Assembly: GCA_013824715.1 (NCBI GenBank)
Contig: PNOH01000025.1
Span: 1 to 64,000, forward strand
Direction: 5' to 3'
Source: Odoribacter sp.
GTDB lineage: Bacteria > Bacteroidota > Bacteroidia > Bacteroidales > Prolixibacteraceae
Length of the DNA: 64,000 nucleotides
Part shown: positions 1 through 64,000 of the stretch, in pieces
Layout of the letters: each line of letters opens with the position of its first letter
Position numbering within the stretch: position 1 is the first letter of the stretch
The notes under the pieces: generated by a model
The model's input: the letters and a program-made list of their open reading frames with translations, nothing else
What the model was told of the DNA's origin: nothing
Database searches by the model: none
Translations under genes and position numbers: made by a program

Positions 1-3000
1 TGCTGAGGTTACCATTAGAGGCATAGGTCATCGTCAGGTTTTGCGGGCCTGTTGCGGTTAAGAGCCTGTCGAGGTTATCGTAGGTAAAGCTCTCCGACTT
101 GCTGCGCAAAAAGTTTTGCCGCGACGTCAGGTTGCCGGTTGTAGCATCGAACACATAACGGTAATCCTGTACACTGCCTGTTGCTGTAGAAGTAGGATAG
201 CCATAGGTATCGAACCCGTAGGTCGCGGTCAGGTTGCTGCCGTACGTACTACCTGTGAGTTGCTGCCTTGCATTCATACTGGTTATCGTATATCGAGTTG
301 AGCCTCCGGCCGATATAGACGACAAATATCCGTTACTGTTGTAGTTCATTGTTTCCACAATTGTTGAAGGATGCGTTCGGGTACTCAACCGTCCGTACGA
401 ATCGTAGGTAAACGAGGTGGAAAAAGCTGGCCCGGCAATGGTTTCGCCTACACTGGTTACCCGGCCTTTGGTGTCGTAGCCATACGTACGGCTTACACTT
501 GTTGTGGAGTTGCTGATACCGGTTAACTGTTTGTTGGTGTTGTAACTGTAGGTGGTCGTACCTTCAGGATTCACTATGTTATCGTTCCTTCCATCAGCCA
601 GGTAAGTATAGGTAGTAAGCTTGCTTCTGGCATCGGTTTGTGTTTTAACCCTTCCCAATGCATCATAAGTGTAGTTAATTGTCCCGGCGCTGGGGTCAAC
701 CAACTGGGTTTGGTTACGTGCGGCATCAGCATATTGCATACTGGTTACCACGCCTCCGGGTGCTGTAATGTTCTTGGTTTTTCCGTCGGCGTAATACGTA
801 TAGTTAATGGTTCCGCCATTGTCGGTAGCCGAAGTCAACGTTCCATCGGCCCCGTATGTTTTCGAGAAGGTTTTCCCGGCCGTGGTTTCGCTTACTGTGG
901 CGCTGCTGTACGAATAGGTTGTATTTCTGCCAGTGTTTCGGGTAATAACGGTAACACGTCCATAATTGTCGTAGGTCGTATAGGTTTCTGCCCACACTAA
1001 ACTCCCTCCGGCAAAATACGGATCGGATACCCGATAAACCTGTCCTTTGGCATTGTATTCGGTGTCGATCAATATCATGGTACCGCCAAAGCCCTTCTTT
1101 TCGGCACGGATAGCCCGTTGTACTTTATCGTACCATACCGTAGAAACCGAACCGTCGTTGCCGGTTTGGGTCACCCCATAAAAGCCCAGTGCAGGCTTGT
1201 TGGTTCCCGTCCAGACATAACTGGTTGTGGTTTGGCTACCATTGGTATTCGATATAGAGGTTTGCCTAGCCACCGCATCATACGCGTAAGTGTTGGTATT
1301 GTTCAAATAATCAACGTCGGTTTGCAACTGCCCGTACGAGTTGTAATTGAAGGTGGTAACATGCCCCAATTCGTCTGTCTTTGTTTTTACCCTTACCAGA
1401 TCGGTATCATACGTAAAATTCAACTGGCTGGCGCCTATACTTGCCCCGTAAGTATATACCTGGGTAACATTTCCGCGGCTGTCGTAATCGTGGTTCTTGG
1501 AAAATTCCAACGCAGAGCCCTCGTTGTAATAAATAAAATCAGGTTTCAGTATTCCATCGGTAAAATAAGTATACCGTACCGTATGACTTACCGATGTCTC
1601 GCCGCTTTTGGCATACGTGATGGTCGAGTTATCTAATCGTCCCAATTTCCAATCAGTTGAATTTTCGATATTGGTATAATTGGATACCGTGGTTTCGCTC
1701 ACCCCGTTGCTGTAAGTTTTAACCGTTTGGGTGGGGTTGCAATAACTGTCGAACGAAGAAATTGAACCAGTAACAGAATAACCTGTCAGTGCATTTGTTT
1801 GAGTGGAAGATTGCACATACGGGAAAATCCGCTTGGTGGTAGCATCCAACACCGTTTGTGCCCAGGTGTTGCTGGTTGTTTCGACCGTTGAACCGGAAGG
1901 GCTCAGCTTTTTGGTTACCGTATTTACCTGCGGGTAAAAATAAGTATTGTCATAGCCCGACTGCGTTTCGGTGAGCATCCCCGCCGTGGCATCAGTTGCA
2001 GTCATTTTCGAATAGCACAAAAAGCCTTTGCCCTGCCTGTGTATTTTAGCCCCTTCGTAGTAGTAAGAGAGGGAGTTCGTACTGCCGATTCCGTTATCCA
2101 TCGTTATAGAACTGACCACAGCCAAAGGTCCCTGGAAATTAAATACCGGGAAGCCTGGGGTTGTTGAGCCAAGCTGGTAAACCGTTGATGGGGCCTGCGA
2201 AAGTTTGGTGTAAGCAATGGTGGTCAGGTGGTTCAACCCATTGGCCACTTTTTCGAGTAGTGGGGTTGTATTTCCTGTCGATTTGTATACTTGATAGCCA
2301 TTCCACCATGCTGGGAGCCCATCCGTACAGATAAAATCGGTTCGGCCATCGCCATTATAATCCGACACATAATAGTTGTGCGATTCAACTGGATATCCGG
2401 GCAAGGTATGAGTGTAAAAGTCTGTTCCCTTGTTTTTGGTAATGTAAAAATAAGTGCCGGTCCAGCTTTGGTTCAATGAGGTTACCATCAGGTCGGTACA
2501 CCCGTCGCCGTTGAAATCGCCCAATCGCACATAGTCATTCTTTAGATTGGCTTTCTTTTGAGGAATATTTAACTGTTCGAAGCCTGTTCCGGTTGAAAGT
2601 TGCACTTGCCAGTCGCTCCAGTCGTACTCCGTACTACCGCTTTTATACCCATAGAGGAAGATATCAACTTTCCCATCGGCGTTAAAGTCGCCGAGCGTAA
2701 AAAAATGATCTTTTGTAGGCCATGTTGATGTGTAGATTTGGGTAAGCGATGAGCCGGAGAAAGTGTAGATTTTCACCCCTGTGGTTTCAAAACTCCAGAT
2801 ATCGGCTTTACCGTCACCATTAAAATCGCCGCTAAGGGTTTGTCCAGCCAATGTGCTTATTGTTCCGCTACCTTTTATGAGTACCGAGTTGCGATCAGTT
2901 GGGGAAAGAATACGCCAATTTCCATTTGGATCATTCAGGAAAATTTCATTTGTCCCATCACCATCATAATCAGCCCCGGAAAGTTCATTATCCTTTTCTT

Positions 3001-4537
3001 GTTTCCCATTTCTTCTTCGGTCCTTTCCTCCCATTCCCGCGCTTGAGTTGTTTGGCTGTGTTCCGGGAATACTTACAAGTGTACCAAATGAAGTGCCAGT
3101 GGATAACATATAGTAGAATGATGAAGTACCAGAGTTAACCAATTCATATAAAAAGTCATCTTTTCCATCGCCATTAATATCCAGTGCCTGCATGTCGTCC
3201 AACTTGCTTAGGTCAATGGTATTTGTCAAGGATGAAACAGAGGAAAAGTTATCGTTACCATCGCCGTAACATACTTTCATCCCGGTCCAGGCTGCCCCTT
3301 TCGAAGCATCGGGCAAACAGAGGAAATCTGCTTTTCCGTCACCGTTAAAATCGCCGGTACACATCCGCGACATGTAAGTTACATACGCATCTGTCGTGTT
3401 ATAGGTCGATTGAGCCATTGCCACGTTAGCGGGGGTCAGGTAGCTGAAAACGGTTGAGTTTAACTGGCTACCACCAGTGCCAGACTCGATTACCTCATTC
3501 AAGGCAGAATACGTATTGTAATTGTCAGAAACCTGAATGTATTTGAGTTGGTAAGTTTTTACCACGTTACTATTATAAGATACCGTCACTTTATCGAGCA
3601 ACAATTGCTGTATAATCTTTTTGCCTTTCAGGTATGTTGTGGTAACATCAGTCCTTGTTTTATAATAAAAGGTTACCTTGTTGGGGCCATAGGTAATTTC
3701 AGCCGGATAAACCACGCTGTTATCTTTCAAATACGAATAGCTGATCAGGTTCCCATATAAATCAGAAGTTTCGGTAACATACCAATTCAATATTTCATTA
3801 ATGCCATCAAGCCTTTGTTTTCCATCTTCATCGTATCCATAAAGGTTTTTTAGGCCCGATTTAGTCTGCGCTAAGAACTTCTCTGGACCATAACCATTTG
3901 TAGTTAAAGATTGTACTCTGGTGAACCCATCAATTTCGGTCTGATAAGTGGTCCCATTTGCACCATAGGTTCCTGTTGACGGGGCTAGTACCAGGCGCTG
4001 TCCGTCGAGTGAAAAGCGGTCGGTTGAAGCCAGGTCGACACCGGTTGCAGCCACGTCGTTGTAATAGTTCTGTCCACTACGGCTAACAACCGAGAGCCCT
4101 CCAATTTGCCAACCATATCCAGCCACTCCGGGCCCAGAATTACTGGAGTAAACCAGGGAAAGGGATGGCGCCAGGCCGTTAACTCCCGGCAATACGTCGA
4201 TTGGGATGGTGTAGCTGGCGCCACCGGCAGGGTTTACATCAAATGCCCCTTGTGTGGTCCCAACCAAATAAGAGGTATTGATTGAACGGTTTGCCGGATC
4301 AACAGGTGTGTAATTGTACGATATGCTCCCGTTTACAACTGGATTAACAATTTCCGCAACCATTCCGGTTCCTCCGGGTGTATAAGTATATCCTGCGAGC
4401 AACGAAACGCTGTTTCGTGCCTGATGTGTTTGCGTGCCGCTTTCGGACGAAGAAAAACTAAGGTCGAATTCCTGTCCCGAAACGGTATTTATCCCTATCG
4501 CGATAAGCAAAAAGGGTATGATATATTTCCATTTCAT
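1..4537 (-). CDS. SpvB/FG-GAP/YD-repeat (RHS-like) giant secreted protein, C-terminus outside window
   Basis: The reading frame opens at the ATG at 4537 and stays open to the left edge, giving about 1,510 residues with the C-terminus missing. Residues 1-21 are a signal peptide ending before GQEF. Around residues 85-190 lies a SpvB/TcdB-like N-terminal region (GGASYTIPIDVLPG, then GPGVAGYGWQIGGLS). Residues 380-750 hold about seven FG-GAP/VCBS repeats such as GDFNGDGKADF. From about residue 960 to the edge run YD repeats (YDALGRVKTQ, YDSYGRLSTR, YDNLDRLLTA). This architecture is that of large secreted RHS/insecticidal-toxin-B-like proteins, in which YD repeats form a shell around a C-terminal payload. 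The payload cannot be seen here. The gene follows two minus-strand surface-protein genes and may be co-transcribed with them. Family assignment is firm; a toxin role is inference. Confidence 0.9.
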   Translation of the reverse strand, partial: MKWKYIIPFLLIAIGINTVSGQEFDLSFSSSESGTQTHQARNSVSLLAGYTYTPGGTGMVAEIVNPVVNGSISYNYTPVDPANRSINTSYLVGTTQGAFDVNPAGGASYTIPIDVLPGVNGLAPSLSLVYSSNSGPGVAGYGWQIGGLSVVSRSGQNYYNDVAATGVDLASTDRFSLDGQRLVLAPSTGTYGANGTTYQTEIDGFTRVQSLTTNGYGPEKFLAQTKSGLKNLYGYDEDGKQRLDGINEILNWYVTETSDLYGNLISYSYLKDNSVVYPAEITYGPNKVTFYYKTRTDVTTTYLKGKKIIQQLLLDKVTVSYNSNVVKTYQLKYIQVSDNYNTYSALNEVIESGTGGSQLNSTVFSYLTPANVAMAQSTYNTTDAYVTYMSRMCTGDFNGDGKADFLCLPDASKGAAWTGMKVCYGDGNDNFSSVSSLTNTIDLSKLDDMQALDINGDGKDDFLYELVNSGTSSFYYMLSTGTSFGTLVSIPGTQPNNSSAGMGGKDRRRNGKQEKDNELSGADYDGDGTNEIFLNDPNGNWRILSPTDRNSVLIKGSGTISTLAGQTLSGDFNGDGKADIWSFETTGVKIYTFSGSSLTQIYTSTWPTKDHFFTLGDFNADGKVDIFLYGYKSGSTEYDWSDWQVQLSTGTGFEQLNIPQKKANLKNDYVRLGDFNGDGCTDLMVTSLNQSWTGTYFYITKNKGTDFYTHTLPGYPVESHNYYVSDYNGDGRTDFICTDGLPAWWNGYQVYKSTGNTTPLLEKVANGLNHLTTIAYTKLSQAPSTVYQLGSTTPGFPVFNFQGPLAVVSSITMDNGIGSTNSLSYYYEGAKIHRQGKGFLCYSKMTATDATAGMLTETQSGYDNTYFYPQVNTVTKKLSPSGSTVETTSNTWAQTVLDATTKRIFPYVQSSTQTNALTGYSVTGSISSFDSYCNPTQTVKTYSNGVSETTVSNYTNIENSTDWKLGRLDNSTITYAKSGETSVSHTVRYTYFTDGILKPDFIYYNEGSALEFSKNHDYDSRGNVTQVYTYGASIGASQLNFTYDTDLVRVKTKTDELGHVTTFNYNSYGQLQTDVDYLNNTNTYAYDAVARQTSISNTNGSQTTTSYVWTGTNKPALGFYGVTQTGNDGSVSTVWYDKVQRAIRAEKKGFGGTMILIDTEYNAKGQVYRVSDPYFAGGSLVWAETYTTYDNYGRVTVITRNTGRNTTYSYSSATVSETTAGKTFSKTYGADGTLTSATDNGGTINYTYYADGKTKNITAPGGVVTSMQYADAARNQTQLVDPSAGTINYTYDALGRVKTQTDARSKLTTYTYLADGRNDNIVNPEGTTTYSYNTNKQLTGISNSTTSVSRTYGYDTKGRVTSVGETIAGPAFSTSFTYDSYGRLSTRTHPSTIVETMNYNSNGYLSSISAGGSTRYTITSMNARQQLTGSTYGSNLTATYGFDTYGYPTSTATGSVQDYRYVFDATTGNLTSRQNFLRSKSESFTYDNLDRLLTATGPQNLTMTYASNGNLS

Positions 4538-4709
4538 TTTAATAATTTTTAATGTGAAAAAATTGTTAGCCCCCCCTAACTTCCCAAGATGGGGGAGAAT
4601 TCTGCCCTGTGAATAAACGTTTACAGCATCTTATGATGTCTTGCAGTCCAATTTCACGCAGGCCAATCTCCTCTCCTTTCGGGGAGAAGTCAGGAGAGGG
4701 GCTTTTACT
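4538..4709. repeat. Gap with C-rich inverted repeat (intergenic repeat type)
   Basis: This short gap between two minus-strand genes holds a C/G-rich palindromic block at about 4668-4698, with CTCTCCT facing AGGAGAG and then GGGGCTTTTA. A second C-run lies near 4570 (agccccccct). The block resembles the AGCCCCTCTCC-type repeats common between Bacteroidota genes. It has no T-tract in the minus orientation, so I do not call it a terminator for the neighbouring genes. Confidence 0.35.
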
Positions 4710-5150
4710 TTAGTCCTTAATGATTTTCCATTCGGACGACAACTCCCCGATACTGATCCTCAGAATATACATCCCTGTGGGTTGGTCATTCAAATCTAAT
4801 TCCGTGAAAGTATCCGTGACTTCCTGATCTTTGACTAATGCCCCCTGTAAGTTGAAAATCCTGATAGTTGCCGTTACCTCTGCGGTAAACGGTATCTCAA
4901 CTTTAAGCAGCCCTTTGGTTGGGTTGGGGTAAATCTTAACCGGCCGGTTGCCAATCAGGTCTTCAAATGTGCTTAGTTTATTGGCCAGCGTGTCCTGTTT
5001 TGTAATATGGGCGCTTTTCAGCGGGATGATCCTGCTCAGCCGGTTTCCGGAGGCATCATAAGTAAACGAGTGGGTGGTCTGTGCATTTCCTCCCAGGCTT
5101 GCCAGGAACAGGAAAAGCGATACTATTGAAAAGTATATAAACTGTTTCAT
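4710..5150 (-). CDS. Small secreted protein with one YD motif and T9SS type A sorting domain
   Basis: A 146-residue protein. The ATG at 5150 gives a clean signal peptide (MKQFIYFSIVSLFLFLASLG, cleaved near GNAQ) and has AAGGAAAG just upstream; an upstream in-frame codon would add an unlikely hydrophilic leader. After cleavage comes a single YD-type motif, FTYDASGNRLSRIIP, like the repeat unit of the large protein encoded downstream. Residues 68-146 match the T9SS type A C-terminal sorting domain (KIYPNPTKGLLKVEI, GMYILRIS, WKIIKD). It should be exported by Sec and then carried through or anchored at the outer membrane by T9SS. The start codon follows the preceding gene's stop by one base, so the two are in one operon. 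It could be a vestigial or adaptor-like partner of the YD-repeat protein; that link is inference. Confidence 0.8.
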   Translation of the reverse strand: MKQFIYFSIVSLFLFLASLGGNAQTTHSFTYDASGNRLSRIIPLKSAHITKQDTLANKLSTFEDLIGNRPVKIYPNPTKGLLKVEIPFTAEVTATIRIFNLQGALVKDQEVTDTFTELDLNDQPTGMYILRISIGELSSEWKIIKD

Positions 5151-5151
5151 G

Positions 5152-5760
5152 TTACTTTCCTTCCAATTTTGCAACCCGTGCTTTCAATGATTCCAATTCA
5201 GCCTGTTGTTCCTGATAAGCCTTTACCAGAATTGGGATAAGTTCGGTGTAACGAATTCCCAACATCCCATCGCCCCTGTCGGCTACAATTTCCGGAAATA
5301 ATGCTTGCATTTCCTGGGCTATAAATCCAAATTGTTCTATTCCTCCCGTAATGTCACCATTTGCGTCTGGAAGGTTAAGTTTATACTTTACAGGTCGTAG
5401 GAGGTTTAGTTTATCCTTAACTGAATCAAAATCCCTAATGTCGGTTTTAAAGTTCTTGTCAGAAGTAATGACAGGACTATAAGTAAAAAAAGGTTGCGTA
5501 GCATAAAGCTGCCCCCAATAATTGCCTGACGATCCAAGGTTATTTGATCCCAATGAAGAATAAAAACTACCAGAAGTATAGGTAATACTCTTACTGGAAC
5601 CGGAATCATAAAAACGCACATTTCCCGTAACATCTAACCGATAGCCGGGGGTTGTATTGTTTATACCTACATTGCCACTGGCGTCAACCTTGATCTGTGC
5701 AAACGCGCCAAACGAAAGGGTAATAAAACCCAAAACGAAAATAATAACTAACTTTTTCAT
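5152..5760 (-). CDS. Tail fibre domain protein with S74 intramolecular chaperone
   Basis: A 202-residue secreted protein. Signal peptide at residues 1-22 (MKKLVIIFVLGFITLSFGAFAQ). Residues 23-60 carry the VDASGNVGINNTTPGYRLDVTG motif typical of Bacteroidota tail-fibre-like proteins. The C-terminal half matches the peptidase S74/chaperone-of-endosialidase domain: SDKNFKTDI (the Ser-Asp self-cleavage dyad region), LLRPVKYKL, GFIAQEMQALFPEIV, YTELIPILVKAYQEQQ, then a coiled-coil tail. In phage tail spikes this domain trimerises beta-helical stalks and then cleaves itself off. Here it heads the operon with the small T9SS protein and the YD-repeat protein. Whether it assembles a surface fibre is not known from sequence. 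Confidence 0.85.
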   Translation of the reverse strand: MKKLVIIFVLGFITLSFGAFAQIKVDASGNVGINNTTPGYRLDVTGNVRFYDSGSSKSITYTSGSFYSSLGSNNLGSSGNYWGQLYATQPFFTYSPVITSDKNFKTDIRDFDSVKDKLNLLRPVKYKLNLPDANGDITGGIEQFGFIAQEMQALFPEIVADRGDGMLGIRYTELIPILVKAYQEQQAELESLKARVAKLEGK

Positions 5761-5822
5761 ACTTTTAACTGATTTTTGGGAGTACTACTCCCTTGTTAAT
5801 AATTGATTTGTTTATTTATTAC

Positions 5823-5853
5823 GCCCCGTTTGGCCTGTTACGCCGAACGGGGC
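5823..5853. repeat. 12-bp-stem palindrome with 7-base loop
   Basis: GCCCCGTTTGGC faces GCCGAACGGGGC across the loop CTGTTAC, with one G.T wobble. A T-rich run follows on the plus strand. No plus-strand gene ends upstream, so it is either an orphan terminator-like hairpin or part of a dispersed intergenic repeat. Confidence 0.6.
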
Positions 5854-5872
5854 TTGTTTTTGTTGTTTCCTC

Positions 5873-5905
5873 AATCCTGACAGGTTTCGAAAACCTGTCA
5901 GGATT
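5873..5905. repeat. Perfect 15-bp inverted repeat (CCTGACAGGTTT family)
   Basis: The arms AATCCTGACAGGTTT and AAACCTGTCAGGATT are exact reverse complements separated by CGA. This matches a palindromic repeat type I know to recur in Bacteroidota intergenic regions. Its function is unknown. Confidence 0.75.
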
Positions 5906-6193
5906 TAATAACACAATAGCCTTGCAAGGAGGGAAATAAGAAAGCCTCTATTGTTGATTCTGTTTAATGAATATCCGGTCACTTAATTCAACCCTCCGCA
6001 GTTCTCCTTTAAAGAATATACCCTTCAACGATATCCAGATAGATTTACAATCGAACACGCATTTTAATAATTAAAACTGGCTCCAAAAAATCAGAAGCCA
6101 GGCCCGATCATTCATATCCTTTAATCCATTTTTTGCTGTAAAGGTAACCTCCTGAAAGACATGCAGTCAGGCATAATTTATTTATCAACAAAA

Positions 6194-6248
6194 CGTTCGT
6201 GTAAAATTCAGGTCATCTTATATGCTCAGAATAACCGTTCGTATAAAA
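6194..6248 (+). promoter_or_regulatory. Two direct repeats CGTTCGTRTAAAA, 42 bases apart
   Basis: CGTTCGTGTAAAA (6194-6206) and CGTTCGTATAAAA (6236-6248) differ at one base and are spaced by exactly four helical turns, about 290 bases upstream of fucI. They could be a regulator-binding pair; there is no direct evidence. Confidence 0.3.
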
Positions 6249-6529
6249 AACCGTTTTTTTGTCCATCAGGCGAAAAGTTATGAACACGAAAATTCCATAT
6301 TTGTAGTTGTTTTTCATGATAAATTTTTGTAAAGAGGATCAGTTACTTCGTTTGGCATTAAAAGATGCACATACCTATTTTCCAACGTTCAAACTGGTAT
6401 ATAACCGGGTTAATTAATTTCCTTAATTCTGTTCCCGAATACTTCAATTTACGTTAAAAAGCATTTACTTAGCAGTACATTATAAGACAATACAATGACT
6501 AGCAAGTTATACTCAAAATTTACTTCAAA

Positions 6530-8326
6530 ATGACTTCAAGCAACAGATTGATCGGTCGTTTGCCCAAAGTTGGCATCCGCCCGGTGATTGACGGAAGGGA
6601 AATGGGCGTGCGCGAATCGCTCGAAGTTCAGACCATGAATATGGCCAAAGCTGCGGCTAAGTTTATTGAGGAAAACCTTCGTTTCCCCAGTGGTGAAAAA
6701 GTAGAATGTGTGATTGCCGATACCACTATTGGCGGCGTTGCAGATGCTGCTTTGTGTGCCGATAAATTTGAAAAAGAAGGCGTTGGTGTATCATTGACAG
6801 TTACTCCCTGCTGGTGCTACGGAACCGAAGTGATGGACACCACTCCCCTACTGCCTAAAGCTGTTTGGGGTTTCAACGGAACTGAACGTCCGGGTGCTGT
6901 GTACCTTGCGGCTGCACTTGCCGGATACTCGCAAAAAGGTCTTCCTGCCTTTGGAATCTATGGCCGAGATGTTCAGGATTCGGGCGATACCAGCATTCCA
7001 GCCGATGTTCAGGAAAAATTGTTGCGTTTTGTGAAAGCTGCTTTGGCTTCAGCGCAAATGAAAGGAAAGTCATATTTATCCATCGGCTATTCATCAATGG
7101 GAATTGCCGGTTCAATGGTTGATCCTGATTTCTTCCAGGAATATCTGGGAATCCGGACTGAATTTGTTGAATCCGTGGAGTTTTTACGCCGGATTGAACA
7201 GGGAATATTTGATCAGGACGAATATGCAAAGGCTTTGGCATGGACCAAAGCAAACTGTATAGAAGGCGATGACCACAACCTTGCAGCCAAACAATCGTCG
7301 CGTGACCGGAAAGACTGGGAATGGGAAATTGTAGTAAAAATGACTTTGATTGCCCGCGACCTGATGGTCGGAAATCCAAAGCTGAAAAAAATGGGATTTG
7401 GTGAAGAATCGAAAGGCAGGAATGCTATTTTGGGCGGTTTTCAGGGGCAGCGCCAATGGACTGATTATTATCCAAATGCCGATTTTACGGAAGCAATCCT
7501 GAATTCATCGTTCGACTGGAATGGAATCCGTCAGGCCTATGTGTTTGCCACTGAAAATGACAGCCTGAATGGCGCTTCCATGTTGTTTGGCCATTTACTC
7601 ACCAATACCTCGCAGATTTTCTCAGATGTTCGCACCTACTGGAGTCCGGACGCTGTTAAAAGAGTAACTGGCAAAGAATTGACCGGAAAAGCTAGTAACG
7701 GAATCATTCACCTGATCAACTCCGGCTCAACAACGCTTGATGCAACTGCACAGCAACACGATGCGGAAGGGAATCCTGCCATGAAGGCATTCTGGGAAAT
7801 TAAAGAAGAAGAAGCTGCGGCATGTCTTGAAAACACACGGTGGTGCCCGGCTGATCTGGGTTATTTCAGGGGTGGAGGCTTTTCGTCGCAGTTCAAAACT
7901 TCAGGAGAAATGCCGGTAACCATGTCGCGCGTAAATCTGGTTAAAGGAATCGGGCCGGTTTTGCAGATTGCAGAAGGATGGACCGTTGAATTACCTGATG
8001 AAATCCATACTGTACTCGACAAACGCACCAATCCGACCTGGCCAACCACCTGGTTTGTACCCCGTCTGGCTGATAATGATGCTTTTAAAGATGTTTACAG
8101 CGTAATGTCCAACTGGGGAGCCAATCATGGAGCAATTTCGTATGGCCATATCGGGGCCGATTTAATTACACTGGCATCAATTCTCCGGATTCCGGTAAAC
8201 ATGCACAACGTAAGCGATGACCAGATTTTCAGGCCAAGTTCATGGTCTGCCTTTGGAACCAATAAAGAAGGAGCTGATTACCGCGCTTGTGCAACCTACG
8301 GACCACTGTATAAGACAGCAATATAA
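6530..8326 (+). CDS. fucI: L-fucose isomerase
   Basis: A 598-residue cytoplasmic enzyme of the usual length for FucI (EC 5.3.1.25), which converts L-fucose to L-fuculose using Mn2+. N-terminal motif [21 protein letters not shown] and the [11 protein letters not shown] segment are characteristic. The metal ligands expected from the E. coli enzyme are in place: Glu in [10 protein letters not shown] (about residue 342), Asp in FSDVRTYW (about 366) and His in [13 protein letters not shown] (about 532). It stands alone: no fuculokinase, aldolase or fucose permease is nearby. Substrate range could include D-arabinose, as in other FucI proteins. A long non-coding stretch with direct repeats precedes it. 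Confidence 0.95.
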
Positions 8327-8360
8327 ATTCATGCTTATACGTTCTAATAAAAAATATGCT

Positions 8361-8942
8361 ATGAAAAAACTTACAATTCTTGTTATTTTAGCAGTGCTTA
8401 CAGGTGTAGCGCATGCTCAGGATTTTTTTGATGCTGGCTTAAAAGCCGGACTGAACACATCAAAAATTTCAACTCACATCAGTGATTATACTCCGCAAAC
8501 CATTAACAATTATTCATTTGGAGCATTTGCCCGAATCAATCTGGGCCGTATTTATATTCAACCGGAAGCTTATTATAATTCAAAAGGCGGCGAATATATC
8601 GACAAAGTAAATTTATCAACTGTCAATTCCTTCGATTTAAAAGCGGTTGATGTTCCGGCCCTGGTTGGAATAAAATTGATCAATCAAAAAGCATTTAATC
8701 TAAGAATTCTGGCAGGTCCGGTATTTTCTTTTGTGACTGATAAGAGCGTTAAAGGTCAGGTGTTTACAGAGTCTGGATTGAAAGATAATTTCTTTGGATG
8801 GCAATATGGCGCAGGTGTTGATATTCTTTTCGTGACGCTCGATGCCAGGATGCAATCTTACAGTACTGATGTTTTCAGTTCACCAAATTTCGACACCAAT
8901 AATGGTACGTTTGTAATCAGTTTGGGCGTAAAATTATTCTAA
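8361..8942 (+). CDS. Outer-membrane beta-barrel protein (PorT-like, OMP_b-brl_2)
   Basis: A 193-residue protein. The ATG at 8361 is chosen because it starts a clear signal peptide (MKKLTILVILAVLTGVAHAQ) directly after the fucI stop; the frame is open further upstream inside fucI, but that part is not protein-like. The mature part has alternating beta-strands with glycine turns (DAGLKAGLNTSK, YIQPEAYYNSKGGEY, VGIKLINQ, LRILAGPVFSF, GWQYGAGVDILF, LDARMQSY) and ends in an aromatic residue (SLGVKLF), as outer-membrane barrels do. Such small eight-stranded barrels are abundant in Bacteroidota and mostly uncharacterised. A related barrel is encoded at 13137-13763. Confidence 0.8.
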   Translation: MKKLTILVILAVLTGVAHAQDFFDAGLKAGLNTSKISTHISDYTPQTINNYSFGAFARINLGRIYIQPEAYYNSKGGEYIDKVNLSTVNSFDLKAVDVPALVGIKLINQKAFNLRILAGPVFSFVTDKSVKGQVFTESGLKDNFFGWQYGAGVDILFVTLDARMQSYSTDVFSSPNFDTNNGTFVISLGVKLF

Positions 8943-8955
8943 TACCAAACGCCGT

Positions 8956-9498
8956 ATGAAACGGTTTTTTTTAACAATCATTTCCTCTTGTGTAATGCTG
9001 TTTGCCTTTTCACAAGAGGAAATTGTTTTAGATTCGATTCCAAAATTTCAGAGTGCAACCGTTATTAACCAACCTCATTTGATAAAGCCTTCAGCTTTTG
9101 ACGATTCCTTTTCTCCTGAAGGATTGAGTCTGTTTGAACCATTCAGATTTAATCAGCCGCTTCTCCCTGATTACAATCAAAATCTGGATTTTTTAAAATT
9201 TTCGGGTGCTTTAAAGGTAGAGGGAGTGCCATACTTCATTTCAGGCTTCGGATATTCCCCGTTTCTTTCTGCCGGGAAAATATTTAATCGTGCAACTTAC
9301 CGGGTAAATGACCGGTTATCATTAGGAGGAAACAGTTTTGGCTCCCAATCAGTTTTTGACCTGCCACGAATTAACCCTTCCATTCAGGATATGAGTACCA
9401 AAGGTGCTTCGATGTTTTTGCAGTATAAAGTGTCAAAAAATTTTAAAGTCGAAGGCCGGGTAAGCATTTCAAACAGGCCCAATCACCTGGAACCATAA
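8956..9498 (+). CDS. Secreted protein of unknown function
   Basis: A 180-residue protein with a signal peptide (MKRFFLTIISSCVMLFAFSQ). The body is rich in Phe, Pro and Ser without a family I recognise (for example LKVEGVPYFISGFGYSP). The C-terminal 40 residues, FLQYKVSKNFKVEGRVSIS, look like an outer-membrane beta-hairpin, so it may be a barrel fragment or periplasmic/outer-membrane accessory. It begins 13 bases after the barrel gene at 8361 and is probably co-transcribed with it. Function unknown. Confidence 0.6.
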   Translation: MKRFFLTIISSCVMLFAFSQEEIVLDSIPKFQSATVINQPHLIKPSAFDDSFSPEGLSLFEPFRFNQPLLPDYNQNLDFLKFSGALKVEGVPYFISGFGYSPFLSAGKIFNRATYRVNDRLSLGGNSFGSQSVFDLPRINPSIQDMSTKGASMFLQYKVSKNFKVEGRVSISNRPNHLEP

Positions 9499-9550
9499 AA
9501 TCAAAACTTTTCCACTAAATTTGGAGCACTTTTACCAGGGAAATATATTT

Positions 9551-10165
9551 ATGCTGGACAAGATCAGAAAAGTTGAGCGGATTTTTAACCAATTAGATAA
9601 GGAAACTAAAAAGTTTGGTAAGCAGTCGGGACTTAAATGTTTGACGAACTGCAACCTGTGCTGTATGAAAAAAGGTCTGGAGGCGAATGTTCTTGAATTT
9701 CTTCCTCTTGCTTACTATTTGGTTAAGAATAATCTTCATGAAGCAGCTCTCGATCTTATAGATACCAATCCTGAACATTGCATAAACCTGGCTAAAATAC
9801 AGGTTCAAGGGCAGACAGCAGGATGTTCGATATACGATCATCGCGGTTTAATTTGCCGGTTATTTGGCTTTTCGGCAGTGCGCGACAAAAATGCAAAACT
9901 TGCTGTTTACACTTGTTCTCACATGAAAGCTGAATTTTCGACAGAATATAAATTAACGATGGAACGAATCAATACTGACTTGCATATTCCGATTGTTTCT
10001 GATTTTTATTATCAGATCTATTACATTGACAGCCAAATGGCCAACGATTATAATCCGATCAATGTGAGCATCCGGAAAGCTATTGAAAAGGTTGCTTATT
10101 ATTATTATTATGCCTGTAAACCAGTGAGAAAGCCAGGAAAAGTGGAAAAGCCACTAATTAGCTAG
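9551..10165 (+). CDS. YkgJ-type cysteine cluster protein
   Basis: A 204-residue cytoplasmic protein. I chose the ATG at 9551, preceded by CAGGGAAA; a TTG at 9521 would add ten residues. It has the CxxxCxxCC zinc/iron-chelating signature (CLTNCNLCC) at about residue 34, followed by the spaced cysteines CSIYDHRGLICRLFGF and YTCSHM. These match the CxxCxxCC (UPF0153/YkgJ) family, thought to bind Zn or an Fe-S cluster. Function is unknown. It lies ten bases upstream of the ArfB-like gene, so the two are likely co-expressed. Confidence 0.75.
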   Translation: MLDKIRKVERIFNQLDKETKKFGKQSGLKCLTNCNLCCMKKGLEANVLEFLPLAYYLVKNNLHEAALDLIDTNPEHCINLAKIQVQGQTAGCSIYDHRGLICRLFGFSAVRDKNAKLAVYTCSHMKAEFSTEYKLTMERINTDLHIPIVSDFYYQIYYIDSQMANDYNPINVSIRKAIEKVAYYYYYACKPVRKPGKVEKPLIS

Positions 10166-10174
10166 GAAACCTGA

Positions 10175-10591
10175 ATGTTGGAAATGACTTTAAATATACC
10201 TGATCTGTCAACTGAATTTCAGTTTCTTGCTTCCAGGAGCAGTGGCCCTGGAGGGCAGAATGTGAACAAGGTAAATTCGAAAGTTGAGCTTCGTTTTGAT
10301 ATTCGGAATTCTCTGTTGCTATCTGAAGATCAAAAATTGATTTTAATTCAAAAACTTGCTGCAAAAATCAGTATTGATGGCATATTGAGTGTGATTTCTC
10401 AGCGCCACCGGTCCCAGCTTTCAAATAAGGAAGACGCCGTAAACAAGTTTTACCTTATCCTGACCAAAGCTTTAAAACCTGTTAAACGCAGAAAAAAAAC
10501 TAGTCCCAGTAAAAGTTCTGTTGAAAAACGGTTGAGCGGAAAGCGAATTAAAGCTGAAATAAAGCAAAACCGTCAGAAAATTGATGAGTGA
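10175..10591 (+). CDS. arfB: ArfB-like peptidyl-tRNA hydrolase (GGQ ribosome-rescue factor)
   Basis: A 138-residue protein of ArfB/YaeJ length. It has the release-factor catalytic loop SRSSGPGGQNVNKVNSKVEL (GGQ at about residues 27-29) and the TKALKPVKRRKKT segment leading to a Lys/Arg-rich tail (residues 100-138) that in ArfB enters the empty mRNA channel. It lacks the codon-recognition domain of RF1/RF2, so it should hydrolyse peptidyl-tRNA on stalled ribosomes without a stop codon. AGGAAAC lies eight bases ahead of the ATG at 10175; a second ATG four codons on is an alternative. Confidence 0.9.
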   Translation: MLEMTLNIPDLSTEFQFLASRSSGPGGQNVNKVNSKVELRFDIRNSLLLSEDQKLILIQKLAAKISIDGILSVISQRHRSQLSNKEDAVNKFYLILTKALKPVKRRKKTSPSKSSVEKRLSGKRIKAEIKQNRQKIDE

Positions 10592-10640
10592 GCCAGAACC
10601 TTTGGTGTAAAAAATTAAATACTGTTGATAAATTAAACAC

Positions 10641-11918
10641 ATGCGAGCACTCTATTTACTTCTGAATGAAACTTTTCTGGAAATGAATTTTCTGGAAATG
10701 TACGCCAGGCTAACAGCAGTTCTGCTGACATTTATCGCCTTAATACTCGTGGCTGTAATTGTTCACTGGATAACTAAAGTAATTATAATCAAAGTAATCC
10801 ATCGTCTGGTGGAAAATACCAAAACCAACTGGGATGATTATTTACTAAAGTACAGGGTCTTTCAGTCGTTGTCGCACCTGGCTTCGGCAATGGTTTTTTA
10901 TTACGCTTCAAACTATTCTGGAATAATTGAAGTTACCAGCTTTATAAACACTTTTACCAACATCTATTTTGTGATCATTTTTGTAAAGGTGGCTTCAGGA
11001 GTAACAAAAGCTGGTAATGAAATATACCAAACTACACCGTATGCAGCAACCCGCTCCATAAAGGGATATATTCAGTTGATCATGATAATGGTCTATTTTA
11101 TTGCAATCATTTTTATTATCGCATTTATTTTTAAAAAATCGCCTTTGGTACTGCTGACCGGCCTTACTGCCTTTGCTGCCGTACTTTTGTTTGTTTTTAA
11201 AGATACCATTCTCGGACTGGTTGCCAGTATTCAGCTTTCGGCCAATAAAATGCTTAAACCCGGCGATTGGATCGAAGTTCCCAAACACAACGCCAATGGT
11301 ACGGTTGTGGATATTTCTTTAAATACAGTGAAAGTGCAAAACGGTGACAAAACCATTTCAACCATTCCGACCTATTCGCTGATTGCCGACTCGTTTATTA
11401 ATTGGTCAGGGATGGAAGAATCTGAAGGTCGCCGAATCAAGCGGTCTATCAATATAGATATGAAAAGTGTTCGTTTTTGTGATGAACAAATGCTTGAAAA
11501 ATTTAGGCAATTCAGATTAATCAGTAATTATGTGGTCGAAAAACAAAAGGAAATTTCAGATCATAATAAAAACCTTGGAATTGAAAATGAAAGTGTTCCT
11601 AATGGTCGCAGACAGACGAACTTAGGAGTTTTCAGGAAATATCTCGAAGAATATCTGAAGAGTAATCCGAAGATCAATCAGGATATGGCCTTTCTGGTCA
11701 GACATCTGCAACCCGCTGAATCAGGGTTGCCTATTGAGATTTATGTATTCAGCAAAGTGAAAGAATTGAATGAATATGAAGGCATTCAGGCTGATATTTT
11801 TGACCATATTCTGGCGGTAATTCCTGAATTTGAATTACGTGTATTTCAATCTCCATCCGGAAATGATATTAAGGACCTTTCTGAAAAATTATCATTAGGA
11901 ATTAATAATTCGGCTTGA
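10641..11918 (+). CDS. MscS-family mechanosensitive ion channel
   Basis: A 425-residue inner-membrane protein. Hydrophobic segments lie at about residues 20-45, 70-90, 95-115, 135-165 and 165-190. The pore-lining segment and the MscS beta domain follow: FVFKDTILGLVASIQLSANK, then GDWIEVPKHNANGTVVDISL and the IPTYSLIADSFINWS signature that is diagnostic of the family. The C-terminal 150 residues form the cytoplasmic domain with a longer, charged insertion (about 285-330) than the minimal E. coli MscS. It should open under membrane tension to release solutes in osmotic downshock. It stands alone between the arfB-like gene and the Lrp pair. Confidence 0.92.
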   Translation: MRALYLLLNETFLEMNFLEMYARLTAVLLTFIALILVAVIVHWITKVIIIKVIHRLVENTKTNWDDYLLKYRVFQSLSHLASAMVFYYASNYSGIIEVTSFINTFTNIYFVIIFVKVASGVTKAGNEIYQTTPYAATRSIKGYIQLIMIMVYFIAIIFIIAFIFKKSPLVLLTGLTAFAAVLLFVFKDTILGLVASIQLSANKMLKPGDWIEVPKHNANGTVVDISLNTVKVQNGDKTISTIPTYSLIADSFINWSGMEESEGRRIKRSINIDMKSVRFCDEQMLEKFRQFRLISNYVVEKQKEISDHNKNLGIENESVPNGRRQTNLGVFRKYLEEYLKSNPKINQDMAFLVRHLQPAESGLPIEIYVFSKVKELNEYEGIQADIFDHILAVIPEFELRVFQSPSGNDIKDLSEKLSLGINNSA

Positions 11919-12057
11919 ACCCTAATGAAAGCTGAAATCAGGTATATTTGCCGACTTGTAGAAAAACTTATATGAATCGTTTTTGACAATTTTGCTTTCA
12001 GATCATTACAAACATGATGTTTTCTAACAAGAATATTTAAAATTTATCATTTTTTTA

Positions 12058-12065
12058 TACTTTTG
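12058..12065 (+). promoter_or_regulatory. Candidate -7 element TACTTTTG for the Lrp pair
   Basis: TACTTTTG fits the Bacteroidota TAnnTTTG -7 consensus and lies 38 bases before the first Lrp start. No good TTG -33 partner is seen, so the call is weak. A second match, TATATTTG, is at 11943-11950. Confidence 0.35.
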
Positions 12066-12102
12066 AGTGTCAAATTTATAAACCTCCGTTATTCTATATA
12101 TT

Positions 12103-12582
12103 ATGAATGATCAACATATTGAACCACTTCCAAATATCGATGAACTGGATGAAAAAATCCTGAAATTGATTACCAAAAATGCAAGAATTCCGTTTCTGGA
12201 AGTTGCCCGTGAATGTGGTGTTTCCGGGGCTGCCATTCATCAAAGGGTTCAAAGATTACTCAATCTGGGAGTGGTATCCGGAAGTGAATTTATTGTGAAT
12301 CCACAGAAACTAGGATATTTTACCTGTGCCTATATGGGCATCCATCTTGAAAAAGCAAAATTTCATAAACAAGTAGTTGAAGCTTTGATCAATATTCCTG
12401 AAATTGTTGAATGCCACTACACTACCGGTTCGTATGCTATTTTTATAAAGGTTCAGACCAAGACCAACAAGCATTTGAAAAAGCTGATTGACGAAGATTT
12501 TCAGGAGATTGAAGGCATTGCACGAACTGAGACATTCATTTCGCTTGAAATGGAGTTTAAACGTCAGGTACCAATTAAATAA
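12103..12582 (+). CDS. Lrp/AsnC family transcriptional regulator (first of tandem pair)
   Basis: A 159-residue DNA-binding regulator. An N-terminal helix-turn-helix (LDEKILKLITKNARIPFLEVARECGVSG, recognition helix in AAIHQRVQRL) is followed by the RAM/ligand-binding fold (VVEALINIPEIVECHYTTGSYAIFIKV, GIARTETFISLEMEFKRQVPI). It should form dimers or octamers and respond to amino acids. The next gene encodes a paralog with the same layout and 27 bases of spacing, so both are likely made together. Its ligand and targets cannot be read from sequence. Confidence 0.92.
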   Translation: MNDQHIEPLPNIDELDEKILKLITKNARIPFLEVARECGVSGAAIHQRVQRLLNLGVVSGSEFIVNPQKLGYFTCAYMGIHLEKAKFHKQVVEALINIPEIVECHYTTGSYAIFIKVQTKTNKHLKKLIDEDFQEIEGIARTETFISLEMEFKRQVPIK

Positions 12583-12609
12583 TCCGACTAGTTCAACTCA
12601 AATAGCATC

Positions 12610-13074
12610 ATGACTTTAAGAAATCAACTGGACGACATTGATCTGAGAATATTGGATATCATTTCGAAGAATGCTCGCACGCCTTTTAAGGATGTCGCTG
12701 CAGAAGTGGGCGTTTCAAGGGCCGCTGTTCACCAGAGAGTTAACCGGATGATTGATTTACATGTGATTGTTGGTTCGGGCTATCATATTGATCCCAAGAA
12801 AATTGATTATAAAACCTGTACTTATATTGGTGTATTTCTCGAAAAAGGAAGCTTATATTCAACGGTAGCCGAGCGGTTAAAAGAAATTCCTGAAATTGTT
12901 GAGTGCCATTATACAACTGGCCAGTATGCCGTTTTTGTAAAGGTATATGCCAAAGATAACGAACACCTTCGTGATATTTTAAGCGATAAAATTCAAAAAA
13001 TCAGCGGAGTAGCCAGCACAGAAACCTTCATTTCGCTCGACGAAACGTTTAAACGTGAAGTGCCTATTTTTTAA
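12610..13074 (+). CDS. Lrp/AsnC family transcriptional regulator (second of tandem pair)
   Basis: A 154-residue paralog of the protein encoded just upstream. The HTH (LDDIDLRILDIISKNARTPF, AAVHQRVNRM) and RAM domain (LKEIPEIVECHYTTGQYAVF, GVASTETFISLDETFKREVPIF) align end to end with it; shared stretches include IPEIVECHYTTG and TETFISL. The pair probably arose by tandem duplication and could heterodimerise. The recognition helices differ modestly (GVSGAAIHQRV versus GVSRAAVHQRV), so the DNA targets may overlap. Confidence 0.92.
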   Translation: MTLRNQLDDIDLRILDIISKNARTPFKDVAAEVGVSRAAVHQRVNRMIDLHVIVGSGYHIDPKKIDYKTCTYIGVFLEKGSLYSTVAERLKEIPEIVECHYTTGQYAVFVKVYAKDNEHLRDILSDKIQKISGVASTETFISLDETFKREVPIF

Positions 13075-13136
13075 CTCAAAGATTTTTCATAAATTTATAG
13101 AGTATAAGCATTTGCAAACCTATAAATGATTTGATT

Positions 13137-13763
13137 ATGAAAAGGATTTGTTTTTTTCTCCCAATCGCATTATTTTTTTTGATATCAGTTACAACTGTTT
13201 TCAGTCAGGATACTACTCCACCAAGTGGAGATAATGTAAGTGCGAAAAAGCACAAATTTTGGTATGGTCCTAAAGTTGGGATGGATCTGGCAACGCCAAC
13301 ATTGGATCAAAATGACATCAAAGCGCAGCTAAAATCAAATTATCAGGTAGGATTTTTCTTTCAGTTTGGGCGAAAAATTTACCTTCAGCCAGAAATTTAT
13401 TATTCGGTAGTTAAAGAAAACGGAATATATTCCGGCAGCTTAATTCCTGAAGATGTGACTGTTACTTTTGCAAAAGTTCCGGTACTGTTGGGCATTAAGC
13501 TCATTGACATTGGCATTGTAAGCGCTCATGTGATGGCTGGCCCAATGGGTACTTTTTTACTTAGCGAAAGCAATACCAATCCGCTAATGATCAGGCCTAA
13601 AAAAGATTATAAACTTCAACTTGGCGGAGGTGTTGATGTATTCGGATTTATTACTCTTGACGTTCGCTATGCAGTGGATTTAGACGATAACATGAACGAG
13701 GAATTAGGCCAATTGACATGGAAAAGCGGAGTGAATGTCACTTTGGGACTTAAATTAAGATAG
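13137..13763 (+). CDS. Outer-membrane beta-barrel protein (PorT-like, OMP_b-brl_2)
   Basis: A 208-residue protein. Start is the ATG at 13137 giving MKRICFFLPIALFFLISVTT and cleavage after VFSQ. The mature part has a short Ser/Asp/Lys linker and then barrel strands: FWYGPKVGMDLATP, GFFFQFGRKIYLQPEIYYS, KVPVLLGIKLI, HVMAGPMGTFLL, QLGGGVDVFGFITLDVRY, and a final NVTLGLKLR. The strand motifs YLQPEIYY, VPVLLGIKLI and AGP are shared with the barrel at 8361-8942, so the two are paralogs. Role unknown. Confidence 0.82.
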   Translation: MKRICFFLPIALFFLISVTTVFSQDTTPPSGDNVSAKKHKFWYGPKVGMDLATPTLDQNDIKAQLKSNYQVGFFFQFGRKIYLQPEIYYSVVKENGIYSGSLIPEDVTVTFAKVPVLLGIKLIDIGIVSAHVMAGPMGTFLLSESNTNPLMIRPKKDYKLQLGGGVDVFGFITLDVRYAVDLDDNMNEELGQLTWKSGVNVTLGLKLR

Positions 13764-13775
13764 ACAGCCAGCGAA

Positions 13776-14978
13776 TTAGTCTACTTTAAATGCAAAATAG
13801 CCTGGTGATATCCCAACCTTAAAACTATCAATTTGCTTTCCTGAAATATCGTAACGGTTTATTAATCCGTTTTGCCGGTGATCAATGGCATCGCCAACAT
13901 AAACATCGCGGTTTGCCGGATCGATTGCCAGGCTGTAAAAACCACCGTATAAACTGGTATATTTTGATGTAATAAAAGGCTTTTCTGGCAGGCGTTTTTC
14001 AGTTACTGCCATTTTCCAAACATGCCTGTTCAGGAAGTATAAGGTATCTTTGGTTGGATTGATGCAAAGGTTCAACGGACGATCGTTCTTCTCAAATCGA
14101 AAGGTCCGCTCAATTTCATGGGTTTCCGCATCAATTTTCATTAATCCGGCCTGTTCATTGCCATACGGACTTCCTTCAAATCCTCCGTCTGACAATACCC
14201 ATATTTTATTATCACGGTCAATAACCATGCTGTTTGGCTGCTTAAATACTTCAATTGAATCAACTAACTGGTCAGTATCAGAGTTAATTACCAGTATTTT
14301 GTTGTCATACGACCAGCAATTCGTAAAAACCAGATTTTTGTATGGTATCATTTGTTCTGTTGAATGCTGACTGAATTCCGAACTAGAATTCCCGACTGGT
14401 ATATAACCTGATATTTGAAAAGTAGTTGGATTGAAAATGGTAATCTTCTTTGAATAAAGGTCTGTGATATATGCTTTCTTTTCGTTGATACAATAAACAT
14501 ACCGGGGAGAGCTTAACCCTGAAATATGGCCTCTGTATTCACCCGTACTGTTGTCTATGATATATATTTTACCTGAATTGTTGACCACAATAAATCCCAG
14601 ATTTTTCCAGATGGCCATAGACTGGGCAACATCTCCAAGCGGCACACCATTCCTGGCCTGAAAGACCTGATTATATACCCTTTTAGTATCCGGATTATAA
14701 AATGATAAAGATGAATTGCCATACATGAAATTTCCTTCATTTACGATGTAAACACCATGGTCTCCTGAAAAATTGAAGAAAACCGTATCAACCGGACTTT
14801 CAGAACAGGAAGAAAGCAAAAGAATAAATAAAGCTATGGTAACAAGTTTATACCTAATCCGTTGACTGAAGTCAACGGCAAAGGATAATGGTCTCCTAAT
14901 TTTAGCTAATGAACAAATATTCAAATGCTCATTTTCAAATTCTTTTTCCTTTTTCCTTTTTCCTTGAATTTCTTTCAC
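13776..14978 (-). CDS. btuG: BtuG-like surface lipoprotein, seven-bladed beta-propeller (YncE/DUF5074)
   Basis: About 360 residues after a lipoprotein signal (LVTIALFILLLSSC, lipobox LSSC). The mature part is a run of propeller blades: GVYIVNEGNFMYGNSSLSFY, SGKIYIIDNSTGEYRGHI, KAYITDLYSKKITIFNPTTF, NKILVINSDTDQLVDSIEV, NKIWVLSDGGFEG, DVYVGDAIDHRQNG. This is the family of Bacteroides BtuG, a surface lipoprotein that binds B12 with very high affinity and sits on BtuB. It is the last gene of a cobalamin-riboswitch operon and overlaps the BtuB-like stop (GTGA), which supports the name. The start is uncertain: the GTG at 14978 gives a strange 40-residue leader that contains a palindromic repeat (14859-14878), and no in-frame ATG lies nearer the signal sequence. 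Confidence 0.8.
   Translation of the reverse strand: MKEIQGKRKKEKEFENEHLNICSLAKIRRPLSFAVDFSQRIRYKLVTIALFILLLSSCSESPVDTVFFNFSGDHGVYIVNEGNFMYGNSSLSFYNPDTKRVYNQVFQARNGVPLGDVAQSMAIWKNLGFIVVNNSGKIYIIDNSTGEYRGHISGLSSPRYVYCINEKKAYITDLYSKKITIFNPTTFQISGYIPVGNSSSEFSQHSTEQMIPYKNLVFTNCWSYDNKILVINSDTDQLVDSIEVFKQPNSMVIDRDNKIWVLSDGGFEGSPYGNEQAGLMKIDAETHEIERTFRFEKNDRPLNLCINPTKDTLYFLNRHVWKMAVTEKRLPEKPFITSKYTSLYGGFYSLAIDPANRDVYVGDAIDHRQNGLINRYDISGKQIDSFKVGISPGYFAFKVD
14859..14878. repeat. 9-bp palindrome (CCGTTGACT/AGTCAACGG) inside the apparent btuG leader
   Basis: CCGTTGACT faces AGTCAACGG across GA. GTTGACTTCAGTCAAC-type palindromes are dispersed repeats in Bacteroidota intergenic DNA. Here it lies in the stretch between the btuB stop and the lipoprotein signal of btuG, so it either encodes part of a spurious leader or marks an untranslated spacer. 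Confidence 0.6.
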
Positions 14979-16966
14979 TTTTTATATTGAAATTGTACGG
15001 TTAGAGAATAATATCTACCGGGCATTGGTCGCCAGAGTATGGCCATATAATCGGTATTGGCCAGATTTTCGATATTGAGCGCAAGATCCATCCAAACAGA
15101 CTTAAAATGAAAACTTTTCCCGGCAGTCAGGTTGATCAGCCAATAAGGATTAAGCACCTTTTCAAAGTCAGATTCAACATTGTTGCTCGATGTATATCGT
15201 TTCCCGGTGAACGGTGCATTTATTTTAACATGCCATGCCTTAAAATTCCCTTCAGCAAAAATATTTGCTTTATCTTTTGGTATGTATATCAACTGTTTAC
15301 CTCGCGATTCATCAACTGAAGGAACAGCATTCAAATTGGAGGTAGCCGAATGCGAATAATTGGCCTTCAAATTAAAAGATGCGGACTTCGCAATGTTTTT
15401 CTGAAATGAAAGCTGAATTTCTAGTCCTCTGGCAAATACTTTTTTCATATTACTTGCCTCCCAATAGTAGGCTCCGTTGGCTGAGGGCTGCCAGACAATC
15501 CAGTTCTCAATGAACGATGCAAAACCCGAAAGTTGTCCTGAAATACTTGAATTTTCATTTTTATCGGAATATCTAATGGTCAAATCTCCTGAATATCCTT
15601 TTTCAGGTTTTAAATTAGGATTTCCACCCGGAAGCCAATACAAATCATTTAATCCGGGCTGGTGGTAGTTGCGTGCAAGATTGAGTTTTACTGTTGATGA
15701 GCCCCATTTTGCAGGAGTAAATTCCAGTCCAAAAGATGGTATAAATCCTATTAAATGGTTGTCATAGAGGTCGCTTCTTGAAAGCAATGAAAGTGAAACT
15801 TCAGAACTAGCCATGATAGATATTGAATTTAAAAGTGAAAGTTCAAACCGGTCATGTTTATAGCCTAGCTTCTGAGCCCTGTCTAACACGGAGACTTGAT
15901 GATAAGATGAATTAACATTCCAGTTCAAATGGAGAAATTCACCGGGATTCCAGTCAAAGTCAATCTGATTGGAATAACTCTGCTCCCTGTTTCTGCTGTC
16001 AAAATTCACAAAACTAGCCTCGGTACTCGCCCTGAAATAATTGATATCGTTCAGGTTCAGGCCACCCACCCATTCCAGTTTACTATTTTGTGTATGGTGC
16101 TTCCACGAAAAAACACCACGGAGATTCTGATCATCCATCGTTTCCTTTCTGACATCACCCTCGAAGGACATTAACTGTGGCAAATTTCGGTGGCTTTTGG
16201 AGGCCCACAATTTGGCAGAAAAAAAATGCGTATTCCGGCGTGTATAAATTTCCTGAAGTACGCCCTGCTTCGAATAACCGGCATTCTTTTGAACCGTTTG
16301 GTGCATGGGCAAAACTCCGTAATTAAAATATGGAAAATCGTTTTTGCTTTCATCTGAAAATAAGCGTGTTTTAAACTGAAACCGGCCATTTCCAAATCCC
16401 ACATTCAGGTATTCCTTTTTTGTTGAGAAGCTTTCAATAGTTTGGACATATCTAAAGCTTAACTTATCAGTCCAGTCTGGTTTATTGCCGATTAAAACGC
16501 TCCCACCCAGAGCGCCGGAACCTGATTTTATTGAACTTCCACCATACAAAAGACTTATATCGTCAATAAAATAAACCGGGAACAATGAAAAATCAACATC
16601 ACCCCGCATGGGTGAGTTTAACTTTATTCCGTTCCAGTAAAGTTGTGTGTGTGATGGAGCCGTTCCCCTGAAAGAGGCCGTTGCTGTTGATCCCCTGCCA
16701 TACGATTTGATAAAAATCGGTGAAAAGGACGACAATAATTCTGAAATAGTCAGTGTCTTCATCATCTTTAACTCGAGCGTATCAATATGGCTGACATGTA
16801 AACCTGCTTCCTCAATCTTTCTTTTACCAAATATCTTAACTTCATGAAGTGAAATGGTATCGTTAAGCTTCTGTGCTTTAATCTCTTCAGCAAAAAAACA
16901 TACAAGCACAATACAAAGAGAAACTTTGAAAATCAGGCTGGTATTTATACTGTATTTTGGTTTCAC
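14975..16966 (-). CDS. btuB: BtuB-like TonB-dependent cobalamin receptor
   Basis: A 663-residue outer-membrane receptor. Starts at GTG 16966 with signal peptide KVSLCIVLVCFFAEEIKAQ. A plug domain follows (about residues 35-150: SELLSSFSPIFIKSYGRGST, FRGTAPSHTQLYWNGIKLNS, LLYGGSSIKSGSGALGGSVL), then a long barrel with many aromatic strands and a terminal strand MPGRYYSLTVQFQYKK. NLKPEKGYSGDLTIRY is the usual TonB-receptor motif. It lies between a T9SS surface protein and a BtuG-like lipoprotein, under a cobalamin riboswitch, so B12 or cobinamide is the expected substrate. The first strand of the mature protein lacks a carboxypeptidase-like extension, which separates it from SusC-type receptors. 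Confidence 0.88.
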   Translation of the reverse strand: MKPKYSINTSLIFKVSLCIVLVCFFAEEIKAQKLNDTISLHEVKIFGKRKIEEAGLHVSHIDTLELKMMKTLTISELLSSFSPIFIKSYGRGSTATASFRGTAPSHTQLYWNGIKLNSPMRGDVDFSLFPVYFIDDISLLYGGSSIKSGSGALGGSVLIGNKPDWTDKLSFRYVQTIESFSTKKEYLNVGFGNGRFQFKTRLFSDESKNDFPYFNYGVLPMHQTVQKNAGYSKQGVLQEIYTRRNTHFFSAKLWASKSHRNLPQLMSFEGDVRKETMDDQNLRGVFSWKHHTQNSKLEWVGGLNLNDINYFRASTEASFVNFDSRNREQSYSNQIDFDWNPGEFLHLNWNVNSSYHQVSVLDRAQKLGYKHDRFELSLLNSISIMASSEVSLSLLSRSDLYDNHLIGFIPSFGLEFTPAKWGSSTVKLNLARNYHQPGLNDLYWLPGGNPNLKPEKGYSGDLTIRYSDKNENSSISGQLSGFASFIENWIVWQPSANGAYYWEASNMKKVFARGLEIQLSFQKNIAKSASFNLKANYSHSATSNLNAVPSVDESRGKQLIYIPKDKANIFAEGNFKAWHVKINAPFTGKRYTSSNNVESDFEKVLNPYWLINLTAGKSFHFKSVWMDLALNIENLANTDYMAILWRPMPGRYYSLTVQFQYKK

Positions 16967-16970
16967 CGGC

Positions 16971-19388
16971 CTAATTTTTTACGATTTTCTGCTGAAAAAC
17001 CTGATTTCCTATCCATATCCGAATCACATAAATTCCTGATCGGATGGCCAATAAATCAATAGTTGTTTTAAGTCCATTATCTTTATATACGCATTGGCCT
17101 TCAGTATTATAAATTTTAACAGACCTGATTGTTAAAGGAGTTTCTATCCCGATTGTTTCTGTGAAAGGATTAGGGTAAACTTTGCAAGACAACTGATTCG
17201 TGATTAATGGTCGGTTTCCGGTTATTGATTCTGCAAAAATCATGGATTCATTAATGCCAGCTTTGATCAGATAATCACCTGAATTTTCCGCCATAAATAA
17301 AGCATTTCCCCATTCGTCTGTTGTCAGCTTCAAAACAGGCTGAATTTTACTCTCAACCTGTATGGGTTGATTGGCGATAACTTCAGAGGCTTTTGTAACA
17401 ATATTCCGATTGGCATCCATGTAACATGAATAGTTTTTGTACTGTACCTGTATCTTTTCATGCGCTTTTATGCTGTCGGTTCCTGAAGTCAGATGGCTGA
17501 CCATCCACGGCAGGCTGTTGTCCGCGATGTGATAGATCAGAATTTCATCGTCGTTATTCACTTTAATTTGGTCAAATCCATTGACAACTGGCTGCTGATT
17601 AAGCATCACGACCCAGGTTTTCCGGTATGAAGCAGATGTTTGCGAGCCTCCATAACCATAGGTATAAACTTTTGATCCATCTTCAATCGCCGGAACTTTC
17701 CATAAATAAAGCGCTGAACCGCCTTCAGCATCATCCCGGAATGCAAAATCGCTGGCCAATTCCAATTTATTAAAGGTGGAAGCGATTGCATGAGCCAGTG
17801 AAACAAAGGGTATGTCCGACAAGCTATATGATTTCTGGGCATGGTCAACTTTTGGAGTCAGGTCAGATTGATTTACCCATACCGATTGTCGGGGAACTAT
17901 GGTCTTTTCGGTAGTTTTAACTGAAATATAAACTTTTTTCAGGGCTGATTCAGGAAATACCTCAATCAATACCGAGTCCCTGATGGGATTTAATTCATCG
18001 GTTTCTAAAAATAACCAGCATTTACCCGTTTGTTTTCCTTTCAGAAAATATTTACCATCCAACGGAACAATTTCAGCGATTAAATCATTACCAACCCTCC
18101 AAACCGGATTGATCCCTGTTAGAATAATTCCGTTCTGGTCGGTAATTTTTCCGGTCAATTCCAGTTTGTCGTTGACTTTTATGCTTTTGGATGGAACTGT
18201 TATGATAGCCTTTCCAAACGAAAAAATCTCCAGTTCCTTTTCTGAAAAAATGTTTGGATTTACTGAAGATGAAGCCTTTAATTGAAATGTTCCCGATTTA
18301 ATGGCTGTCAGCTTTCCGTTAATTATTTGAGCTAGCTCAGGATTACTGACACTCCAGTTTATCTTAGTTTCCTGTTTTAGCCCTTGATCAAATACAAATG
18401 CATTCAAGTTCACTGAATCATTAATTCTGATTTTCGGCGCAAAATCCTGAATGACCATCATCGTTTGGATTCCGGTAACTTGAAATGGTTCAACATCGCG
18501 TATTCCGGTTATTTCAGTTGAAATTTCGCCCAACCAGCCAGCCAATGCATTCATTCCGGTATAGATTCGAATAAAGTTAATTTCATCCAGATAAACGGGT
18601 TTTAAATCCTTGTCAACTGCCCAGTCCATATCAATGGCATCTCCCCCACTTCCTTCAATTTCATAAGTATATGGATTGTCAGGCCGTTTTTCCGTAAAGG
18701 ATATTACCGGGGTATTATCTGCATAGCCAAACTTCCGCCGGTACGAATTTACGACCCCTGGATTTGACAGGTCAATAAAACCTTCAATTCTGGTTCCTTT
18801 CAGGGTGTATTGTGAAGGATTGATTCCGGGGAATATAACCGCATTTGGATAATAGGATTGTGAATGAAAACTATTTTCCGGAATAATGCCTGATTTACCT
18901 TGATTATCGGCCCATGGTATGTTACTTGCTTTGGTTGATCCGCTGTTTTTGAAGGTGACTTCATAAGCTAGTGAAGTTGAATTCCAGAAATGATCGCTTC
19001 CTGCAATTTCAAACCAGGTTTCATCTGGAATACCATTTTTGTTTTCATCTTTCATCACCTGAATAATACCCGGTTCTGACCAGGTCGGAGTAGCATTTCC
19101 ATAAACAGTGAAGTCAACGCCATACGGATTTAGTGGATCATTCTTTATTCCCTGATCGAAATAATAGGTTGCCGATCCTCCGAATGCGCCCAAACTTACC
19201 AATCCCTTATTGATGCCCACTATTGAATTGGCGGCATTGGGTGTTCCAATAAATTCAGCATTGGTATATTGCCCCGGTGCCGGTAAATATTCAATGAGTT
19301 TTGATGCGAACTGGGCCTTCGAATCATGAAAGAACATCATCAGAATACCGATGACCAATACGAAATATGTATTTCTTCTTTGGGTCAT
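16971..19388 (-). CDS. T9SS-sorted cell-surface protein of the B12 uptake locus
   Basis: An 805-residue protein with signal peptide (YFVLVIGILMMFFHDSKAQ). Residues 25-280 form a domain found in surface proteins of cobalamin loci (GGSATYYFDQG, DENKNGIPDETWFEIAGSDH, GGDAIDMDWAVD). Residues 290-490 look like bacterial Ig-type repeats (INWSVSNPELAQIINGKLTA). Residues about 528-620 (YTYGYGGSQT, WVVMLNQQPVV, NNDDEILIYHI) resemble DUF4430, a fold also seen at the C-terminus of animal transcobalamin; this match is by eye. The last 75 residues are a T9SS type A sorting domain (KVYPNPFTETIGIETP, GIYVIRIWI). It is first in the riboswitch-controlled operon. I infer a role in capturing corrinoids at the cell surface. 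Confidence 0.75.
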   Translation of the reverse strand: MTQRRNTYFVLVIGILMMFFHDSKAQFASKLIEYLPAPGQYTNAEFIGTPNAANSIVGINKGLVSLGAFGGSATYYFDQGIKNDPLNPYGVDFTVYGNATPTWSEPGIIQVMKDENKNGIPDETWFEIAGSDHFWNSTSLAYEVTFKNSGSTKASNIPWADNQGKSGIIPENSFHSQSYYPNAVIFPGINPSQYTLKGTRIEGFIDLSNPGVVNSYRRKFGYADNTPVISFTEKRPDNPYTYEIEGSGGDAIDMDWAVDKDLKPVYLDEINFIRIYTGMNALAGWLGEISTEITGIRDVEPFQVTGIQTMMVIQDFAPKIRINDSVNLNAFVFDQGLKQETKINWSVSNPELAQIINGKLTAIKSGTFQLKASSSVNPNIFSEKELEIFSFGKAIITVPSKSIKVNDKLELTGKITDQNGIILTGINPVWRVGNDLIAEIVPLDGKYFLKGKQTGKCWLFLETDELNPIRDSVLIEVFPESALKKVYISVKTTEKTIVPRQSVWVNQSDLTPKVDHAQKSYSLSDIPFVSLAHAIASTFNKLELASDFAFRDDAEGGSALYLWKVPAIEDGSKVYTYGYGGSQTSASYRKTWVVMLNQQPVVNGFDQIKVNNDDEILIYHIADNSLPWMVSHLTSGTDSIKAHEKIQVQYKNYSCYMDANRNIVTKASEVIANQPIQVESKIQPVLKLTTDEWGNALFMAENSGDYLIKAGINESMIFAESITGNRPLITNQLSCKVYPNPFTETIGIETPLTIRSVKIYNTEGQCVYKDNGLKTTIDLLAIRSGIYVIRIWIGNQVFQQKIVKN

Positions 19389-19431
19389 TAAGCTGTAAAA
19401 TCAAAAAAAATAAGTTGGATTTTGCAGCTTT
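19389..19431 (-). terminator. 3' half of the riboswitch terminator platform
   Basis: On the minus strand the arm at 19417-19431 pairs with the arm at 19480-19494 (14 of 15 positions complementary, one A/C-type mismatch). A run of eight T follows at 19403-19410. This makes a terminator with a long loop between the aptamer and the first structural gene. Confidence 0.55.
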
Positions 19432-19494
19432 TCAGAAATGAAAAATGAAAAGGATACACGGTTTTTTGCTTTTTCGCCGAAAGCTTCAAAATCC

Positions 19495-19682
19495 AGGTTT
19501 GAGCAGGCAGGTCTTCTGACTTATCCTCTTTGCAACCCCTTCCCGCCCGATCGAAAACAGACAGTGGTTCATAGCTACAAAGTTTTACCGGAATTACAGC
19601 AGCGGGAACTGTGCAGGAATTACCGAAACTTAACGGTTCACCTGTTTCCCTTTTAATCCAAAATAATCGGAACCCAATCGTT
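19495..19682 (-). promoter_or_regulatory. Cobalamin riboswitch
   Basis: Read on the minus strand, the conserved parts come in the expected order: AAAGGGAAACAGGTGAA, then AATTCCTGCACAGTTCCCGC, CTGCTGTAA, a CCACTGT element, and the B12 box AAGTCAGAAGACCTGCC at about 19504-19521. It precedes the T9SS surface protein, btuB-like and btuG-like genes in the same orientation. Binding of a cobalamin should switch the operon off. An ORF-like frame across this region is an artefact. Confidence 0.93.
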
Positions 19683-19723
19683 GGCAAAGGTAAATTAAGT
19701 AATTGATAATTTATAAATGTTGA

Positions 19724-19756
19724 TTGATAAATGTCTGTTAAAAGTGCCTATTTTTG
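19724..19756 (+). promoter_or_regulatory. Promoter for phoH (TTG-N22-TATTTTTG)
   Basis: TATTTTTG at 19749-19756 matches the -7 consensus, with TTG at 19724-19726 as the -33 element and a 22-base spacer, slightly long. Transcription would start near 19763, about 20 bases ahead of the phoH ATG. Confidence 0.5.
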
Positions 19757-19782
19757 CGGGGCAATTAACGCTTATAATAGCT

Positions 19783-20784
19783 ATGTTCGAAAAGCTGATT
19801 CATCTCGAAGGTATAGATCCGCTGGAATTTTTTGGTGTAAACAATGCCAAAATGAACCTGATTAAGTCCTTTTTTCCAAAACTAATCATAGTTTACCGTG
19901 GCGACGATGTGATCATCAAAGGAGATGATGAAGAAATACTGCGTTTCGAATCCAAATTTCAACTGATTACCGATCACTACAATCAATTTAATGTTTTACC
20001 TGACAGTGTTATCAGTCAGGTTTTTATGGATGATTCAGAGGGAACGTCAGAATCAGCAACAGAAGAAAAAGATGTGCTGCTTTTTGGTATTAACGGAAAA
20101 GCGATCAGGGCGAGGACGCCGAATCAAAAGGTTCTGGTTGAGGTCTGTAAAAATTCTGACTTAATTTTTGCGATTGGTCCTGCCGGTACCGGAAAAACAT
20201 ATACCGCCATTGCTCTGGCTGTAAAAGCATTAAAGAACAGGGAAATCAAACGAGTCATTCTGAGCCGTCCTGCCGTTGAAGCCGGTGAGCGGTTGGGTTT
20301 TCTTCCGGGCGATATAAAAGAGAAAATTGATCCATATCTCCAACCGTTGTATGATGCCCTTCTGGATATGATTCCGGCGAAAAAACTGGATGAATTTATG
20401 AAGGACGGCACCATTCAGATTGCCCCATTGGCGTTTATGCGCGGACGTACATTAAGCAATGCCTTTGTGATACTCGATGAAGCTCAGAATACGACAATCA
20501 ACCAAATGAAGATGTTCCTCACACGCATGGGGCTCAATACTAAATTTGTGGTAACGGGCGACGAAACCCAGATTGATTTGCCAACCCAAAGTCCTTCAGG
20601 ATTGATTCTTGCAAAAAAAATCCTGAAGAACATTAAGGATATTTCATTTGTTCAGTTTGATGTGAGGGATATTGTCAGGCACCGGTTGGTCCGCGATATT
20701 GTTATGGCTTACGAAAAACATCATGCGCATGAACTGTCGAAACGCGAAAAGGAAAAAGAGAAAATTCAAACAGATAAAACTTAA
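19783..20784 (+). CDS. phoH: PhoH-family ATPase
   Basis: A 333-residue cytoplasmic ATPase. The ATG at 19783 is preferred over upstream alternatives because [19 protein letters not shown] is the conserved PhoH/YbeZ start and a promoter lies just before it. Walker A is GPAGTGKT (about residue 132), Walker [11 protein letters not shown], with the family motifs [22 protein letters not shown] and [12 protein letters not shown]. The N-terminal 100 residues form a KH-like domain. PhoH proteins partner with the YbeY RNase in ribosome and RNA quality control, but no ybeY is in view. The C-terminal 20 residues are a charged tail. purC starts five bases after the stop, so the two share a transcript. Confidence 0.92.
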
Positions 20785-20789
20785 GAAAA

Positions 20790-21737
20790 ATGAGCAAAGC
20801 ATTAACACGTACCGATTTTGACTTTCCAGGCCAGAAAAGTGTCTATCATGGCAAAGTAAGAGATGTTTACAACATTGACGATGAGTATCTGGTCATGGTT
20901 GTAAGCGACCGTATTTCAGCCTTCGATGTGGTTTTACCGAAAGGAATTCCATACAAAGGGCAAGTATTGAACCAGATTGCTGCCAAGTTTCTGGATGCCA
21001 CCAGCGATATTGTTCCAAACTGGAAAATAGCTACTCCCGATCCGAATGTGACGGTTGGCATTCATTGTGATCCGTTTAAAGTAGAAATGGTTATTCGCGG
21101 ATACCTGACTGGCCACGCCTGGCGCGAATACCGAAGTGGAAAAAGGATGTTATGCGGGGTTCCTATGCCCGACGGAATGGTCGAAAGCCAGAAATTCCCG
21201 GAACCACTGCTCACTCCAACAACGAAAGCTTATGAAGGACATGACGAAGACATTTCAAGAGATGAAATTATTGAGCAGGGCATCGTTAGTAAAGAAGACT
21301 ATGAATTGCTTGAAAAATATACGCTTGAAGTATTTCGTCGAGGCTCAGTAATCGCCTCTGAAATGGGACTTATCCTGGTGGATACCAAGTATGAATTTGG
21401 CAAAAAGGATGGAAAGATTTATTTGATTGACGAGATTCACACCCCCGATTCATCGCGTTATTTTTATGCCGATGGCTACGAAGAACGGTTAGCAAAAGGC
21501 GAAGACCAGAAACAACTTTCAAAGGAGTTTGTGCGCCAATGGCTGATCGGAAACGGATTTCAGGGTCATGAAGGCCAGGTTATCCCGGAAATGGACGAAG
21601 CATTTGTCAATTCAGTTTCCGACCGTTACATCGAACTTTACGAAAAAATAACCGGCGATCAGTTCATTAAATCTGATTTGTCCAACATCCAGGAACGAAT
21701 CGAAAGCAACATTCTGACTTTCCTGAAAACGATTTAA
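20790..21737 (+). CDS. purC: SAICAR synthase (phosphoribosylaminoimidazole-succinocarboxamide synthase)
   Basis: A 315-residue enzyme of purine biosynthesis (EC 6.3.2.6) joining CAIR and aspartate with ATP. Recognisable motifs are [48 protein letters not shown] and [14 protein letters not shown]. The length (about 310) is that of the longer PurC type common in Bacteroidota and yeast Ade1 rather than the roughly 240-residue E. coli form. It closes the phoH-purC unit and is followed by a strong terminator. Confidence 0.96.
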
Positions 21738-21743
21738 AAAGAG

Positions 21744-21778
21744 AAGGCTGTCTTCGGAAGGAGGCAGCCTTTTTTTTC
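21744..21778. terminator. Bidirectional terminator between purC and the YfcC gene
   Basis: AGGCTGTC faces GGCAGCCT across a UUCGG-type loop region; eight T follow on the plus strand and TTTTTAAA on the minus side. It lies exactly between two convergent genes. Confidence 0.75.
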
Positions 21779-23374
21779 TTAAAATCCGTTCAACTTCATC
21801 GTTACTGTTGGTATCAGTAGCAAAAAGCCCACAAGAGTAAGTATCAGGATAAGTGGCCAGGCCCATCTGAACCATTTATTGAACGGTATCCTGGCAATTT
21901 CGAGTACGCCTATTAATACTCCTGAAGTTGGCGTAATCAGGTTGGTAAACCCATCGCCAATGTGAAATGCGGTAACAGTGGCTTGTTTCGACATTCCAAT
22001 CATTTCAGAAACATCCCGTAAAATGGGCATAATCAAAGCAGCTTTTGCAGTTCCGGAAGTGATCACCATATTTAAACCCGACTGAAAAGCATACATCAGC
22101 GAAAGCGTTGCCACTTTACCCATTCCAATCATTGACTTTGAAATTCCATGCAGAATGGTATCAATCACTTTACCATCTTCCAGAATGACAATAATTCCAC
22201 CGGCTAAACCTACCACCAATGCAGCCGACATAATATCTTTTGCACCGGCTACAAACAATTTGGTAATATCATTGGGGCCTTTGCCCATGGCCATACCTGC
22301 AACCAGGGCCATGGTAAAAAAAAGCGCGGCAATTTCCATCAGGCTCCAATCGAAACCCATTACGCCTGCCATAAGATAGGCGATGGTAAACAGTAAGAGG
22401 TTCAGGATAAAATACTGAATCGATTTTCGGGCAGAAATATATCCGAATACAGCAAACAATACACTTAGAACCGGAAGTAACGGGAATTTAAGAACTGATG
22501 GTCCAATTTTGATGCTATTCATTGGCATCCATACCGCATAGATAACACTTGCAATCAAAACGCAGAAATAAGCGATCCAGGTTTTGGTTAGTGAAGGTTG
22601 TTGCAGATCATTATTTGATTGATTGTGGTGGGTACGCCAGTATTCATCTTCAACGTAAACGATTGATTTCTTTGGATTTTTCTTGATTTTGGCGGCATAG
22701 TTCAAAACATAGCCAATTCCAACAACATTGATGACCATCCAGATAACCAGGCGGTATTCGATACCCGAAAATAATGGTAATCCGGCTATTTCCTGGGCAA
22801 TTCCGAGCGTAAACGGATTGAGCAAACATCCGGCAAAGCCAATTCCTGCCCCGATAAAACACATACACACTCCAACTATGGAATCGTAACCCATCGAAAC
22901 GGCAAGAGGAACAAAAATAATGACAAAGGCAATGGTTTCTTCGCTCATTCCAAAGACGGCGCCAAAGAAGCTAAACATGAACATCACAAGGGCGATAATG
23001 ATATTATTAACTCCAAGCTTGTTAAAAAACCAGTATTTTTCGAGATGCTGGCTTTTCTGCAAAAATGAGTTAACGCCGGCATCAATGGCCCTGCTTTCGT
23101 TTAATATCCAGAATGCGCCCCCAAGAATTAGAATGAAGACAATTATTTTGGGAGACCTGACGAATCCTATGTAAAAAGCTGAAAATATCTGCCAGGTTTG
23201 GGGTTGCTGTTCAACCTGATGATAAGAATCAGGTTGAATAACTTCACGTTTATTTCCATTGGTATCAATGGTTTGCCGGTTAAACTCACCTGCCGGAACT
23301 ATCCAGGTGGTAACTGCTGCCAGCAGAATAATAAAAAATACAATAACATAGGTATGTGGAAATTTTTTAACCAT
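21779..23374 (-). CDS. YfcC-family membrane transporter (C4-dicarboxylate/amino-acid type)
   Basis: A 531-residue inner-membrane protein with about 12 hydrophobic segments. The N-terminus KFPHTYVIVFFIILLAAVTTW and the WIVPAGEF motif are hallmarks of the YfcC/DcuC superfamily (PF03606). Further family segments are FSFFGAVFGMSEETIAF, GAGIGFAGCLLNPFTLGIAQ, and GLNMVITSGTAKAALIMPIL with FHIGDGFTNLITPTSGVL near the C-terminus. The family includes arginine/ornithine-type and dicarboxylate exchangers, so substrate is not predictable. It is a single gene, divergent from ruvX. Confidence 0.88.
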   Translation of the reverse strand: MVKKFPHTYVIVFFIILLAAVTTWIVPAGEFNRQTIDTNGNKREVIQPDSYHQVEQQPQTWQIFSAFYIGFVRSPKIIVFILILGGAFWILNESRAIDAGVNSFLQKSQHLEKYWFFNKLGVNNIIIALVMFMFSFFGAVFGMSEETIAFVIIFVPLAVSMGYDSIVGVCMCFIGAGIGFAGCLLNPFTLGIAQEIAGLPLFSGIEYRLVIWMVINVVGIGYVLNYAAKIKKNPKKSIVYVEDEYWRTHHNQSNNDLQQPSLTKTWIAYFCVLIASVIYAVWMPMNSIKIGPSVLKFPLLPVLSVLFAVFGYISARKSIQYFILNLLLFTIAYLMAGVMGFDWSLMEIAALFFTMALVAGMAMGKGPNDITKLFVAGAKDIMSAALVVGLAGGIIVILEDGKVIDTILHGISKSMIGMGKVATLSLMYAFQSGLNMVITSGTAKAALIMPILRDVSEMIGMSKQATVTAFHIGDGFTNLITPTSGVLIGVLEIARIPFNKWFRWAWPLILILTLVGFLLLIPTVTMKLNGF

Positions 23375-23412
23375 GCTTATGATAGTTGATTCAACGAATT
23401 TACAATTTCGGA

Positions 23413-23443
23413 TTGATATACGGACTAAATATTGTTATTTTTG
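23413..23443 (+). promoter_or_regulatory. Promoter for ruvX-def (TTG-N20-TATTTTTG)
   Basis: TTG at 23413-23415 and TATTTTTG at 23436-23443 are separated by 20 bases, an excellent match to the Bacteroidota sigma-ABfr consensus. It leaves only about ten untranslated bases before the GTG at 23460. Confidence 0.7.
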
Positions 23444-23459
23444 CCGCAAAACTGACGAA

Positions 23460-23879
23460 GTGGGGAGAATATTAGCCATTGATTACGGAAAAAAGCGGGT
23501 TGGAATTGCGGTAACTGATCCGTTTCAGTTGATCGCAACCCGTTTGATAACAGTGCCTGCACATGATATCTGGACTTTTCTGAAGGATTATTTGGCAAAG
23601 GAGGATGTTGAAAAAGTTATCGTTGGATATCCGATGCAAATGAACAATCAGCCCTCCGAAGCCGTTCTCTATATTAATCCGTTTTTGAGGAAATTCCAGA
23701 AGGATTATCCGGATATGCCACTGGAGCAGGTTGATGAACGGTTTACCTCGAAAATGGCATTTCAAACTATGATTGACGCGGGCTTGAAAAAAAAGGACAG
23801 GCAGAACAAGGAAACCATTGATGGTGTAAGTGCAACCATCATTTTACAAAGTTATTTAGAACAAAAAAAATATCATTAA
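23460..23879 (+). CDS. ruvX: RuvX/YqgF, pre-16S rRNA nuclease / Holliday-junction resolvase-like
   Basis: A 139-residue RNase H-fold protein. The GTG at 23460 is chosen because the conserved start VGRILAIDYGKKRVGIAVTD begins there and the promoter lies just upstream; longer in-frame versions would begin before it. Catalytic acidic residues sit in AIDYG, in the EQVDERFTS motif and near DGVSATIIL. The VIVGYPMQMN segment is also conserved. RuvX/YqgF matures 16S rRNA 5' ends in E. coli. Its stop overlaps the def start (TAATG), so the two are translationally coupled. Confidence 0.92.
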   Translation: MGRILAIDYGKKRVGIAVTDPFQLIATRLITVPAHDIWTFLKDYLAKEDVEKVIVGYPMQMNNQPSEAVLYINPFLRKFQKDYPDMPLEQVDERFTSKMAFQTMIDAGLKKKDRQNKETIDGVSATIILQSYLEQKKYH

Positions 23880-24430
23880 TGATTTACCCGGTTACTGTAT
23901 TTGGCGACCCTGTTTTAAGAAAAAAAGCAGAACCAGTTACAAAGGATTTTCAGGATTTAAAAGGATTTATTCAGAACATGTTCGAGACCATGTATAATTC
24001 TGATGGTGTTGGTTTGGCTGCTCCGCAGGTTGGCCAGGCGGTTCGTTTATTTATTCTCGATACCACAACCACTGAAGAAGATGGATTAACGGGAATAAAA
24101 AAAACATTTATCAATCCTGAGATTATCGAGAAATCAGGTGATGAATGGGTATTGAACGAAGGATGTTTAAGTTTGCCGGAAATTCGCGAAGATGTTTTGC
24201 GGCCCGAAACAGTGAAGATTAAATATTTGGATGAAGATTTAAATCCATACGAAGAAACTTATAGCGGCTTTACTTCACGGGTCATCCAGCACGAATATGA
24301 CCACCTGGAAGGCATCATGTTTGTGGACTATTTGACTCCGTTAAAAAGAAGAATTTTAAAAAGCAAACTGACTGCTATTACCAAAGGAAAGGTTCTTCCT
24401 AAATATCGCATTAAAATTCCCGGAAAATAA
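23879..24430 (+). CDS. def: Peptide deformylase
   Basis: A 183-residue metalloenzyme (EC 3.5.1.88) that removes the N-formyl group from nascent proteins. All three motifs are present: GVGLAAPQVG (about residues 43-52), EGCLSLPE (metal-ligand Cys) and QHEYDHLEGIMFVDYL (two His ligands and catalytic Glu). The coding region overlaps the ruvX stop by one base. The C-terminal extension after the HExxH helix is short, as in type 1B enzymes. Confidence 0.97.
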   Translation: MIYPVTVFGDPVLRKKAEPVTKDFQDLKGFIQNMFETMYNSDGVGLAAPQVGQAVRLFILDTTTTEEDGLTGIKKTFINPEIIEKSGDEWVLNEGCLSLPEIREDVLRPETVKIKYLDEDLNPYEETYSGFTSRVIQHEYDHLEGIMFVDYLTPLKRRILKSKLTAITKGKVLPKYRIKIPGK

Positions 24431-24552
24431 AACGGGTGCTTTCATCGCTGAAAATTCCCAATTCGTGTAAAAGATCAGGCTTTCAGAAAATAAATTGATA
24501 CTCAACATTAACCCAACCAAAACAATTATCGTATCCGGCAAAAACTTCAAAA

Positions 24553-26568
24553 ATGCCGGCTACCCGAAATATTTTCCAAAAAATCCCCTTTATCCGAATC
24601 ACCGGTCTTTTCCTGATTGGAATATTGCTTCGCTGGTATCAGACTTTGGATCTGCGCATCGCTGCAATCCTGTGCACCACGCTGATTTCGGCATTGATTT
24701 TCTTATGGCGAAACAGTAACTACTCCGCAATAAAAATTCAGAACCTGCTGATTTCAGTTGGGATTATACTTGCCGGAGTTTTTTATTCAGGCAAAGGTCA
24801 GGAAAGGCCTCTTCCCTCTTTCGACCGAAAAGATTATTTTTTAGCTGAAGTTTGCCAGAAACCGGCAGAAAAAGCCAGGACTTACCAAACTGTGTTGCGA
24901 ATACAAAATAAATCACTGATTAAACCAGAAAAGCTTATTGCTTATTTCAGCAAAACTAATTTTGACCCAACCATTACCACCGGCGATCAGATAATACTGC
25001 TTGCCAGGCCGCAGAAAATCAGAAATTCTGGAAATCCTTATGAGATTGATTATCAATCGATGATGCATAAAAATGATATCTGGTTTTCGGTATATTTAAC
25101 TGAAGGAACCTACTTAAAGACTGAAAACAAGGTCAACCGTTTGGGTTTGAAAGCCGAACAATATCGCGACAAACTTATTTCCCTTTTGACTACTTCAATT
25201 ACCGAAAAAGAAGAGCGTTCAGTAGTTTCTGCTTTAACTTTGGGATACCGTACTGAAATTGATCAGGAAACCATCGATTATTTTGCCTCGACCGGTGCAA
25301 TGCATGTTTTATCAGTTTCGGGGTTGCATGTGGCTTTAATTTATTTTATTCTTGGTTTTCTCTTGTCGTTCATTAAAAGGGGAAAAGCAGGCTCAGCGAT
25401 ATTTGCTGTTTTAATGATATCATTTCTTTGGATTTACGCATTTATTTCAGGCTTCTCACCTTCTGTTCAGCGGGCAACAGTCATGTTTTCCTTTCTGATA
25501 ATTGGCAATTTACTCCGACGCCCTGCCAATATTTACAACACCCTCATGGCATCAGCCTTGTTTCTGATTCTCCTTAATCCACTTGTTATTTATGATATTG
25601 GATTTCAGCTCTCCTATCTGGCAGTGTTTGGAATCATTACAATACAACCTGTTCTGTATAAATTGATTGAAGTAACCAATCCGATTATTAAATGGGTTTG
25701 GAGTTTAACTACGGTTTCGATTGCCGCACAGTTGACAACTTTTCCATTAGGGTTATACTATTTTAATCAATTTCCGAATTTATTCTGGCTAAGTAATTTT
25801 ATTGTAATCCCTGCAACAACTCTTATCATATGGCTGACTCTGGCATTTTTTATTGTATCTCCAGTGCAAAGCTTTGGATTTGTTTTAGGGATAATTATTC
25901 AAAAAATCACTCACATAATGCTTTATTTACTTAAAGCGCTCGATGAATTACCTTATGCTGTCAGTCAAGGCATTGTGCTGACCTTATTTCAGGTATTGCT
26001 ACTATTCGCTTGCATTACATTTGTCTTTATATTTTTTGCTTCAAAACAAAAAGTGTGGCTGCTTTCCGGGCTGGTGCTGATTCTCCTTTTTCAGGTTAAT
26101 GGATTTGTTGAAAAATACAAAGTACTCAACCAAAAGGCAATTATCGTATATAATTCTAAAAACACACTGATTCATTTAATTAATGGCCGAAAGAATTATC
26201 TGATAACAAATGGTCTGGATACCATACCTAAAACAGATATCAGGATTGTTAAGCAAGTTGAAAATCATTCTAAGATTGATACCCCAATTATTATTAACAG
26301 AAAAAAATGGTTTGATTTGAGAACTACAGATTTAGTCATAAATCCCAATACAATTCAATTTCTGTGTTGCGAGCTTGAACTTTCATATCAATCAGAATAC
26401 AACAGTCGGGGAACCGAAATTATAAAACTTAAAGTACAGAATTCGAATCAAGTTAAAAACATCATACAAACCTTAACAATGGGCGGTACTTCTTCGAACA
26501 GGCGAAAAAAAGATCCGACAGAATTCAACATAAAGAATAATGGAGCTTATAGCTTGAAAATCAACTAA
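24553..26568 (+). CDS. comEC: ComEC/Rec2-family DNA uptake channel
   Basis: A 671-residue polytopic membrane protein. N-terminal hydrophobic segments and an OB-like DUF4131 domain (about residues 40-190) precede the competence domain, which carries ALTLGYRTEIDQ, FASTGAMHVLSVSGLHVAL, WIYAFISGFSPSVQRATVMF and NPLVIYDIGFQLSYLAVFGI. ComEC moves single-stranded DNA across the inner membrane in natural transformation. The C-terminal 120 residues are a weakly conserved soluble tail; the metallo-beta-lactamase-like nuclease domain of Bacillus-type ComEC is absent, as is common in Bacteroidota. It follows def after 120 bases with no terminator seen. Confidence 0.9.
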   Translation: MPATRNIFQKIPFIRITGLFLIGILLRWYQTLDLRIAAILCTTLISALIFLWRNSNYSAIKIQNLLISVGIILAGVFYSGKGQERPLPSFDRKDYFLAEVCQKPAEKARTYQTVLRIQNKSLIKPEKLIAYFSKTNFDPTITTGDQIILLARPQKIRNSGNPYEIDYQSMMHKNDIWFSVYLTEGTYLKTENKVNRLGLKAEQYRDKLISLLTTSITEKEERSVVSALTLGYRTEIDQETIDYFASTGAMHVLSVSGLHVALIYFILGFLLSFIKRGKAGSAIFAVLMISFLWIYAFISGFSPSVQRATVMFSFLIIGNLLRRPANIYNTLMASALFLILLNPLVIYDIGFQLSYLAVFGIITIQPVLYKLIEVTNPIIKWVWSLTTVSIAAQLTTFPLGLYYFNQFPNLFWLSNFIVIPATTLIIWLTLAFFIVSPVQSFGFVLGIIIQKITHIMLYLLKALDELPYAVSQGIVLTLFQVLLLFACITFVFIFFASKQKVWLLSGLVLILLFQVNGFVEKYKVLNQKAIIVYNSKNTLIHLINGRKNYLITNGLDTIPKTDIRIVKQVENHSKIDTPIIINRKKWFDLRTTDLVINPNTIQFLCCELELSYQSEYNSRGTEIIKLKVQNSNQVKNIIQTLTMGGTSSNRRKKDPTEFNIKNNGAYSLKIN

Positions 26569-26664
26569 ACGTCATTGTTCACTGATTCCAGGAGAAAATT
26601 CATCATTAGAATACAAAGCAAGATCATGTATTTTAACGTATATTCAAAGTCGCAAAAAAAGATT

Positions 26665-28005
26665 ATGAAGATGAAAATAGTAATTGCCGGAGCCGGTGAA
26701 GTTGGAACACACCTTGCCAAAATGTTAAGCAAAGAAAAACACGATATCATATTGATGGATGAAGATTCGGAAAAGCTTCATCAGATTTCAAGCCATATTG
26801 ATTTACTGACTGTAACTGGATATGCCAATTCGATCAGAGACCTTCAGGAAGCAGGCACACAGGATGCTGATTTATTTATTGCTGTAACCCCATTTGAAGA
26901 TCGGAACATTGTAGCCTGCTTAATTGCCAAAGACCTGGGAGCCAAAAGAACAGTTGCACGGGTAAATAACGGCGAATTTTTGAATCCTCATAACCGCGCA
27001 CGATTTACCAAATTTGGCGTGGATGAAATTATTTATCCTGAAAATTTAGCGGCGAAAGAAATTGTAAATTCGATTAAGCAGGTTGGTACCCGTGAAATGA
27101 TTGAATTCTCTGGAGGAAAATTGATTTTAATGGGAATAAAAGTTCGTGGAAATGCACCGATTGTTAATCGAACTATGGAAGATATTTCACTAACCGATGA
27201 GGCAATTCGCACCGTAGCAATATCAAGGGAAAATAAAGTTTTTATTCCTCGCGGAAAATCAGTAATCTTAAATGGGGACATTGTATTTTTCATTACTAAC
27301 AAAGCAAATAAAGATCAGATTTTTAATCTTTGCGGAAAAAAAATCTATGAGATAAAAAACATCATGATTCTTGGTGGTAGCCGGATAGCTCAAAAAGCTG
27401 TTGAAAAACTTGGCGACCAGTATCACATTAAAATTATTGAATACGATAGGGACCGAAGCATTCGCTTAGCCGGGAAGCTTAGGAATGCATTGGTTATTCA
27501 TGGTGATGGCCGAAACATGGAATTACTGAAAGAAGAATCGCTGGAGAAAATGGATGCTTTTGTTGCCGTAACCGGAAATTCAGAAACAAATATATTATCG
27601 TGCCAACTAGCTAAATCAATTGGGGTAAAACGCACTATTGCAGAAATTGAGAATATCGACTTTCTGAATATGGCTGAAGAAATGGGAATTGGGAGTATTA
27701 TTAATAAAAAACTGCTTGCTGCAAGTTATATTTATAAATATACCATGGGTACTTCTGTATCTCAGGTCAAATGTTTAACCGCTTCTGATGCTGATGTTTT
27801 TGAGTTTGAGGTAAAAAATGAATCAAAGATTACCAGTAAACCGCTGCGTGAACTTTCCTTCCCTGAAGATGCTATCGTTGGTGGGGTAATCAGGGGTGAT
27901 AAAGGATTTGTCGCAACTGGCGATACCCAAATTAAAATTGGAGATTTAGTTGTTGTTTTTGCTCTGACTTCTGCAATCAGCAAGATTGAAAAGTTTTTTA
28001 ACTAA
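26665..28005 (+). CDS. trkA: Trk potassium uptake regulatory NAD-binding protein
   Basis: A 446-residue cytoplasmic protein with two RCK halves. Each has a Rossmann glycine motif (MKIVIAGAGEVGTHLAKML at the start; KNIMILGGSRIAQKAVEKLG at about 230) and a TrkA-C domain (GGKLILMGIKVRGNAP; DVFEFEVKNESKITSKPLRE). ATGs at 26665 and 26671 are both possible; the frame is open upstream but not protein-like. TrkA gates the TrkH channel in response to NAD(H) and nucleotides. trkH begins 21 bases downstream, forming a two-gene operon. Confidence 0.95.
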   Translation: MKMKIVIAGAGEVGTHLAKMLSKEKHDIILMDEDSEKLHQISSHIDLLTVTGYANSIRDLQEAGTQDADLFIAVTPFEDRNIVACLIAKDLGAKRTVARVNNGEFLNPHNRARFTKFGVDEIIYPENLAAKEIVNSIKQVGTREMIEFSGGKLILMGIKVRGNAPIVNRTMEDISLTDEAIRTVAISRENKVFIPRGKSVILNGDIVFFITNKANKDQIFNLCGKKIYEIKNIMILGGSRIAQKAVEKLGDQYHIKIIEYDRDRSIRLAGKLRNALVIHGDGRNMELLKEESLEKMDAFVAVTGNSETNILSCQLAKSIGVKRTIAEIENIDFLNMAEEMGIGSIINKKLLAASYIYKYTMGTSVSQVKCLTASDADVFEFEVKNESKITSKPLRELSFPEDAIVGGVIRGDKGFVATGDTQIKIGDLVVVFALTSAISKIEKFFN

Positions 28006-28026
28006 TGTTATCTATTTGCCATTGAT

Positions 28027-29472
28027 ATGAATTTTAAATTGATATTCCGTACTCTTGGTCTGTTACTGATTGTTGAAGGAATAGCTATGTTTCTGGCGTT
28101 GATAGTTGCCTTGATATACAATGGCACCGACGTAATTGCTCTGTGTCAATCGGCACTTATTTGCATGGGTACCGGTGGAATTTTATTCTTTGTATTCAGG
28201 AATACCGGCAAAGAAATGGGCAAGCGTGAAGGATTTGTAATTGTGAGCCTGGTTTGGGTCCTTTTTTCATTTTTTGGAAGTTTGCCTTTTATCCTTAGCC
28301 ATACAATTCCAGATTTGACAAATGCATTTTTTGAGACCATGTCGGGTTTCACTACCACAGGATCGTCCATTCTGAACGACATCGAATCATTGCCAAATGG
28401 AATACTTTTCTGGCGTAGCATGACGCAATGGCTTGGAGGTATGGGGATAATTGTTCTTAGTCTTGCTATCTTACCCATTTTTGGTATTGGCGGCATGCAG
28501 CTCTTTTCTGCCGAAGTTCCCGGCCCTGTAGCCGACAAACTTAGTCCACGTATTCAGGCTACTGCAAAAAAACTGTGGGTAATCTACTTTATCTTCACTG
28601 TTGCTGAAATGCTTTTACTTTGGATAGGTGGCATGAGCTTTTTTGATGCCATCAATCATTCTTTCACAACCATGGCAACAGGCGGATATTCAACAAAACA
28701 AGCAAGTATCGCCTACTGGTCTTCTCCTTTTATTCAGTATGTAATCATATTTTTCATGGTTGTGGCCGGAACAAATTTCACTGTATCCTATTTAATGCTG
28801 ACCGGAAAATTCAGAAAGGCAATCCAAAATGAAGAACTTAAATATTATCTGTTTTTTATTTCTGTCTTTACGCTGATTATTTTTGGTGGGCTTTTAATAT
28901 CTAATGAACTGGGATTTGAACAATCATTTCGTGATGCTCTTTTCCAGGTTGTCTCCATTTTAACCACAACAGGTTATGCTACTGCTGATTATCTTCACTG
29001 GACACCATTCCTTACCATAGTCCTGTTTGCTGTTTTCTTTTTTGGTGGAAGCGCCGGTTCGACTGGTGGTGGACTAAAAATTATGAGGATCGTACTTCTA
29101 TTGAAAAACAGTTACTACGAACTTCATCGCCTTATTCATCCAAAAGCAATTATTCCTGTCCGTTTCAACCAAAAGCCTGTTTCTGACCAGATCATAACCA
29201 ATGTATTGGCATTTTTCATGTTTTATTTTGTCATTTTTTTCAGCAGTAGTGTCCTTTTAATGTTGGTCGTCCCCGATTTGCCTTCAGCAATGGGTGCAGT
29301 TGCAACTTCGCTTGGAAATATTGGGCCTGGGTTGGGAATTTTTGGTCCGGCTGAAAACTTCAGCGCACTACATCCGGCTGGAAAATGGTTCCTGTCTTTT
29401 TTAATGTTGTTGGGCCGGCTTGAATTGTTTACGGTATTGGTATTGTTTTCGCCAGCTTTTTGGAAAAGATAG
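28027..29472 (+). CDS. trkH: Trk potassium transporter, channel subunit
   Basis: A 481-residue inner-membrane protein with four M1-P-M2 repeats. Selectivity-filter regions are visible as FETMSGFTTTGSSIL, HSFTTMATGGYSTK, QVVSILTTTGYATAD and ATSLGNIGPGLGIFG. WRSMTQWLGGMGIIVLSLAI is the TrkH/KtrB signature. It forms the K+ pore regulated by TrkA, encoded immediately upstream. The gene ends two bases before the stop of the convergent tsaC-like gene. Confidence 0.96.
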   Translation: MNFKLIFRTLGLLLIVEGIAMFLALIVALIYNGTDVIALCQSALICMGTGGILFFVFRNTGKEMGKREGFVIVSLVWVLFSFFGSLPFILSHTIPDLTNAFFETMSGFTTTGSSILNDIESLPNGILFWRSMTQWLGGMGIIVLSLAILPIFGIGGMQLFSAEVPGPVADKLSPRIQATAKKLWVIYFIFTVAEMLLLWIGGMSFFDAINHSFTTMATGGYSTKQASIAYWSSPFIQYVIIFFMVVAGTNFTVSYLMLTGKFRKAIQNEELKYYLFFISVFTLIIFGGLLISNELGFEQSFRDALFQVVSILTTTGYATADYLHWTPFLTIVLFAVFFFGGSAGSTGGGLKIMRIVLLLKNSYYELHRLIHPKAIIPVRFNQKPVSDQIITNVLAFFMFYFVIFFSSSVLLMLVVPDLPSAMGAVATSLGNIGPGLGIFGPAENFSALHPAGKWFLSFLMLLGRLELFTVLVLFSPAFWKR

Positions 29473-29474
29473 GT

Positions 29475-30089
29475 TCAATCTTTGAAAATGCCCCTTCCCT
29501 GACGGATAACTACAGGAATATCTTCGGTACAATCGATTACTGTTGAAGGAATATTATCACCATATCCACCATCAATTACCAAATCAGCAATTTCCCTGAA
29601 TTTTTCGTAGATCAGTTCCGGATCGGTTGAGTATTCAATAATCTCGTCATCGTCGTGAATGGAGGTTGACATGATCGGGTTTCCCAGTTCACGAACAATC
29701 TCGATAATAATTGAATGGTCAGGTATTCGCACGCCTACCGTTTTTTTCTTTCCTTTGAAATATTTGGGGACATTACTGTTGGCATTTATAATAAAGGTAA
29801 ACGGACCTGGCAAATTGCGTTTTAAAAGTTTAAAAACCTGATTCGAAACCGGTTTCGAAAAACCTGACAAGTGGCTTAAATCGCTGCAAATAAATGAAAA
29901 GTTAGATTTTTCGACTTTTACATTTCTCAACCGTGCAATCTTCTCGACCGCTTTGGAATTGGTAATATCGCAACCCAGACCATAAACGGTATCAGTTGGG
30001 AAAATAATAATACCCCCGCCCCGCAGTACTTCTACAACTTGCCTTATATCTTTCGGATTCGGATTTTCCGGATAGATTTTTAGTAACAT
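29475..30089 (-). CDS. tsaC: L-threonylcarbamoyladenylate synthase (TsaC/YrdC family)
   Basis: A 204-residue enzyme (EC 2.7.7.87) that makes threonylcarbamoyl-AMP for t6A37 modification of tRNA. Motifs: GGGIIIFPTDTVYGLGCDI, KRNLPGPFTFI, KKTVGVRIPDHSI and PIMSTSIHDDDE. The ATG at 30089 is preferred because GGAGGG lies seven bases before it; an ATG at 30101 has no such site. There is no Sua5 C-terminal domain. It is divergent from mnmD, another tRNA-modification gene. Confidence 0.92.
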   Translation of the reverse strand: MLLKIYPENPNPKDIRQVVEVLRGGGIIIFPTDTVYGLGCDITNSKAVEKIARLRNVKVEKSNFSFICSDLSHLSGFSKPVSNQVFKLLKRNLPGPFTFIINANSNVPKYFKGKKKTVGVRIPDHSIIIEIVRELGNPIMSTSIHDDDEIIEYSTDPELIYEKFREIADLVIDGGYGDNIPSTVIDCTEDIPVVIRQGRGIFKD

Positions 30090-30160
30090 TAAGCCCTCCA
30101 TTTTTTGTGAGACCGTAAATTTAGTTATTTTGGCCAGTTCTTTTGTCAAATCTAAAACAC

Positions 30161-30829
30161 ATGAAGAAAGAGTTCCTGATTACTGAGGATGGATCACACA
30201 CCATCTATCTTCCTGAAATAGATGAGCATTACCATTCGGTACACGGAGCAATTCAGGAGTCCATGCATGTTTACATTCAGGAAGGACTTCTTCAGACTAC
30301 AAAAAATGAACTCACGATTCTGGAAATTGGTTTTGGAACAGGGTTAAATGCTTATCTAACCTACTGTTATGCCCGGAAGATGAAAATTAAAGTCCATTAT
30401 TTTAGCATTGAAAAATATCCATTAACAGAATCTGAATATTTGAGATTGAATTACACCGATACTATTTTTCCTGAATTTGCGTTTGTTTTTGAACAAATGC
30501 ATCGCACTGACTGGGATTGTCTTGCAGAGCTCTCGCCTGATTTCAAGCTGCAAAAAATTCATGCCGATTTATTGAGTTTTCAGTTTCAGGCCTTGCCACA
30601 GTTTGATTTGGTTTACTATGATGCTTTTGCTCCGGGGAAACAACCCGAAATGTGGTCGGATGAAATATTAAAAAAAGTTGCCGCTTCGGTGAAAACAGAT
30701 GGGATTTTAACCACTTATTGTGCAAAAGGTTCTGTACGGAGGGCGTTGGCAGCAGCAGGATTTGAAATGGAACGCTTATCCGGTCCCGTTGGAAAAAAAG
30801 AGATTTTAAGGGGTAGGAAGCGAAATTAA
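30161..30829 (+). CDS. mnmD: tRNA U34 methyltransferase MnmD (MnmC2-like domain)
   Basis: A 222-residue SAM-dependent methyltransferase. Motifs are ILEIGFGTGLNAYLTY (SAM site, about residue 55), FDLVYYDAFAPGKQPEMWS (the DAF-P-pe-W catalytic motif of the MnmC C2 family, PF05430) and ILTTYCAKGSVRRALAAAGF. It should methylate nm5s2U34 to mnm5s2U34. The FAD-dependent C1 half of E. coli MnmC is absent, which is usual outside gammaproteobacteria. The ATG at 30161 begins the conserved part. Confidence 0.9.
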   Translation: MKKEFLITEDGSHTIYLPEIDEHYHSVHGAIQESMHVYIQEGLLQTTKNELTILEIGFGTGLNAYLTYCYARKMKIKVHYFSIEKYPLTESEYLRLNYTDTIFPEFAFVFEQMHRTDWDCLAELSPDFKLQKIHADLLSFQFQALPQFDLVYYDAFAPGKQPEMWSDEILKKVAASVKTDGILTTYCAKGSVRRALAAAGFEMERLSGPVGKKEILRGRKRN

Positions 30830-30887
30830 ATTTTCCCCCGATAAAAAAAATAATCTATATTCGTAGCCTGAAAATCAAATTTATAAA

Positions 30888-31499
30888 ATGTCTGATAATC
30901 AATTTAAAGACCGACTGGAAGAGTTCTCCTATTCATTAGGATTGACAATTTCATCAAACCTCATCCAGTCAGGTGTAAAAAATATTGATTCTTTGCAATT
31001 CTTATCTGGTTTTCAGGATACCTTTGCCGGCAATAGACCGAAAATTTCAATGGATGACTCCAATCAGATTTTACAGGAATTTATGTTGGCACAGAATGAA
31101 GAGGAGGCGAACAAAAATTTTGAAGACGGACTATTATTTTTATTGAATAACATTAAAAATGAAAGTGTTATTGAAACTGAAACCGGATTGCAGTATAAAG
31201 TTCTTAAGGAAGGCTACGGCAATTGCCCTTCCATAAAGGATGACGTAAAATGCCATTATCATGGTATTTTGCTCGATGGAACTGTATTCGACAGTTCAGT
31301 AGAACGCCGGCAAGCTGCCATTTTCCCTGTAAGCGCTGTAATTCCAGGCTGGAGCGAAGCTTTACAAATGATGCGTGTAGGATCAAAATGGCGACTGTTT
31401 ATACCTTGTAACCTGGCTTATGGTGATCAGGGGGCAGGTGGGTTGATTAGCCCAAATGCAACTTTAATTTTTGATGTTGAATTATTGGAAATTGTTTAA
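30888..31499 (+). CDS. FKBP-type peptidyl-prolyl isomerase, cytoplasmic Mip-like
   Basis: A 203-residue protein without signal peptide. Residues 1-90 form a Mip-like dimerisation helix region (LEEFSYSLGLTISSNLIQSG). Residues 95-203 are an FKBP domain: GLQYKVLKEGYG, VKCHYHGILLDGTVFDSSVE, VIPGWSEALQMMRVGSKWRL, and a last strand ATLIFDVELLEI. It should catalyse prolyl cis-trans isomerisation (EC 5.2.1.8). A paralogous lipoprotein gene follows 22 bases later. TATATTCG upstream resembles a -7 element with one mismatch. Confidence 0.93.
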   Translation: MSDNQFKDRLEEFSYSLGLTISSNLIQSGVKNIDSLQFLSGFQDTFAGNRPKISMDDSNQILQEFMLAQNEEEANKNFEDGLLFLLNNIKNESVIETETGLQYKVLKEGYGNCPSIKDDVKCHYHGILLDGTVFDSSVERRQAAIFPVSAVIPGWSEALQMMRVGSKWRLFIPCNLAYGDQGAGGLISPNATLIFDVELLEIV

Positions 31500-31521
31500 T
31501 TATATAAATAAAAAGAAGAAC

Positions 31522-32232
31522 ATGAAATTAAGATCATTCATTTATGCGTCGGCCCTTATTATGACTGTAGGAGTTGCCGGTTGCCAAAATTCAGGAAAAA
31601 AAGGCGAGATTACTCTTGCAACTAAAAACGATTCGGTCAGTTACGCTTTAGGTGTTCTGATCGGCGAAAGTAACAAACAACAGATGAAAAGCGCCCCGGG
31701 CGTTGATCAACTGAACAAGGAAATTCTGCTCGCTGCTTTTGAGAAAGCATTTTTGGGAGATTCAATTCAGATAAAAGCTGAAGTTGCTAATGCAAGTGTT
31801 CAGAAATTCTTTGCTGAAATCGCAAAAGTTGAAGGTGATAAAAATCAAAAAGCCGGAGAAGAATTTTTAGCCGCAAACGCTAAAAAATCTGGTGTGGTTA
31901 CACTTCCCAGCGGACTTCAATACGAAATTATCAAAACAGGCGCCGGCGTAAAACCAAAACCTGAAGATGAGGTTAAATGTCATTACCATGGAACTACTAT
32001 TGAAGGTAATGTTTTTGACAGCTCAGTTGATCGCGGCGAGCCTGCTACATTCCCTGTAAACCGAGTTATCCCGGGATGGACTGAAGCTCTTCAGCTTATG
32101 CCAGTCGGATCAAAATGGAAATTATACATTCCATCTGCATTGGCTTATGGCGAACAAGCCCCAAGTCAGGAAATTAAACCGAATTCAACCCTTATTTTTG
32201 AAGTTGAATTGCTCGAAATAGTAAAACAATAA
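31522..32232 (+). CDS. FKBP-type peptidyl-prolyl isomerase lipoprotein
   Basis: A 236-residue lipoprotein. The ATG at 31522 starts a lipoprotein signal (KLRSFIYASALIMTVGVAGC, lipobox VAGC); the frame is open upstream inside the previous gene but not protein-like. A Mip-like helical region follows (VSYALGVLIGESNKQQM), then the FKBP domain (LQYEIIKTGAGVKPKPEDE, CHYHGTTIEGNVFDSSVDRG, VIPGWTEALQLMPVGSKWKL, TLIFEVELLEI). It is the exported counterpart of the gene upstream, probably acting on outer-membrane proteins in the periplasm. The two FKBP domains are close enough to suggest a tandem duplication. Confidence 0.93.
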   Translation: MKLRSFIYASALIMTVGVAGCQNSGKKGEITLATKNDSVSYALGVLIGESNKQQMKSAPGVDQLNKEILLAAFEKAFLGDSIQIKAEVANASVQKFFAEIAKVEGDKNQKAGEEFLAANAKKSGVVTLPSGLQYEIIKTGAGVKPKPEDEVKCHYHGTTIEGNVFDSSVDRGEPATFPVNRVIPGWTEALQLMPVGSKWKLYIPSALAYGEQAPSQEIKPNSTLIFEVELLEIVKQ

Positions 32233-32239
32233 GAATACT

Positions 32240-32611
32240 ATGAGTATGCAGGTAAAAGGAACGCTTCAGCAAATTCTGAAACTGGAATCTGGAGTGAGCA
32301 AAGCTGGCAAAGAATGGAAAAAACAGGATTTTATATTGGTTACCAATGAGCAATTCCCCAAAACGGTATGTTTCACCTTGTTTGGCGACAAAATATCGTT
32401 GATTGACGGAATAACTGAAGGCTCGGAAGTTGAAGTGTATTTTTCAGTTGAATCGCGCGATTTCAATGGCAAATGGTATCACAACATCAATGCCTGGAAA
32501 ATTGAAAAGGGTGGCGCTGTAAATGCAGCAGGTAATTACCCTCCACAGTTTTCGTCCAATGAAATCCCGCCTGAACCCGCTGACGATTCGGGCAACGATC
32601 TGCCATTCTAA
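32240..32611 (+). CDS. DUF3127 OB-fold protein with SSB-like acidic tail
   Basis: A 123-residue protein of the DUF3127 family. The first 90 residues have an OB-fold pattern like single-stranded DNA-binding proteins (VKGTLQQILKL, EWKKQDFILVTNEQFPKTVC, SEVEVYFSVESRDFNGKWYH, NINAWKIE). The tail is Pro/Ala-rich and ends PADDSGNDLPF, which mimics the SSB C-terminal hook (acidic residues then LPF/IPF) that recruits replication and repair enzymes. Function has not been established to my knowledge. It starts eight bases after the FKBP lipoprotein and is followed by a strong terminator. Confidence 0.85.
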   Translation: MSMQVKGTLQQILKLESGVSKAGKEWKKQDFILVTNEQFPKTVCFTLFGDKISLIDGITEGSEVEVYFSVESRDFNGKWYHNINAWKIEKGGAVNAAGNYPPQFSSNEIPPEPADDSGNDLPF

Positions 32612-32612
32612 A

Positions 32613-32655
32613 ATAGAAAAAGGCCATACTCAATGAAGATATGGCCTTTTTCTAT
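32613..32655 (+). terminator. Terminator after the FKBP-DUF3127 operon
   Basis: A perfect 16-bp stem (ATAGAAAAAGGCCATA facing TATGGCCTTTTTCTAT) with an 11-base loop and T-rich 3' arm. The A/T symmetry would let it also serve the minus-strand gene ending at 32669. Confidence 0.8.
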
Positions 32656-32668
32656 GATTAATTTCACT

Positions 32669-33752
32669 CTAAATTTCGATTAAACTATTTTTCAGGGCAA
32701 ACACGATAACTTCTATCATGTTGTTTGCTCCTGATTTTTCCATCAGCTTTGTTCTGTGTTTTTCAAAACTGTACGATCAGAAATAGAAAGCCGGTCAGCA
32801 ATAATCTTTATAGGTAATCCTTCCATTGACAAACAAAGCACCTGATTTTCACGTTTTGTATAGAAGTTATTTCTTTGGTTTTTATGATTTAAGCTCTTCT
32901 GCTTGAATATTTCTGTGATTTTTTCTCCCAAAGCATCAGATATCTTAATATTTTCATGTTTTAGCAAACTATAGATTTCATCAGCAAACTGATGGCCATC
33001 AATTTCAGCATTTACTTTGTTTTCAGGCGCCAGTATTCCGATATATAACTTGTAATTGGAGAATTTTTCAAATTCGGAAATAACCAAATGAATTTGTGAT
33101 TCTTCTTTGTCATGTGTGATGATGGTTACTTCATCATTGAAAATCAAACTTCTCTCAGGACGGTGCTCCTGGATTTTATACTGAACTTTTTAAATGAAGC
33201 CTCATCGAAAAAAGCTTCAATTTTCTTCCCGATGAGATTATTTTCAGTCGTCGCTATTAGGTTAAGAAATGCATGGTTTGCACGAAATACTTTATTTCCA
33301 TCGAACAATACAATACCCACAGGTGAAAGATTAAATAATTGATTGAAACCTAAACGGGCTTCTTCCCTGATCGTTCGGAATTTCTCCAGTCTTCTTTCAA
33401 TCGACCTGATCAAATCGGAATTGACAAATGGCTTTACCAAATAGTCGTCAGCGCCAAGTGACATTCCGAACCGGATATCTTCCAAATCTGAACTTCCTGT
33501 TAAAAATATAAATGGGATCCTGTTCAAAATCGAACTTTCTTCCAAAACCCGATATACCTGATAACCATCAATAGTGTCCATATTAATGTCACACAAAATT
33601 AAATCAGGGTTATATTCAAAAGCTTTTTGTATTCCTGAAGCGCCATTGTTTGTATAACATACGTCATATTTGTGAACAATCAGGATATTCTGTATAGTGA
33701 TCCCTAGTCTTTCATCATCCTCAATAACAAGTATTTTCTTTTGAAAATTCAT
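32669..33752 (-). pseudogene. Response regulator (REC-PAS-LuxR HTH) broken by two frameshifts
   Basis: Three consecutive fragments in shifting frames rebuild one protein. Frame 1 (from ATG 33752) is a REC domain (LVIEDDERLG, LILCDINMDTIDGYQV, FLTGSS, LVKPF) and half a PAS domain. It breaks at an A5 run (33187-33191 on the plus strand as T5). Frame 2 continues the PAS (RSLIFNDEVTIIT) and a LuxR HTH (YTKRENQVLCLSMEGLPIKI, ADRLSISDRTV). It breaks at a second A5 run (32759-32763). Frame 3 completes the HTH (HRTKLMEKSGANNMIEVIVF) and stops at 32669. Adding one A at each run gives 1086 bases, exactly 361 codons plus stop. It may be a decayed gene or an assembly error. Confidence 0.8.
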
Positions 33753-33924
33753 TGACTGCTTATTTAGTTTTCATACATCGTATTTAATATATCGTAAACA
33801 TATCAAACACCACGTATAAATATATCACAAAAACATTGAATTGTCACAAAAACAAAGTTAGAAAATACATTTGATTTATCAGTTTTTCGTAATAAGTTTA
33901 AAATATAAGAGTATTGAAGAAAAT

Positions 33925-36561
33925 TTAGTTGTCGCGCCAGGAGCTTTGTTTTGAGACCTTCAGGTCGCGAAGCATGGCCGAACTGGCAGAAAGGTTGAAA
34001 CTATAACTTTTACGGTCGCCAAACGGAACAAAATTGAACGACATACTCCAGCAATGCAAGGTCCGGGTCACATTTACCGTAGTAAACGAAAATTTCATGG
34101 CCTGAATATCAAAGTTGGTATTCAAATTCATGTCCCATTTTTCGGTTAAAGTAAGTCGTCCTCCCAGGTTGAGGCTTTGGTTGATAGTACCTTTAATTTT
34201 TCCGTCTTTATCAGGTTTGTATGGATTATTATAAAAAAGCGAATAGTCGAACCTGAAACTCCAGGGCATTTTAAAATCAACGTAAGGTATTTCATCTTCC
34301 CCATCTGGTGTAATTGGCGCTGCTTTTTCCCGACCTTTCTTTTCTTCGGCTTCTTTCTTCTCTTTTTTCGATTCGAAATTCATCCCGAACGACATGTTTG
34401 CATTGGATAACCTGCCAAGTTTTTTGAACCCTTTCAAATGGTTCCAAACATATTCATCATACATATTACCATCCTTATCAACCATGTAGGGGTTCAAATT
34501 AGCTCCAAAATTTACACTTACGCCTTTTATCGTTGTTCGGGCTGTAAGGGAAATCGGACTAAGCTTAAATGAGTCAGCAATCATGTTATAGGAAGTATTG
34601 ATTCCCAGATTATCAATGATTTTAACTTTTTTGAATTTAGGCTTTTCATCTTTTGAAGCTATGCTATCGCTAATTTCAAGCACCTTGGCTTCAAGGTTAT
34701 TGCTTAAGCTAAACGAGATAGCGCCACTTTCACCACGGCCGGCGGAACCAAATATATAATTCTCAAAACGGTTGTAGTATTGGGTGACACCGCTTTTATC
34801 AACATATGTTCCCCAGAAACCAAATTTTTTCTGGCCAAAATCTGGAGTATAACTAAAACTGATTGAAGGGGTGATCTTATGACGAATAGCTTTTATCCGT
34901 GAATTTGGATTACGCATGATATACATACCATAAATATTGGTCGATGAACTCAGGCTATATGAATAGTCATAATTCCGTCTGAAAGCATAAACGGTGTCAA
35001 CTACAACATGGTTGGCGCGTGGTGGCAAATATGTTGCATCCGGATCGTACCGCTTGACCAAATAACTGCTGTACCAACGTTCAGAATAACTGAAACTCGG
35101 GCTCATATTAATGAACTTCAGCAAATTGAACGATGGTAATGAAATCGGTATAGAATGGCGAATCCCATTTTGCCAGTCGCGTACAAGTGATTTTTTAAGA
35201 AGATCCTTTTCTTTGGAAGTGATCGAGTTTTTCATATTTCCGGAGTAACTGAAACTGATTTTTTCGTACCATTTAACCGGTCCTATCCTGTTTTTAATCT
35301 TGAACGGATTGATTTTAGACATATTCAATGTTAATTCAGGAAGACTTAAAGAGATGGTTGTATCACGTGAGTTTTGCGAATGGCGCAGGTTCAGGGACAA
35401 GTTGAAGGGCGTATTTTCAAATTTTTTCGAATACGAAATACTGGACGATTTTTGTGTCTGCAAGTAATTCTGGACGGACACAGTATTGTTCATATAGGAG
35501 TTTTCCTTGTCAAACGAACTGGTTGATAAATTTACATTGGCCGAAAAAGTCCGGTTCGGATTGGCTTTCGAATCTTGTGAATGAGACCAGGTCACACTGA
35601 ATCCCTTTGTTGTTTTTGCATCAGGAAGCGGTTCTTCAGAGTATTTATTCAGGTTATAACTAAAATCGAAACTACCATTGTATCTGTACCTGACTTTGTA
35701 GTTGGTATGTAATTTCGTTGCCCATGAGCCTTTCGAATAAATATCACCTCTTAAAGCCAGATCAAAATTTTCGTTTGCAGCCCAGTAATAACCTCCTTCG
35801 CGCAGGAAAAATCCGCGAACTTGTTCCTCTCCATAGGTTGGAATCAGGATACCCGATGTATAAGTGGTTGAATTCGGGAAGTATCCAAACGGGATCATCG
35901 GAAAGTAAATCGGAAAATCTTCAAGAACCATATACGCCGGGCCGGTAATAATCTTTTTATTTGAAATAACTTTTGCCTTTGTCATCCGGAGATAAAAGTG
36001 AGGGTGCTCTGCGTCACAGGTAGTATATTTCCCCTTTTCCAAAACAAACGCATCTTTACTGATTTTTTTAGTCAGTTCACTGTGAACAAATCCATCTCCC
36101 TGTGATGTTTTTACATCTGTTATGATCCCTTTTTGAGTTTCGAAATTATATCTCAGGGTTTTTGATTCAAACTCCTCATCGCCATCTTTAAATATCGGAG
36201 TCCCCACAATTGTTCCGGTTGAATCAGGTAATCCTTCAGCATAAACTTCCTTGGTGGCAAAGTCAAGCATAATATAATCAGCCTTTAGCTCAATGCTCTG
36301 GTAGTTTACAACTCCTTTTTTATACATGAAAACCTTTTGATTTTCAAAATCAGCAATGGTCGAATCTTCGGCCGTATAGGTGATGATTGCCTCGAGTACG
36401 GGTTTGGTAACAGAATCCTGCAATGTCTGAACAGGAAGTATTGCCAGACTATCGGGCAGATTAGATGATTTAATCGTGTCAGATTTTAGGTTTAGTTGTC
36501 CGTATGAGGACATGGCAACTAAAAATAATATATTTGTAAGAAGATTTTTTATCAAAACCAC
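33925..36561 (-). CDS. LptD/OstA-like outer-membrane LPS assembly protein
   Basis: An 878-residue outer-membrane protein. The start is GTG 36561 (a TTG two codons on is an alternative; a stop lies two codons upstream). Signal peptide: NLLTNILFLVAMSSYGQ. Residues 55-190 form the OstA/LptA-like beta-taco (ITYTAEDSTIADFENQKVFM, VNYQSIELKADYIMLDF, KGIITDVKTSQGDGFVHSEL). The LptD barrel follows (PIYFPMIPFGYFPNSTTYTS, GILIPTYGEEQVRGFFLREG), ending in many amphipathic strands. Around residues 735-765 lies an insert rich in Lys and Glu (KKEKKEAEEKKGREKA). This is the annotated 'putative LPS assembly protein LptD' of Bacteroidota. It is divergent from the amidase gene. Confidence 0.85.
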   Translation of the reverse strand: MVLIKNLLTNILFLVAMSSYGQLNLKSDTIKSSNLPDSLAILPVQTLQDSVTKPVLEAIITYTAEDSTIADFENQKVFMYKKGVVNYQSIELKADYIMLDFATKEVYAEGLPDSTGTIVGTPIFKDGDEEFESKTLRYNFETQKGIITDVKTSQGDGFVHSELTKKISKDAFVLEKGKYTTCDAEHPHFYLRMTKAKVISNKKIITGPAYMVLEDFPIYFPMIPFGYFPNSTTYTSGILIPTYGEEQVRGFFLREGGYYWAANENFDLALRGDIYSKGSWATKLHTNYKVRYRYNGSFDFSYNLNKYSEEPLPDAKTTKGFSVTWSHSQDSKANPNRTFSANVNLSTSSFDKENSYMNNTVSVQNYLQTQKSSSISYSKKFENTPFNLSLNLRHSQNSRDTTISLSLPELTLNMSKINPFKIKNRIGPVKWYEKISFSYSGNMKNSITSKEKDLLKKSLVRDWQNGIRHSIPISLPSFNLLKFINMSPSFSYSERWYSSYLVKRYDPDATYLPPRANHVVVDTVYAFRRNYDYSYSLSSSTNIYGMYIMRNPNSRIKAIRHKITPSISFSYTPDFGQKKFGFWGTYVDKSGVTQYYNRFENYIFGSAGRGESGAISFSLSNNLEAKVLEISDSIASKDEKPKFKKVKIIDNLGINTSYNMIADSFKLSPISLTARTTIKGVSVNFGANLNPYMVDKDGNMYDEYVWNHLKGFKKLGRLSNANMSFGMNFESKKEKKEAEEKKGREKAAPITPDGEDEIPYVDFKMPWSFRFDYSLFYNNPYKPDKDGKIKGTINQSLNLGGRLTLTEKWDMNLNTNFDIQAMKFSFTTVNVTRTLHCWSMSFNFVPFGDRKSYSFNLSASSAMLRDLKVSKQSSWRDN

Positions 36562-36598
36562 AATTTATAAGATATACATATACATTTGGGTTGGTTTG

Positions 36599-36606
36599 CA
36601 AAAGTA
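36599..36606 (-). promoter_or_regulatory. Candidate -7 element TACTTTTG for the LptD-like gene
   Basis: TACTTTTG read on the minus strand lies 38 bases before the GTG start. A TTG lies 24 bases upstream of it, longer than the ideal spacing. Confidence 0.4.
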
Positions 36607-36659
36607 TAAATAAGGCCTGTACCTAAACGTCAAGAAATGTAAAATAATTTTAATATTTC

Positions 36660-36667
36660 TATTTTTG
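36660..36667 (+). promoter_or_regulatory. Candidate -7 element TATTTTTG for the amidase gene
   Basis: TATTTTTG matches the -7 consensus 21 bases before the ATG at 36688. No TTG was found at the -33 position. Confidence 0.4.
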
Positions 36668-36687
36668 TTCCGAAATACGATTTCATT

Positions 36688-37914
36688 ATGATGAAGTACT
36701 TTTACTGTAAGGCATTTATCCTCCTCGTTATTGGTGTAATTTTTTCGGAAAATGCTTTTTCATCAGGACCGGTAACTAAAAGCGAAAAACTTATGGTTGT
36801 GGTTATTGATCCCGGACATGGAGGCAAAGATCCGGGAGCCATGAATAAAGGTATTCGCGAGAAAGATGTTGTGCTCGGGATAGGACTTAAACTGGGAAAA
36901 TTGCTAAATGATAATTATTCAGACATTAAAGTTGTTTTTACCCGTAGCACCGATGTATTCGTCCCACTGATTGAAAGGTCAAGAATTGCCAATAAAAATA
37001 AAGCTGACTTATTTATTTCATTGCATGCCAACCACTGTGGAACGCCATCTATCAGAGGAACAGAAACTTTCGTACTTGGACTTCACCGATCGGCTGACAA
37101 CCTGGAAGTAGCCAAGAAAGAAAATTCCGTAATCCTGCTGGAGGACGATTATACAGAAAACTATGAAGGTTTCGATCCCAACCTCTCCGAGTCTTACATC
37201 ATGTTTGAGCTGGTACAGGATATTTACATGGACCAGAGTTTATCTTTTGCTGATGCTATTCAGAATCAATTTCAGTCGCGCCTTACGACTGAAAACCGGG
37301 GAGTAAAACAAGCTGGTTTTCTTGTATTACGGCAATCTTCTATGCCCAGCGTTTTGATCGAAGCCGGATTCCTTAGTAATCAGGCCGAAGCCAATTCTCT
37401 CAGAAGTGAAGAAGGTCAGCGAAACATTGCAGCATCAATTCTTGACGCCTTCCGGAAGTTCAGGTCTAAAAATTCAGGTACCCCTGTCCCAACCATTGCT
37501 GAGAAGCAGCCAGTAGTAACCAGTCAAACGTCTTCACCAAACACAAAACAAGAAACTGAAATAATAACCAAAGTTGCCGGTAAAACTCCTGAAGTTATGC
37601 CAGATATAATACCTGATGCCCCTTCAGAAAAAAAAGTTTTGGAAAATGCTGAGATTAATGAGAATACCTATTACAGTGTACAAATAGGCGCTAATACAAG
37701 CCCGGTTGAGCCTGTAGCTGCCAATTTTAAAGGATTGAAAGAAATTAGAAGAGAGAAAACCGACAAATATTACCGATATTACATTGGGAAAGAGACAACG
37801 ATGGCCAGAATTACACCCATTTTGCAGCAAATAAAATTGAAATTTCCACAGGCATTTATTGTATCATTTGTTGACGGGAAACGAATTATTATTAATAATT
37901 CGTCAATTCCATAA
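36688..37914 (+). CDS. N-acetylmuramoyl-L-alanine amidase with SPOR-like C-terminus
   Basis: A 408-residue periplasmic enzyme (EC 3.5.1.28). Signal peptide within YCKAFILLVIGVIFSENAFS. The Amidase_3 domain spans about residues 35-255, with zinc ligands in VVIDPGHGGKDPGAM (His), a Glu in REKDVVLGIGLKLG, and SLHANHC (His); SVLIEAGFLSNQAEANSL carries the catalytic Glu. A Pro/Thr/Lys-rich linker (265-325) leads to a C-terminal domain (YYSVQIGANTSPVEP, FKGLKEIRREKTDKYYRYYI, FPQAFIVSF) that resembles SPOR. SPOR domains bind denuded septal glycan, so a role in cell separation is likely. The next gene ends with a related domain. Confidence 0.92.
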   Translation: MMKYFYCKAFILLVIGVIFSENAFSSGPVTKSEKLMVVVIDPGHGGKDPGAMNKGIREKDVVLGIGLKLGKLLNDNYSDIKVVFTRSTDVFVPLIERSRIANKNKADLFISLHANHCGTPSIRGTETFVLGLHRSADNLEVAKKENSVILLEDDYTENYEGFDPNLSESYIMFELVQDIYMDQSLSFADAIQNQFQSRLTTENRGVKQAGFLVLRQSSMPSVLIEAGFLSNQAEANSLRSEEGQRNIAASILDAFRKFRSKNSGTPVPTIAEKQPVVTSQTSSPNTKQETEIITKVAGKTPEVMPDIIPDAPSEKKVLENAEINENTYYSVQIGANTSPVEPVAANFKGLKEIRREKTDKYYRYYIGKETTMARITPILQQIKLKFPQAFIVSFVDGKRIIINNSSIP

Positions 37915-37950
37915 AACAGGTCAGGCATAAGTTTAAAATACTTAAACCAT

Positions 37951-37981
37951 TTGGTTTTATGCTCACAGGTGCATAGCTTTG
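37951..37981 (+). promoter_or_regulatory. Promoter for the MCE gene (TTG-N20-TAGCTTTG)
   Basis: TTG at 37951-37953 and TAGCTTTG at 37974-37981 with a 20-base spacer fit the Bacteroidota consensus closely. Start of transcription would be about 20 bases before the ATG at 38010. Confidence 0.7.
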
Positions 37982-38009
37982 TCTTAGAAAGAAGGAAACA
38001 ACAAGAAAC

Positions 38010-39269
38010 ATGATTAAAATATCAAAATATACCAAACTTGGCTTTTTAGTAATTGCCTGCTTAACGATACTTATTTGGGGTATTAACTACCTGAAAGGTA
38101 TTGATTTGCTGAAGAAAAGCTCCAACTATTACGTGATTTATGAAAAAATTGATGGATTGCTCAAATCCAGTACAATAACAATCAATGGCTTTCAGGTTGG
38201 CCAGGTTACGGAAGTTGGTTTTTTAGGTGATTATTCGGGCCGGCTACTGGTAACCATGTCGATTGAAGGTGATTTTAAGATTGCCAAAGGAACAACCGCC
38301 AAAATTGTATCGAGTGATATAATGGGCACGAAATCAATTAAGCTTGAGATTGTTCATTCCGGGGAATATTATCAGCCTGATGACACCATTCCCGGGGCTA
38401 CCGAAAGTGATTTAAAGGAACAGGTCAGTATGCAGGTGCTTCCCCTGAAAAAAAAGGCCGAAGAATTAATTGCATCATTAGATTCAGCAATTACTGTGGT
38501 AACCTATGTTTTCAACGAACGAACGCGCGAAAACCTGAGCCAAAGCTTTGAAAACATCAACAGGACTATTGCCAATATCGAATCAGCTTCATCTGAACTA
38601 AAAACCATGATGGGTAATGGCAAAATCAATTCGATTGTTACAAATCTCGACAGTATCAGTACAACAATCAAACAAAATTCAGGTCAGATAGCCAATATTA
38701 TCAGGAATTTATCATCGTTATCCGATTCATTGTCCAAACTGAATATAAGTCCTGTATTTGCAGAAATCAGCTCTTCCATTGCCGGGTTAAACGCCATCAT
38801 TCAGAAATTGAATACAACCGAAAGTTCGGCTGGCTTATTAATAAACGACCCGGTACTCTATCAAAATCTAAACAATTTAGCCGGTAGCCTGGATTTGCTT
38901 TTAAAAGATGTGCGGAATAATCCTAAGCGTTACGTTCATTTTTCAGCCTTCAATATTGGAAAAGATGTTTACATCACAGCTAAACCAAGCGCTCCTCAAG
39001 AAAAAGATCAGATCATTTATAAAGTGCATTTAATTTCAAGCCCGGCTAAATTATCAACTGAATCTCCATTTTTTAAAGGATTAGGAACTATTGAGGAAAA
39101 CAAAGTGAGTGAAACCTACAATTACCTGGCAGGAAAAACATCCGATTTCGGGGAGATAACGAAAATGCTTGATACCGCCAGAATTAATTTTCCGAATGCA
39201 AGTATCGTTGCATTTAAGAATGGCAGAAAGCTAAAATTGGAAAAAGCCATTAAAAAAGAGGCAAATTGA
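38010..39269 (+). CDS. MlaD-family (MCE) lipid transport protein with SPOR-like C-terminus
   Basis: A 419-residue inner-membrane-anchored protein. One N-terminal membrane segment (LGFLVIACLTILIWGINYLKG) is followed by a single MCE domain at about residues 35-120 (SNYYVIYEKIDGLLKSSTIT, NGFQVGQVTEVGFLGDY, GTTAKIVSSDIMGTKSIKLE). Residues 125-300 are helical coiled-coil. The last 85 residues (IIYKVHLISSPAKLS, FFKGLGTIEENKVSETYNYL, FPNASIVAFKNGRKL) resemble the C-terminal domain of the amidase encoded just upstream. MCE proteins shuttle phospholipids between membranes. No permease or ATPase gene is adjacent, so the rest of the system would be elsewhere. Confidence 0.88.
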   Translation: MIKISKYTKLGFLVIACLTILIWGINYLKGIDLLKKSSNYYVIYEKIDGLLKSSTITINGFQVGQVTEVGFLGDYSGRLLVTMSIEGDFKIAKGTTAKIVSSDIMGTKSIKLEIVHSGEYYQPDDTIPGATESDLKEQVSMQVLPLKKKAEELIASLDSAITVVTYVFNERTRENLSQSFENINRTIANIESASSELKTMMGNGKINSIVTNLDSISTTIKQNSGQIANIIRNLSSLSDSLSKLNISPVFAEISSSIAGLNAIIQKLNTTESSAGLLINDPVLYQNLNNLAGSLDLLLKDVRNNPKRYVHFSAFNIGKDVYITAKPSAPQEKDQIIYKVHLISSPAKLSTESPFFKGLGTIEENKVSETYNYLAGKTSDFGEITKMLDTARINFPNASIVAFKNGRKLKLEKAIKKEAN

Positions 39270-39555
39270 TTATTTACAATAATAATTATTATTGAAAATC
39301 AAGCTGTTTTCCTTTATTAACAAGCATTAAATTCAACTGGAAGTCTAATTAGTTGATATTCAGTAGATTAATATTAATGAAAAAATATTATTTTTTTTTT
39401 ATTTTTTAAATGCCTGAGCCTTAAAGACCTTATCTTTTTTTTGAAAAAGTCAAGCGAAAATCAATTTTTTTTATACGTTTTTTTTCGTAAAATTTGTTTT
39501 CAAGGAAAATTTCAGGAATACCAGTTTGTTTAATATTTTAATATCCTGCTCCAAA
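39270..39555. other. AT-rich gap upstream of dnaA
   Basis: A strongly A/T-rich stretch with long T-runs (39391-39408, 39466-39485). I see no ORF, no convincing promoter and only a distant DnaA-box-like word (TTATTTACA near 39271). Confidence 0.5.
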
Positions 39556-40986
39556 ATGATTAATGATTATCGTTTGGTTTGGGATCGTTGTCTGTCAATA
39601 ATTAGGGATAACGTTCCAGGCATTAGTTTTAAAACATGGTTTGAACCCATCGTTCCGGTAAATTTGGAAGAAGAAGTTCTCACAATTCAGGTTCCGAGTC
39701 CGTTTTTTTACGAATACCTCGAAGAACAGTACATTGACTTACTCCGCAAAACATTGAGAAAAGAGCTTGGGCAAGGCGCAAAACTTGAGTATATAGTGGT
39801 TATGGGCAATAATCAGAACAACTCACAACCATACACGGTTAAATATCCGACCAGCAACAACAGTAAAATTCAAAACAAGCCGATGAGCATTCCTCTCAAA
39901 ACGGAAGGGAGGCCATCAATCAGAAATCCTTTTATTATTCCCGGAATCCAGAAAATCCAGATTGACCCTCAGTTAAGACTTGACAATACATTCGACAATT
40001 TTGTTGAAGGTGAATGTAACCGCCTGGCCCGCAGTGCCGGATATGCAGTTTCACAAAATCCGGGAGGTACCGCTTTTAACCCCCTGATGATTTATGGAAA
40101 TTCGGGTTTGGGAAAAACACATTTGGCTCATGCAATTGGAATCGAAGTCAAGGAACGTCATCCTGAAAAAGTAGTTTTATATGTCAACGCCAATAAATTT
40201 CAGACCCAGTTTACCGAAGCTACCCGTAACAATAACCGAAATGATTTCCTGAATTTTTATCAGATGATTGATGTACTGATTCTGGATGACGTTCAGGAAT
40301 TTGCCGGCAAAGAGAAAACTCAGGAAACCTTTTTTCATATTTTCAACCATTTGCACCAAAGTGGAAAACAATTGATTTTAACCTCAGATAAACCACCAAT
40401 TGAACTTAAAGGCCTTGAACAGCGACTGCTTTCGAGGTTTAAATGGGGCTTAACTGCCGATTTGCAACAACCCAGCTTCGAAACCCGGATGGACATTTTG
40501 AGGCGTAAAATCTATAAAGACGGCATTCTTATTTCGGAAGAAGTACTTGAATATATTGCATCGCACATTACCAACAACATCAGGGAACTCGAAGGTGCAT
40601 TAGTATCACTGCTCGCCCAGTCAACATTGAATAGAAAAGAAATTACCATTGAACTGGCCAGTGAAATGATTAATAAGCTGGTTAAGAATTCGAAACGCGA
40701 AATATCTATTGACTATATTGCCAAAGTTGTTTGTGACTATTTTAATATGCCGGTTGATTCACTTCAGGCCAAAACCAGAAAACGTGAAATTGTTCAGGCG
40801 AGGCAACTGGCCATGTTCTTCTCGAAAAACATGACCAAATCTTCGCTGGCATCCATTGGTTCGCAAATCGGCAATAAAGACCACGCTACAGTGCTTCATG
40901 CCTGTAAAACAGTCAGTAATCTGAAAGAAACCGATAAAGCATTTAAACTTTGTGTTGACGAAATTGAAAAGAAATTGAAATTGTAA
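39556..40986 (+). CDS. dnaA: Chromosomal replication initiator protein DnaA
   Basis: A 476-residue AAA+ protein. The ATG at 39556 is chosen since MINDYRLVWDRCLSII begins domain I. Domain III has Walker A GNSGLGKTHLAHAIG (about residue 180), Walker B VLILDDVQEFAGKEKTQETF, sensor 1 LILTSDK and the LLSRFKWGL box. Domain IV has the DNA-binding signature GSQIGNKDHATVLHACKTV. The AT-rich 280 bases upstream show no cluster of DnaA boxes, so the origin is not placed here. The neighbours (MCE gene upstream, a terminator downstream) are not replication genes, unlike the dnaA-dnaN arrangement of many bacteria. Confidence 0.98.
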   Translation: MINDYRLVWDRCLSIIRDNVPGISFKTWFEPIVPVNLEEEVLTIQVPSPFFYEYLEEQYIDLLRKTLRKELGQGAKLEYIVVMGNNQNNSQPYTVKYPTSNNSKIQNKPMSIPLKTEGRPSIRNPFIIPGIQKIQIDPQLRLDNTFDNFVEGECNRLARSAGYAVSQNPGGTAFNPLMIYGNSGLGKTHLAHAIGIEVKERHPEKVVLYVNANKFQTQFTEATRNNNRNDFLNFYQMIDVLILDDVQEFAGKEKTQETFFHIFNHLHQSGKQLILTSDKPPIELKGLEQRLLSRFKWGLTADLQQPSFETRMDILRRKIYKDGILISEEVLEYIASHITNNIRELEGALVSLLAQSTLNRKEITIELASEMINKLVKNSKREISIDYIAKVVCDYFNMPVDSLQAKTRKREIVQARQLAMFFSKNMTKSSLASIGSQIGNKDHATVLHACKTVSNLKETDKAFKLCVDEIEKKLKL

Positions 40987-40993
40987 CAGATAT

Positions 40994-41022
40994 AGCAGGT
41001 CAGTTTGATCTGCTTTTTTTTT
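40994..41022 (+). terminator. dnaA terminator
   Basis: AGCAGGTCA pairs with TGATCTGCT (one G.U) around a GTT loop, followed by eight T. Confidence 0.8.
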
Positions 41023-41035
41023 GTTTGAATAACTG

Positions 41036-41218
41036 ATGTACGATACCTACAAAACATTAGCAAAACCTTCGGAAGGACTTTTTAAGGATAAAGGCAGCAA
41101 ATTCCTGTCGTTTGCATTTCCGGTTGATTCGGAAGACGAAATCAGGTTTAGCGAACTAAACCGTATTGAAGAAGGATTGAAAAAAATTGAAGGATTAAAG
41201 ATAAGTTACATAAATTGA
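41036..41218 (+). pseudogene. Truncated YigZ/IMPACT-family gene
   Basis: A 60-residue ORF. Its first 37 residues (YDTYKTLAKPSEGLFKDKGS, KFLSFAFPVDSEDEI) match the start of the YigZ/IMPACT family, where the ATG-proximal SEGLFKDKGSKF motif is characteristic and full length is about 200 residues. After that the sequence departs from the family (LNRIEEGLKKIEGLK) and stops. No further YigZ segment (such as the conserved DGEPSGTAG stretch) follows in any frame to pyrB. A MITE-like element begins 84 bases after the stop. I read this as a gene remnant truncated by rearrangement; a new small protein is possible. Confidence 0.65.
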
Positions 41219-41300
41219 AATTGGTTCTGTAATAGATTCTGTGAGTATTTTAATTTAGCTGGAGTCAATTATATAGGATTTATTACGGGATTATTCATTT
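41219..41300. other. Gap with nothing recognised
   Basis: AT-rich sequence between the yigZ remnant and the inverted-repeat element; no feature seen. It is the first part of a 630-base stretch without an established gene (41219-41848); the rest is described in the next entries. Confidence 0.4.
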
Positions 41301-41303
41301 TTT

Positions 41304-41454
41304 AAAACCTTATTTGTCAAGGAAACCTTAGTAGAATTATGATACATGCGAATAACCAACCTTATTACCTTATTGATTTACAGATGAAAAATAAGGTTAA
41401 AAGCAAGGGGAATTATGCCTTCTACTAAGGTTGTTTAAATAAAAATAAGGTTTT
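41304..41454. mobile_element. MITE-like nested inverted-repeat element
   Basis: Three nested perfect inverted repeats are centred on one point. The outer pair is AAAACCTTATTT (about 41304-41315) with AAATAAGGTTTT (about 41443-41454). The middle pair is AACCTTAGTAGAA (41324-41336) with TTCTACTAAGGTT (41420-41432). The inner pair is AACCTTATT (41358-41366) with AATAAGGTT (41390-41398). The word CCTTATT recurs three times forward and twice reversed. It has no ORF. This is the shape of a miniature inverted-repeat element or of a large RNA hairpin. No clear target-site duplication was found. Confidence 0.55.
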
Positions 41455-41621
41455 TCTTAACAAAGAACTTTATAATTTGAAATTTACTTTGTGGTCAGTA
41501 AAAATTATTACCCACACCAGACGTTATAAAGCCATTAAAATTAGCTTGCCCGAAGCGGTTGATGTTAATAACGTTTTCATAACTATTGAACCGTATTTTT
41601 TAAAAGCTGATAAAAACACTT

Positions 41622-41629
41622 TAATTTTG
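41622..41629 (+). promoter_or_regulatory. Candidate -7 element TAATTTTG for pyrBI
   Basis: TAATTTTG fits TAnnTTTG and lies about 220 bases before pyrB, directly ahead of the leader ORF and its hairpins. No TTG sits at -33, so it is a weak call on its own; its position at the head of the leader is the main support. Confidence 0.35.
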
Positions 41630-41636
41630 GATTTTG

Positions 41637-41852
41637 ATGGAACACCTGATCAAACCATATTCCTGCATTCCTGGTGAAAAAATTTTCCTGAAAAAAATTT
41701 TCCCAAACTTCCTGTTTTGTTTCCATCATTTGAGCCAAACGGCTCAGCAATGTTTTTTACCGGTCTTTCCGGTTATGTATAAAACCAACAGAATAAACTT
41801 TCTGTTGGTTTTTTTTTGCCATACTACCAATAAAAAATATAATCTAAAATGA
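41637..41852 (+). CDS. Possible pyrBI leader ORF overlapping the pyrB start
   Basis: A 71-codon frame begins with ATG at 41637, runs through the pause-like hairpin (41731-41746), a second hairpin and the terminator (41781-41817), and stops in ATGA overlapping the pyrB ATG. It is rich in Phe and in UUU codons ([21 protein letters not shown]). The layout mirrors the enterobacterial pyrBI leader, in which ribosomes following RNA polymerase through U-rich pauses prevent termination when UTP is low. No homology to the known leader peptide is claimed; the frame could be open by chance. A shorter frame at 41477-41677 in another phase has no ATG and is not called. Confidence 0.35.
41731..41756 (+). 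promoter_or_regulatory. Pause-like hairpin plus U6 tract in the pyrB leader
   Basis: TGAGCC pairs with GGCTCA across AAAC, followed by GCAATG and six T. This resembles a transcription pause hairpin with a U-rich tract. A smaller hairpin, ACCGG/CCGGT, follows at 41759-41773. Confidence 0.5.
41781..41817 (+). terminator. Attenuator-type terminator 31 bases upstream of pyrB
   Basis: AAAACCAACAGA pairs with TCTGTTGGTTTT (12 bp) around ATAAACTT and is followed by a T-run. No gene ends just upstream on this strand, so it is best read as an attenuator within the pyrBI leader rather than as the end of another transcript. Confidence 0.75.
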
Positions 41853-42760
41853 AGAAGAGAGACTTAATTTCGATTACTGATTATTCAAAAGAAGATTACC
41901 TGCGAATTTTGGAGCTTGCAGCCGATTTTGAGAAAAATCCAAACCAGAGGTTACTTGAAGGGAAAGTAGTTGCTTCTTTGTTTTTCGAACCATCAACCCG
42001 TACTCGTTTGAGCTTCGAAACCGCAATTAACCGCCTTGGAGGTCGAATTATCGGTTTTTCCGATGCCGGCTCATCCAGTGTTTCGAAAGGCGAAACATTG
42101 CACGACACTACCCGGATGGTGAGTAATTACGTTGATTTAATCGTTATGCGGCATCCGCTTGAAGGTAGCGCCCGATATGCTGCAGAAGTTGCCGATGTTC
42201 CGGTAATCAATGCCGGTGATGGAGCTAACCAGCACCCCACGCAGACTCTGCTCGATATGTATTCAATCCTGAAAACCCAGGGAACGCTCGATAACATCAA
42301 TATTTTCATGATTGGCGACTTAAAGTACGGACGAACCGTTCATTCGTTACTAATGGCCATGACCGAATTTGAAAATCCGATATTTAATTTTATTGCCCCT
42401 GAAGAATTGGCCATGCCCGAGGAATACAAGCTCTTTTTAAAAGAAAAAGGGATACGATATTTCGAGCACACTGAAATCACAGACAACATTAATCATGCTG
42501 ATATTATTTACATGACCCGTGTTCAGAAGGAACGGTTCATGGATCCGATTGAATACGAAAAAGTTAAAAATGTATATATTTTACGCAACCAAATGCTGAA
42601 AAACACCAAACCCAACATGCGTATTTTACATCCACTTCCACGTATCAACGAAATCCATCCTGATGTTGATACCAATGAAAAAGCCTATTATTTTGAACAG
42701 GCCCGGAATGGTGTTTTCACCCGGCAGGCAATTATCGCACACATCCTCAACCTCAAATAA
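41849..42760 (+). CDS. pyrB: Aspartate carbamoyltransferase, catalytic chain
   Basis: A 303-residue enzyme (EC 2.1.3.2) of pyrimidine biosynthesis, joining carbamoyl phosphate and aspartate. Signature [16 protein letters not shown] (carbamoyl-phosphate site, about residue 48), then [48 protein letters not shown] and [14 protein letters not shown] (aspartate site). It is followed after eight bases by pyrI, so the holoenzyme is of the regulated E. coli type. An attenuator-like terminator lies just upstream. Confidence 0.98.
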
Positions 42761-42768
42761 ATAGTATC

Positions 42769-43239
42769 ATGAGCGATCATTTAAAAAAGAAATTAAAACT
42801 GAAAGTCAGTGCAATCAATAATGGCACTGTAATCGATCATATCCCTTCCGAAAATCTGTTCAAGGTCATTTCAATTTTGGGACTTCAGAAAATGAAAAGC
42901 CAAATCACCTTTGGAGCCAATTTCGAAAGTGAGAAACTGGGAAACAAAGCTATCATTAAGCTTTCGGATGTATTTTTTGAAGATGATGAAATAAATAAAA
43001 TCTCATTGATTGCTCGAAATGCCAATCTGAACATTATACGTGATTACGAAGTGGTTGAAAAACGTGTGGTTGAGGTACCTGATAAAATAATTGGGATTGT
43101 TAAATGCTTCAATCCAAAATGTATAACCAACAATGAAGAAATAACTACCCATTTTACGGTTATTTCGAAAAATCCGCTCGACCTTAAATGCAAATACTGC
43201 GAAAAGATAACACACGAGCACCAAATGGTGATTAAATAA
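42769..43239 (+). CDS. pyrI: Aspartate carbamoyltransferase, regulatory chain
   Basis: A 156-residue protein. The N-terminal allosteric domain (VSAINNGTVIDHIPSENLFK) binds CTP/ATP in the E. coli protein. The C-terminal zinc domain has four cysteines in the expected spacing: CFNPKC, then CKYC (pattern C-x4-C-x22-C-x2-C). It links catalytic trimers into the dodecamer and gives feedback control by nucleotides. Confidence 0.97.
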   Translation: MSDHLKKKLKLKVSAINNGTVIDHIPSENLFKVISILGLQKMKSQITFGANFESEKLGNKAIIKLSDVFFEDDEINKISLIARNANLNIIRDYEVVEKRVVEVPDKIIGIVKCFNPKCITNNEEITTHFTVISKNPLDLKCKYCEKITHEHQMVIK

Positions 43240-43250
43240 ATCGTTATAAA

Positions 43251-43715
43251 ATGCACGAAATGACCTCACCCGATTTCCCGGCAACATTTCAGAAAGTATC
43301 GGATTTGATTAACTTGAATCCGGAAGATTTACTTTTCAGGATTTGCCAACTCCTGAAGCAGGAAGTTTATCATTACGACTGGGTCGGTTTTTATATACTT
43401 GATCAGGAAAAGAACGAACTTGTATTGGGTCCTTATGTGGGCAAACCGACCCAACACACCAACATTGCGATTGGAAAAGGAATTTGCGGACAGGTTGCCG
43501 AAAGTGGCCGTACCATGGTTGTGCAGGATGTAACCCAGGTTGAAAATTACATTTCGTGCGGCCTTGATGTTCAATCGGAGATTGTTGTTCCGGTAATGAA
43601 AGATGGACTGTTTGTGGCCGAACTTGATATTGACAGCCACTCCCCTGCCCCTTTTACAGAGGAAGACAGTAAGTTCCTGGCAAGAATATGCGAAATGCTG
43701 GCTTCTCATTTTTAA
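43251..43715 (+). CDS. GAF-domain protein, free methionine-R-sulfoxide reductase-like
   Basis: A 154-residue single GAF domain. WVGFYILDQEKNELVLGPYV, GKGICGQVAESGRTMVVQDV, YISCGLDVQSEIVVPV and AELDIDSHSPAPFTEED align with fRMsr (MsrC). Of the three active-site cysteines of E. coli MsrC, the equivalents of Cys94 (GICG) and Cys118 (YISC) are present, but the Cys84 position is replaced in the HTNIAIG segment. Two-Cys homologs exist, so reductase activity is plausible but not certain. It begins 11 bases after pyrI and ends the operon. Confidence 0.8.
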   Translation: MHEMTSPDFPATFQKVSDLINLNPEDLLFRICQLLKQEVYHYDWVGFYILDQEKNELVLGPYVGKPTQHTNIAIGKGICGQVAESGRTMVVQDVTQVENYISCGLDVQSEIVVPVMKDGLFVAELDIDSHSPAPFTEEDSKFLARICEMLASHF

Positions 43716-43811
43716 ATATGGATTACAGTTTTTGGCATGATGCACCCTGGTAAGAAATAAATTTTCTAAAATAAATTCATTCAACGTAATATTTTACAGG
43801 TTTTGGTTGTT

Positions 43812-43859
43812 TAAATAGTTCAAATTGTATTACTGCAATTTAAACTATTTGTTTTTTTT
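43812..43859 (+). terminator. Terminator after the pyrBI-GAF operon
   Basis: AAATAGTT and AAATTG pair with CAATTT and AACTATTT, with one internal mismatch and an eight-base loop; a run of eight T follows. Confidence 0.7.
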
Positions 43860-43904
43860 GTATTTCTGCCAGCAATGTATTCTGTGCAGTATTATTTCAG
43901 AGCC

Positions 43905-44558
43905 ATGATGAACGAAATTTACGAAATACTTTTTCACACCAACGAAGCCTTATATGCCATTGTTTCTGAAAATGTCTGGGAAGCCTATCTGGTTCTTTTT
44001 CTGATTATTTTTTTGGAAACCGGGCTCATTGTTTTTCCTTTTCTTCCGGGCGATGGTTTGCTGTTTTCAGCCGGAGTTATTGCAGCTTCATCCGAAATGA
44101 GTATCCTGTTGCTTGTTCCCATCTTAATTGTAGCTGCAATATTGGGAAACCACTTCAATTACAGGATTGGAAAACAGGTTGGCAATGGAATAGAACACAG
44201 CAAAAACAGGTTTGTCCGGAAATATTTGGTCAAATCAATTATTACTACCCGGAAGTTTTATCAGAAACATGGAAAAAAATCAATCATTATTGGTCGTTTT
44301 TTTCCTGTAATCCGCACCTATATTCCGTTTTTGGCCGGAACTGTAAAGTTTGATTATCCGATATTCAATACCTATACCATCATTGGATCTTTAATTTGGG
44401 TTCCATTTTTTACCTTGACTGGTTACTTTCTGGGCGAAATCACCTGGATTAAAGATAATTTCGAACTGATTTTTCTTGGATTAATTGTGGTTACACTTAT
44501 CCCATTTTTTTATGCCGCGATTAAAACCATGTTTTTCGGAAGAAAAATGCGTGACTGA
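43905..44558 (+). CDS. DedA-family membrane protein
   Basis: A 217-residue inner-membrane protein of the DedA/SNARE-associated (VTT) family. Conserved parts are FLETGLIVFPFLPGDGLLFS, ILGNHFNYRIGKQVG, KHGKKSIIIGRFFPVIRTYI with the essential Arg residues, PFLAGTVKF and GSLIWVPFFTLTGYFLG. The family flips polyprenyl phosphate and phospholipids and supports membrane homeostasis. The ATG at 43905 (ATGATGAAC) is preferred; an ATG at 43875 would place the start right behind the terminator. Single-gene unit. Confidence 0.9.
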   Translation: MMNEIYEILFHTNEALYAIVSENVWEAYLVLFLIIFLETGLIVFPFLPGDGLLFSAGVIAASSEMSILLLVPILIVAAILGNHFNYRIGKQVGNGIEHSKNRFVRKYLVKSIITTRKFYQKHGKKSIIIGRFFPVIRTYIPFLAGTVKFDYPIFNTYTIIGSLIWVPFFTLTGYFLGEITWIKDNFELIFLGLIVVTLIPFFYAAIKTMFFGRKMRD

Positions 44559-44597
44559 TTCTGTAATTTCGCCAGAACCTATATTTATCCGGCAAAA

Positions 44598-44626
44598 AAG
44601 TTATTTTTGATTCTTCAAAATAACTT
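44598..44626 (+). promoter_or_regulatory. 10-bp palindrome overlapping the permease promoter
   Basis: AAGTTATTTT and AAAATAACTT are perfect inverted repeats with a nine-base loop, ending two bases before the ATG at 44629. The left arm contains the -7 element TATTTTTG (44602-44609). It could be an operator or a 5' RNA hairpin covering the ribosome site. Confidence 0.55.
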
Positions 44627-44628
44627 CT

Positions 44629-46170
44629 ATGTCAAAACTATTCGCATTAAAGCCCATTTCGGACTTACTTTCTGAATCGAAATCCGATCTTGGACTTCGT
44701 AAATCCCTCTCTGCATTAAATCTTACAACACTTGGTATTGGGGCAGTAATCGGAGCAGGAATCTTTGTATTAACTGGCCAGGCAGCAGCACAATATGCCG
44801 GACCTGCAATTGTTATTTCATTTTTGATATCCGGACTTGCCTGTTTGTTTGCAGGTTTATGCTATGCCGAATTTGCTTCGATGATTCCAATCTCAGGAAG
44901 TGCCTACACCTATTCCTATGCAACCATGGGCGAGTTTATGGCCTGGATCATTGGCTGGGATTTAATTTTGGAATACCTCTTTGCCGCTTCAACAGTTTCA
45001 GTTGGCTGGTCAGGTTATATGGTTAGTTTATTAACACAAATTGGGATCAATATACCACCTGAATATACATCTGCCAGAGGAATGGAATTATTACAGATAC
45101 CAGCAAATATGCCCGGCATTGATGCCGGGTGGTTTCCTAAAACTCCTCAGATTATAGAATTTTTAGCCAATCATGGTGTTGATTCAGGTAGCTTGCCGAT
45201 GGTAACTTCCATCATCAATGTTCCGGCAATGTTCGTTATTGCGGTGATAACTATGTTGCTTGTTGTTGGTATTAAAGAAAGTGCAAATTTCAACAATATA
45301 ATGGTTATTATAAAAGTGTCGGTCATTATTTTGTTCATTGCACTTGGATTTGCATTTGTAAAAAGTTCAAATTTGCACCCATTTATCCCTGAAGGAACAG
45401 GAGAATGGGGCCATTTTGGTTGGGGTGGAATAATGCGGGGCGCCGCAGTAATATTCTTTGCTTACATAGGTTTTGATGCTGTATCAACAGCCGCACAGGA
45501 GGCAAAAAATCCGCAACGCGATATGCCTATTGGCATTTTAGCATCATTAAGTATTTCTACAATTCTATATATACTTGTTGCAATTGTTTTAACAGGTGTG
45601 GTAAGTTATAAATTTTTAAATGTTCCCGCGCCAATTGCTCTTGCTGTCGATGCTATGGGAAGTGATTATAACTGGCTAAGAATAATTATAAAAATTGCTG
45701 CTTTAGCTGGATTAAGCTCGGTTATCCTTGTCATGTTGCTTGGTCAGCCAAGAATTTTCCTTACCATGTCAAGAGATGGACTTTTACCTCCGGTATTTTC
45801 AAAGGTTCATCCAAGATTCAAAACACCATACGTAAGTACATTAATTACTGGAGCTGTAGCAATGATTTTTGCAGGAATTTTACCAATCAGTATTCTTGGA
45901 GAACTGGTTTCAATTGGAACTTTACTGGCCTTCGCCATCGTTTGTATCGGAATTATTATTTTAAGGGTGAAACGCCCTGAAATTGAACGGCCGTTTAGAA
46001 CACCTTTTGTTCCGCTTGTTCCTCTCTTAGGCGCCGGAATTTGTATTTTGGTAATGTTATCGTTGCCTTGGGAAACCTGGCTCCGCTTAATCGCATGGAT
46101 GGCTTTGGGTTTCGTTATTTATTTTACGTACGGAATTCGACATAGTAAAATCAGGAACAGTAAAAAGTAA
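44629..46170 (+). CDS. APC-superfamily amino acid permease (cationic amino acid transporter-like)
   Basis: A 513-residue inner-membrane protein with 12 or more membrane segments. [20 protein letters not shown] is the glycine-rich TM1 motif of the APC family; [59 protein letters not shown] and [20 protein letters not shown] place it with the YfnA/CAT-type transporters. Probable substrates are cationic or branched amino acids taken up by proton symport; the exact one is not predictable. A palindrome overlaps its promoter and a terminator follows. Confidence 0.9.
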
Positions 46171-46194
46171 ACTGATAAAGAAAAACAGGATGAG

Positions 46195-46225
46195 GCTCCG
46201 CTGGATTAAAGCGGGGCTTTTTTTT
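46195..46225 (+). terminator. Terminator after the amino acid permease
   Basis: GCTCCGCT pairs with AGCGGGGC (one G.U) around GGATTAA, followed by eight T. Confidence 0.75.
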
Positions 46226-46331
46226 GATTAAACAAACATCCTGATGGCAAAAGCAATCTGCCAATTCAAAATCCAACAAATTTTCCATTTCATTGTTACA
46301 GTGAAGTACATTGAACCGAAAGGCCTATTCT

Positions 46332-47741
46332 ATGAAATATACTCATTTAGTGTTATTCATTTCAGCTTCTCTTTTGGTTATAAATGCTGTCAATGGTCAG
46401 AATGCTAACAAACTCATTCCTTTCGCCTCAGGCTTAACAAGCCCGGTAAGCATCGCGAATGCAGGCGACAGCCGACTGTTTGTTGCTGAACAGCGGGGAT
46501 ACATCAGGATAATTGGGTCCACCGGAATTCTTAATTCTCAGCCTTTCCTCAATATTACGAACAGGATTGTTTACGGAGGAGAACGTGGTTTATTAGGGAT
46601 AGTTTTTCATCCGAAATATAAGACTAACGGGTATTTCTATGTCAATTATATTGGCAAAGGCGACAGCACACATATTTCCAGATTTACAGTTAGTTCGGGC
46701 GATCCTAATCTGGCCGATCCACAAAGCGAGTTTAAGCTGATGACGATCTTTCAGCCTTATGCCAATCACAATGGGGGCAATTTGAAATTTGGCCCTGATG
46801 GTTATTTATACATTGGTATGGGTGATGGAGGTTCGGGCGGCGATCCTGGAAACCGGGCTCAGAACACAAAGGAATTATTGGGCAAAATGCTGCGCATTAA
46901 TGTTGATCATGGCAATCCGTATTCGATTCCGTCCACAAATCCTTTTTATAACAGTACTACCACCAGGGGTGAAATTTGGGCGCTGGGATTGAGAAATCCG
47001 TGGAGATTCAGTTTCGATCGTCTTACAGGTGACCTTTGGATAGCCGATGTGGGACAGAATGCTATTGAAGAAATTGATTTTCAGCCAGCCGGAAGCAAAG
47101 GGGGCGAAAATTACGGATGGCGGTGCTATGAAGGGAATAAGGCTTACAATTCTTGTGGATGTAGTCCGTTATCTTCCTTCACATTTCCTGTTTTTTTCTA
47201 TCCTCAAGGTCAGGAATGTTCAGTGACCGGAGGGTTCGTTTACCGTGGGTCAACCTTATCTCCATTTTATGGGCATTACTTCTTTACTGATTATTGCTCC
47301 GACAGAATTTGGACCTTGCACAAAGTGGCTGGGAATTGGGTCAAAGTAGATTATGGACAGTTTTCAGGAAATAATTTCAGCACGTTTGGCGAGGATGCCG
47401 ATGGCCAAATCTACGTTGCAGGCTTAACCAGCGGTAAAATATTTCGTGTTTTCGATCAGGTAACCGAAAGTCGCCTGATTAATAAGCCCATCGATTTTAT
47501 AGTCATCCAAATTCCATTTTCCAGTCGGCTCAAAATTGAAACTGAACAAAAAAATGATCTGGACTTGCAAATTACAGTTTATGATTTAAATGGCATAGAA
47601 CGCTTTCAAGGCAATTCAATGGAAAGTAGTTACGAGTTCGATCCCGGTTTTTTGACTTCAGGAATCTATTTATTGAGTGTCAGGATTAACGGAAATAATC
47701 AGGTTCGAAAACTGGTATTGGGGAATAATATGAGCCGGTAA
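46332..47741 (+). CDS. PQQ-dependent sugar dehydrogenase-type beta-propeller with T9SS domain
   Basis: A 469-residue secreted protein. The ATG at 46332 gives signal peptide MKYTHLVLFISASLLVINA with cleavage near NGQ. The glucose/sorbosone dehydrogenase (GSDH, soluble Gdh-B-like) domain covers about residues 25-380: LFVAEQRGYIRII, RGLLGIVFHPKYKTNGYFYV, ANHNGGNLKFGPDGYLYIGM, GDGGSGGDPGNRAQ, ALGLRNPWRFSFD, GQNAIEEIDF, GFVYRGSTLSPFYGHYFFTD. The C-terminal 85 residues are a T9SS-type sorting domain (ITVYDLNGIERFQG, GIYLLSVRI). It may oxidise sugars at the cell surface with PQQ, though such domains are also structural. No PQQ biosynthesis gene is nearby. Confidence 0.88.
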   Translation: MKYTHLVLFISASLLVINAVNGQNANKLIPFASGLTSPVSIANAGDSRLFVAEQRGYIRIIGSTGILNSQPFLNITNRIVYGGERGLLGIVFHPKYKTNGYFYVNYIGKGDSTHISRFTVSSGDPNLADPQSEFKLMTIFQPYANHNGGNLKFGPDGYLYIGMGDGGSGGDPGNRAQNTKELLGKMLRINVDHGNPYSIPSTNPFYNSTTTRGEIWALGLRNPWRFSFDRLTGDLWIADVGQNAIEEIDFQPAGSKGGENYGWRCYEGNKAYNSCGCSPLSSFTFPVFFYPQGQECSVTGGFVYRGSTLSPFYGHYFFTDYCSDRIWTLHKVAGNWVKVDYGQFSGNNFSTFGEDADGQIYVAGLTSGKIFRVFDQVTESRLINKPIDFIVIQIPFSSRLKIETEQKNDLDLQITVYDLNGIERFQGNSMESSYEFDPGFLTSGIYLLSVRINGNNQVRKLVLGNNMSR

Positions 47742-47781
47742 GATATTGCCTGCTTTTTGGAAGCCCGACGTAGAATAATCC

Positions 47782-48519
47782 TTACCCACTCAATCGCTCC
47801 ACATTTCTGCCAATAATAACCAACGCCGGCATAGGTGGTTTTTCCAGTTCCAGTATTTGGCCGATGGTTCCCAATGTACCTTCCAGGGCAGTTGAACCGG
47901 GTTGTGAAACTTTACTGAGTACCTGAACATTTATTTCAGGCGAAATGGATTGATCCATTAACCGCCGGGCCAAGCGAACCAGTTTATTCAGCCCCATATA
48001 TAAAATGACCGGCGAGCCTGATTTCAGGACAGAAACAAAGGTTTCCAGATCACAGAAATCGCCTTTGCAGTAATGACCGGTACCAAACAGGACCATGCTG
48101 TTCTTGCCACGTTCGGTGAGCGGAATACCATACAATGAAGCGGCACCCAGGGCTGAAGTAACTCCGGGAATGGCTTCGTAATTTAGTCCGTTCTCGATGC
48201 AAAAGCGGATTTCTTCAGCGCCCCGCCCAAATATCATCGGATCACCCGACTTCAACCGAACAATTTTTTGTCCTTTCCCTGCCAATTCAATGATTAATTG
48301 ATTAATCCATTCCTGCCTGTCAGTTTGGTCCTGCCCATCCATGTAAATTTTGCCTACATAAATGCGCTGAGCAGTTGGTTTGGCCAGGTTCAGAATTTCT
48401 TTGCTCACCAAGGCATCATGCAAAATACAATCCGCTTCCTGAATGCGTTTCAGCGCTTTGATGGTCAGTAATTCAGGATCGCCCGGACCAGCGCCAACTA
48501 TGGAAATGAGTGAAGACAT
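47782..48519 (-). CDS. cobA: Uroporphyrinogen-III C-methyltransferase (SUMT)
   Basis: A 245-residue SAM-dependent enzyme (EC 2.1.1.107) that makes precorrin-2. Motifs: SIVGAGPGDPELLTIKAL, DALVSKEIL, RLKSGDPMIFGRGAEEI, GVTSALGAASLYGIPLTERG and ILYMGL. The ATG at 48519 is chosen because upstream in-frame codons lie in a heptamer repeat. It is the last gene of a minus-strand operon with hemD, cysI and the precorrin-2-dehydrogenase/cysJ fusion, so the product is probably meant for siroheme rather than B12. Confidence 0.95.
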   Translation of the reverse strand: MSSLISIVGAGPGDPELLTIKALKRIQEADCILHDALVSKEILNLAKPTAQRIYVGKIYMDGQDQTDRQEWINQLIIELAGKGQKIVRLKSGDPMIFGRGAEEIRFCIENGLNYEAIPGVTSALGAASLYGIPLTERGKNSMVLFGTGHYCKGDFCDLETFVSVLKSGSPVILYMGLNKLVRLARRLMDQSISPEINVQVLSKVSQPGSTALEGTLGTIGQILELEKPPMPALVIIGRNVERLSG

Positions 48520-48522
48520 TTT

Positions 48523-48556
<34 letters not shown>

Positions 48557-48607
48557 AAAAACCCCAACCCTGGTCATGAACTCATTCCCGGATTTCCTTT
48601 TTCCCTT

Positions 48608-49444
48608 TTACTTTTTATTTGTCTCGAGGTCATCCAGATATTCCATCGGACTGGAGTATTTAAACTTATATTTCAATAATCGTTGTAATTTACTGCTGTC
48701 TACAATCTTAAAGGATTCAGATTCATTAGAAATGATTGGTTCAGGAAGACCTGAAATTTGTGCTGCTTTGCCATAAAAATCCTTTTTCAGAGGATGTTCC
48801 GGGCAACAGGCATTCAGCGTTTCGCCCCACAGATTCTTTCCGATAATAGCTGAAATAATCCCAATGCAATCTTCCTGATGAATCAGGTTAACCGGTGCAT
48901 TGGCTATTGGTTGTGCCGATTTCAGGAGGAACCGTGCCGGATTACGGTCGGCTCCAATAAGCCCTCCAAACCGTATGATCGTAGTTTCGAAATCGGTCAG
49001 GTTTTTCAACAGATTTTCAGCCAGTACCAAAGCTTTTCCACTTGCTTTGTCCGGAATATTCCGGCCTTCCTCCTTCGCTGTTCCAGTATCTTCAGGATAA
49101 ACTGAGGTTGAAGAAATGAAAATCACTTTTTGAATGCCAAAATTCAGGAGAAATGGAATCAGTTGCCCGATTTGTGCCGGATAATACTTCTTAATTCCTT
49201 CGATTCTCCGGGGTGGAATAGAAATAATCAATACATTGCAGTTGAAAAAATCAGGATCATCCATGATGACTTCAGTATCGGATAAAACAATCTGAAAAGG
49301 CAAAATGCCAGCATCGCTGAGCATTCCGAACTTTTCAGGAGAGGTAACAGAACCTTTCACTGAAAAACCTTTTTCCAGTAAATGCTTTGCCAGCGGCACT
49401 CCTAACCACCCGCACCCCAAAATCGAAACTGTTTCTTTATCCAT
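48608..49444 (-). CDS. NAD(P)-binding SDR/epimerase-like protein (YeeZ-like)
   Basis: A 278-residue cytoplasmic protein with an N-terminal Rossmann motif VSILGCGWLGVPLAKHLLEK (GxGxxG), then VLIISIPPRR, KVIFISSTSVYPEDTG (SDR Ser/Tyr region, SSTSVY) and IIRFGGLIGADRNPARFL. This is the atypical short-chain dehydrogenase group that includes E. coli YeeZ. Substrate unknown. It sits between hemD and cobA in the siroheme/sulfite operon, six bases after hemD, so a link to sulfur or tetrapyrrole metabolism is suggested only by position. Confidence 0.8.
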   Translation of the reverse strand: MDKETVSILGCGWLGVPLAKHLLEKGFSVKGSVTSPEKFGMLSDAGILPFQIVLSDTEVIMDDPDFFNCNVLIISIPPRRIEGIKKYYPAQIGQLIPFLLNFGIQKVIFISSTSVYPEDTGTAKEEGRNIPDKASGKALVLAENLLKNLTDFETTIIRFGGLIGADRNPARFLLKSAQPIANAPVNLIHQEDCIGIISAIIGKNLWGETLNACCPEHPLKKDFYGKAAQISGLPEPIISNESESFKIVDSSKLQRLLKYKFKYSSPMEYLDDLETNKK

Positions 49445-49450
49445 TCATGC

Positions 49451-50161
49451 TTATTTGTTGTTTTCTTCAATCCATCGTGCAACAGAATACTGAACAAACG
49501 ACAATTCCTCCTGTTCAGGCGAAAGATACACTTTATTGGTAAAAACCCGCCAAGCCGCTCTTGCCGTAGAGTTTTCGTTAGCCAAAATAACCGAGGAAGG
49601 ATTAGTAAAATTACCAGAGGCTTTAAAATTATCAATTCCGGATGGACTAAAGAAAAGATAGGCATCAAAAATTCCGTTTACGATTTTCTCAATGGGAGTA
49701 TTTTTATATACTTCAATCGCGGAATACTGCAAGGCTGTTGTCTCAAAAATTGAATTGATTTCGGTATATAGCTTATCGCCATGTAGGAATAAAACCGACT
49801 CGCCCTCATTTTGGAAAATAACCTTCCCGGCCAGTTCAACCGGCTTTGAAAATGATGATACAGAAACAGGTAAGTTAAGCTTGCTTAGAATTTCAGCCTG
49901 ATTCTCGGACCAGCAATAGATTCGGTCGGTTTGGGTAAAGCCAAGTTGTGCCCCGAAACGAACCAGCCAGTGCGCGGCATAGGCGCTCGTTACTACCCAT
50001 TGTTTGCTCTGTTTGGCTATTGTTCCGAAGAATGGAAGGTTGGGCTTTTTGTACCCGGTCCGCAAAAAAGGTTGCTCGATGTACTGAATTTGCTGCTTTT
50101 GCAGCCATTGCCTGGTTTTATGAGACAATTTTTCGCCGATAAAAAATACTGGAGTTTTCAT
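49451..50161 (-). CDS. hemD: Uroporphyrinogen-III synthase
   Basis: A 236-residue enzyme (EC 4.2.1.75) that closes hydroxymethylbilane with inversion of ring D. HemD sequences diverge widely; recognisable parts are QWVVTSAYAAHWLVRF (usual W-F-TS-A/S), GESVLFLHGDKLYTEI (equivalent of the LLRG segment), AIEVYKNTPIEK (VY-T motif) and DAYLFFSPSGIDNF (FTSPSAV). It lies 12 bases after cysI and supplies the precursor for the SUMT at the end of the operon. Confidence 0.85.
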   Translation of the reverse strand: MKTPVFFIGEKLSHKTRQWLQKQQIQYIEQPFLRTGYKKPNLPFFGTIAKQSKQWVVTSAYAAHWLVRFGAQLGFTQTDRIYCWSENQAEILSKLNLPVSVSSFSKPVELAGKVIFQNEGESVLFLHGDKLYTEINSIFETTALQYSAIEVYKNTPIEKIVNGIFDAYLFFSPSGIDNFKASGNFTNPSSVILANENSTARAAWRVFTNKVYLSPEQEELSFVQYSVARWIEENNK

Positions 50162-50173
50162 GATATTAATTTT

Positions 50174-51874
50174 TTAATGTTTGAAATCACTTCCTTTTAA
50201 TGTTTCTTTTACGTACTGCTTCCGGATAACGAAATCGCCAAACTTTTCGCCATCAATCCTATTCTGTGCGTAATCAGAAAGGATGGGTGATAATTCAGCC
50301 AGTATTTCCGCTTCAGTAAGCGTTTCTTTGTAGAGCGTATTGAGGCGGGTTCCGTTAAAGTTTCCGCCCAGGTAGAGGTTGTAATGGCCTTCTGATTTTC
50401 CAATGAAGCCGATTTCTGCCAGATACGGTCTTCCGCAACCATTGGGGCATCCGGTCATTCGAATCACAATTTCTTCCTTAAACAACTCATGCTGAACAAG
50501 AATCGTTTCAATTTTGGTGACCAGCGATGGCAGATACCTTTCAGCTTCGGCAAATGCCAATCCGCAGGTATTGAGCGCCACACAGGCAATTGAATTATGC
50601 CGGAGTCCTGAAAGTTCGCCGGGCACTACGCCATTCTTTTTCAGGATTGCGCTTACGTTTTTCTTCTCGTCAGCCGTCAAATTGGCAATGATAAGGTTCT
50701 GGTTTCCGGTCAGGATAAATTTCCCGTCAATAATATGGGCAATTTCACGAAGCGCTGATTTGAGGTTAAAATCGTCTTTATCAGCCACACGTCCACCTTC
50801 AATAAACAGTGTCAGGCTCCATTTCGAATCTGTGCCTTTCTTCCAACCCAGTCGGTCGCCATTGCGGGTAAAATTGAATGGCCTTGGCTCCTGAAGTTCA
50901 AAGCCGAGGTATTTGTGCAGTTCGTTTATAAACCAGTCAATGCCATGATCATCAATGGTATATTTCAGTCTTGATCGTTTGCGGTTCTGCCGGTTTCCGT
51001 TGTCGCGCTGAACCAGAACTACTTTTTCTGCCACATCAAGCGCCTGTCCGGGAGTGCAAAAGCCAATCACATCGGCCAGTCGCGGATAAGCTTCCGGCAT
51101 TCCAAAGGTTGAGCCCATTCCTCCGCCAACAGCAACATTATAACCCACAATCCTGTTATTTACCACGATAGCAATAAATCCCAAATCCTGCGAAAAAATA
51201 TCCGAGTCGTTATATGGCGGAATAGCTACCGTGATTTTGAATTTACGGGGAAGATAACGGTCACCGTAAATCGGTTCAACATCTTTCTTGCTGTCGGCTA
51301 TTAACTTTTGGTTGAGCCAGATTTCGTGGTAGGCAGTGGTTGATGGCAGCAAATGTTCGCTGATCCGGCGTGCCGTTTCGTAAACTTCGGCATGCAATTC
51401 CGACTCGGCTGGATTTGGATGGCACATCACATTTCGGTTCACATCGCCACAGGCAGCAATAGTATCCATTAATCCGGCATTGATTCCCTGAATGGTCTTT
51501 TTGAGGTCTTTTTTAATGACTCCATGTAGCTGAAAGGCCTGTCTGGTGGTCAGTTTCAGCGTATGGTTGGCATATTGCTCCGATAAATCGTCCATTTGCA
51601 ACCATTGTTTTGGAGTCACAACACCGCCGGGAATACGCACACGAATCAGAAAAGAATAAGCAGGTTCCAGTTTCTGTCGTTTGCGTTCTTTTTCCAGATC
51701 GCGGTCACTCTGCTGGTATATGCCATGAAATTTTGAAATTTGGGTATCAGCAAGAGCAATTGATCCGGTGATAGGATCAGCCAGACTTTCAACCAAAGTT
51801 CCACGCAAATAATTGCTGTCGTATTTTATTTTTTCTACTTCTGAAAGTAGTTTCCAGTTTATTGTATCGCTCAT
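50174..51874 (-). CDS. cysI: Assimilatory sulfite reductase hemoprotein (CysI-type)
   Basis: A 566-residue enzyme reducing sulfite to sulfide. The ATG at 51874 ([20 protein letters not shown]) is chosen; longer in-frame versions run into repeats. It has two ferredoxin-like halves ([20 protein letters not shown]) and the siroheme/4Fe-4S cysteines in two pairs: CVALNTC (about residue 430) and CPNGC (about 472, within [18 protein letters not shown]). [11 protein letters not shown] is also conserved. Electron supply should come from the flavoprotein fusion encoded just upstream. Tandem ATTCAAAATT-type repeats fill the 80-base gap before the start. Confidence 0.95.
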
Positions 51875-51955
51875 TTGAATGATGAATTTTGAATGATAAA
51901 TTTTGAATAATTCGATTTCCTTTTCTGAAAACTGAGACTGAACACTGTTCACTTT

Positions 51956-54064
51956 TTAGTACACATCTGTTTGAAACCGTTTCTCTTTTTTTAATGTTTT
52001 CAGGTATTCCAGCGCTCTTTCTTCGCTCATGCCGCCTTCATTCTCAAAAATCCGGAGCAAGGTTTTTTGCACATCGCGGGCCATTTGTTTCATGTCGCCG
52101 CACAGATAAATATTTGCCCCGTTGTCAAGCCATTCAAATATTTCCTTCTGATTTTCCAAAAGGCGGTGTTGCACATATACCTTTTCTTCCTGATCGCGCG
52201 AGAAAGCCACATCAATTTTTTCCAGGTAACCATCTTTCAGCAATTTCTGCCATTCAAGCTGGTATAAAAAGTCGGAATGAAAGCGACGTTCTCCAAAGAA
52301 AAGCCAGGTTTTACCTTTCTGGTTACTGGCTTCGCGGTGCTGTAAAAATGCACGGTACGGAGCTACACCGGTTCCTGCACCCACCAATATTACCGGGGTT
52401 TCTTCGTTTTCAGGAAGTTTAAATGCCGGGTTCTTTTCAATGAATACTGAAACCTGAGAGTCAATATCAATCCGGTCGGCCAGATAAGTGGAACAGGCGC
52501 CGGCACGTTCGCGCCCTTTATATGAATAGCGAACTGTTGCTACAGTAACATGCACTTCATTGCCAACAGCCGACTGGCTTGACGAAATGGAATATAACCG
52601 GGGCGGAAAACTTCTAAGAATGCAGGCAAAATCCTGTGCCATCAATTTGAATGGAAATTCTTCGAGCAAGTCGAGTACATCATGTCCGTATAAATATTTA
52701 TCCAGTTGCCCGTCATTTTTAATAATTTCCTGAAGCTTTTTATTTCCGGTTTTTTCCTGATATTTTTGAATCACCTCGCGGTTTAGTATGGTAATTTCCA
52801 GACAATCAGATAAGGCTTCCTTCAGTGAAATTTCTTCTTCTTTAAGTGTTACTGGTTCAGTTCCGTTAAAACCGGCTTGACTGATAATGTTTTCTACCAA
52901 AGAAGGAGGATTATTTGCCAGAATTCCTACCGAATCGCCCGGTTCGTAAGATATTCCTGATCCTTCGAGCGAAAGTTCTACGTGATAAACCTCCTTGTCC
53001 GAATCGCGTCCGGTAATTTTAACTTTGTCGAGGACCGTTGCTTTAAAGGGATTTTTTCTGGAATATGATTTGTTTGCTGAAGAATTGTTTGCCGAAGTTT
53101 TATTAATTACCGGCTCTGATTCGGTTTTTTCGGCAAAGATTTTTACAAAAGTATCAATCCAATTGTCGGCTTCTTCCTCGAAATCAACATCCAGCTTTAA
53201 TAATGGCAGAATTGGCTTTGCGCCCAGTTGGCTTAAAGCCTGTTCGATATCTATTCCTGTTTTGCAGAATAGTTTATAACTTTTATCTCCAAGGGCCAAT
53301 ACCGAGTAGTTCAGGTCGGGCAGTTGCGGGGCGCGTTTTCCGGTTATAAAATGATGAAAGTCTTCGGCCATTGCCGGGGGTTCTCCTTCGCCGTGAGTAC
53401 TTACGATGAAAACCAGGTTGGATTCAGAAGACAGTTGCCTGGTTTTATAATCGTCCAAAGCAACCGACTGTACTTCAACTCCACGGCTGGCAAGCTTTTC
53501 AGCCAATTTTCCCGCAATTGTTTTACTTCGTCCGGTATGGGTTCCGTACAGAATTTTTAGCTGTTTGCTGTTTTTAGCCTGAATGGGCGTACTTGCAGGC
53601 TGACTGTTTCCGGATGATACAAGTAATTCTAAGTATTCCTGAATCTGATTCCGAATATGGATTGATTCATTTACATTTTCGGCATTTGAACTTACAGCCA
53701 CAGAAATGTTCCCATCCTGATAAATGGCTGGTGAAACAAACTGGCAAAGAGCCGGATTGTCATGAATATTGACCAACACTCCGGCCTCTTTCCCATCGTG
53801 TGCAATTTGCCTGTCGAGTTCTTCATTATTGGTACACGAATAAAGCATCAGGTAATTTTGCAGATCGGATTTTTCGTACTTCTTCTGAAAACAAGCTACA
53901 CCGGAGGCATGGACTTCATCAATGATATTTTCGGCTACCACATTGATTTGGGCGCCAAACCGTTGCAAAATCCTGATTTTCTTCAGAGCGCTTTGCCCGC
54001 CGCCGATCACCAGAATTTTCCGGTCCGAAATATCAATGGATATGGGTAAAAAGATTCTTGACAT
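51956..54064 (-). CDS. cysJ: Fusion of precorrin-2 dehydrogenase/ferrochelatase with sulfite reductase flavoprotein (CysJ)
   Basis: A 702-residue two-part protein. Residues 1-150 match the siroheme-synthase N-terminal module (CysG-N/Met8): KILVIGGGQSALKKIRILQR (NAD site), VLVNIHDNPALCQFVSPAIY with the catalytic Asp retained, and ISVAVSSNAENVNESI. Residues 167-310 are a flavodoxin domain (KILYGTHTGRSKTIAGKLAE, FIVSTHGEGEPP, ALGDKSYKLFC). Residues 340-702 are the CysJ-type FAD (PPRLYSISSS, GACSTYLAD) and NADPH (VILVGAGTGVAPYRAFLQHR, YLCGDMKQMARDV) modules. CysJ passes NADPH electrons to CysI; the extra module makes sirohydrochlorin and siroheme, the CysI cofactor. The frame is continuous, with no sign of a frameshift joining two genes. 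Confidence 0.92.
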   Translation of the reverse strand: MSRIFLPISIDISDRKILVIGGGQSALKKIRILQRFGAQINVVAENIIDEVHASGVACFQKKYEKSDLQNYLMLYSCTNNEELDRQIAHDGKEAGVLVNIHDNPALCQFVSPAIYQDGNISVAVSSNAENVNESIHIRNQIQEYLELLVSSGNSQPASTPIQAKNSKQLKILYGTHTGRSKTIAGKLAEKLASRGVEVQSVALDDYKTRQLSSESNLVFIVSTHGEGEPPAMAEDFHHFITGKRAPQLPDLNYSVLALGDKSYKLFCKTGIDIEQALSQLGAKPILPLLKLDVDFEEEADNWIDTFVKIFAEKTESEPVINKTSANNSSANKSYSRKNPFKATVLDKVKITGRDSDKEVYHVELSLEGSGISYEPGDSVGILANNPPSLVENIISQAGFNGTEPVTLKEEEISLKEALSDCLEITILNREVIQKYQEKTGNKKLQEIIKNDGQLDKYLYGHDVLDLLEEFPFKLMAQDFACILRSFPPRLYSISSSQSAVGNEVHVTVATVRYSYKGRERAGACSTYLADRIDIDSQVSVFIEKNPAFKLPENEETPVILVGAGTGVAPYRAFLQHREASNQKGKTWLFFGERRFHSDFLYQLEWQKLLKDGYLEKIDVAFSRDQEEKVYVQHRLLENQKEIFEWLDNGANIYLCGDMKQMARDVQKTLLRIFENEGGMSEERALEYLKTLKKEKRFQTDVY

Positions 54065-54076
54065 GCTGTCTGGATT

Positions 54077-54307
54077 TTAAATTTGATAATCGGTTCCATT
54101 ACTTTTTATTCGTCCGAAATTGATTCGGTTCCAGGTTCTTTCGTGCAAAAAATATAGTCCCATTTTGGTAAAAACTTCTACTCCCCCAATCGCTATGGCC
54201 ATATCAAGTTTGCCAGTTATTATCAAAGAGATTACAATAGTATCAAGTGTTCCGATGGTTCGCCATGAAACCGACTTCACAATGCTTCGGTATGATTTCT
54301 CACTCAT
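54077..54307 (-). CDS. DUF2061 small membrane protein
   Basis: A 76-residue inner-membrane protein of the DUF2061 family (PF09834). It has KSVSWRTIGTLDTIVISLII with the family's Ser-Trp-Arg and T-x-D signature, a second membrane segment (MAIAIGGVEVFTKMGLYFLH) and the terminal ERTWNRI motif (usually ERxW). The ATG at 54307 is preferred over an upstream TTG. Family members are often found beside sulfate-assimilation genes, and here it is first in the sulfite-reductase operon, directly after a leader terminator. Function unknown; a role in sulfite or sulfide handling is conjecture. Confidence 0.88.
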   Translation of the reverse strand: MSEKSYRSIVKSVSWRTIGTLDTIVISLIITGKLDMAIAIGGVEVFTKMGLYFLHERTWNRINFGRIKSNGTDYQI

Positions 54308-54326
54308 TTGTTGTTGTTTATAAGTC

Positions 54327-54360
54327 AAAAAAAAAGCCCCTCTGGATTCCAGAAGGGCTT
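54327..54360 (-). terminator. Attenuator terminator ahead of the sulfite-reductase operon
   Basis: Read on the minus strand, AAGCCCTTCTGG pairs with CCAGAGGGGCTT around AAT (one internal mismatch) and nine T follow. It lies 25 bases after the leader-peptide stop and 20 bases before the first structural ATG, with no gene ending at it. Confidence 0.85.
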
Positions 54361-54374
54361 AAATATATCTTGGC

Positions 54375-54415
54375 AATAGTTCGCCTATATCCTGTCAACC
54401 TCCTGAATAACTATT
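54375..54415 (-). promoter_or_regulatory. Leader hairpin overlapping the end of the leader ORF
   Basis: On the minus strand AATAGTT (54415-54409) can pair with AACTATT (54381-54375), enclosing the leader stop codon. It could be an alternative structure to, or a staging hairpin for, the terminator; folding is needed to decide. Confidence 0.4.
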
Positions 54416-54468
54416 ATACAACACATACACATGCCCATTGAAGCGCACATGTTGCTGGTCATATTCAT
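54385..54468 (-). CDS. Cys/Met-rich leader peptide
   Basis: A 27-codon ORF from ATG 54468 to TAG 54385. The first 17 residues are MNMTSNMCASMGMCMCC: six Met and four Cys out of 17, two rare residues in normal proteins. It lies 70 bases downstream of a TATATTTG promoter element and just upstream of a terminator hairpin that precedes the sulfite-reductase operon. This is the layout of a leader peptide whose translation speed reports charged tRNA-Cys and tRNA-Met. Cys-rich leader peptides upstream of sulfur genes are known in actinobacteria; I know of no Bacteroidota example. Translation is inferred, not shown. Confidence 0.7.
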   Translation of the reverse strand: MNMTSNMCASMGMCMCCIIVIQEVDRI

Positions 54469-54536
54469 TTTTGCTATTTCAGGAGAAAATTTGTTCATCG
54501 GTAAAAGACTTAATGATCTGCAATTATTCAATGCTG

Positions 54537-54544
54537 CAAATATA
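54537..54544 (-). promoter_or_regulatory. -7 element TATATTTG for the sulfite-reductase operon
   Basis: TATATTTG on the minus strand fits TAnnTTTG exactly. Transcription would begin near 54530, about 60 bases before the leader ATG. A clear -33 TTG is not seen at the right distance. Confidence 0.5.
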
Positions 54545-54619
54545 GAGTCAAATTTGACATTTCACAGGAATTCCATGTTTATTTTTCGTTAAATCATCGA
54601 AACGCACAAAATTGGATTC

Positions 54620-54627
54620 TATATTTG
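54620..54627 (+). promoter_or_regulatory. -7 element TATATTTG for the ATP-grasp gene
   Basis: TATATTTG 21 bases before the ATG at 54649, facing away from the sulfite-reductase promoter, so the two transcripts diverge from a 76-base region. Confidence 0.45.
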
Positions 54628-54648
54628 CCTTTTGATTTTAGCCATTTT

Positions 54649-55878
54649 ATGTCAAAAACGAAAGTTTTCTATTTCAATCCTACCTGCGAACTGGCTGTTG
54701 CCAACGGGTCGTTCAGCTACATGCCGCCACTCCTGCTTCAGGAAATGGAACGCGATTTAGCACTGCTTCCATTTGTTTTTGCCTCAGAAAACGATTTTAT
54801 CATTTCGGCAAATCCTCCTTCGGCTGAATATATTCAACAACTTAAAGAATGGGGATTTGAAGTTCCCGGGTTTTGCAGTTTATCCGAACTTGAAGCAATG
54901 CCAGCCGGTTCGTATGATGTCATCTTCCCCTGGGGCTGGAGCCCGGCGGCACATTTTAAATTGAAGAACCTCAAAGAAAAGTGTTCAGGAGAATTTAAGA
55001 CAAATCCTGTTTACAATTGGCATGAAGGGCATCAATCACTTTTCGAACGATCAACTTCTCTAAATTTCCTGACCGGTATCCTGAATAATAATCCGCAAAC
55101 CTGGCTTATCAGCAAATCAATGACCGGCGTAAAGGTGACTAACCTGACAGAAATTGAATCAATGCTCAATAAAAATCCGGCATTGGTCTTAAAAGCGCCA
55201 ATGAGTTCTTCTGGGCGGGGAATCCAGATCATCCGAAGAAAAATTCTGAATAATTCAAACAAAGAATGGATTTCAGGAGTATTAAAACAGCAAAACTACC
55301 TGATTGCCGAACCATTTCTTGAAAAACTGGCTGATCTGTCTTTTCAGTTTCAAATAAATGATGGTTCAGAGATTGAATATTTGGGTTATTCTTTCTTCGA
55401 AACCAATTCAAATGGCCAGTATAAAGGGTCGTTTATCCACGCCGGACTGATGGATGTTTTTCCAGGTGAAAACGCAGATGAAATAGGCAACATGATTGGT
55501 ACAACAGCAAAAGTAATCGGTGAGGCATTAAAAATTTCGGTTTATTTACGCTGGCATCGTGGATTTTTAGGCGTTGATGCTATGTTTTTCAGGAATGAAA
55601 AACAGTTGATGATGCAACCTTGTATTGAGATCAATTGCAGGATGAATATGGGAATACTAACTCTATTTTTGGAAAGTAAAATTCAGAAGGAAGCAAAAGG
55701 CAAATTTGAACTTTATTACGGAGCGCCGGGTGAATTTGAGATTTTTGCCGGAAAGGAAACACTACTTAATCCGCCTGTAATAAAGGACGGAAAAATAAGT
55801 TCAGGTTTTTTCCCATTGGTTGAACCCGGGCACCAGAAAAAATTTGGCGCTTATTTTTCGATAGGCGGCACCAGATAG
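54649..55878 (+). CDS. ATP-grasp-like protein of unknown function
   Basis: A 409-residue cytoplasmic protein. The ATG at 54649 begins MSKTKVFYFNPTCELAVANG, a start seen in a conserved Bacteroidota family I cannot name. The middle and C-terminal parts have ATP-grasp features: PALVLKAPMSSSGRGIQII (Lys and glycine-rich nucleotide loop, about residue 185), LIAEPFLEKLADLSFQF, then GFLGVDAMFF and QPCIEINCRMNMG (the E-x-N metal site). It would join a carboxylate to an amine or thiol using ATP. It is divergent from the sulfite-reductase operon and its 3' end overlaps the convergent response-regulator gene by 28 bases. Confidence 0.65.
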   Translation: MSKTKVFYFNPTCELAVANGSFSYMPPLLLQEMERDLALLPFVFASENDFIISANPPSAEYIQQLKEWGFEVPGFCSLSELEAMPAGSYDVIFPWGWSPAAHFKLKNLKEKCSGEFKTNPVYNWHEGHQSLFERSTSLNFLTGILNNNPQTWLISKSMTGVKVTNLTEIESMLNKNPALVLKAPMSSSGRGIQIIRRKILNNSNKEWISGVLKQQNYLIAEPFLEKLADLSFQFQINDGSEIEYLGYSFFETNSNGQYKGSFIHAGLMDVFPGENADEIGNMIGTTAKVIGEALKISVYLRWHRGFLGVDAMFFRNEKQLMMQPCIEINCRMNMGILTLFLESKIQKEAKGKFELYYGAPGEFEIFAGKETLLNPPVIKDGKISSGFFPLVEPGHQKKFGAYFSIGGTR

Positions 55879-56258
55879 TGGTTAATGGTATCGAGCAAAT
55901 ATTTTAACCGGATAGGTTTGGTGATAAACTCATCACAACCTGCTTCATGGCACAATCTTTCTTCACCCGATAAAATAAAAGCTGTTTGCACCACAATGAT
56001 AATTTCAGGACGCATGTCCTTGATGATTTTCGTGGCTTCAATACCATCCATTTTAGGCATATTGATGTCCATTAAAATCAAATCAAGACGTTCGGTTTTC
56101 TTTACTATTTCAACGGCATCCATGCCATTCTTCGCCCACAACAGCTTCGCTTTGGTCTTTCTTAATGCAGCCTCGAAATAAATATTACTGGTTTCGTTGT
56201 CTTCAACGATAAGTACCGTTTTTCCTTCCCAGGAATAATTTAAATCTGTCAGTTCCAT
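55851..56258 (-). CDS. Single-domain response regulator
   Basis: A 135-residue REC-domain protein: VLIVEDNETSNIYFEAALRK (acidic pair), LDLILMDINMPKMDGIEATK (phospho-acceptor Asp), VQTAFILSGEE (Thr position) and FITKPIRLKYLL (Lys). There is no output domain, so it may work like CheY or as a phosphorelay intermediate. It is the last gene of the chemotaxis operon, 15 bases after the hybrid kinase that probably phosphorylates it. Confidence 0.9.
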   Translation of the reverse strand: MELTDLNYSWEGKTVLIVEDNETSNIYFEAALRKTKAKLLWAKNGMDAVEIVKKTERLDLILMDINMPKMDGIEATKIIKDMRPEIIIVVQTAFILSGEERLCHEAGCDEFITKPIRLKYLLDTINHYLVPPIEK

Positions 56259-56272
56259 TTTGTAATTATTGG

Positions 56273-57856
56273 TTAAATATTCTTAAGCTCCATTTGTTTG
56301 TAAATTCTGTTGAGCAACCAAATTAAGTCAATCGCATTAAAAGGTTTGCCCAAAAAGTCATCCATTCCTCCCTTCAGAAATAATTCTTTATCATTTTTCA
56401 TGGCATTCGCAGTCATAGCAACAATCGGAACCCGGTTTATCACATTATTCTGATATTCCCATTCCCGAATTTTAGCTGTTGCTTCTATTCCATCCATTTT
56501 GGGCATCTGAATGTCCATAAGAATCAGATCGGGCGACTCTCTGATAAAGGATTCAACAGACTGAATTCCATCAGAAACGGCAAGAACAGATTGCCCCAGT
56601 TTTTCGAGATTTAATATAGCAATTTTTTGGTTGATAACATTATCTTCTGCAACTAAAATTTTAAATTTTTTATCAAAATTCAGTGTTTCTTCCAATTCCT
56701 TATTTTCTTCAATTTCAGTGGCTTGCGCAGAATTGCCAAATTCACATTCAAAATGGAATATTGCCCCATTCCCTTCTTCGCTGATTATTCCAATATTGCC
56801 ATTCATTAATTGAACGAGATTTTTTGAAATGGCCAATCCCAGTCCGGTTCCCCCAAATTTTCGGGTAGTTGATGTTTCAGCCTGAGTAAATGATTTAAAT
56901 AATTTCGATTGGTTTTCAGGTGAAATACCTATGCCGGAATCCTGAACTTCAAAATAAAGGCGAACAAGTTCTTCATCACATTTAATAAGGCTCACCTGTA
57001 TGCGAACAAAACCTTTGGAGGTAAATTTAATTGAATTATTGCACAGGTTTATTAAAACCTGTTTCAATCGAAGCGGGTCGCCAATCAAAAATTCAGGCAC
57101 CTCGGGTGCAATCCGGAACGATAATCTGAGCCCTTTTTGCAGCGCTTTATACCGAAGAATTTTGGTTACTTCATTAATTTCATCTGCCAAATTAAACATG
57201 ATCCGTTCAAAGGTAACCTGGCCGGCTTCTATTTTCGAAAAATCAAGCACATCATTAATAATCATCAACAGGTTTTCGCCTGATATACCGATTATATCAA
57301 TATATTCAAGCTGTTCATCGGTCATTTTGGTGCGTTTAATAATGTCTATCATCCCAATAATACCATTCATCGGAGTCCTGATTTCATGAGAAATATTGGC
57401 CAGAAAAATCGCTTTTGCTTTTGCTGAAGCCTCAGCGATTTCTTTTGAATGAATCAATTCATGTTGTGCCCTTCGAAGGGTCAGGTGAAGATTGACACGG
57501 GCCAGAAGTTCTTCTTTACTGAATGGTTTGGGAATGTAATCAACCGCTCCAAGTTGAAATCCTTTGACGATACTGTCTTTTTCTTTTTTAGCAGTCAGGA
57601 AAATGATCGGAATGTCCTGGGTTTGTGGATTTGATTTCAGTATTGAACAGACTTCAAACCCATCAATGTCAGGCAAAACTACATCAAGCAGAATTAAATC
57701 AAATTTATGGGCCCTTGCTTTCGCCAAAGCTGATTTGCCGTTAATCGCTGTAGCAATCTGGTATTCCTGGTCTGACAGAATATCTTTCATCAGATCAAGG
57801 TTGAGTTGTACATCGTCAACAATCAAAATTCTGGAAGTTTGGGCGATATCCTGCAT
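56273..57856 (-). CDS. Hybrid histidine kinase (REC-HisKA-HATPase-REC)
   Basis: A 527-residue cytoplasmic kinase without membrane segments. REC1 (about residues 8-125): RILIVDDVQLNLDLMKDIL, LILLDVVLPDIDGFEV, YIPKPF. HisKA: FLANISHEIRTPMNGIIGMI with the phosphorylated His. HATPase: INLCNNSIKFT, VQDSGIGISPENQSKLFKSF, GGTGLGLAISKNLV. REC2 (about 395-520): ILVAEDNVINQKIAILNLE, LILMDIQMPKMDGIEATAKI, DFLGKPF. The ATG at 57856 avoids overlap with the cheB stop; an in-frame ATG at 57883 is an alternative. It probably links the chemotaxis output to the following single-domain regulator. Confidence 0.92.
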   Translation of the reverse strand: MQDIAQTSRILIVDDVQLNLDLMKDILSDQEYQIATAINGKSALAKARAHKFDLILLDVVLPDIDGFEVCSILKSNPQTQDIPIIFLTAKKEKDSIVKGFQLGAVDYIPKPFSKEELLARVNLHLTLRRAQHELIHSKEIAEASAKAKAIFLANISHEIRTPMNGIIGMIDIIKRTKMTDEQLEYIDIIGISGENLLMIINDVLDFSKIEAGQVTFERIMFNLADEINEVTKILRYKALQKGLRLSFRIAPEVPEFLIGDPLRLKQVLINLCNNSIKFTSKGFVRIQVSLIKCDEELVRLYFEVQDSGIGISPENQSKLFKSFTQAETSTTRKFGGTGLGLAISKNLVQLMNGNIGIISEEGNGAIFHFECEFGNSAQATEIEENKELEETLNFDKKFKILVAEDNVINQKIAILNLEKLGQSVLAVSDGIQSVESFIRESPDLILMDIQMPKMDGIEATAKIREWEYQNNVINRVPIVAMTANAMKNDKELFLKGGMDDFLGKPFNAIDLIWLLNRIYKQMELKNI

Positions 57857-57858
57857 TT

Positions 57859-58929
57859 TTACTGAAATGAAGTGTTTAACCATTTAATTAATTCCTCTGG
57901 ATTACCAATCATTCTGGCGGCATTCAACTTGATGGCTTCTTTGGGCATTCCAAAAATTACCGATGATTTTTCATCCTGGGCAAATGTCATGGCTCCTGCC
58001 TGATGCAATTCAAGCATTCCCCGAGCGCCATCAGCCCCCATTCCGGTCATGAGAATGGCAGTTATATTCTTTCCTTTGAATTTAACTGCCGATTTGAACA
58101 AGACATCAACAGATGGACGGTGCCGGTTAACCAATGGCCCCATTTCAAGTTTGCATTTGTATTGTCCGTTTTCCCTGATCAGTTGCAGGTGATTAAATCC
58201 GTTTGCAATGTACACATTACCTTGATATATAACATCGCCATGTTCTGCTTCCTTTACGTTTAAATGGCTTTCCGTATTTAGCCTTTTGGCAAATGCTTTG
58301 GTAAACTCACCGGGCATGTGTTGCACGATTAAGATGCCTGGCAGATCGGTCCGCAGGTTTTTCAAAATACGGGAAATCACTTCGGTTCCTCCTGTTGAAG
58401 CGCCAAGCAGAATTATCTTTTCGGAATGAAGTTTAGGGCTTTGAATAACGGTTATTGGCTGATCAGGCTGATTAACAGGAACATTTTCTTTTTGTTCTTT
58501 TTTCATCGGTTTAATCCGGATTCGCTGGGTCATGGAAGAAGCTTTTATTGCATCAGTAATCCTGATACTATATTCATCCAACTGCTCCTGATTTGCAATC
58601 CTGGGTTTGGAGATGATTTCCTTTGCGCCAAGTTTTAACGCCCGGATTCCTACTTCAGAACCTTCGCCAACCACTGATGAAATGACCACAACAGGGATTG
58701 GATGTTGTTTCATGAGCTTTCCCAAAAAGGTAAGTCCATTCATCCGGGGCATTTCAATATCCAAAGTAATTACATCAGGAAGGTTTACTGAAATCATGGA
58801 AACTGCCTCATAAGGATCAGAGGCTGCCCCAATAACCTCGATCTCAGAATCTAAACTAAGGATTTGAATTAGTGTATTCCGTACCGAAGCCGAATCATCA
58901 ATAATTAAAACTTTAATTTTCCGACTCAT
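57859..58929 (-). CDS. cheB: Chemotaxis protein-glutamate methylesterase CheB
   Basis: A 356-residue protein (EC 3.1.1.61, 3.5.1.44). N-terminal REC domain: KVLIIDDSASVRNTLIQIL, DVITLDIEMPRMNGLTFLGK. C-terminal methylesterase domain from about residue 165: ILLGASTGGTEVISRILKN (catalytic Ser), ILIVQHMPGEFTKAFAKRLN (His) and AILMTGMGADGARGMLEL (Asp). It removes methyl groups from, and deamidates, the chemoreceptors. Its start overlaps the cheD stop by four bases. Confidence 0.97.
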   Translation of the reverse strand: MSRKIKVLIIDDSASVRNTLIQILSLDSEIEVIGAASDPYEAVSMISVNLPDVITLDIEMPRMNGLTFLGKLMKQHPIPVVVISSVVGEGSEVGIRALKLGAKEIISKPRIANQEQLDEYSIRITDAIKASSMTQRIRIKPMKKEQKENVPVNQPDQPITVIQSPKLHSEKIILLGASTGGTEVISRILKNLRTDLPGILIVQHMPGEFTKAFAKRLNTESHLNVKEAEHGDVIYQGNVYIANGFNHLQLIRENGQYKCKLEMGPLVNRHRPSVDVLFKSAVKFKGKNITAILMTGMGADGARGMLELHQAGAMTFAQDEKSSVIFGMPKEAIKLNAARMIGNPEELIKWLNTSFQ

Positions 58930-59414
58930 TTTTTATCGTTGTTAGTTGATTTGACCAGATACTTTTGCAGTACCTCGCCTGTTCCGGAATTAAAATGAAT
59001 CTTTCGGCCCAGTTTTCCTCCGGTACTCGAACTTGCTACTGATATCCCCAAATCGGATACCATTTTGAAAGCTAATTCGATGTTTCGCTGTCCAACATTA
59101 AAAACCGAATTTTGTTCACCAAGTACCTCGCCGCCGCCAAAAATTTTACATACGATATCTTCTTTTTTTGAGCCAAAATCAAGCATTTTTTTCAATAATT
59201 GCAAAATGGCCACATTACCAAATTTAGGAGATTCCAACCCATCTCCATTCCAATATGGCAACATGTAATGATTAATACCACCGATATTTCTTTTCCGATC
59301 AATAAAACAAACAGCCACACACGATCCCAACACGGTAGTAATCCATTCTGGATCTTTACTTACGCGTATGGACGATGGATGCAAGAAGTAGTCTGACGGG
59401 CGATATTCATTCAT
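58926..59414 (-). CDS. cheD: Chemoreceptor glutamine deamidase CheD
   Basis: A 162-residue protein (EC 3.5.1.44). TTVLGSCVAVCFIDRKRNIG carries the catalytic Cys, GGINHYMLPYW the His, and KIFGGGEVLG and NVGQRNIELAFKMV are conserved. It deamidates receptor glutamines. Its start overlaps the upstream kinase stop by one base (TAATG), and its end overlaps cheB. Confidence 0.95.
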   Translation of the reverse strand: MNEYRPSDYFLHPSSIRVSKDPEWITTVLGSCVAVCFIDRKRNIGGINHYMLPYWNGDGLESPKFGNVAILQLLKKMLDFGSKKEDIVCKIFGGGEVLGEQNSVFNVGQRNIELAFKMVSDLGISVASSSTGGKLGRKIHFNSGTGEVLQKYLVKSTNNDKK

Positions 59415-60307
59415 TAGTAACTAACTTCAGTATCAAGTAAAAAATCTTCCAGGTCATCCCAGTCTTCAGTTCCGGAACTCTCAGGAATTGTAACCAATAT
59501 GCGAATACCTCCTTCGTAATTATCATTCAGGCTAACTTTCCCTCCCAATAATTCAGCATAGGCCTGAACAATTGAGAGGCCAAGTCCATGTCCCGTGTTA
59601 ATTGAATTTATTTTTTCGTCGAGTTGCTTGAACCTGTCGAAAACCACTTTCCGGTCATTATTGTTGATCCCCTTTCCGTGATCAGACACCTCAATAGAAA
59701 GTGATCCATTTCCTATTACAAAATCCAGATTAATTACTGATTGATCCGGACTATATTTGATTGCATTGCTAATCAAATTTTTGATAATCATTTCAAGTTT
59801 ATCTTTATCAGAAATGAATAGCGCCGGAGCATCAGAAATTAATTTATTGACATGATTCATTTTTACTGATAGTGTAATGTCCTTTTTTTTCAACTGAGTT
59901 TTGAAATACTGGCAAACACTGTCGCAAAGTTCGTTGAGTGGTATTTGTGCGAGCTTTGGTTCTTCTTTTCCGGCTTCGATCAGAGCTGCGGCAAATATAT
60001 TTTTAAGCTGGAAATCGAGATGAAATGCCTCCTCGTAAATGAGCTCGGCCAACCGGTGTGCATAATGGATATCGCCTTCTTTTAGCTCCCTGATATTTTC
60101 GGCCAGCGCAAGCACACTGGCGAATGGATTTACAATCTCGTTAGTAATGTTGCTGATGAAATGACCTTTTAGTTTTTCCGAATCGCGTAACTTTTCGTTG
60201 ACCTTATAAAGGCTCCTGACCAATTCTTCATTTTCTTTTTTAAGATCAGAAATTTGTTTCCTGCATACATCAAGTTCAGTATCAGGCTGATTTTTTGAAT
60301 AATCCAT
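59414..60307 (-). CDS. Histidine-kinase-like protein lacking the phospho-acceptor histidine
   Basis: A 297-residue cytoplasmic protein. Residues 10-45 are a coiled coil. The DHp helix reads HFISNITNEIVNPFASVLAL where canonical kinases have N-I-S-H-E-L-R-T-P-L; Asn56 (codon AAC) replaces the His. The HATPase domain is intact: N box KNLISNAIKYSP, G1 EVSDHGKGI, F box VFDRFKQ, G2 GHGLGLSIVQAYAELLGG. It may be a catalytically altered kinase that phosphorylates a partner in trans, or a scaffold. The C-terminal tail is very acidic (TEDWDDLEDFLLDTE). It lies between cheR and cheD, with short spacings. Confidence 0.85.
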   Translation of the reverse strand: MDYSKNQPDTELDVCRKQISDLKKENEELVRSLYKVNEKLRDSEKLKGHFISNITNEIVNPFASVLALAENIRELKEGDIHYAHRLAELIYEEAFHLDFQLKNIFAAALIEAGKEEPKLAQIPLNELCDSVCQYFKTQLKKKDITLSVKMNHVNKLISDAPALFISDKDKLEMIIKNLISNAIKYSPDQSVINLDFVIGNGSLSIEVSDHGKGINNNDRKVVFDRFKQLDEKINSINTGHGLGLSIVQAYAELLGGKVSLNDNYEGGIRILVTIPESSGTEDWDDLEDFLLDTEVSY

Positions 60308-60312
60308 AACCT

Positions 60313-61167
60313 TTATATATTAATTTTGACATAAATACTAGGTGATATTGATCGAATTGGAAGGTTCATATTTATAAGCGATTCTGAATGCCCAATAAGC
60401 AGATAACCTCCTGTTCTTAAACTATTCAGAACCCTCATTAAAACTTTTTGCTGAACCTCTGAATTAAAATAAATAAGTGTATTCCGTAAGAAAATGACAT
60501 CAAAAACATCGGTCATCTGATAGGCGTCATCCATCAGGTTTTGATAAGCCGGGGTAACTTTTTCCCTTAAACTTTTAATAATCCTAACCTTGGGATCTTT
60601 CAGATTTTTACTTTTTAACAAATACCGCTGTTTATATTCAAGTGGAAATACATCAATGTTCGAAATCGGATAAATAGCCTCTTTGGCTGTTTTTAATATC
60701 CTGCCGGAAATGTCGGTTGCAAGTATTGAATAGTCTATCAGCACCTGCTTTAAACGCATAAATTCTTCAACCGCAATGGCAATCGAATAAGCTTCCTGTC
60801 CGTTGGAACATCCGGCGCTCCAAAATTTCAATTTGGATACCTTGTGAATGTGTTTATTATTCAAATATTCCGGAAGAATATGATCTTTAATGAAATCAAA
60901 ATGATCTTTTTCCCTGAAAAATTCAGTCTTGTTGGTCGAAATATAATCGGCCAGGACCGAAAGCTCCGGTGAATCAAGATTCGTAGTCAGTAACATCTTT
61001 GCATATTCGTCAAACGAATTAATCTCAAGCTCACGCAAACGTCGTTGCATCCGGGCCTGAAACATAACTTTTTTATCCGGCGACATTTTTATTCCAAACC
61101 TTGTGGTGATCAGGTTTCCAAGTTTGAGGAAAAGTTCGTCTGATATTTGAATAAATTCTAACTTCAT
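60313..61167 (-). CDS. cheR: Chemotaxis protein methyltransferase CheR
   Basis: A 284-residue SAM-dependent enzyme (EC 2.1.1.80) that methylates receptor glutamates. An N-terminal helical domain (FGIKMSPDKKVMFQARMQRR, LRELEINSFDEYAKML) precedes TNKTEFFREKDHFDFIKDHI and the SAM site KLKFWSAGCSNGQEAYSIAI. FDVIFLRNTLIYFNSEVQQK and YLLIGHSESL complete the family motifs. It follows the receptor gene by 38 bases. Confidence 0.96.
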   Translation of the reverse strand: MKLEFIQISDELFLKLGNLITTRFGIKMSPDKKVMFQARMQRRLRELEINSFDEYAKMLLTTNLDSPELSVLADYISTNKTEFFREKDHFDFIKDHILPEYLNNKHIHKVSKLKFWSAGCSNGQEAYSIAIAVEEFMRLKQVLIDYSILATDISGRILKTAKEAIYPISNIDVFPLEYKQRYLLKSKNLKDPKVRIIKSLREKVTPAYQNLMDDAYQMTDVFDVIFLRNTLIYFNSEVQQKVLMRVLNSLRTGGYLLIGHSESLINMNLPIRSISPSIYVKINI

Positions 61168-61205
61168 AAGTGAAACTATCAGTGCATTTTTTTTCAGTAA
61201 TACAG

Positions 61206-62990
61206 TTAAAACCGTTCAAACTCATCGTCAGAAATGTCAGGTTGGTCAAGGTTGATTACCACTCTCCGTTTAGCCTTTGGTTCGGTTTCGGAAGCTGGTT
61301 GATCCTGGCTTTTCATTTCTTTTGATGTTCTTAAAGCACTTCTGTCAGTGCCTGTTTTAAAAAATGAAATAATATCCTGAAGTTGTTCGGCCTGAGCCGA
61401 CAGTTCTACCGCATTGGTTGCCAGTTCTTCAGAAGAAGCTGCATTTTGCTGGGTAACCATGTTTAGTTGCTGAATGGCCTGATTAATCTGATCGGCGCCG
61501 GCGCTTTGCTCATAATTTGCTGCCGATATTTCCTGAATGAGCTGTGATGTTTTCTGAATATCGGGTACAATTTCTTTCATGAGCTTTCCGGCATCTTCAG
61601 CATTAACCACACTCGATTTGGTAAGTTGGTCAATTTCGGTTGCGGCAAGTTTGCTTCGTTCGGCAAGTTTTCCAACTTCGTTGGCCACAACACCAAAACC
61701 ACGTCCGTGTTCACCTGCCCTGGCAGCTTCGACGGCCGCATTTAAGGCCAGAATGTTGGTTTGAAATGCAATATCGCCGATGATTGAAATCTTATTGGCA
61801 ATTTCGCGCATGGCATCCACAGTTTTAATCACTTTTCCACTTCCCTGGAAGATATCGGCTTCGGCTTTAATCGCAATAATTTCAGTTTGTTTGGCGTTCT
61901 CCTTGTTTTGCTGAATGTTAGCTGCCATCTCCTCGATTGCTGCCGATACTTCCTCTGCTGAGGCAGCCTGCTCCGATGCTCCCTGTGATACCAACTGAGA
62001 GGTTGAACTAAGTTCAAGACTGGCTGTACCCAGGTTTTCTGCTGTTGATGCTACATAGGTTATGATCTCCCGAATCCGGTTATTCATCGTCTGTAGGTTT
62101 AATGCCAAAATACCAACCTCATCCTTTTGGCTGATGTCAATTTCGCCGGTCAAATCTCCTTTGGCCATTATCTTTGTAAACTCGATCCCTATTTTCAAGG
62201 GTTCAGTTATTTTTCGCGAAATGTAAATGGCAATCCAGACAGCTAATGAAAAAGCAATAATGGCAATTATTAATAAACTGATAACAGACGACCTGATTGA
62301 TTTGTCAAAGCCTTCGGCAACTTCAGTAGTATATGCAACTGAAGAATTTCTTAAATTTTCTGAATTTCGCTTAAGTTTTTCGGATATTTCCGTATTTGTT
62401 TTCCTCAATTCCTGAAGTGTTGCTGTTTTTTTTGCAAGTTCTTCGTTAGCCGATTTAGAATTGGGCGATGATTTTTCAATTAGATTGGATGAATTTTTCC
62501 CGGCTTTTTTCTTTTGAGGCGAAATATTTACGATGTTGGCCTGATTGCGGCTAATTTTGATCTTCAGGCTGTTGATTTCCTGAATAGTTTTAAATGCTGT
62601 CATCATAACCTGTTCATATTGTGGCATCAGAATTCTGGCTTCGCTTAAGTTCTGTTCCAATTTTGAAAGATTATTCGACTTTTCAAGCAATTGTTCTCCT
62701 TCTGCCAAAGTAATTTTCAACGAGTCGAGTTCGGTACGGGCTAATTTGAAATATTCGGGCATTCCGGTTAAATAATACCCTTCCATGTTAAAAGCCACCT
62801 TCTGGGCTTCGTTGCTCAATCTGGTTGAAAGCTCCAGTTGGGGAAGAAACTCTTTCGAGAAAGAATTGATATCCTTTTTGATGAGGAACAAGGTTACCAC
62901 ATAATAAGTAACCAAAATAAACCCAATCAGAATCAAAATCCCGAATGCCCCAAAAAGTTTGGTCCGAATTTTTAAGTCAACAAATCTCAT
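61206..62990 (-). CDS. Methyl-accepting chemotaxis protein
   Basis: A 594-residue transmembrane receptor. TM1 is at about residues 10-32 ([20 protein letters not shown]). The periplasmic region (33-225) is helical and carries a Ser/Lys/Asn-rich patch ([20 protein letters not shown]). TM2 is at about 230-255 ([20 protein letters not shown]), then a HAMP domain ([20 protein letters not shown]). The signalling hairpin tip [40 protein letters not shown] is intact. The C-terminal tail has no NWETF-type CheR-binding pentapeptide. It is co-encoded with cheA and cheW. The ligand is unknown. Confidence 0.95.
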
Positions 62991-63008
62991 AACCTTATTT
63001 TTATGTGT

Positions 63009-63491
63009 TTATTCTACAGCATTTATCAAACTAATTTCTTCCTCCGAAAATATTTTTTCAAGATTCAGAATAATAACGAATTCATCATTAAGTGTGGCAA
63101 TTCCATGAATAAATTCGGAGTTAAAACCTTTGCCAATCTGAGGTGCAGGTTTTATTTGTTCAGGTTCAAAAATCACCACTTTTTCGACTGAGTCAACTAC
63201 AATACCCGAGCTGACCGGTTGACCATCCAACTCAAAAACGAATATCAGGATACAGGTATTCCGGGTATTTTCCGTTTCCGGAAATCCAAACTTCAAACGG
63301 CCATCAAAAACAGGCAAAACATCACCAAAAAGGTTGATTATTCCTTTAAAATACCTGGGTGAATTGGGTACTTTGGTAATATCAGTCATTCCCAGAATTT
63401 TAGTCACATGGCCAATGTTTACTGCAAACAGCTCATTTCCAATCCTGAACGTAAAATAGGAATCAAGTCCTTGAATAATTTCTGTTGCCAT
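63009..63491 (-). CDS. cheW: Chemotaxis adaptor CheW
   Basis: A 160-residue adaptor: YFTFRIGNELFAVNIGHVTK, ITKVPNSPRYFKGIINLFGD (the family's P-x-x-x-x-G-x-x-N-x-R/x-G loop) and VLPVFDGRLKFGF. It bridges CheA and the receptor. It starts four bases after the cheA stop. Confidence 0.95.
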   Translation of the reverse strand: MATEIIQGLDSYFTFRIGNELFAVNIGHVTKILGMTDITKVPNSPRYFKGIINLFGDVLPVFDGRLKFGFPETENTRNTCILIFVFELDGQPVSSGIVVDSVEKVVIFEPEQIKPAPQIGKGFNSEFIHGIATLNDEFVIILNLEKIFSEEEISLINAVE

Positions 63492-63495
63492 GATA

Positions 63496-64000
63496 TTACG
63501 AATATTTTTTAATCATTTTATTGGTATCAATCACCAGCGCTAACTGGCCGGTCCCCAAAATACTGGCACCCGAAAACGCATTTTGTCCTTTCAATAATCT
63601 GCCCAAAGGTTTTATCACGGCCTGATATTCATGAATAACCTCATCAACGACAAGACCAAACAACTGGTTATTTAAACCAACAACTACAACAAGCTGATCT
63701 TCCGGAGTATTCCCGTCGCCAACAAACTCATCGTACATATTTAAATAAGGCAATTGAACTCCTTCAAGTTCAACTACCTGCCTGAATCCGTTTTTCAATG
63801 ATTCATGTTTGATAAAATGTATCTTTTTGATCACCGATGATGGAATAACATAGTATCCATCGCCAACCCTGGTTAGTAAGCCGTCAATAATTGACAATGA
63901 AAGTGGAAGTTTGATTGAAATCCTGGTAAACCGATCTTTTTCGGTACTTAGTTCTATCATACCGCGCATTTCCTGAATTCTTTTCTTCACCACATCCATA
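63496..64000 (-). CDS. cheA: Chemotaxis histidine kinase CheA, C-terminal part (5' end outside window)
   Basis: The last 167 codons or so of a gene that enters from the right edge. MDVVKKRIQEMRGMIELSTE is the end of the CheA HATPase domain (normally preceded by GRGVG), followed by IKLPLSLSIIDGLLTRVGDG and the CheW-like P5 domain (VIPSSVIKKIHFIKHES, LFGLVVDEVIHEYQAVIKPL, FSGASILGTGQLALVID). P5 docks onto CheW and receptors. The phosphotransfer, dimerisation and most of the kinase domain are not visible. Confidence 0.95.
   Translation of the reverse strand, partial: MDVVKKRIQEMRGMIELSTEKDRFTRISIKLPLSLSIIDGLLTRVGDGYYVIPSSVIKKIHFIKHESLKNGFRQVVELEGVQLPYLNMYDEFVGDGNTPEDQLVVVVGLNNQLFGLVVDEVIHEYQAVIKPLGRLLKGQNAFSGASILGTGQLALVIDTNKMIKKYS

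Follow-up and report, generated by a model that had tools for sequence, protein, structure and literature searches.

A candidate leader-peptide attenuator with Cys and Met codons ahead of a sulfite reductase operon in Bacteroidota

The cysJ operon and its leader region

The window, that is, the whole stretch of 64,000 nucleotides analysed here, carries on its minus strand an operon in the order DUF2061-cysJ-sulfite reductase-hemD. The first structural gene (54077..54307) matches Pfam PF09834 (DUF2061, E 1.1e-21). It is followed by a cysJ-type flavoprotein gene (51956..54064; Flavodoxin_1, FAD_binding_1, NAD_binding_1 and NAD_binding_7), whose product has an N-terminal NAD-binding domain as in siroheme synthases, and by genes for a sulfite reductase hemoprotein (50174..51952; NIR_SIR, NIR_SIR_ferr) and a HemD-like uroporphyrinogen-III synthase (49451..50161; HEM4). 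A preliminary description of this DNA had placed a 12-bp terminator with nine T before the first gene, and both are there: a stem of 12 pairs with a 3-nt loop occupies positions 54360-54334 of the minus strand and runs into nine T (54327..54335, minus strand), two of which lie inside the stem, and the T run ends 19 nt 5′ of the DUF2061 ATG (54307). Within 1.3 kb upstream no minus-strand ORF of at least 60 aa was found, besides small ORFs inside the divergent ORF 54625-55878. Thus, the terminator can act only on the operon's own transcript. The divergent plus-strand ORF (~416 aa) has no Pfam match at E ≤ 0.01.

The promoter element TATATTTG named in the same description is present at 54544-54537 of the minus strand, 5′ of the leader ORF. 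It has the form TAnnTTTG, which we take to be the consensus of the Bacteroidota-type –7 promoter element. Among the 54 family leaders introduced below, TAnnTTTG lies within 90 nt 5′ of the leader ATG at 48 loci; the reverse strand of these stretches has it at 3. At 39 of the 54 loci the –33 region contains a TTG, which the window itself lacks.

The leader ORF comprises 37 codons (MNKFSPEIAKMNMTSNMCASMGMCMCCIIVIQEVDRI, 54385..54498, minus strand). It had been described as a 27-codon ORF starting at the inner ATG at 54468 (MNMTSNMCASMGMCMCC...). That frame exists, and 10 of its first 17 residues are Met or Cys, but in relatives an ATG is conserved some ten codons nearer the 5′ end (MKQYSSEIAKMN..., MNKFSSEIAKMN...); the in-frame ATG at 54498, ten codons 5′ of the inner one, agrees with the start in these relatives, and the 27-codon start was rejected. 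Eleven of the 37 residues are Met or Cys, the background in the 33 long ORFs of the window being 3.1% (binomial P = 9e-9 for at least 11 of 37, a single-test value that does not include search multiplicity). The putative sensor codons, MCASMGMCMCC, lie inside the ORF at 54418..54450 (minus strand), and the final six core codons of the 54 family leaders are mainly ATG, TGT or TGC. The third base varies within leader Cys codons and is biased to TGT: 69 leaders contain 238 TGT and 43 TGC, the long ORFs of the window 51 and 48. When all 715 ATG-start ORFs of 10–70 aa in the window were scanned, nine had at least four Met/Cys per eight residues, and the sole one of these with a terminator after it was the cysJ leader.

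The leader region is predicted to fold more stably than 200 out of 200 shuffled versions (z = –3.8). At gathering level Rfam matched nothing on the leader, its only match in the window being a cobalamin riboswitch elsewhere (RF00174, 19489-19692, minus strand, 86.1 bits); the family locus L002 gave no match up to E 0.5. NCBIfam holds no family at E ≤ 1 for the four leaders queried. The inverted repeat reported over the stop codon of the leader is present, but it is weak, the centroid fold keeping only an inner 5-bp stem, and in 20 sequences compared by eye it does not persist beyond the genus. As an antiterminator it was rejected for this weakness; the proposed pairing partner is a segment beside the Cys run, segment B below.

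Conservation and pairing of the leader across the family

We searched 140 genomes of the family for DUF2061. DUF2061-like matches were obtained in 68 genomes, 79 matches in total, of which 70 were fetched (L002-L071) and nine weaker ones left out; L001 denotes the window's second copy. A CysJ-like match was found in 65 of the 70 fetched loci, and the five without it (L065, L067-L070) were set aside. A Met/Cys leader with a terminator lies directly upstream of DUF2061 in 54 of the 65 CysJ-linked loci, at a threshold of four out of six core residues that admits L006-L008, which miss a stricter one; the terminator hairpin was found for all 54 leaders. At the other 11 loci, 10 of them inspected, the end of another gene (HemA-, CysN- or TusA-like, by eye) lies close 5′ of DUF2061. 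Taking up to 10 kb more sequence revealed a leader with terminator farther upstream, ahead of the gene run, in 8 of these 11; the intervening genes are co-directional in six of the eight loci (six were checked). Pfam identifies HemA between leader and DUF2061 in L175 and, in L179, a run of OsmC, ThiS, a Cys/Met PLP enzyme, ThiF, DsrE, TusA, JAB and a sulfite reductase with a TusA domain. The remaining three comprise two loci whose contigs end 2–4 kb upstream and L071/L185, with no leader in 10 kb. The operon thus seems to keep the leader at its 5′ end, whichever gene comes first, and the expectation that Met/Cys codons would persist before DUF2061-cysJI operons while the surrounding DNA drifts was borne out in both the direct and the distant arrangement. 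Leader length varies from 26 to 39 codons in the family and the flanks are variable, the distance between the codon run and segment B being kept.

A pattern of core codons, B and C was also scanned over 84,980 named species. It returned 22 loci, 14 in Prolixibacteraceae-type genera and 8 in Balneolaceae (counting Rhodohalobacter), a tally that cannot show how far the device spreads since the pattern was built from known cases. The 14 loci belong to Draconibacterium, Mangrovibacterium, Mariniphaga, Sunxiuqinia, Maribellus, Tangfeifania and Thermophagus, presumably all Prolixibacteraceae and relatives; judged by sequence, the reading frame after the leader is DUF2061 in 10, a CysG/CysJ-like N-terminus in 3 and HemA-like in 1.

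Four segments of the leader transcript, all on the minus strand, can be arranged in alternative hairpins. Segment A (UUCUCCUGAAA, 54477..54487) is able to pair with B and does so in the MFE fold; B (AUUCAGGAGGU, 54398..54408), the putative antiterminator strand, starts 9 nt past the last Cys codon; C (54349..54360), the 5′ arm of the terminator, can pair with B or with D (54334..54345), its 3′ arm. A resembles C, and B resembles D. In the window the calculated pairing energies are –13.1 kcal/mol for A:B, –12.4 for B:C and –19.9 for C:D.

Of the 54 family loci, 51 yielded the B motif, and in all 51 it stands in the frame of the leader ORF; these loci are related, so that independent events are fewer than 51. 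The distance of the motif from the last core codon is 9, 12, 15 or 18 nt. In all 69 leaders, family and other taken together, the last core codon is followed by B at a distance of 0–15 nt, as against 40% of the best complements in shuffled regions. Against dinucleotide shuffles, 40 of the 54 family leaders score P ≤ 0.05 for B:C pairing, as do 13 of the 15 that belong to other operons (described below; these 15 include near-identical copies); the remaining 14 and 2 have values above 0.05. A:B is uneven, the corresponding numbers being 32 of 54 and 2 of 15.

Covariation was counted over 53 aligned family loci (L060 left out) against 1000 permutations that swapped whole C blocks; permutations and shuffles alike ignore phylogeny. 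Position –1 of B forms a standard pair with its C partner in 51 of 53 loci (permuted mean 29.3, maximum 39) and position 6 in 50 of 53 (mean 42.0, maximum 48). The total for the helix is 525 standard pairs in 636 cells versus a permuted mean of 488 and a maximum of 508. Position –3 gives a weak signal (29 of 53; mean 23.8, maximum 32), positions 7 and 8 pair in 6 and 24 of 53, the same as permuted, and most remaining pairs of the helix hardly vary, hence they carry little covariation information. When B and C were exchanged among eight leader classes, the matched B:C was the best of its row in six, the exceptions being L077 and L090. By these alignments the predicted antiterminator pairing B:C, exclusive with the terminator, covaries; the mutually exclusive hairpins that the preliminary description had proposed to look for are present as B:C and C:D, with A:B good in the window and uneven among the other leaders.

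Leaders before other sulfur operons

Similar leaders, the majority of them with stems of unrelated sequence, precede other genes of sulfur metabolism. A second one (L190), MNQSLSNSTMCMCSCMLFQHVEGGVMLC, is present in the genome of the window; it has a terminator of its own and is followed by OsmC and a MetY-type (PF01053) gene. Its B (AUGUGGAGGGUG) and C (CCCUUCACA) are unlike those of the cysJ leader and pair at –16.6. In two relatives, L179 and L184, a leader similar to this second one stands before the sulfur-transfer operon listed above (by Pfam in L179, by eye in L184). Elsewhere (L077/L124) two leaders stand in tandem, MKIQNNNMMMCMCCSENEGLYATC and directly 3′ of it MNTITNMSIILLTSTACMMMMCCMQNFARGRLLYCL; both have a terminator, and PAPS reductase and a CysD-like gene follow. 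Ahead of cysC-cysD-cysN, where Pfam identifies the APS kinase in L203 and the remaining genes were named by eye, are MKTNNFYKGMSKNRAMMFCIMCCI and MKSRTLRQSVIYSICCMMCCN; MNFLNYIYKPFANMPMCMCCMCCMCTAEGRGCNFVT and relatives lie before rhodanese (Pfam for L106). The scan demanded five consecutive T, which kept L106 and L108 out of the element table; both show the hairpin.

In MLKSDRHNRISLCMMCMCCCT and its relatives the terminator is followed by a SAM-I riboswitch; next comes a gene for a CoA-binding protein in L113 and, by eye, for a MetY-type enzyme in L116. The order in L098 is MKLTNQYIAREMMCMCCYMRTLH, terminator, SAM-I riboswitch and a PF01053 enzyme, with a weaker B:C pairing. The riboswitch comes straight after the leader in seven of the eight Balneolaceae loci, the eighth being cut at the end of its stretch. 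RF00162 matches lie directly 3′ of leader and terminator in L090, L098, L113 and L116 and, among the named species, in L155, L160, L163 and L167-L170; by eye the same arrangement is seen in L099-L101, L105, L114, L115 and L117. With leader and SAM-I arranged in series, MetY-type operons would have two sulfur sensors of different kinds. SAM-I (RF00162), which is thus found before MetY-type operons too and directly after the leader in Balneolaceae, L090 and L098, is an element separate from the cysJ leader and has no match in the window. In L121 the order is reversed: a SAM-I riboswitch (418-530), a leader ending in CMCMCCCCC at its stop codon and a MetY-like gene (by eye), with no terminator seen.

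The frequency of the device was followed by several scans of the class. A 15-base pattern for MCMCC gave 48 sites in 45 of 395 genomes versus 9 sites for the reversed control; by our own reading of all 48, 17 are a leader with terminator before sulfur genes, and the remaining sites are internal to ordinary genes, in a different frame or ahead of genes of other kinds. A leader-peptide profile had matches in 28 of 395 genomes at E ≤ 1. Among 29 further profile-matched loci examined by eye, only L124 (the same site as L077) has a Met/Cys ORF with terminator; with nearly all of these loci lacking a leader, one peptide profile does not travel. In 29 newly fetched PAPS_reduct loci (best-scoring, 119 class genomes) a Met/Cys or Cys leader was found in 5, two of these with a terminator. 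The 30 best-scoring PF01053 loci of the class yielded no leader, and neither did the window genome's own PAPS_reduct genes in the stretches fetched. The nine PF01053 loci of that genome contain L190 and a weaker small ORF, MCSMCLCGSKI (L193), which we take for chance. The leader device is, on these scans, recurrent and not universal. Different stems combined with the same geometry are the strongest argument that selection may act on codons and spacing and not on a particular RNA sequence.

Some MCMCC frames have other neighbours. A conserved ORF ending in YMCMCC-stop was seen in L076, L078 and L079, in frame without an ATG before MCMCC, a TTG start being possible; it is followed by TonB-receptor-like genes in L076 and L078 (by eye) and by a hexapeptide transferase and then a PALP gene in L079. 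In L083 and L084 an ORF ending in RMCMCC-stop lies ahead of TonB-receptor-like genes (by eye).

Proposed mechanism, alternatives and related systems

In the trp, his, leu and ilv attenuators of Proteobacteria, codons for the end product are abundant in the leader ORF, the pairings exclude one another and a terminator precedes the first gene; the antiterminator strand lies at the front edge of the stalled ribosome. The cysJ leader is like them in its end-product codons, predicted exclusive pairings, terminator and the predicted position of B at the front edge of a stalled ribosome; it is unlike them in combining Cys and Met codons, in its Bacteroidota-type promoter element and in serving sulfur operons. 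Given its parts, their conservation, the B/C covariation, the frame and the spacing, we consider it very likely that the cysJ-operon leader is a trp-type transcription attenuator in which the translating ribosome gauges how much charged Cys- and Met-tRNA is available. The reading of the region as a sulfur amino acid attenuator, put forward in the preliminary description, is supported in silico (54/65 and 8/11 loci conserved, B:C covarying), with its start codon and its antiterminator partner corrected.

We infer translation, stalling, termination and a response to sulfur supply as follows. From a start near 54530, RNA polymerase would transcribe first A and the Met/Cys codons, then B, C and finally D. 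With Cys and Met plentiful, the ribosome would reach the stop codon and cover B, C:D would form and transcription would end before DUF2061. With Cys- or Met-tRNA scarce, it would stall in the MCMCC run, with A under or behind it and B just ahead of its front edge; B would pair with C as C emerges, D would be left partnerless and the operon would be transcribed. If the leader were not translated, A:B could form, leaving C:D free to terminate.

The spacing fits this scheme, in that a stalled ribosome would free B and one at the stop codon would cover it (footprint size assumed). When folding was calculated ahead of a stalled ribosome, its front edge assumed to lie ~9 nt past the stalled codon, P(B:C) in the RNA that precedes D was predicted to exceed 0.5 for 53 of the 54 family leaders and for 9 of the other 15; once the ribosome has reached the stop codon, P(C:D) > 0.5 is predicted in 54 of 54 and 15 of 15. 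For the full-length RNA at equilibrium, however, C:D beats B:C even with a stalled ribosome (median 0.95 in the family). B:C must therefore form first and persist, that is, the switch must be kinetic. The trp attenuation switch is kinetic as well. This calculated equilibrium advantage of C:D is the main weakness of the in silico case.

An RNA element, either a riboswitch or a protein-binding site, would fit the strong fold of the leader region and the preference for TGT among Cys codons (238 vs 43), which makes the core DNA fairly uniform. We nevertheless regard an RNA element with an incidental ORF as very unlikely: Rfam searches of the leader came up empty (gathering threshold for the window, up to E 0.5 for L002), the frame of B is kept in 51 of 51 loci, and the leaders of other operons have the same codons and spacing with different stem sequences. 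Slightly less probable still, in our estimate, is that the Met/Cys-rich nascent peptide itself is the sensor, stalling the ribosome in response to Cu(I), another soft metal or sulfide/redox state. Cys-containing uORFs before copper genes of other phyla have been proposed as nascent-peptide sensors of this type, MCMCC would be a plausible soft-metal ligand, and MCMCC-stop ORFs also occur before TonB-receptor-like genes in some genomes (by eye); against this, the leader and terminator cases inspected stand ahead of genes of sulfur metabolism (sulfite reductase, PAPS reductase, APS kinase, MetY-type enzyme, rhodanese), and leader length (26–39 codons in the family) and flanks vary while the distance between B and the codon run is kept. 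A fixed, unregulated terminator behind a chance ORF is scarcely credible for a leader conserved in 54/65 and 8/11 loci and the only case of its kind among the 715 small ORFs of the window.

The attenuator reading can be extended to the phylum with less confidence. It is fairly probable that Bacteroidota, including Balneolaceae, recurrently use dual Cys/Met leader-peptide attenuators as sulfur-amino-acid control, several of which have stems unrelated to one another and so may have had more than one origin; that in Balneolaceae they act in series with SAM-I, so that expression of these MetY operons would depend on poorly charged Cys/Met-tRNA together with low SAM; and that one genome of another family has two leaders in tandem before cysH-cysD. 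If so, a large phylum would have its own sulfur-amino-acid attenuation system where the searched literature describes none, which would explain the control of assimilatory sulfide production in Bacteroidota and provide a natural series circuit of leader peptide and SAM riboswitch. Predictions would follow for many genomes at once, and missed small ORFs could be annotated.

The mechanism class is known; the family and phylum context is new as far as searched. In the literature covered, which takes in few subscription journals, we found no report of a Cys/Met leader in Bacteroidota, in agreement with the earlier statement that no such element was known to have been described there. Within the phylum, the Flavobacterium psychrophilum transcriptome gave clues of leader-peptide attenuation before amino-acid operons (PMC9723704), and a B. 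thetaiotaomicron map mentions leader-like sORFs (PMC7366714). These cases share phylum and proposed mechanism class with the cysJ leader; unlike it, the accounts, as far as covered here, name no Cys/Met leader or sulfur operon.

More distant counterparts are the uORFC-8-2 motif and the actinobacterial Cys leaders. The former, 5′ of cysS in Rhodobacterales, is a short ORF with two tandem Cys codons and a 3′ U run consistent with a terminator (PMC8632094). A short ORF with Cys codons and a 3′ U run is found in the cysJ leader too; unlike it, uORFC-8-2 has two tandem Cys codons, a cysteinyl-tRNA synthetase gene and an alphaproteobacterial host. Leader ORFs with runs of Cys codons precede mycobacterial and P. 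acnes cys operons and B. longum cbs; the run lies near the stop codon, and Mycobacterium is described without a conserved terminator hairpin (PMC1262725). The cysJ leader likewise has a Cys-codon run in an ORF before cys genes; unlike in the mycobacterial poly-Cys class, ten codons separate its run from the stop, and a terminator is present. Three other loci of our set (L201, L202 and L209) carry poly-Cys leaders (e.g. MNQITHRHSSIAPNGLMCCCCCCC) that end at the stop codon without a terminator, ~100 nt (L201) and 90 nt (L209) before a PAPS_reduct gene; they look closer to the mycobacterial class.
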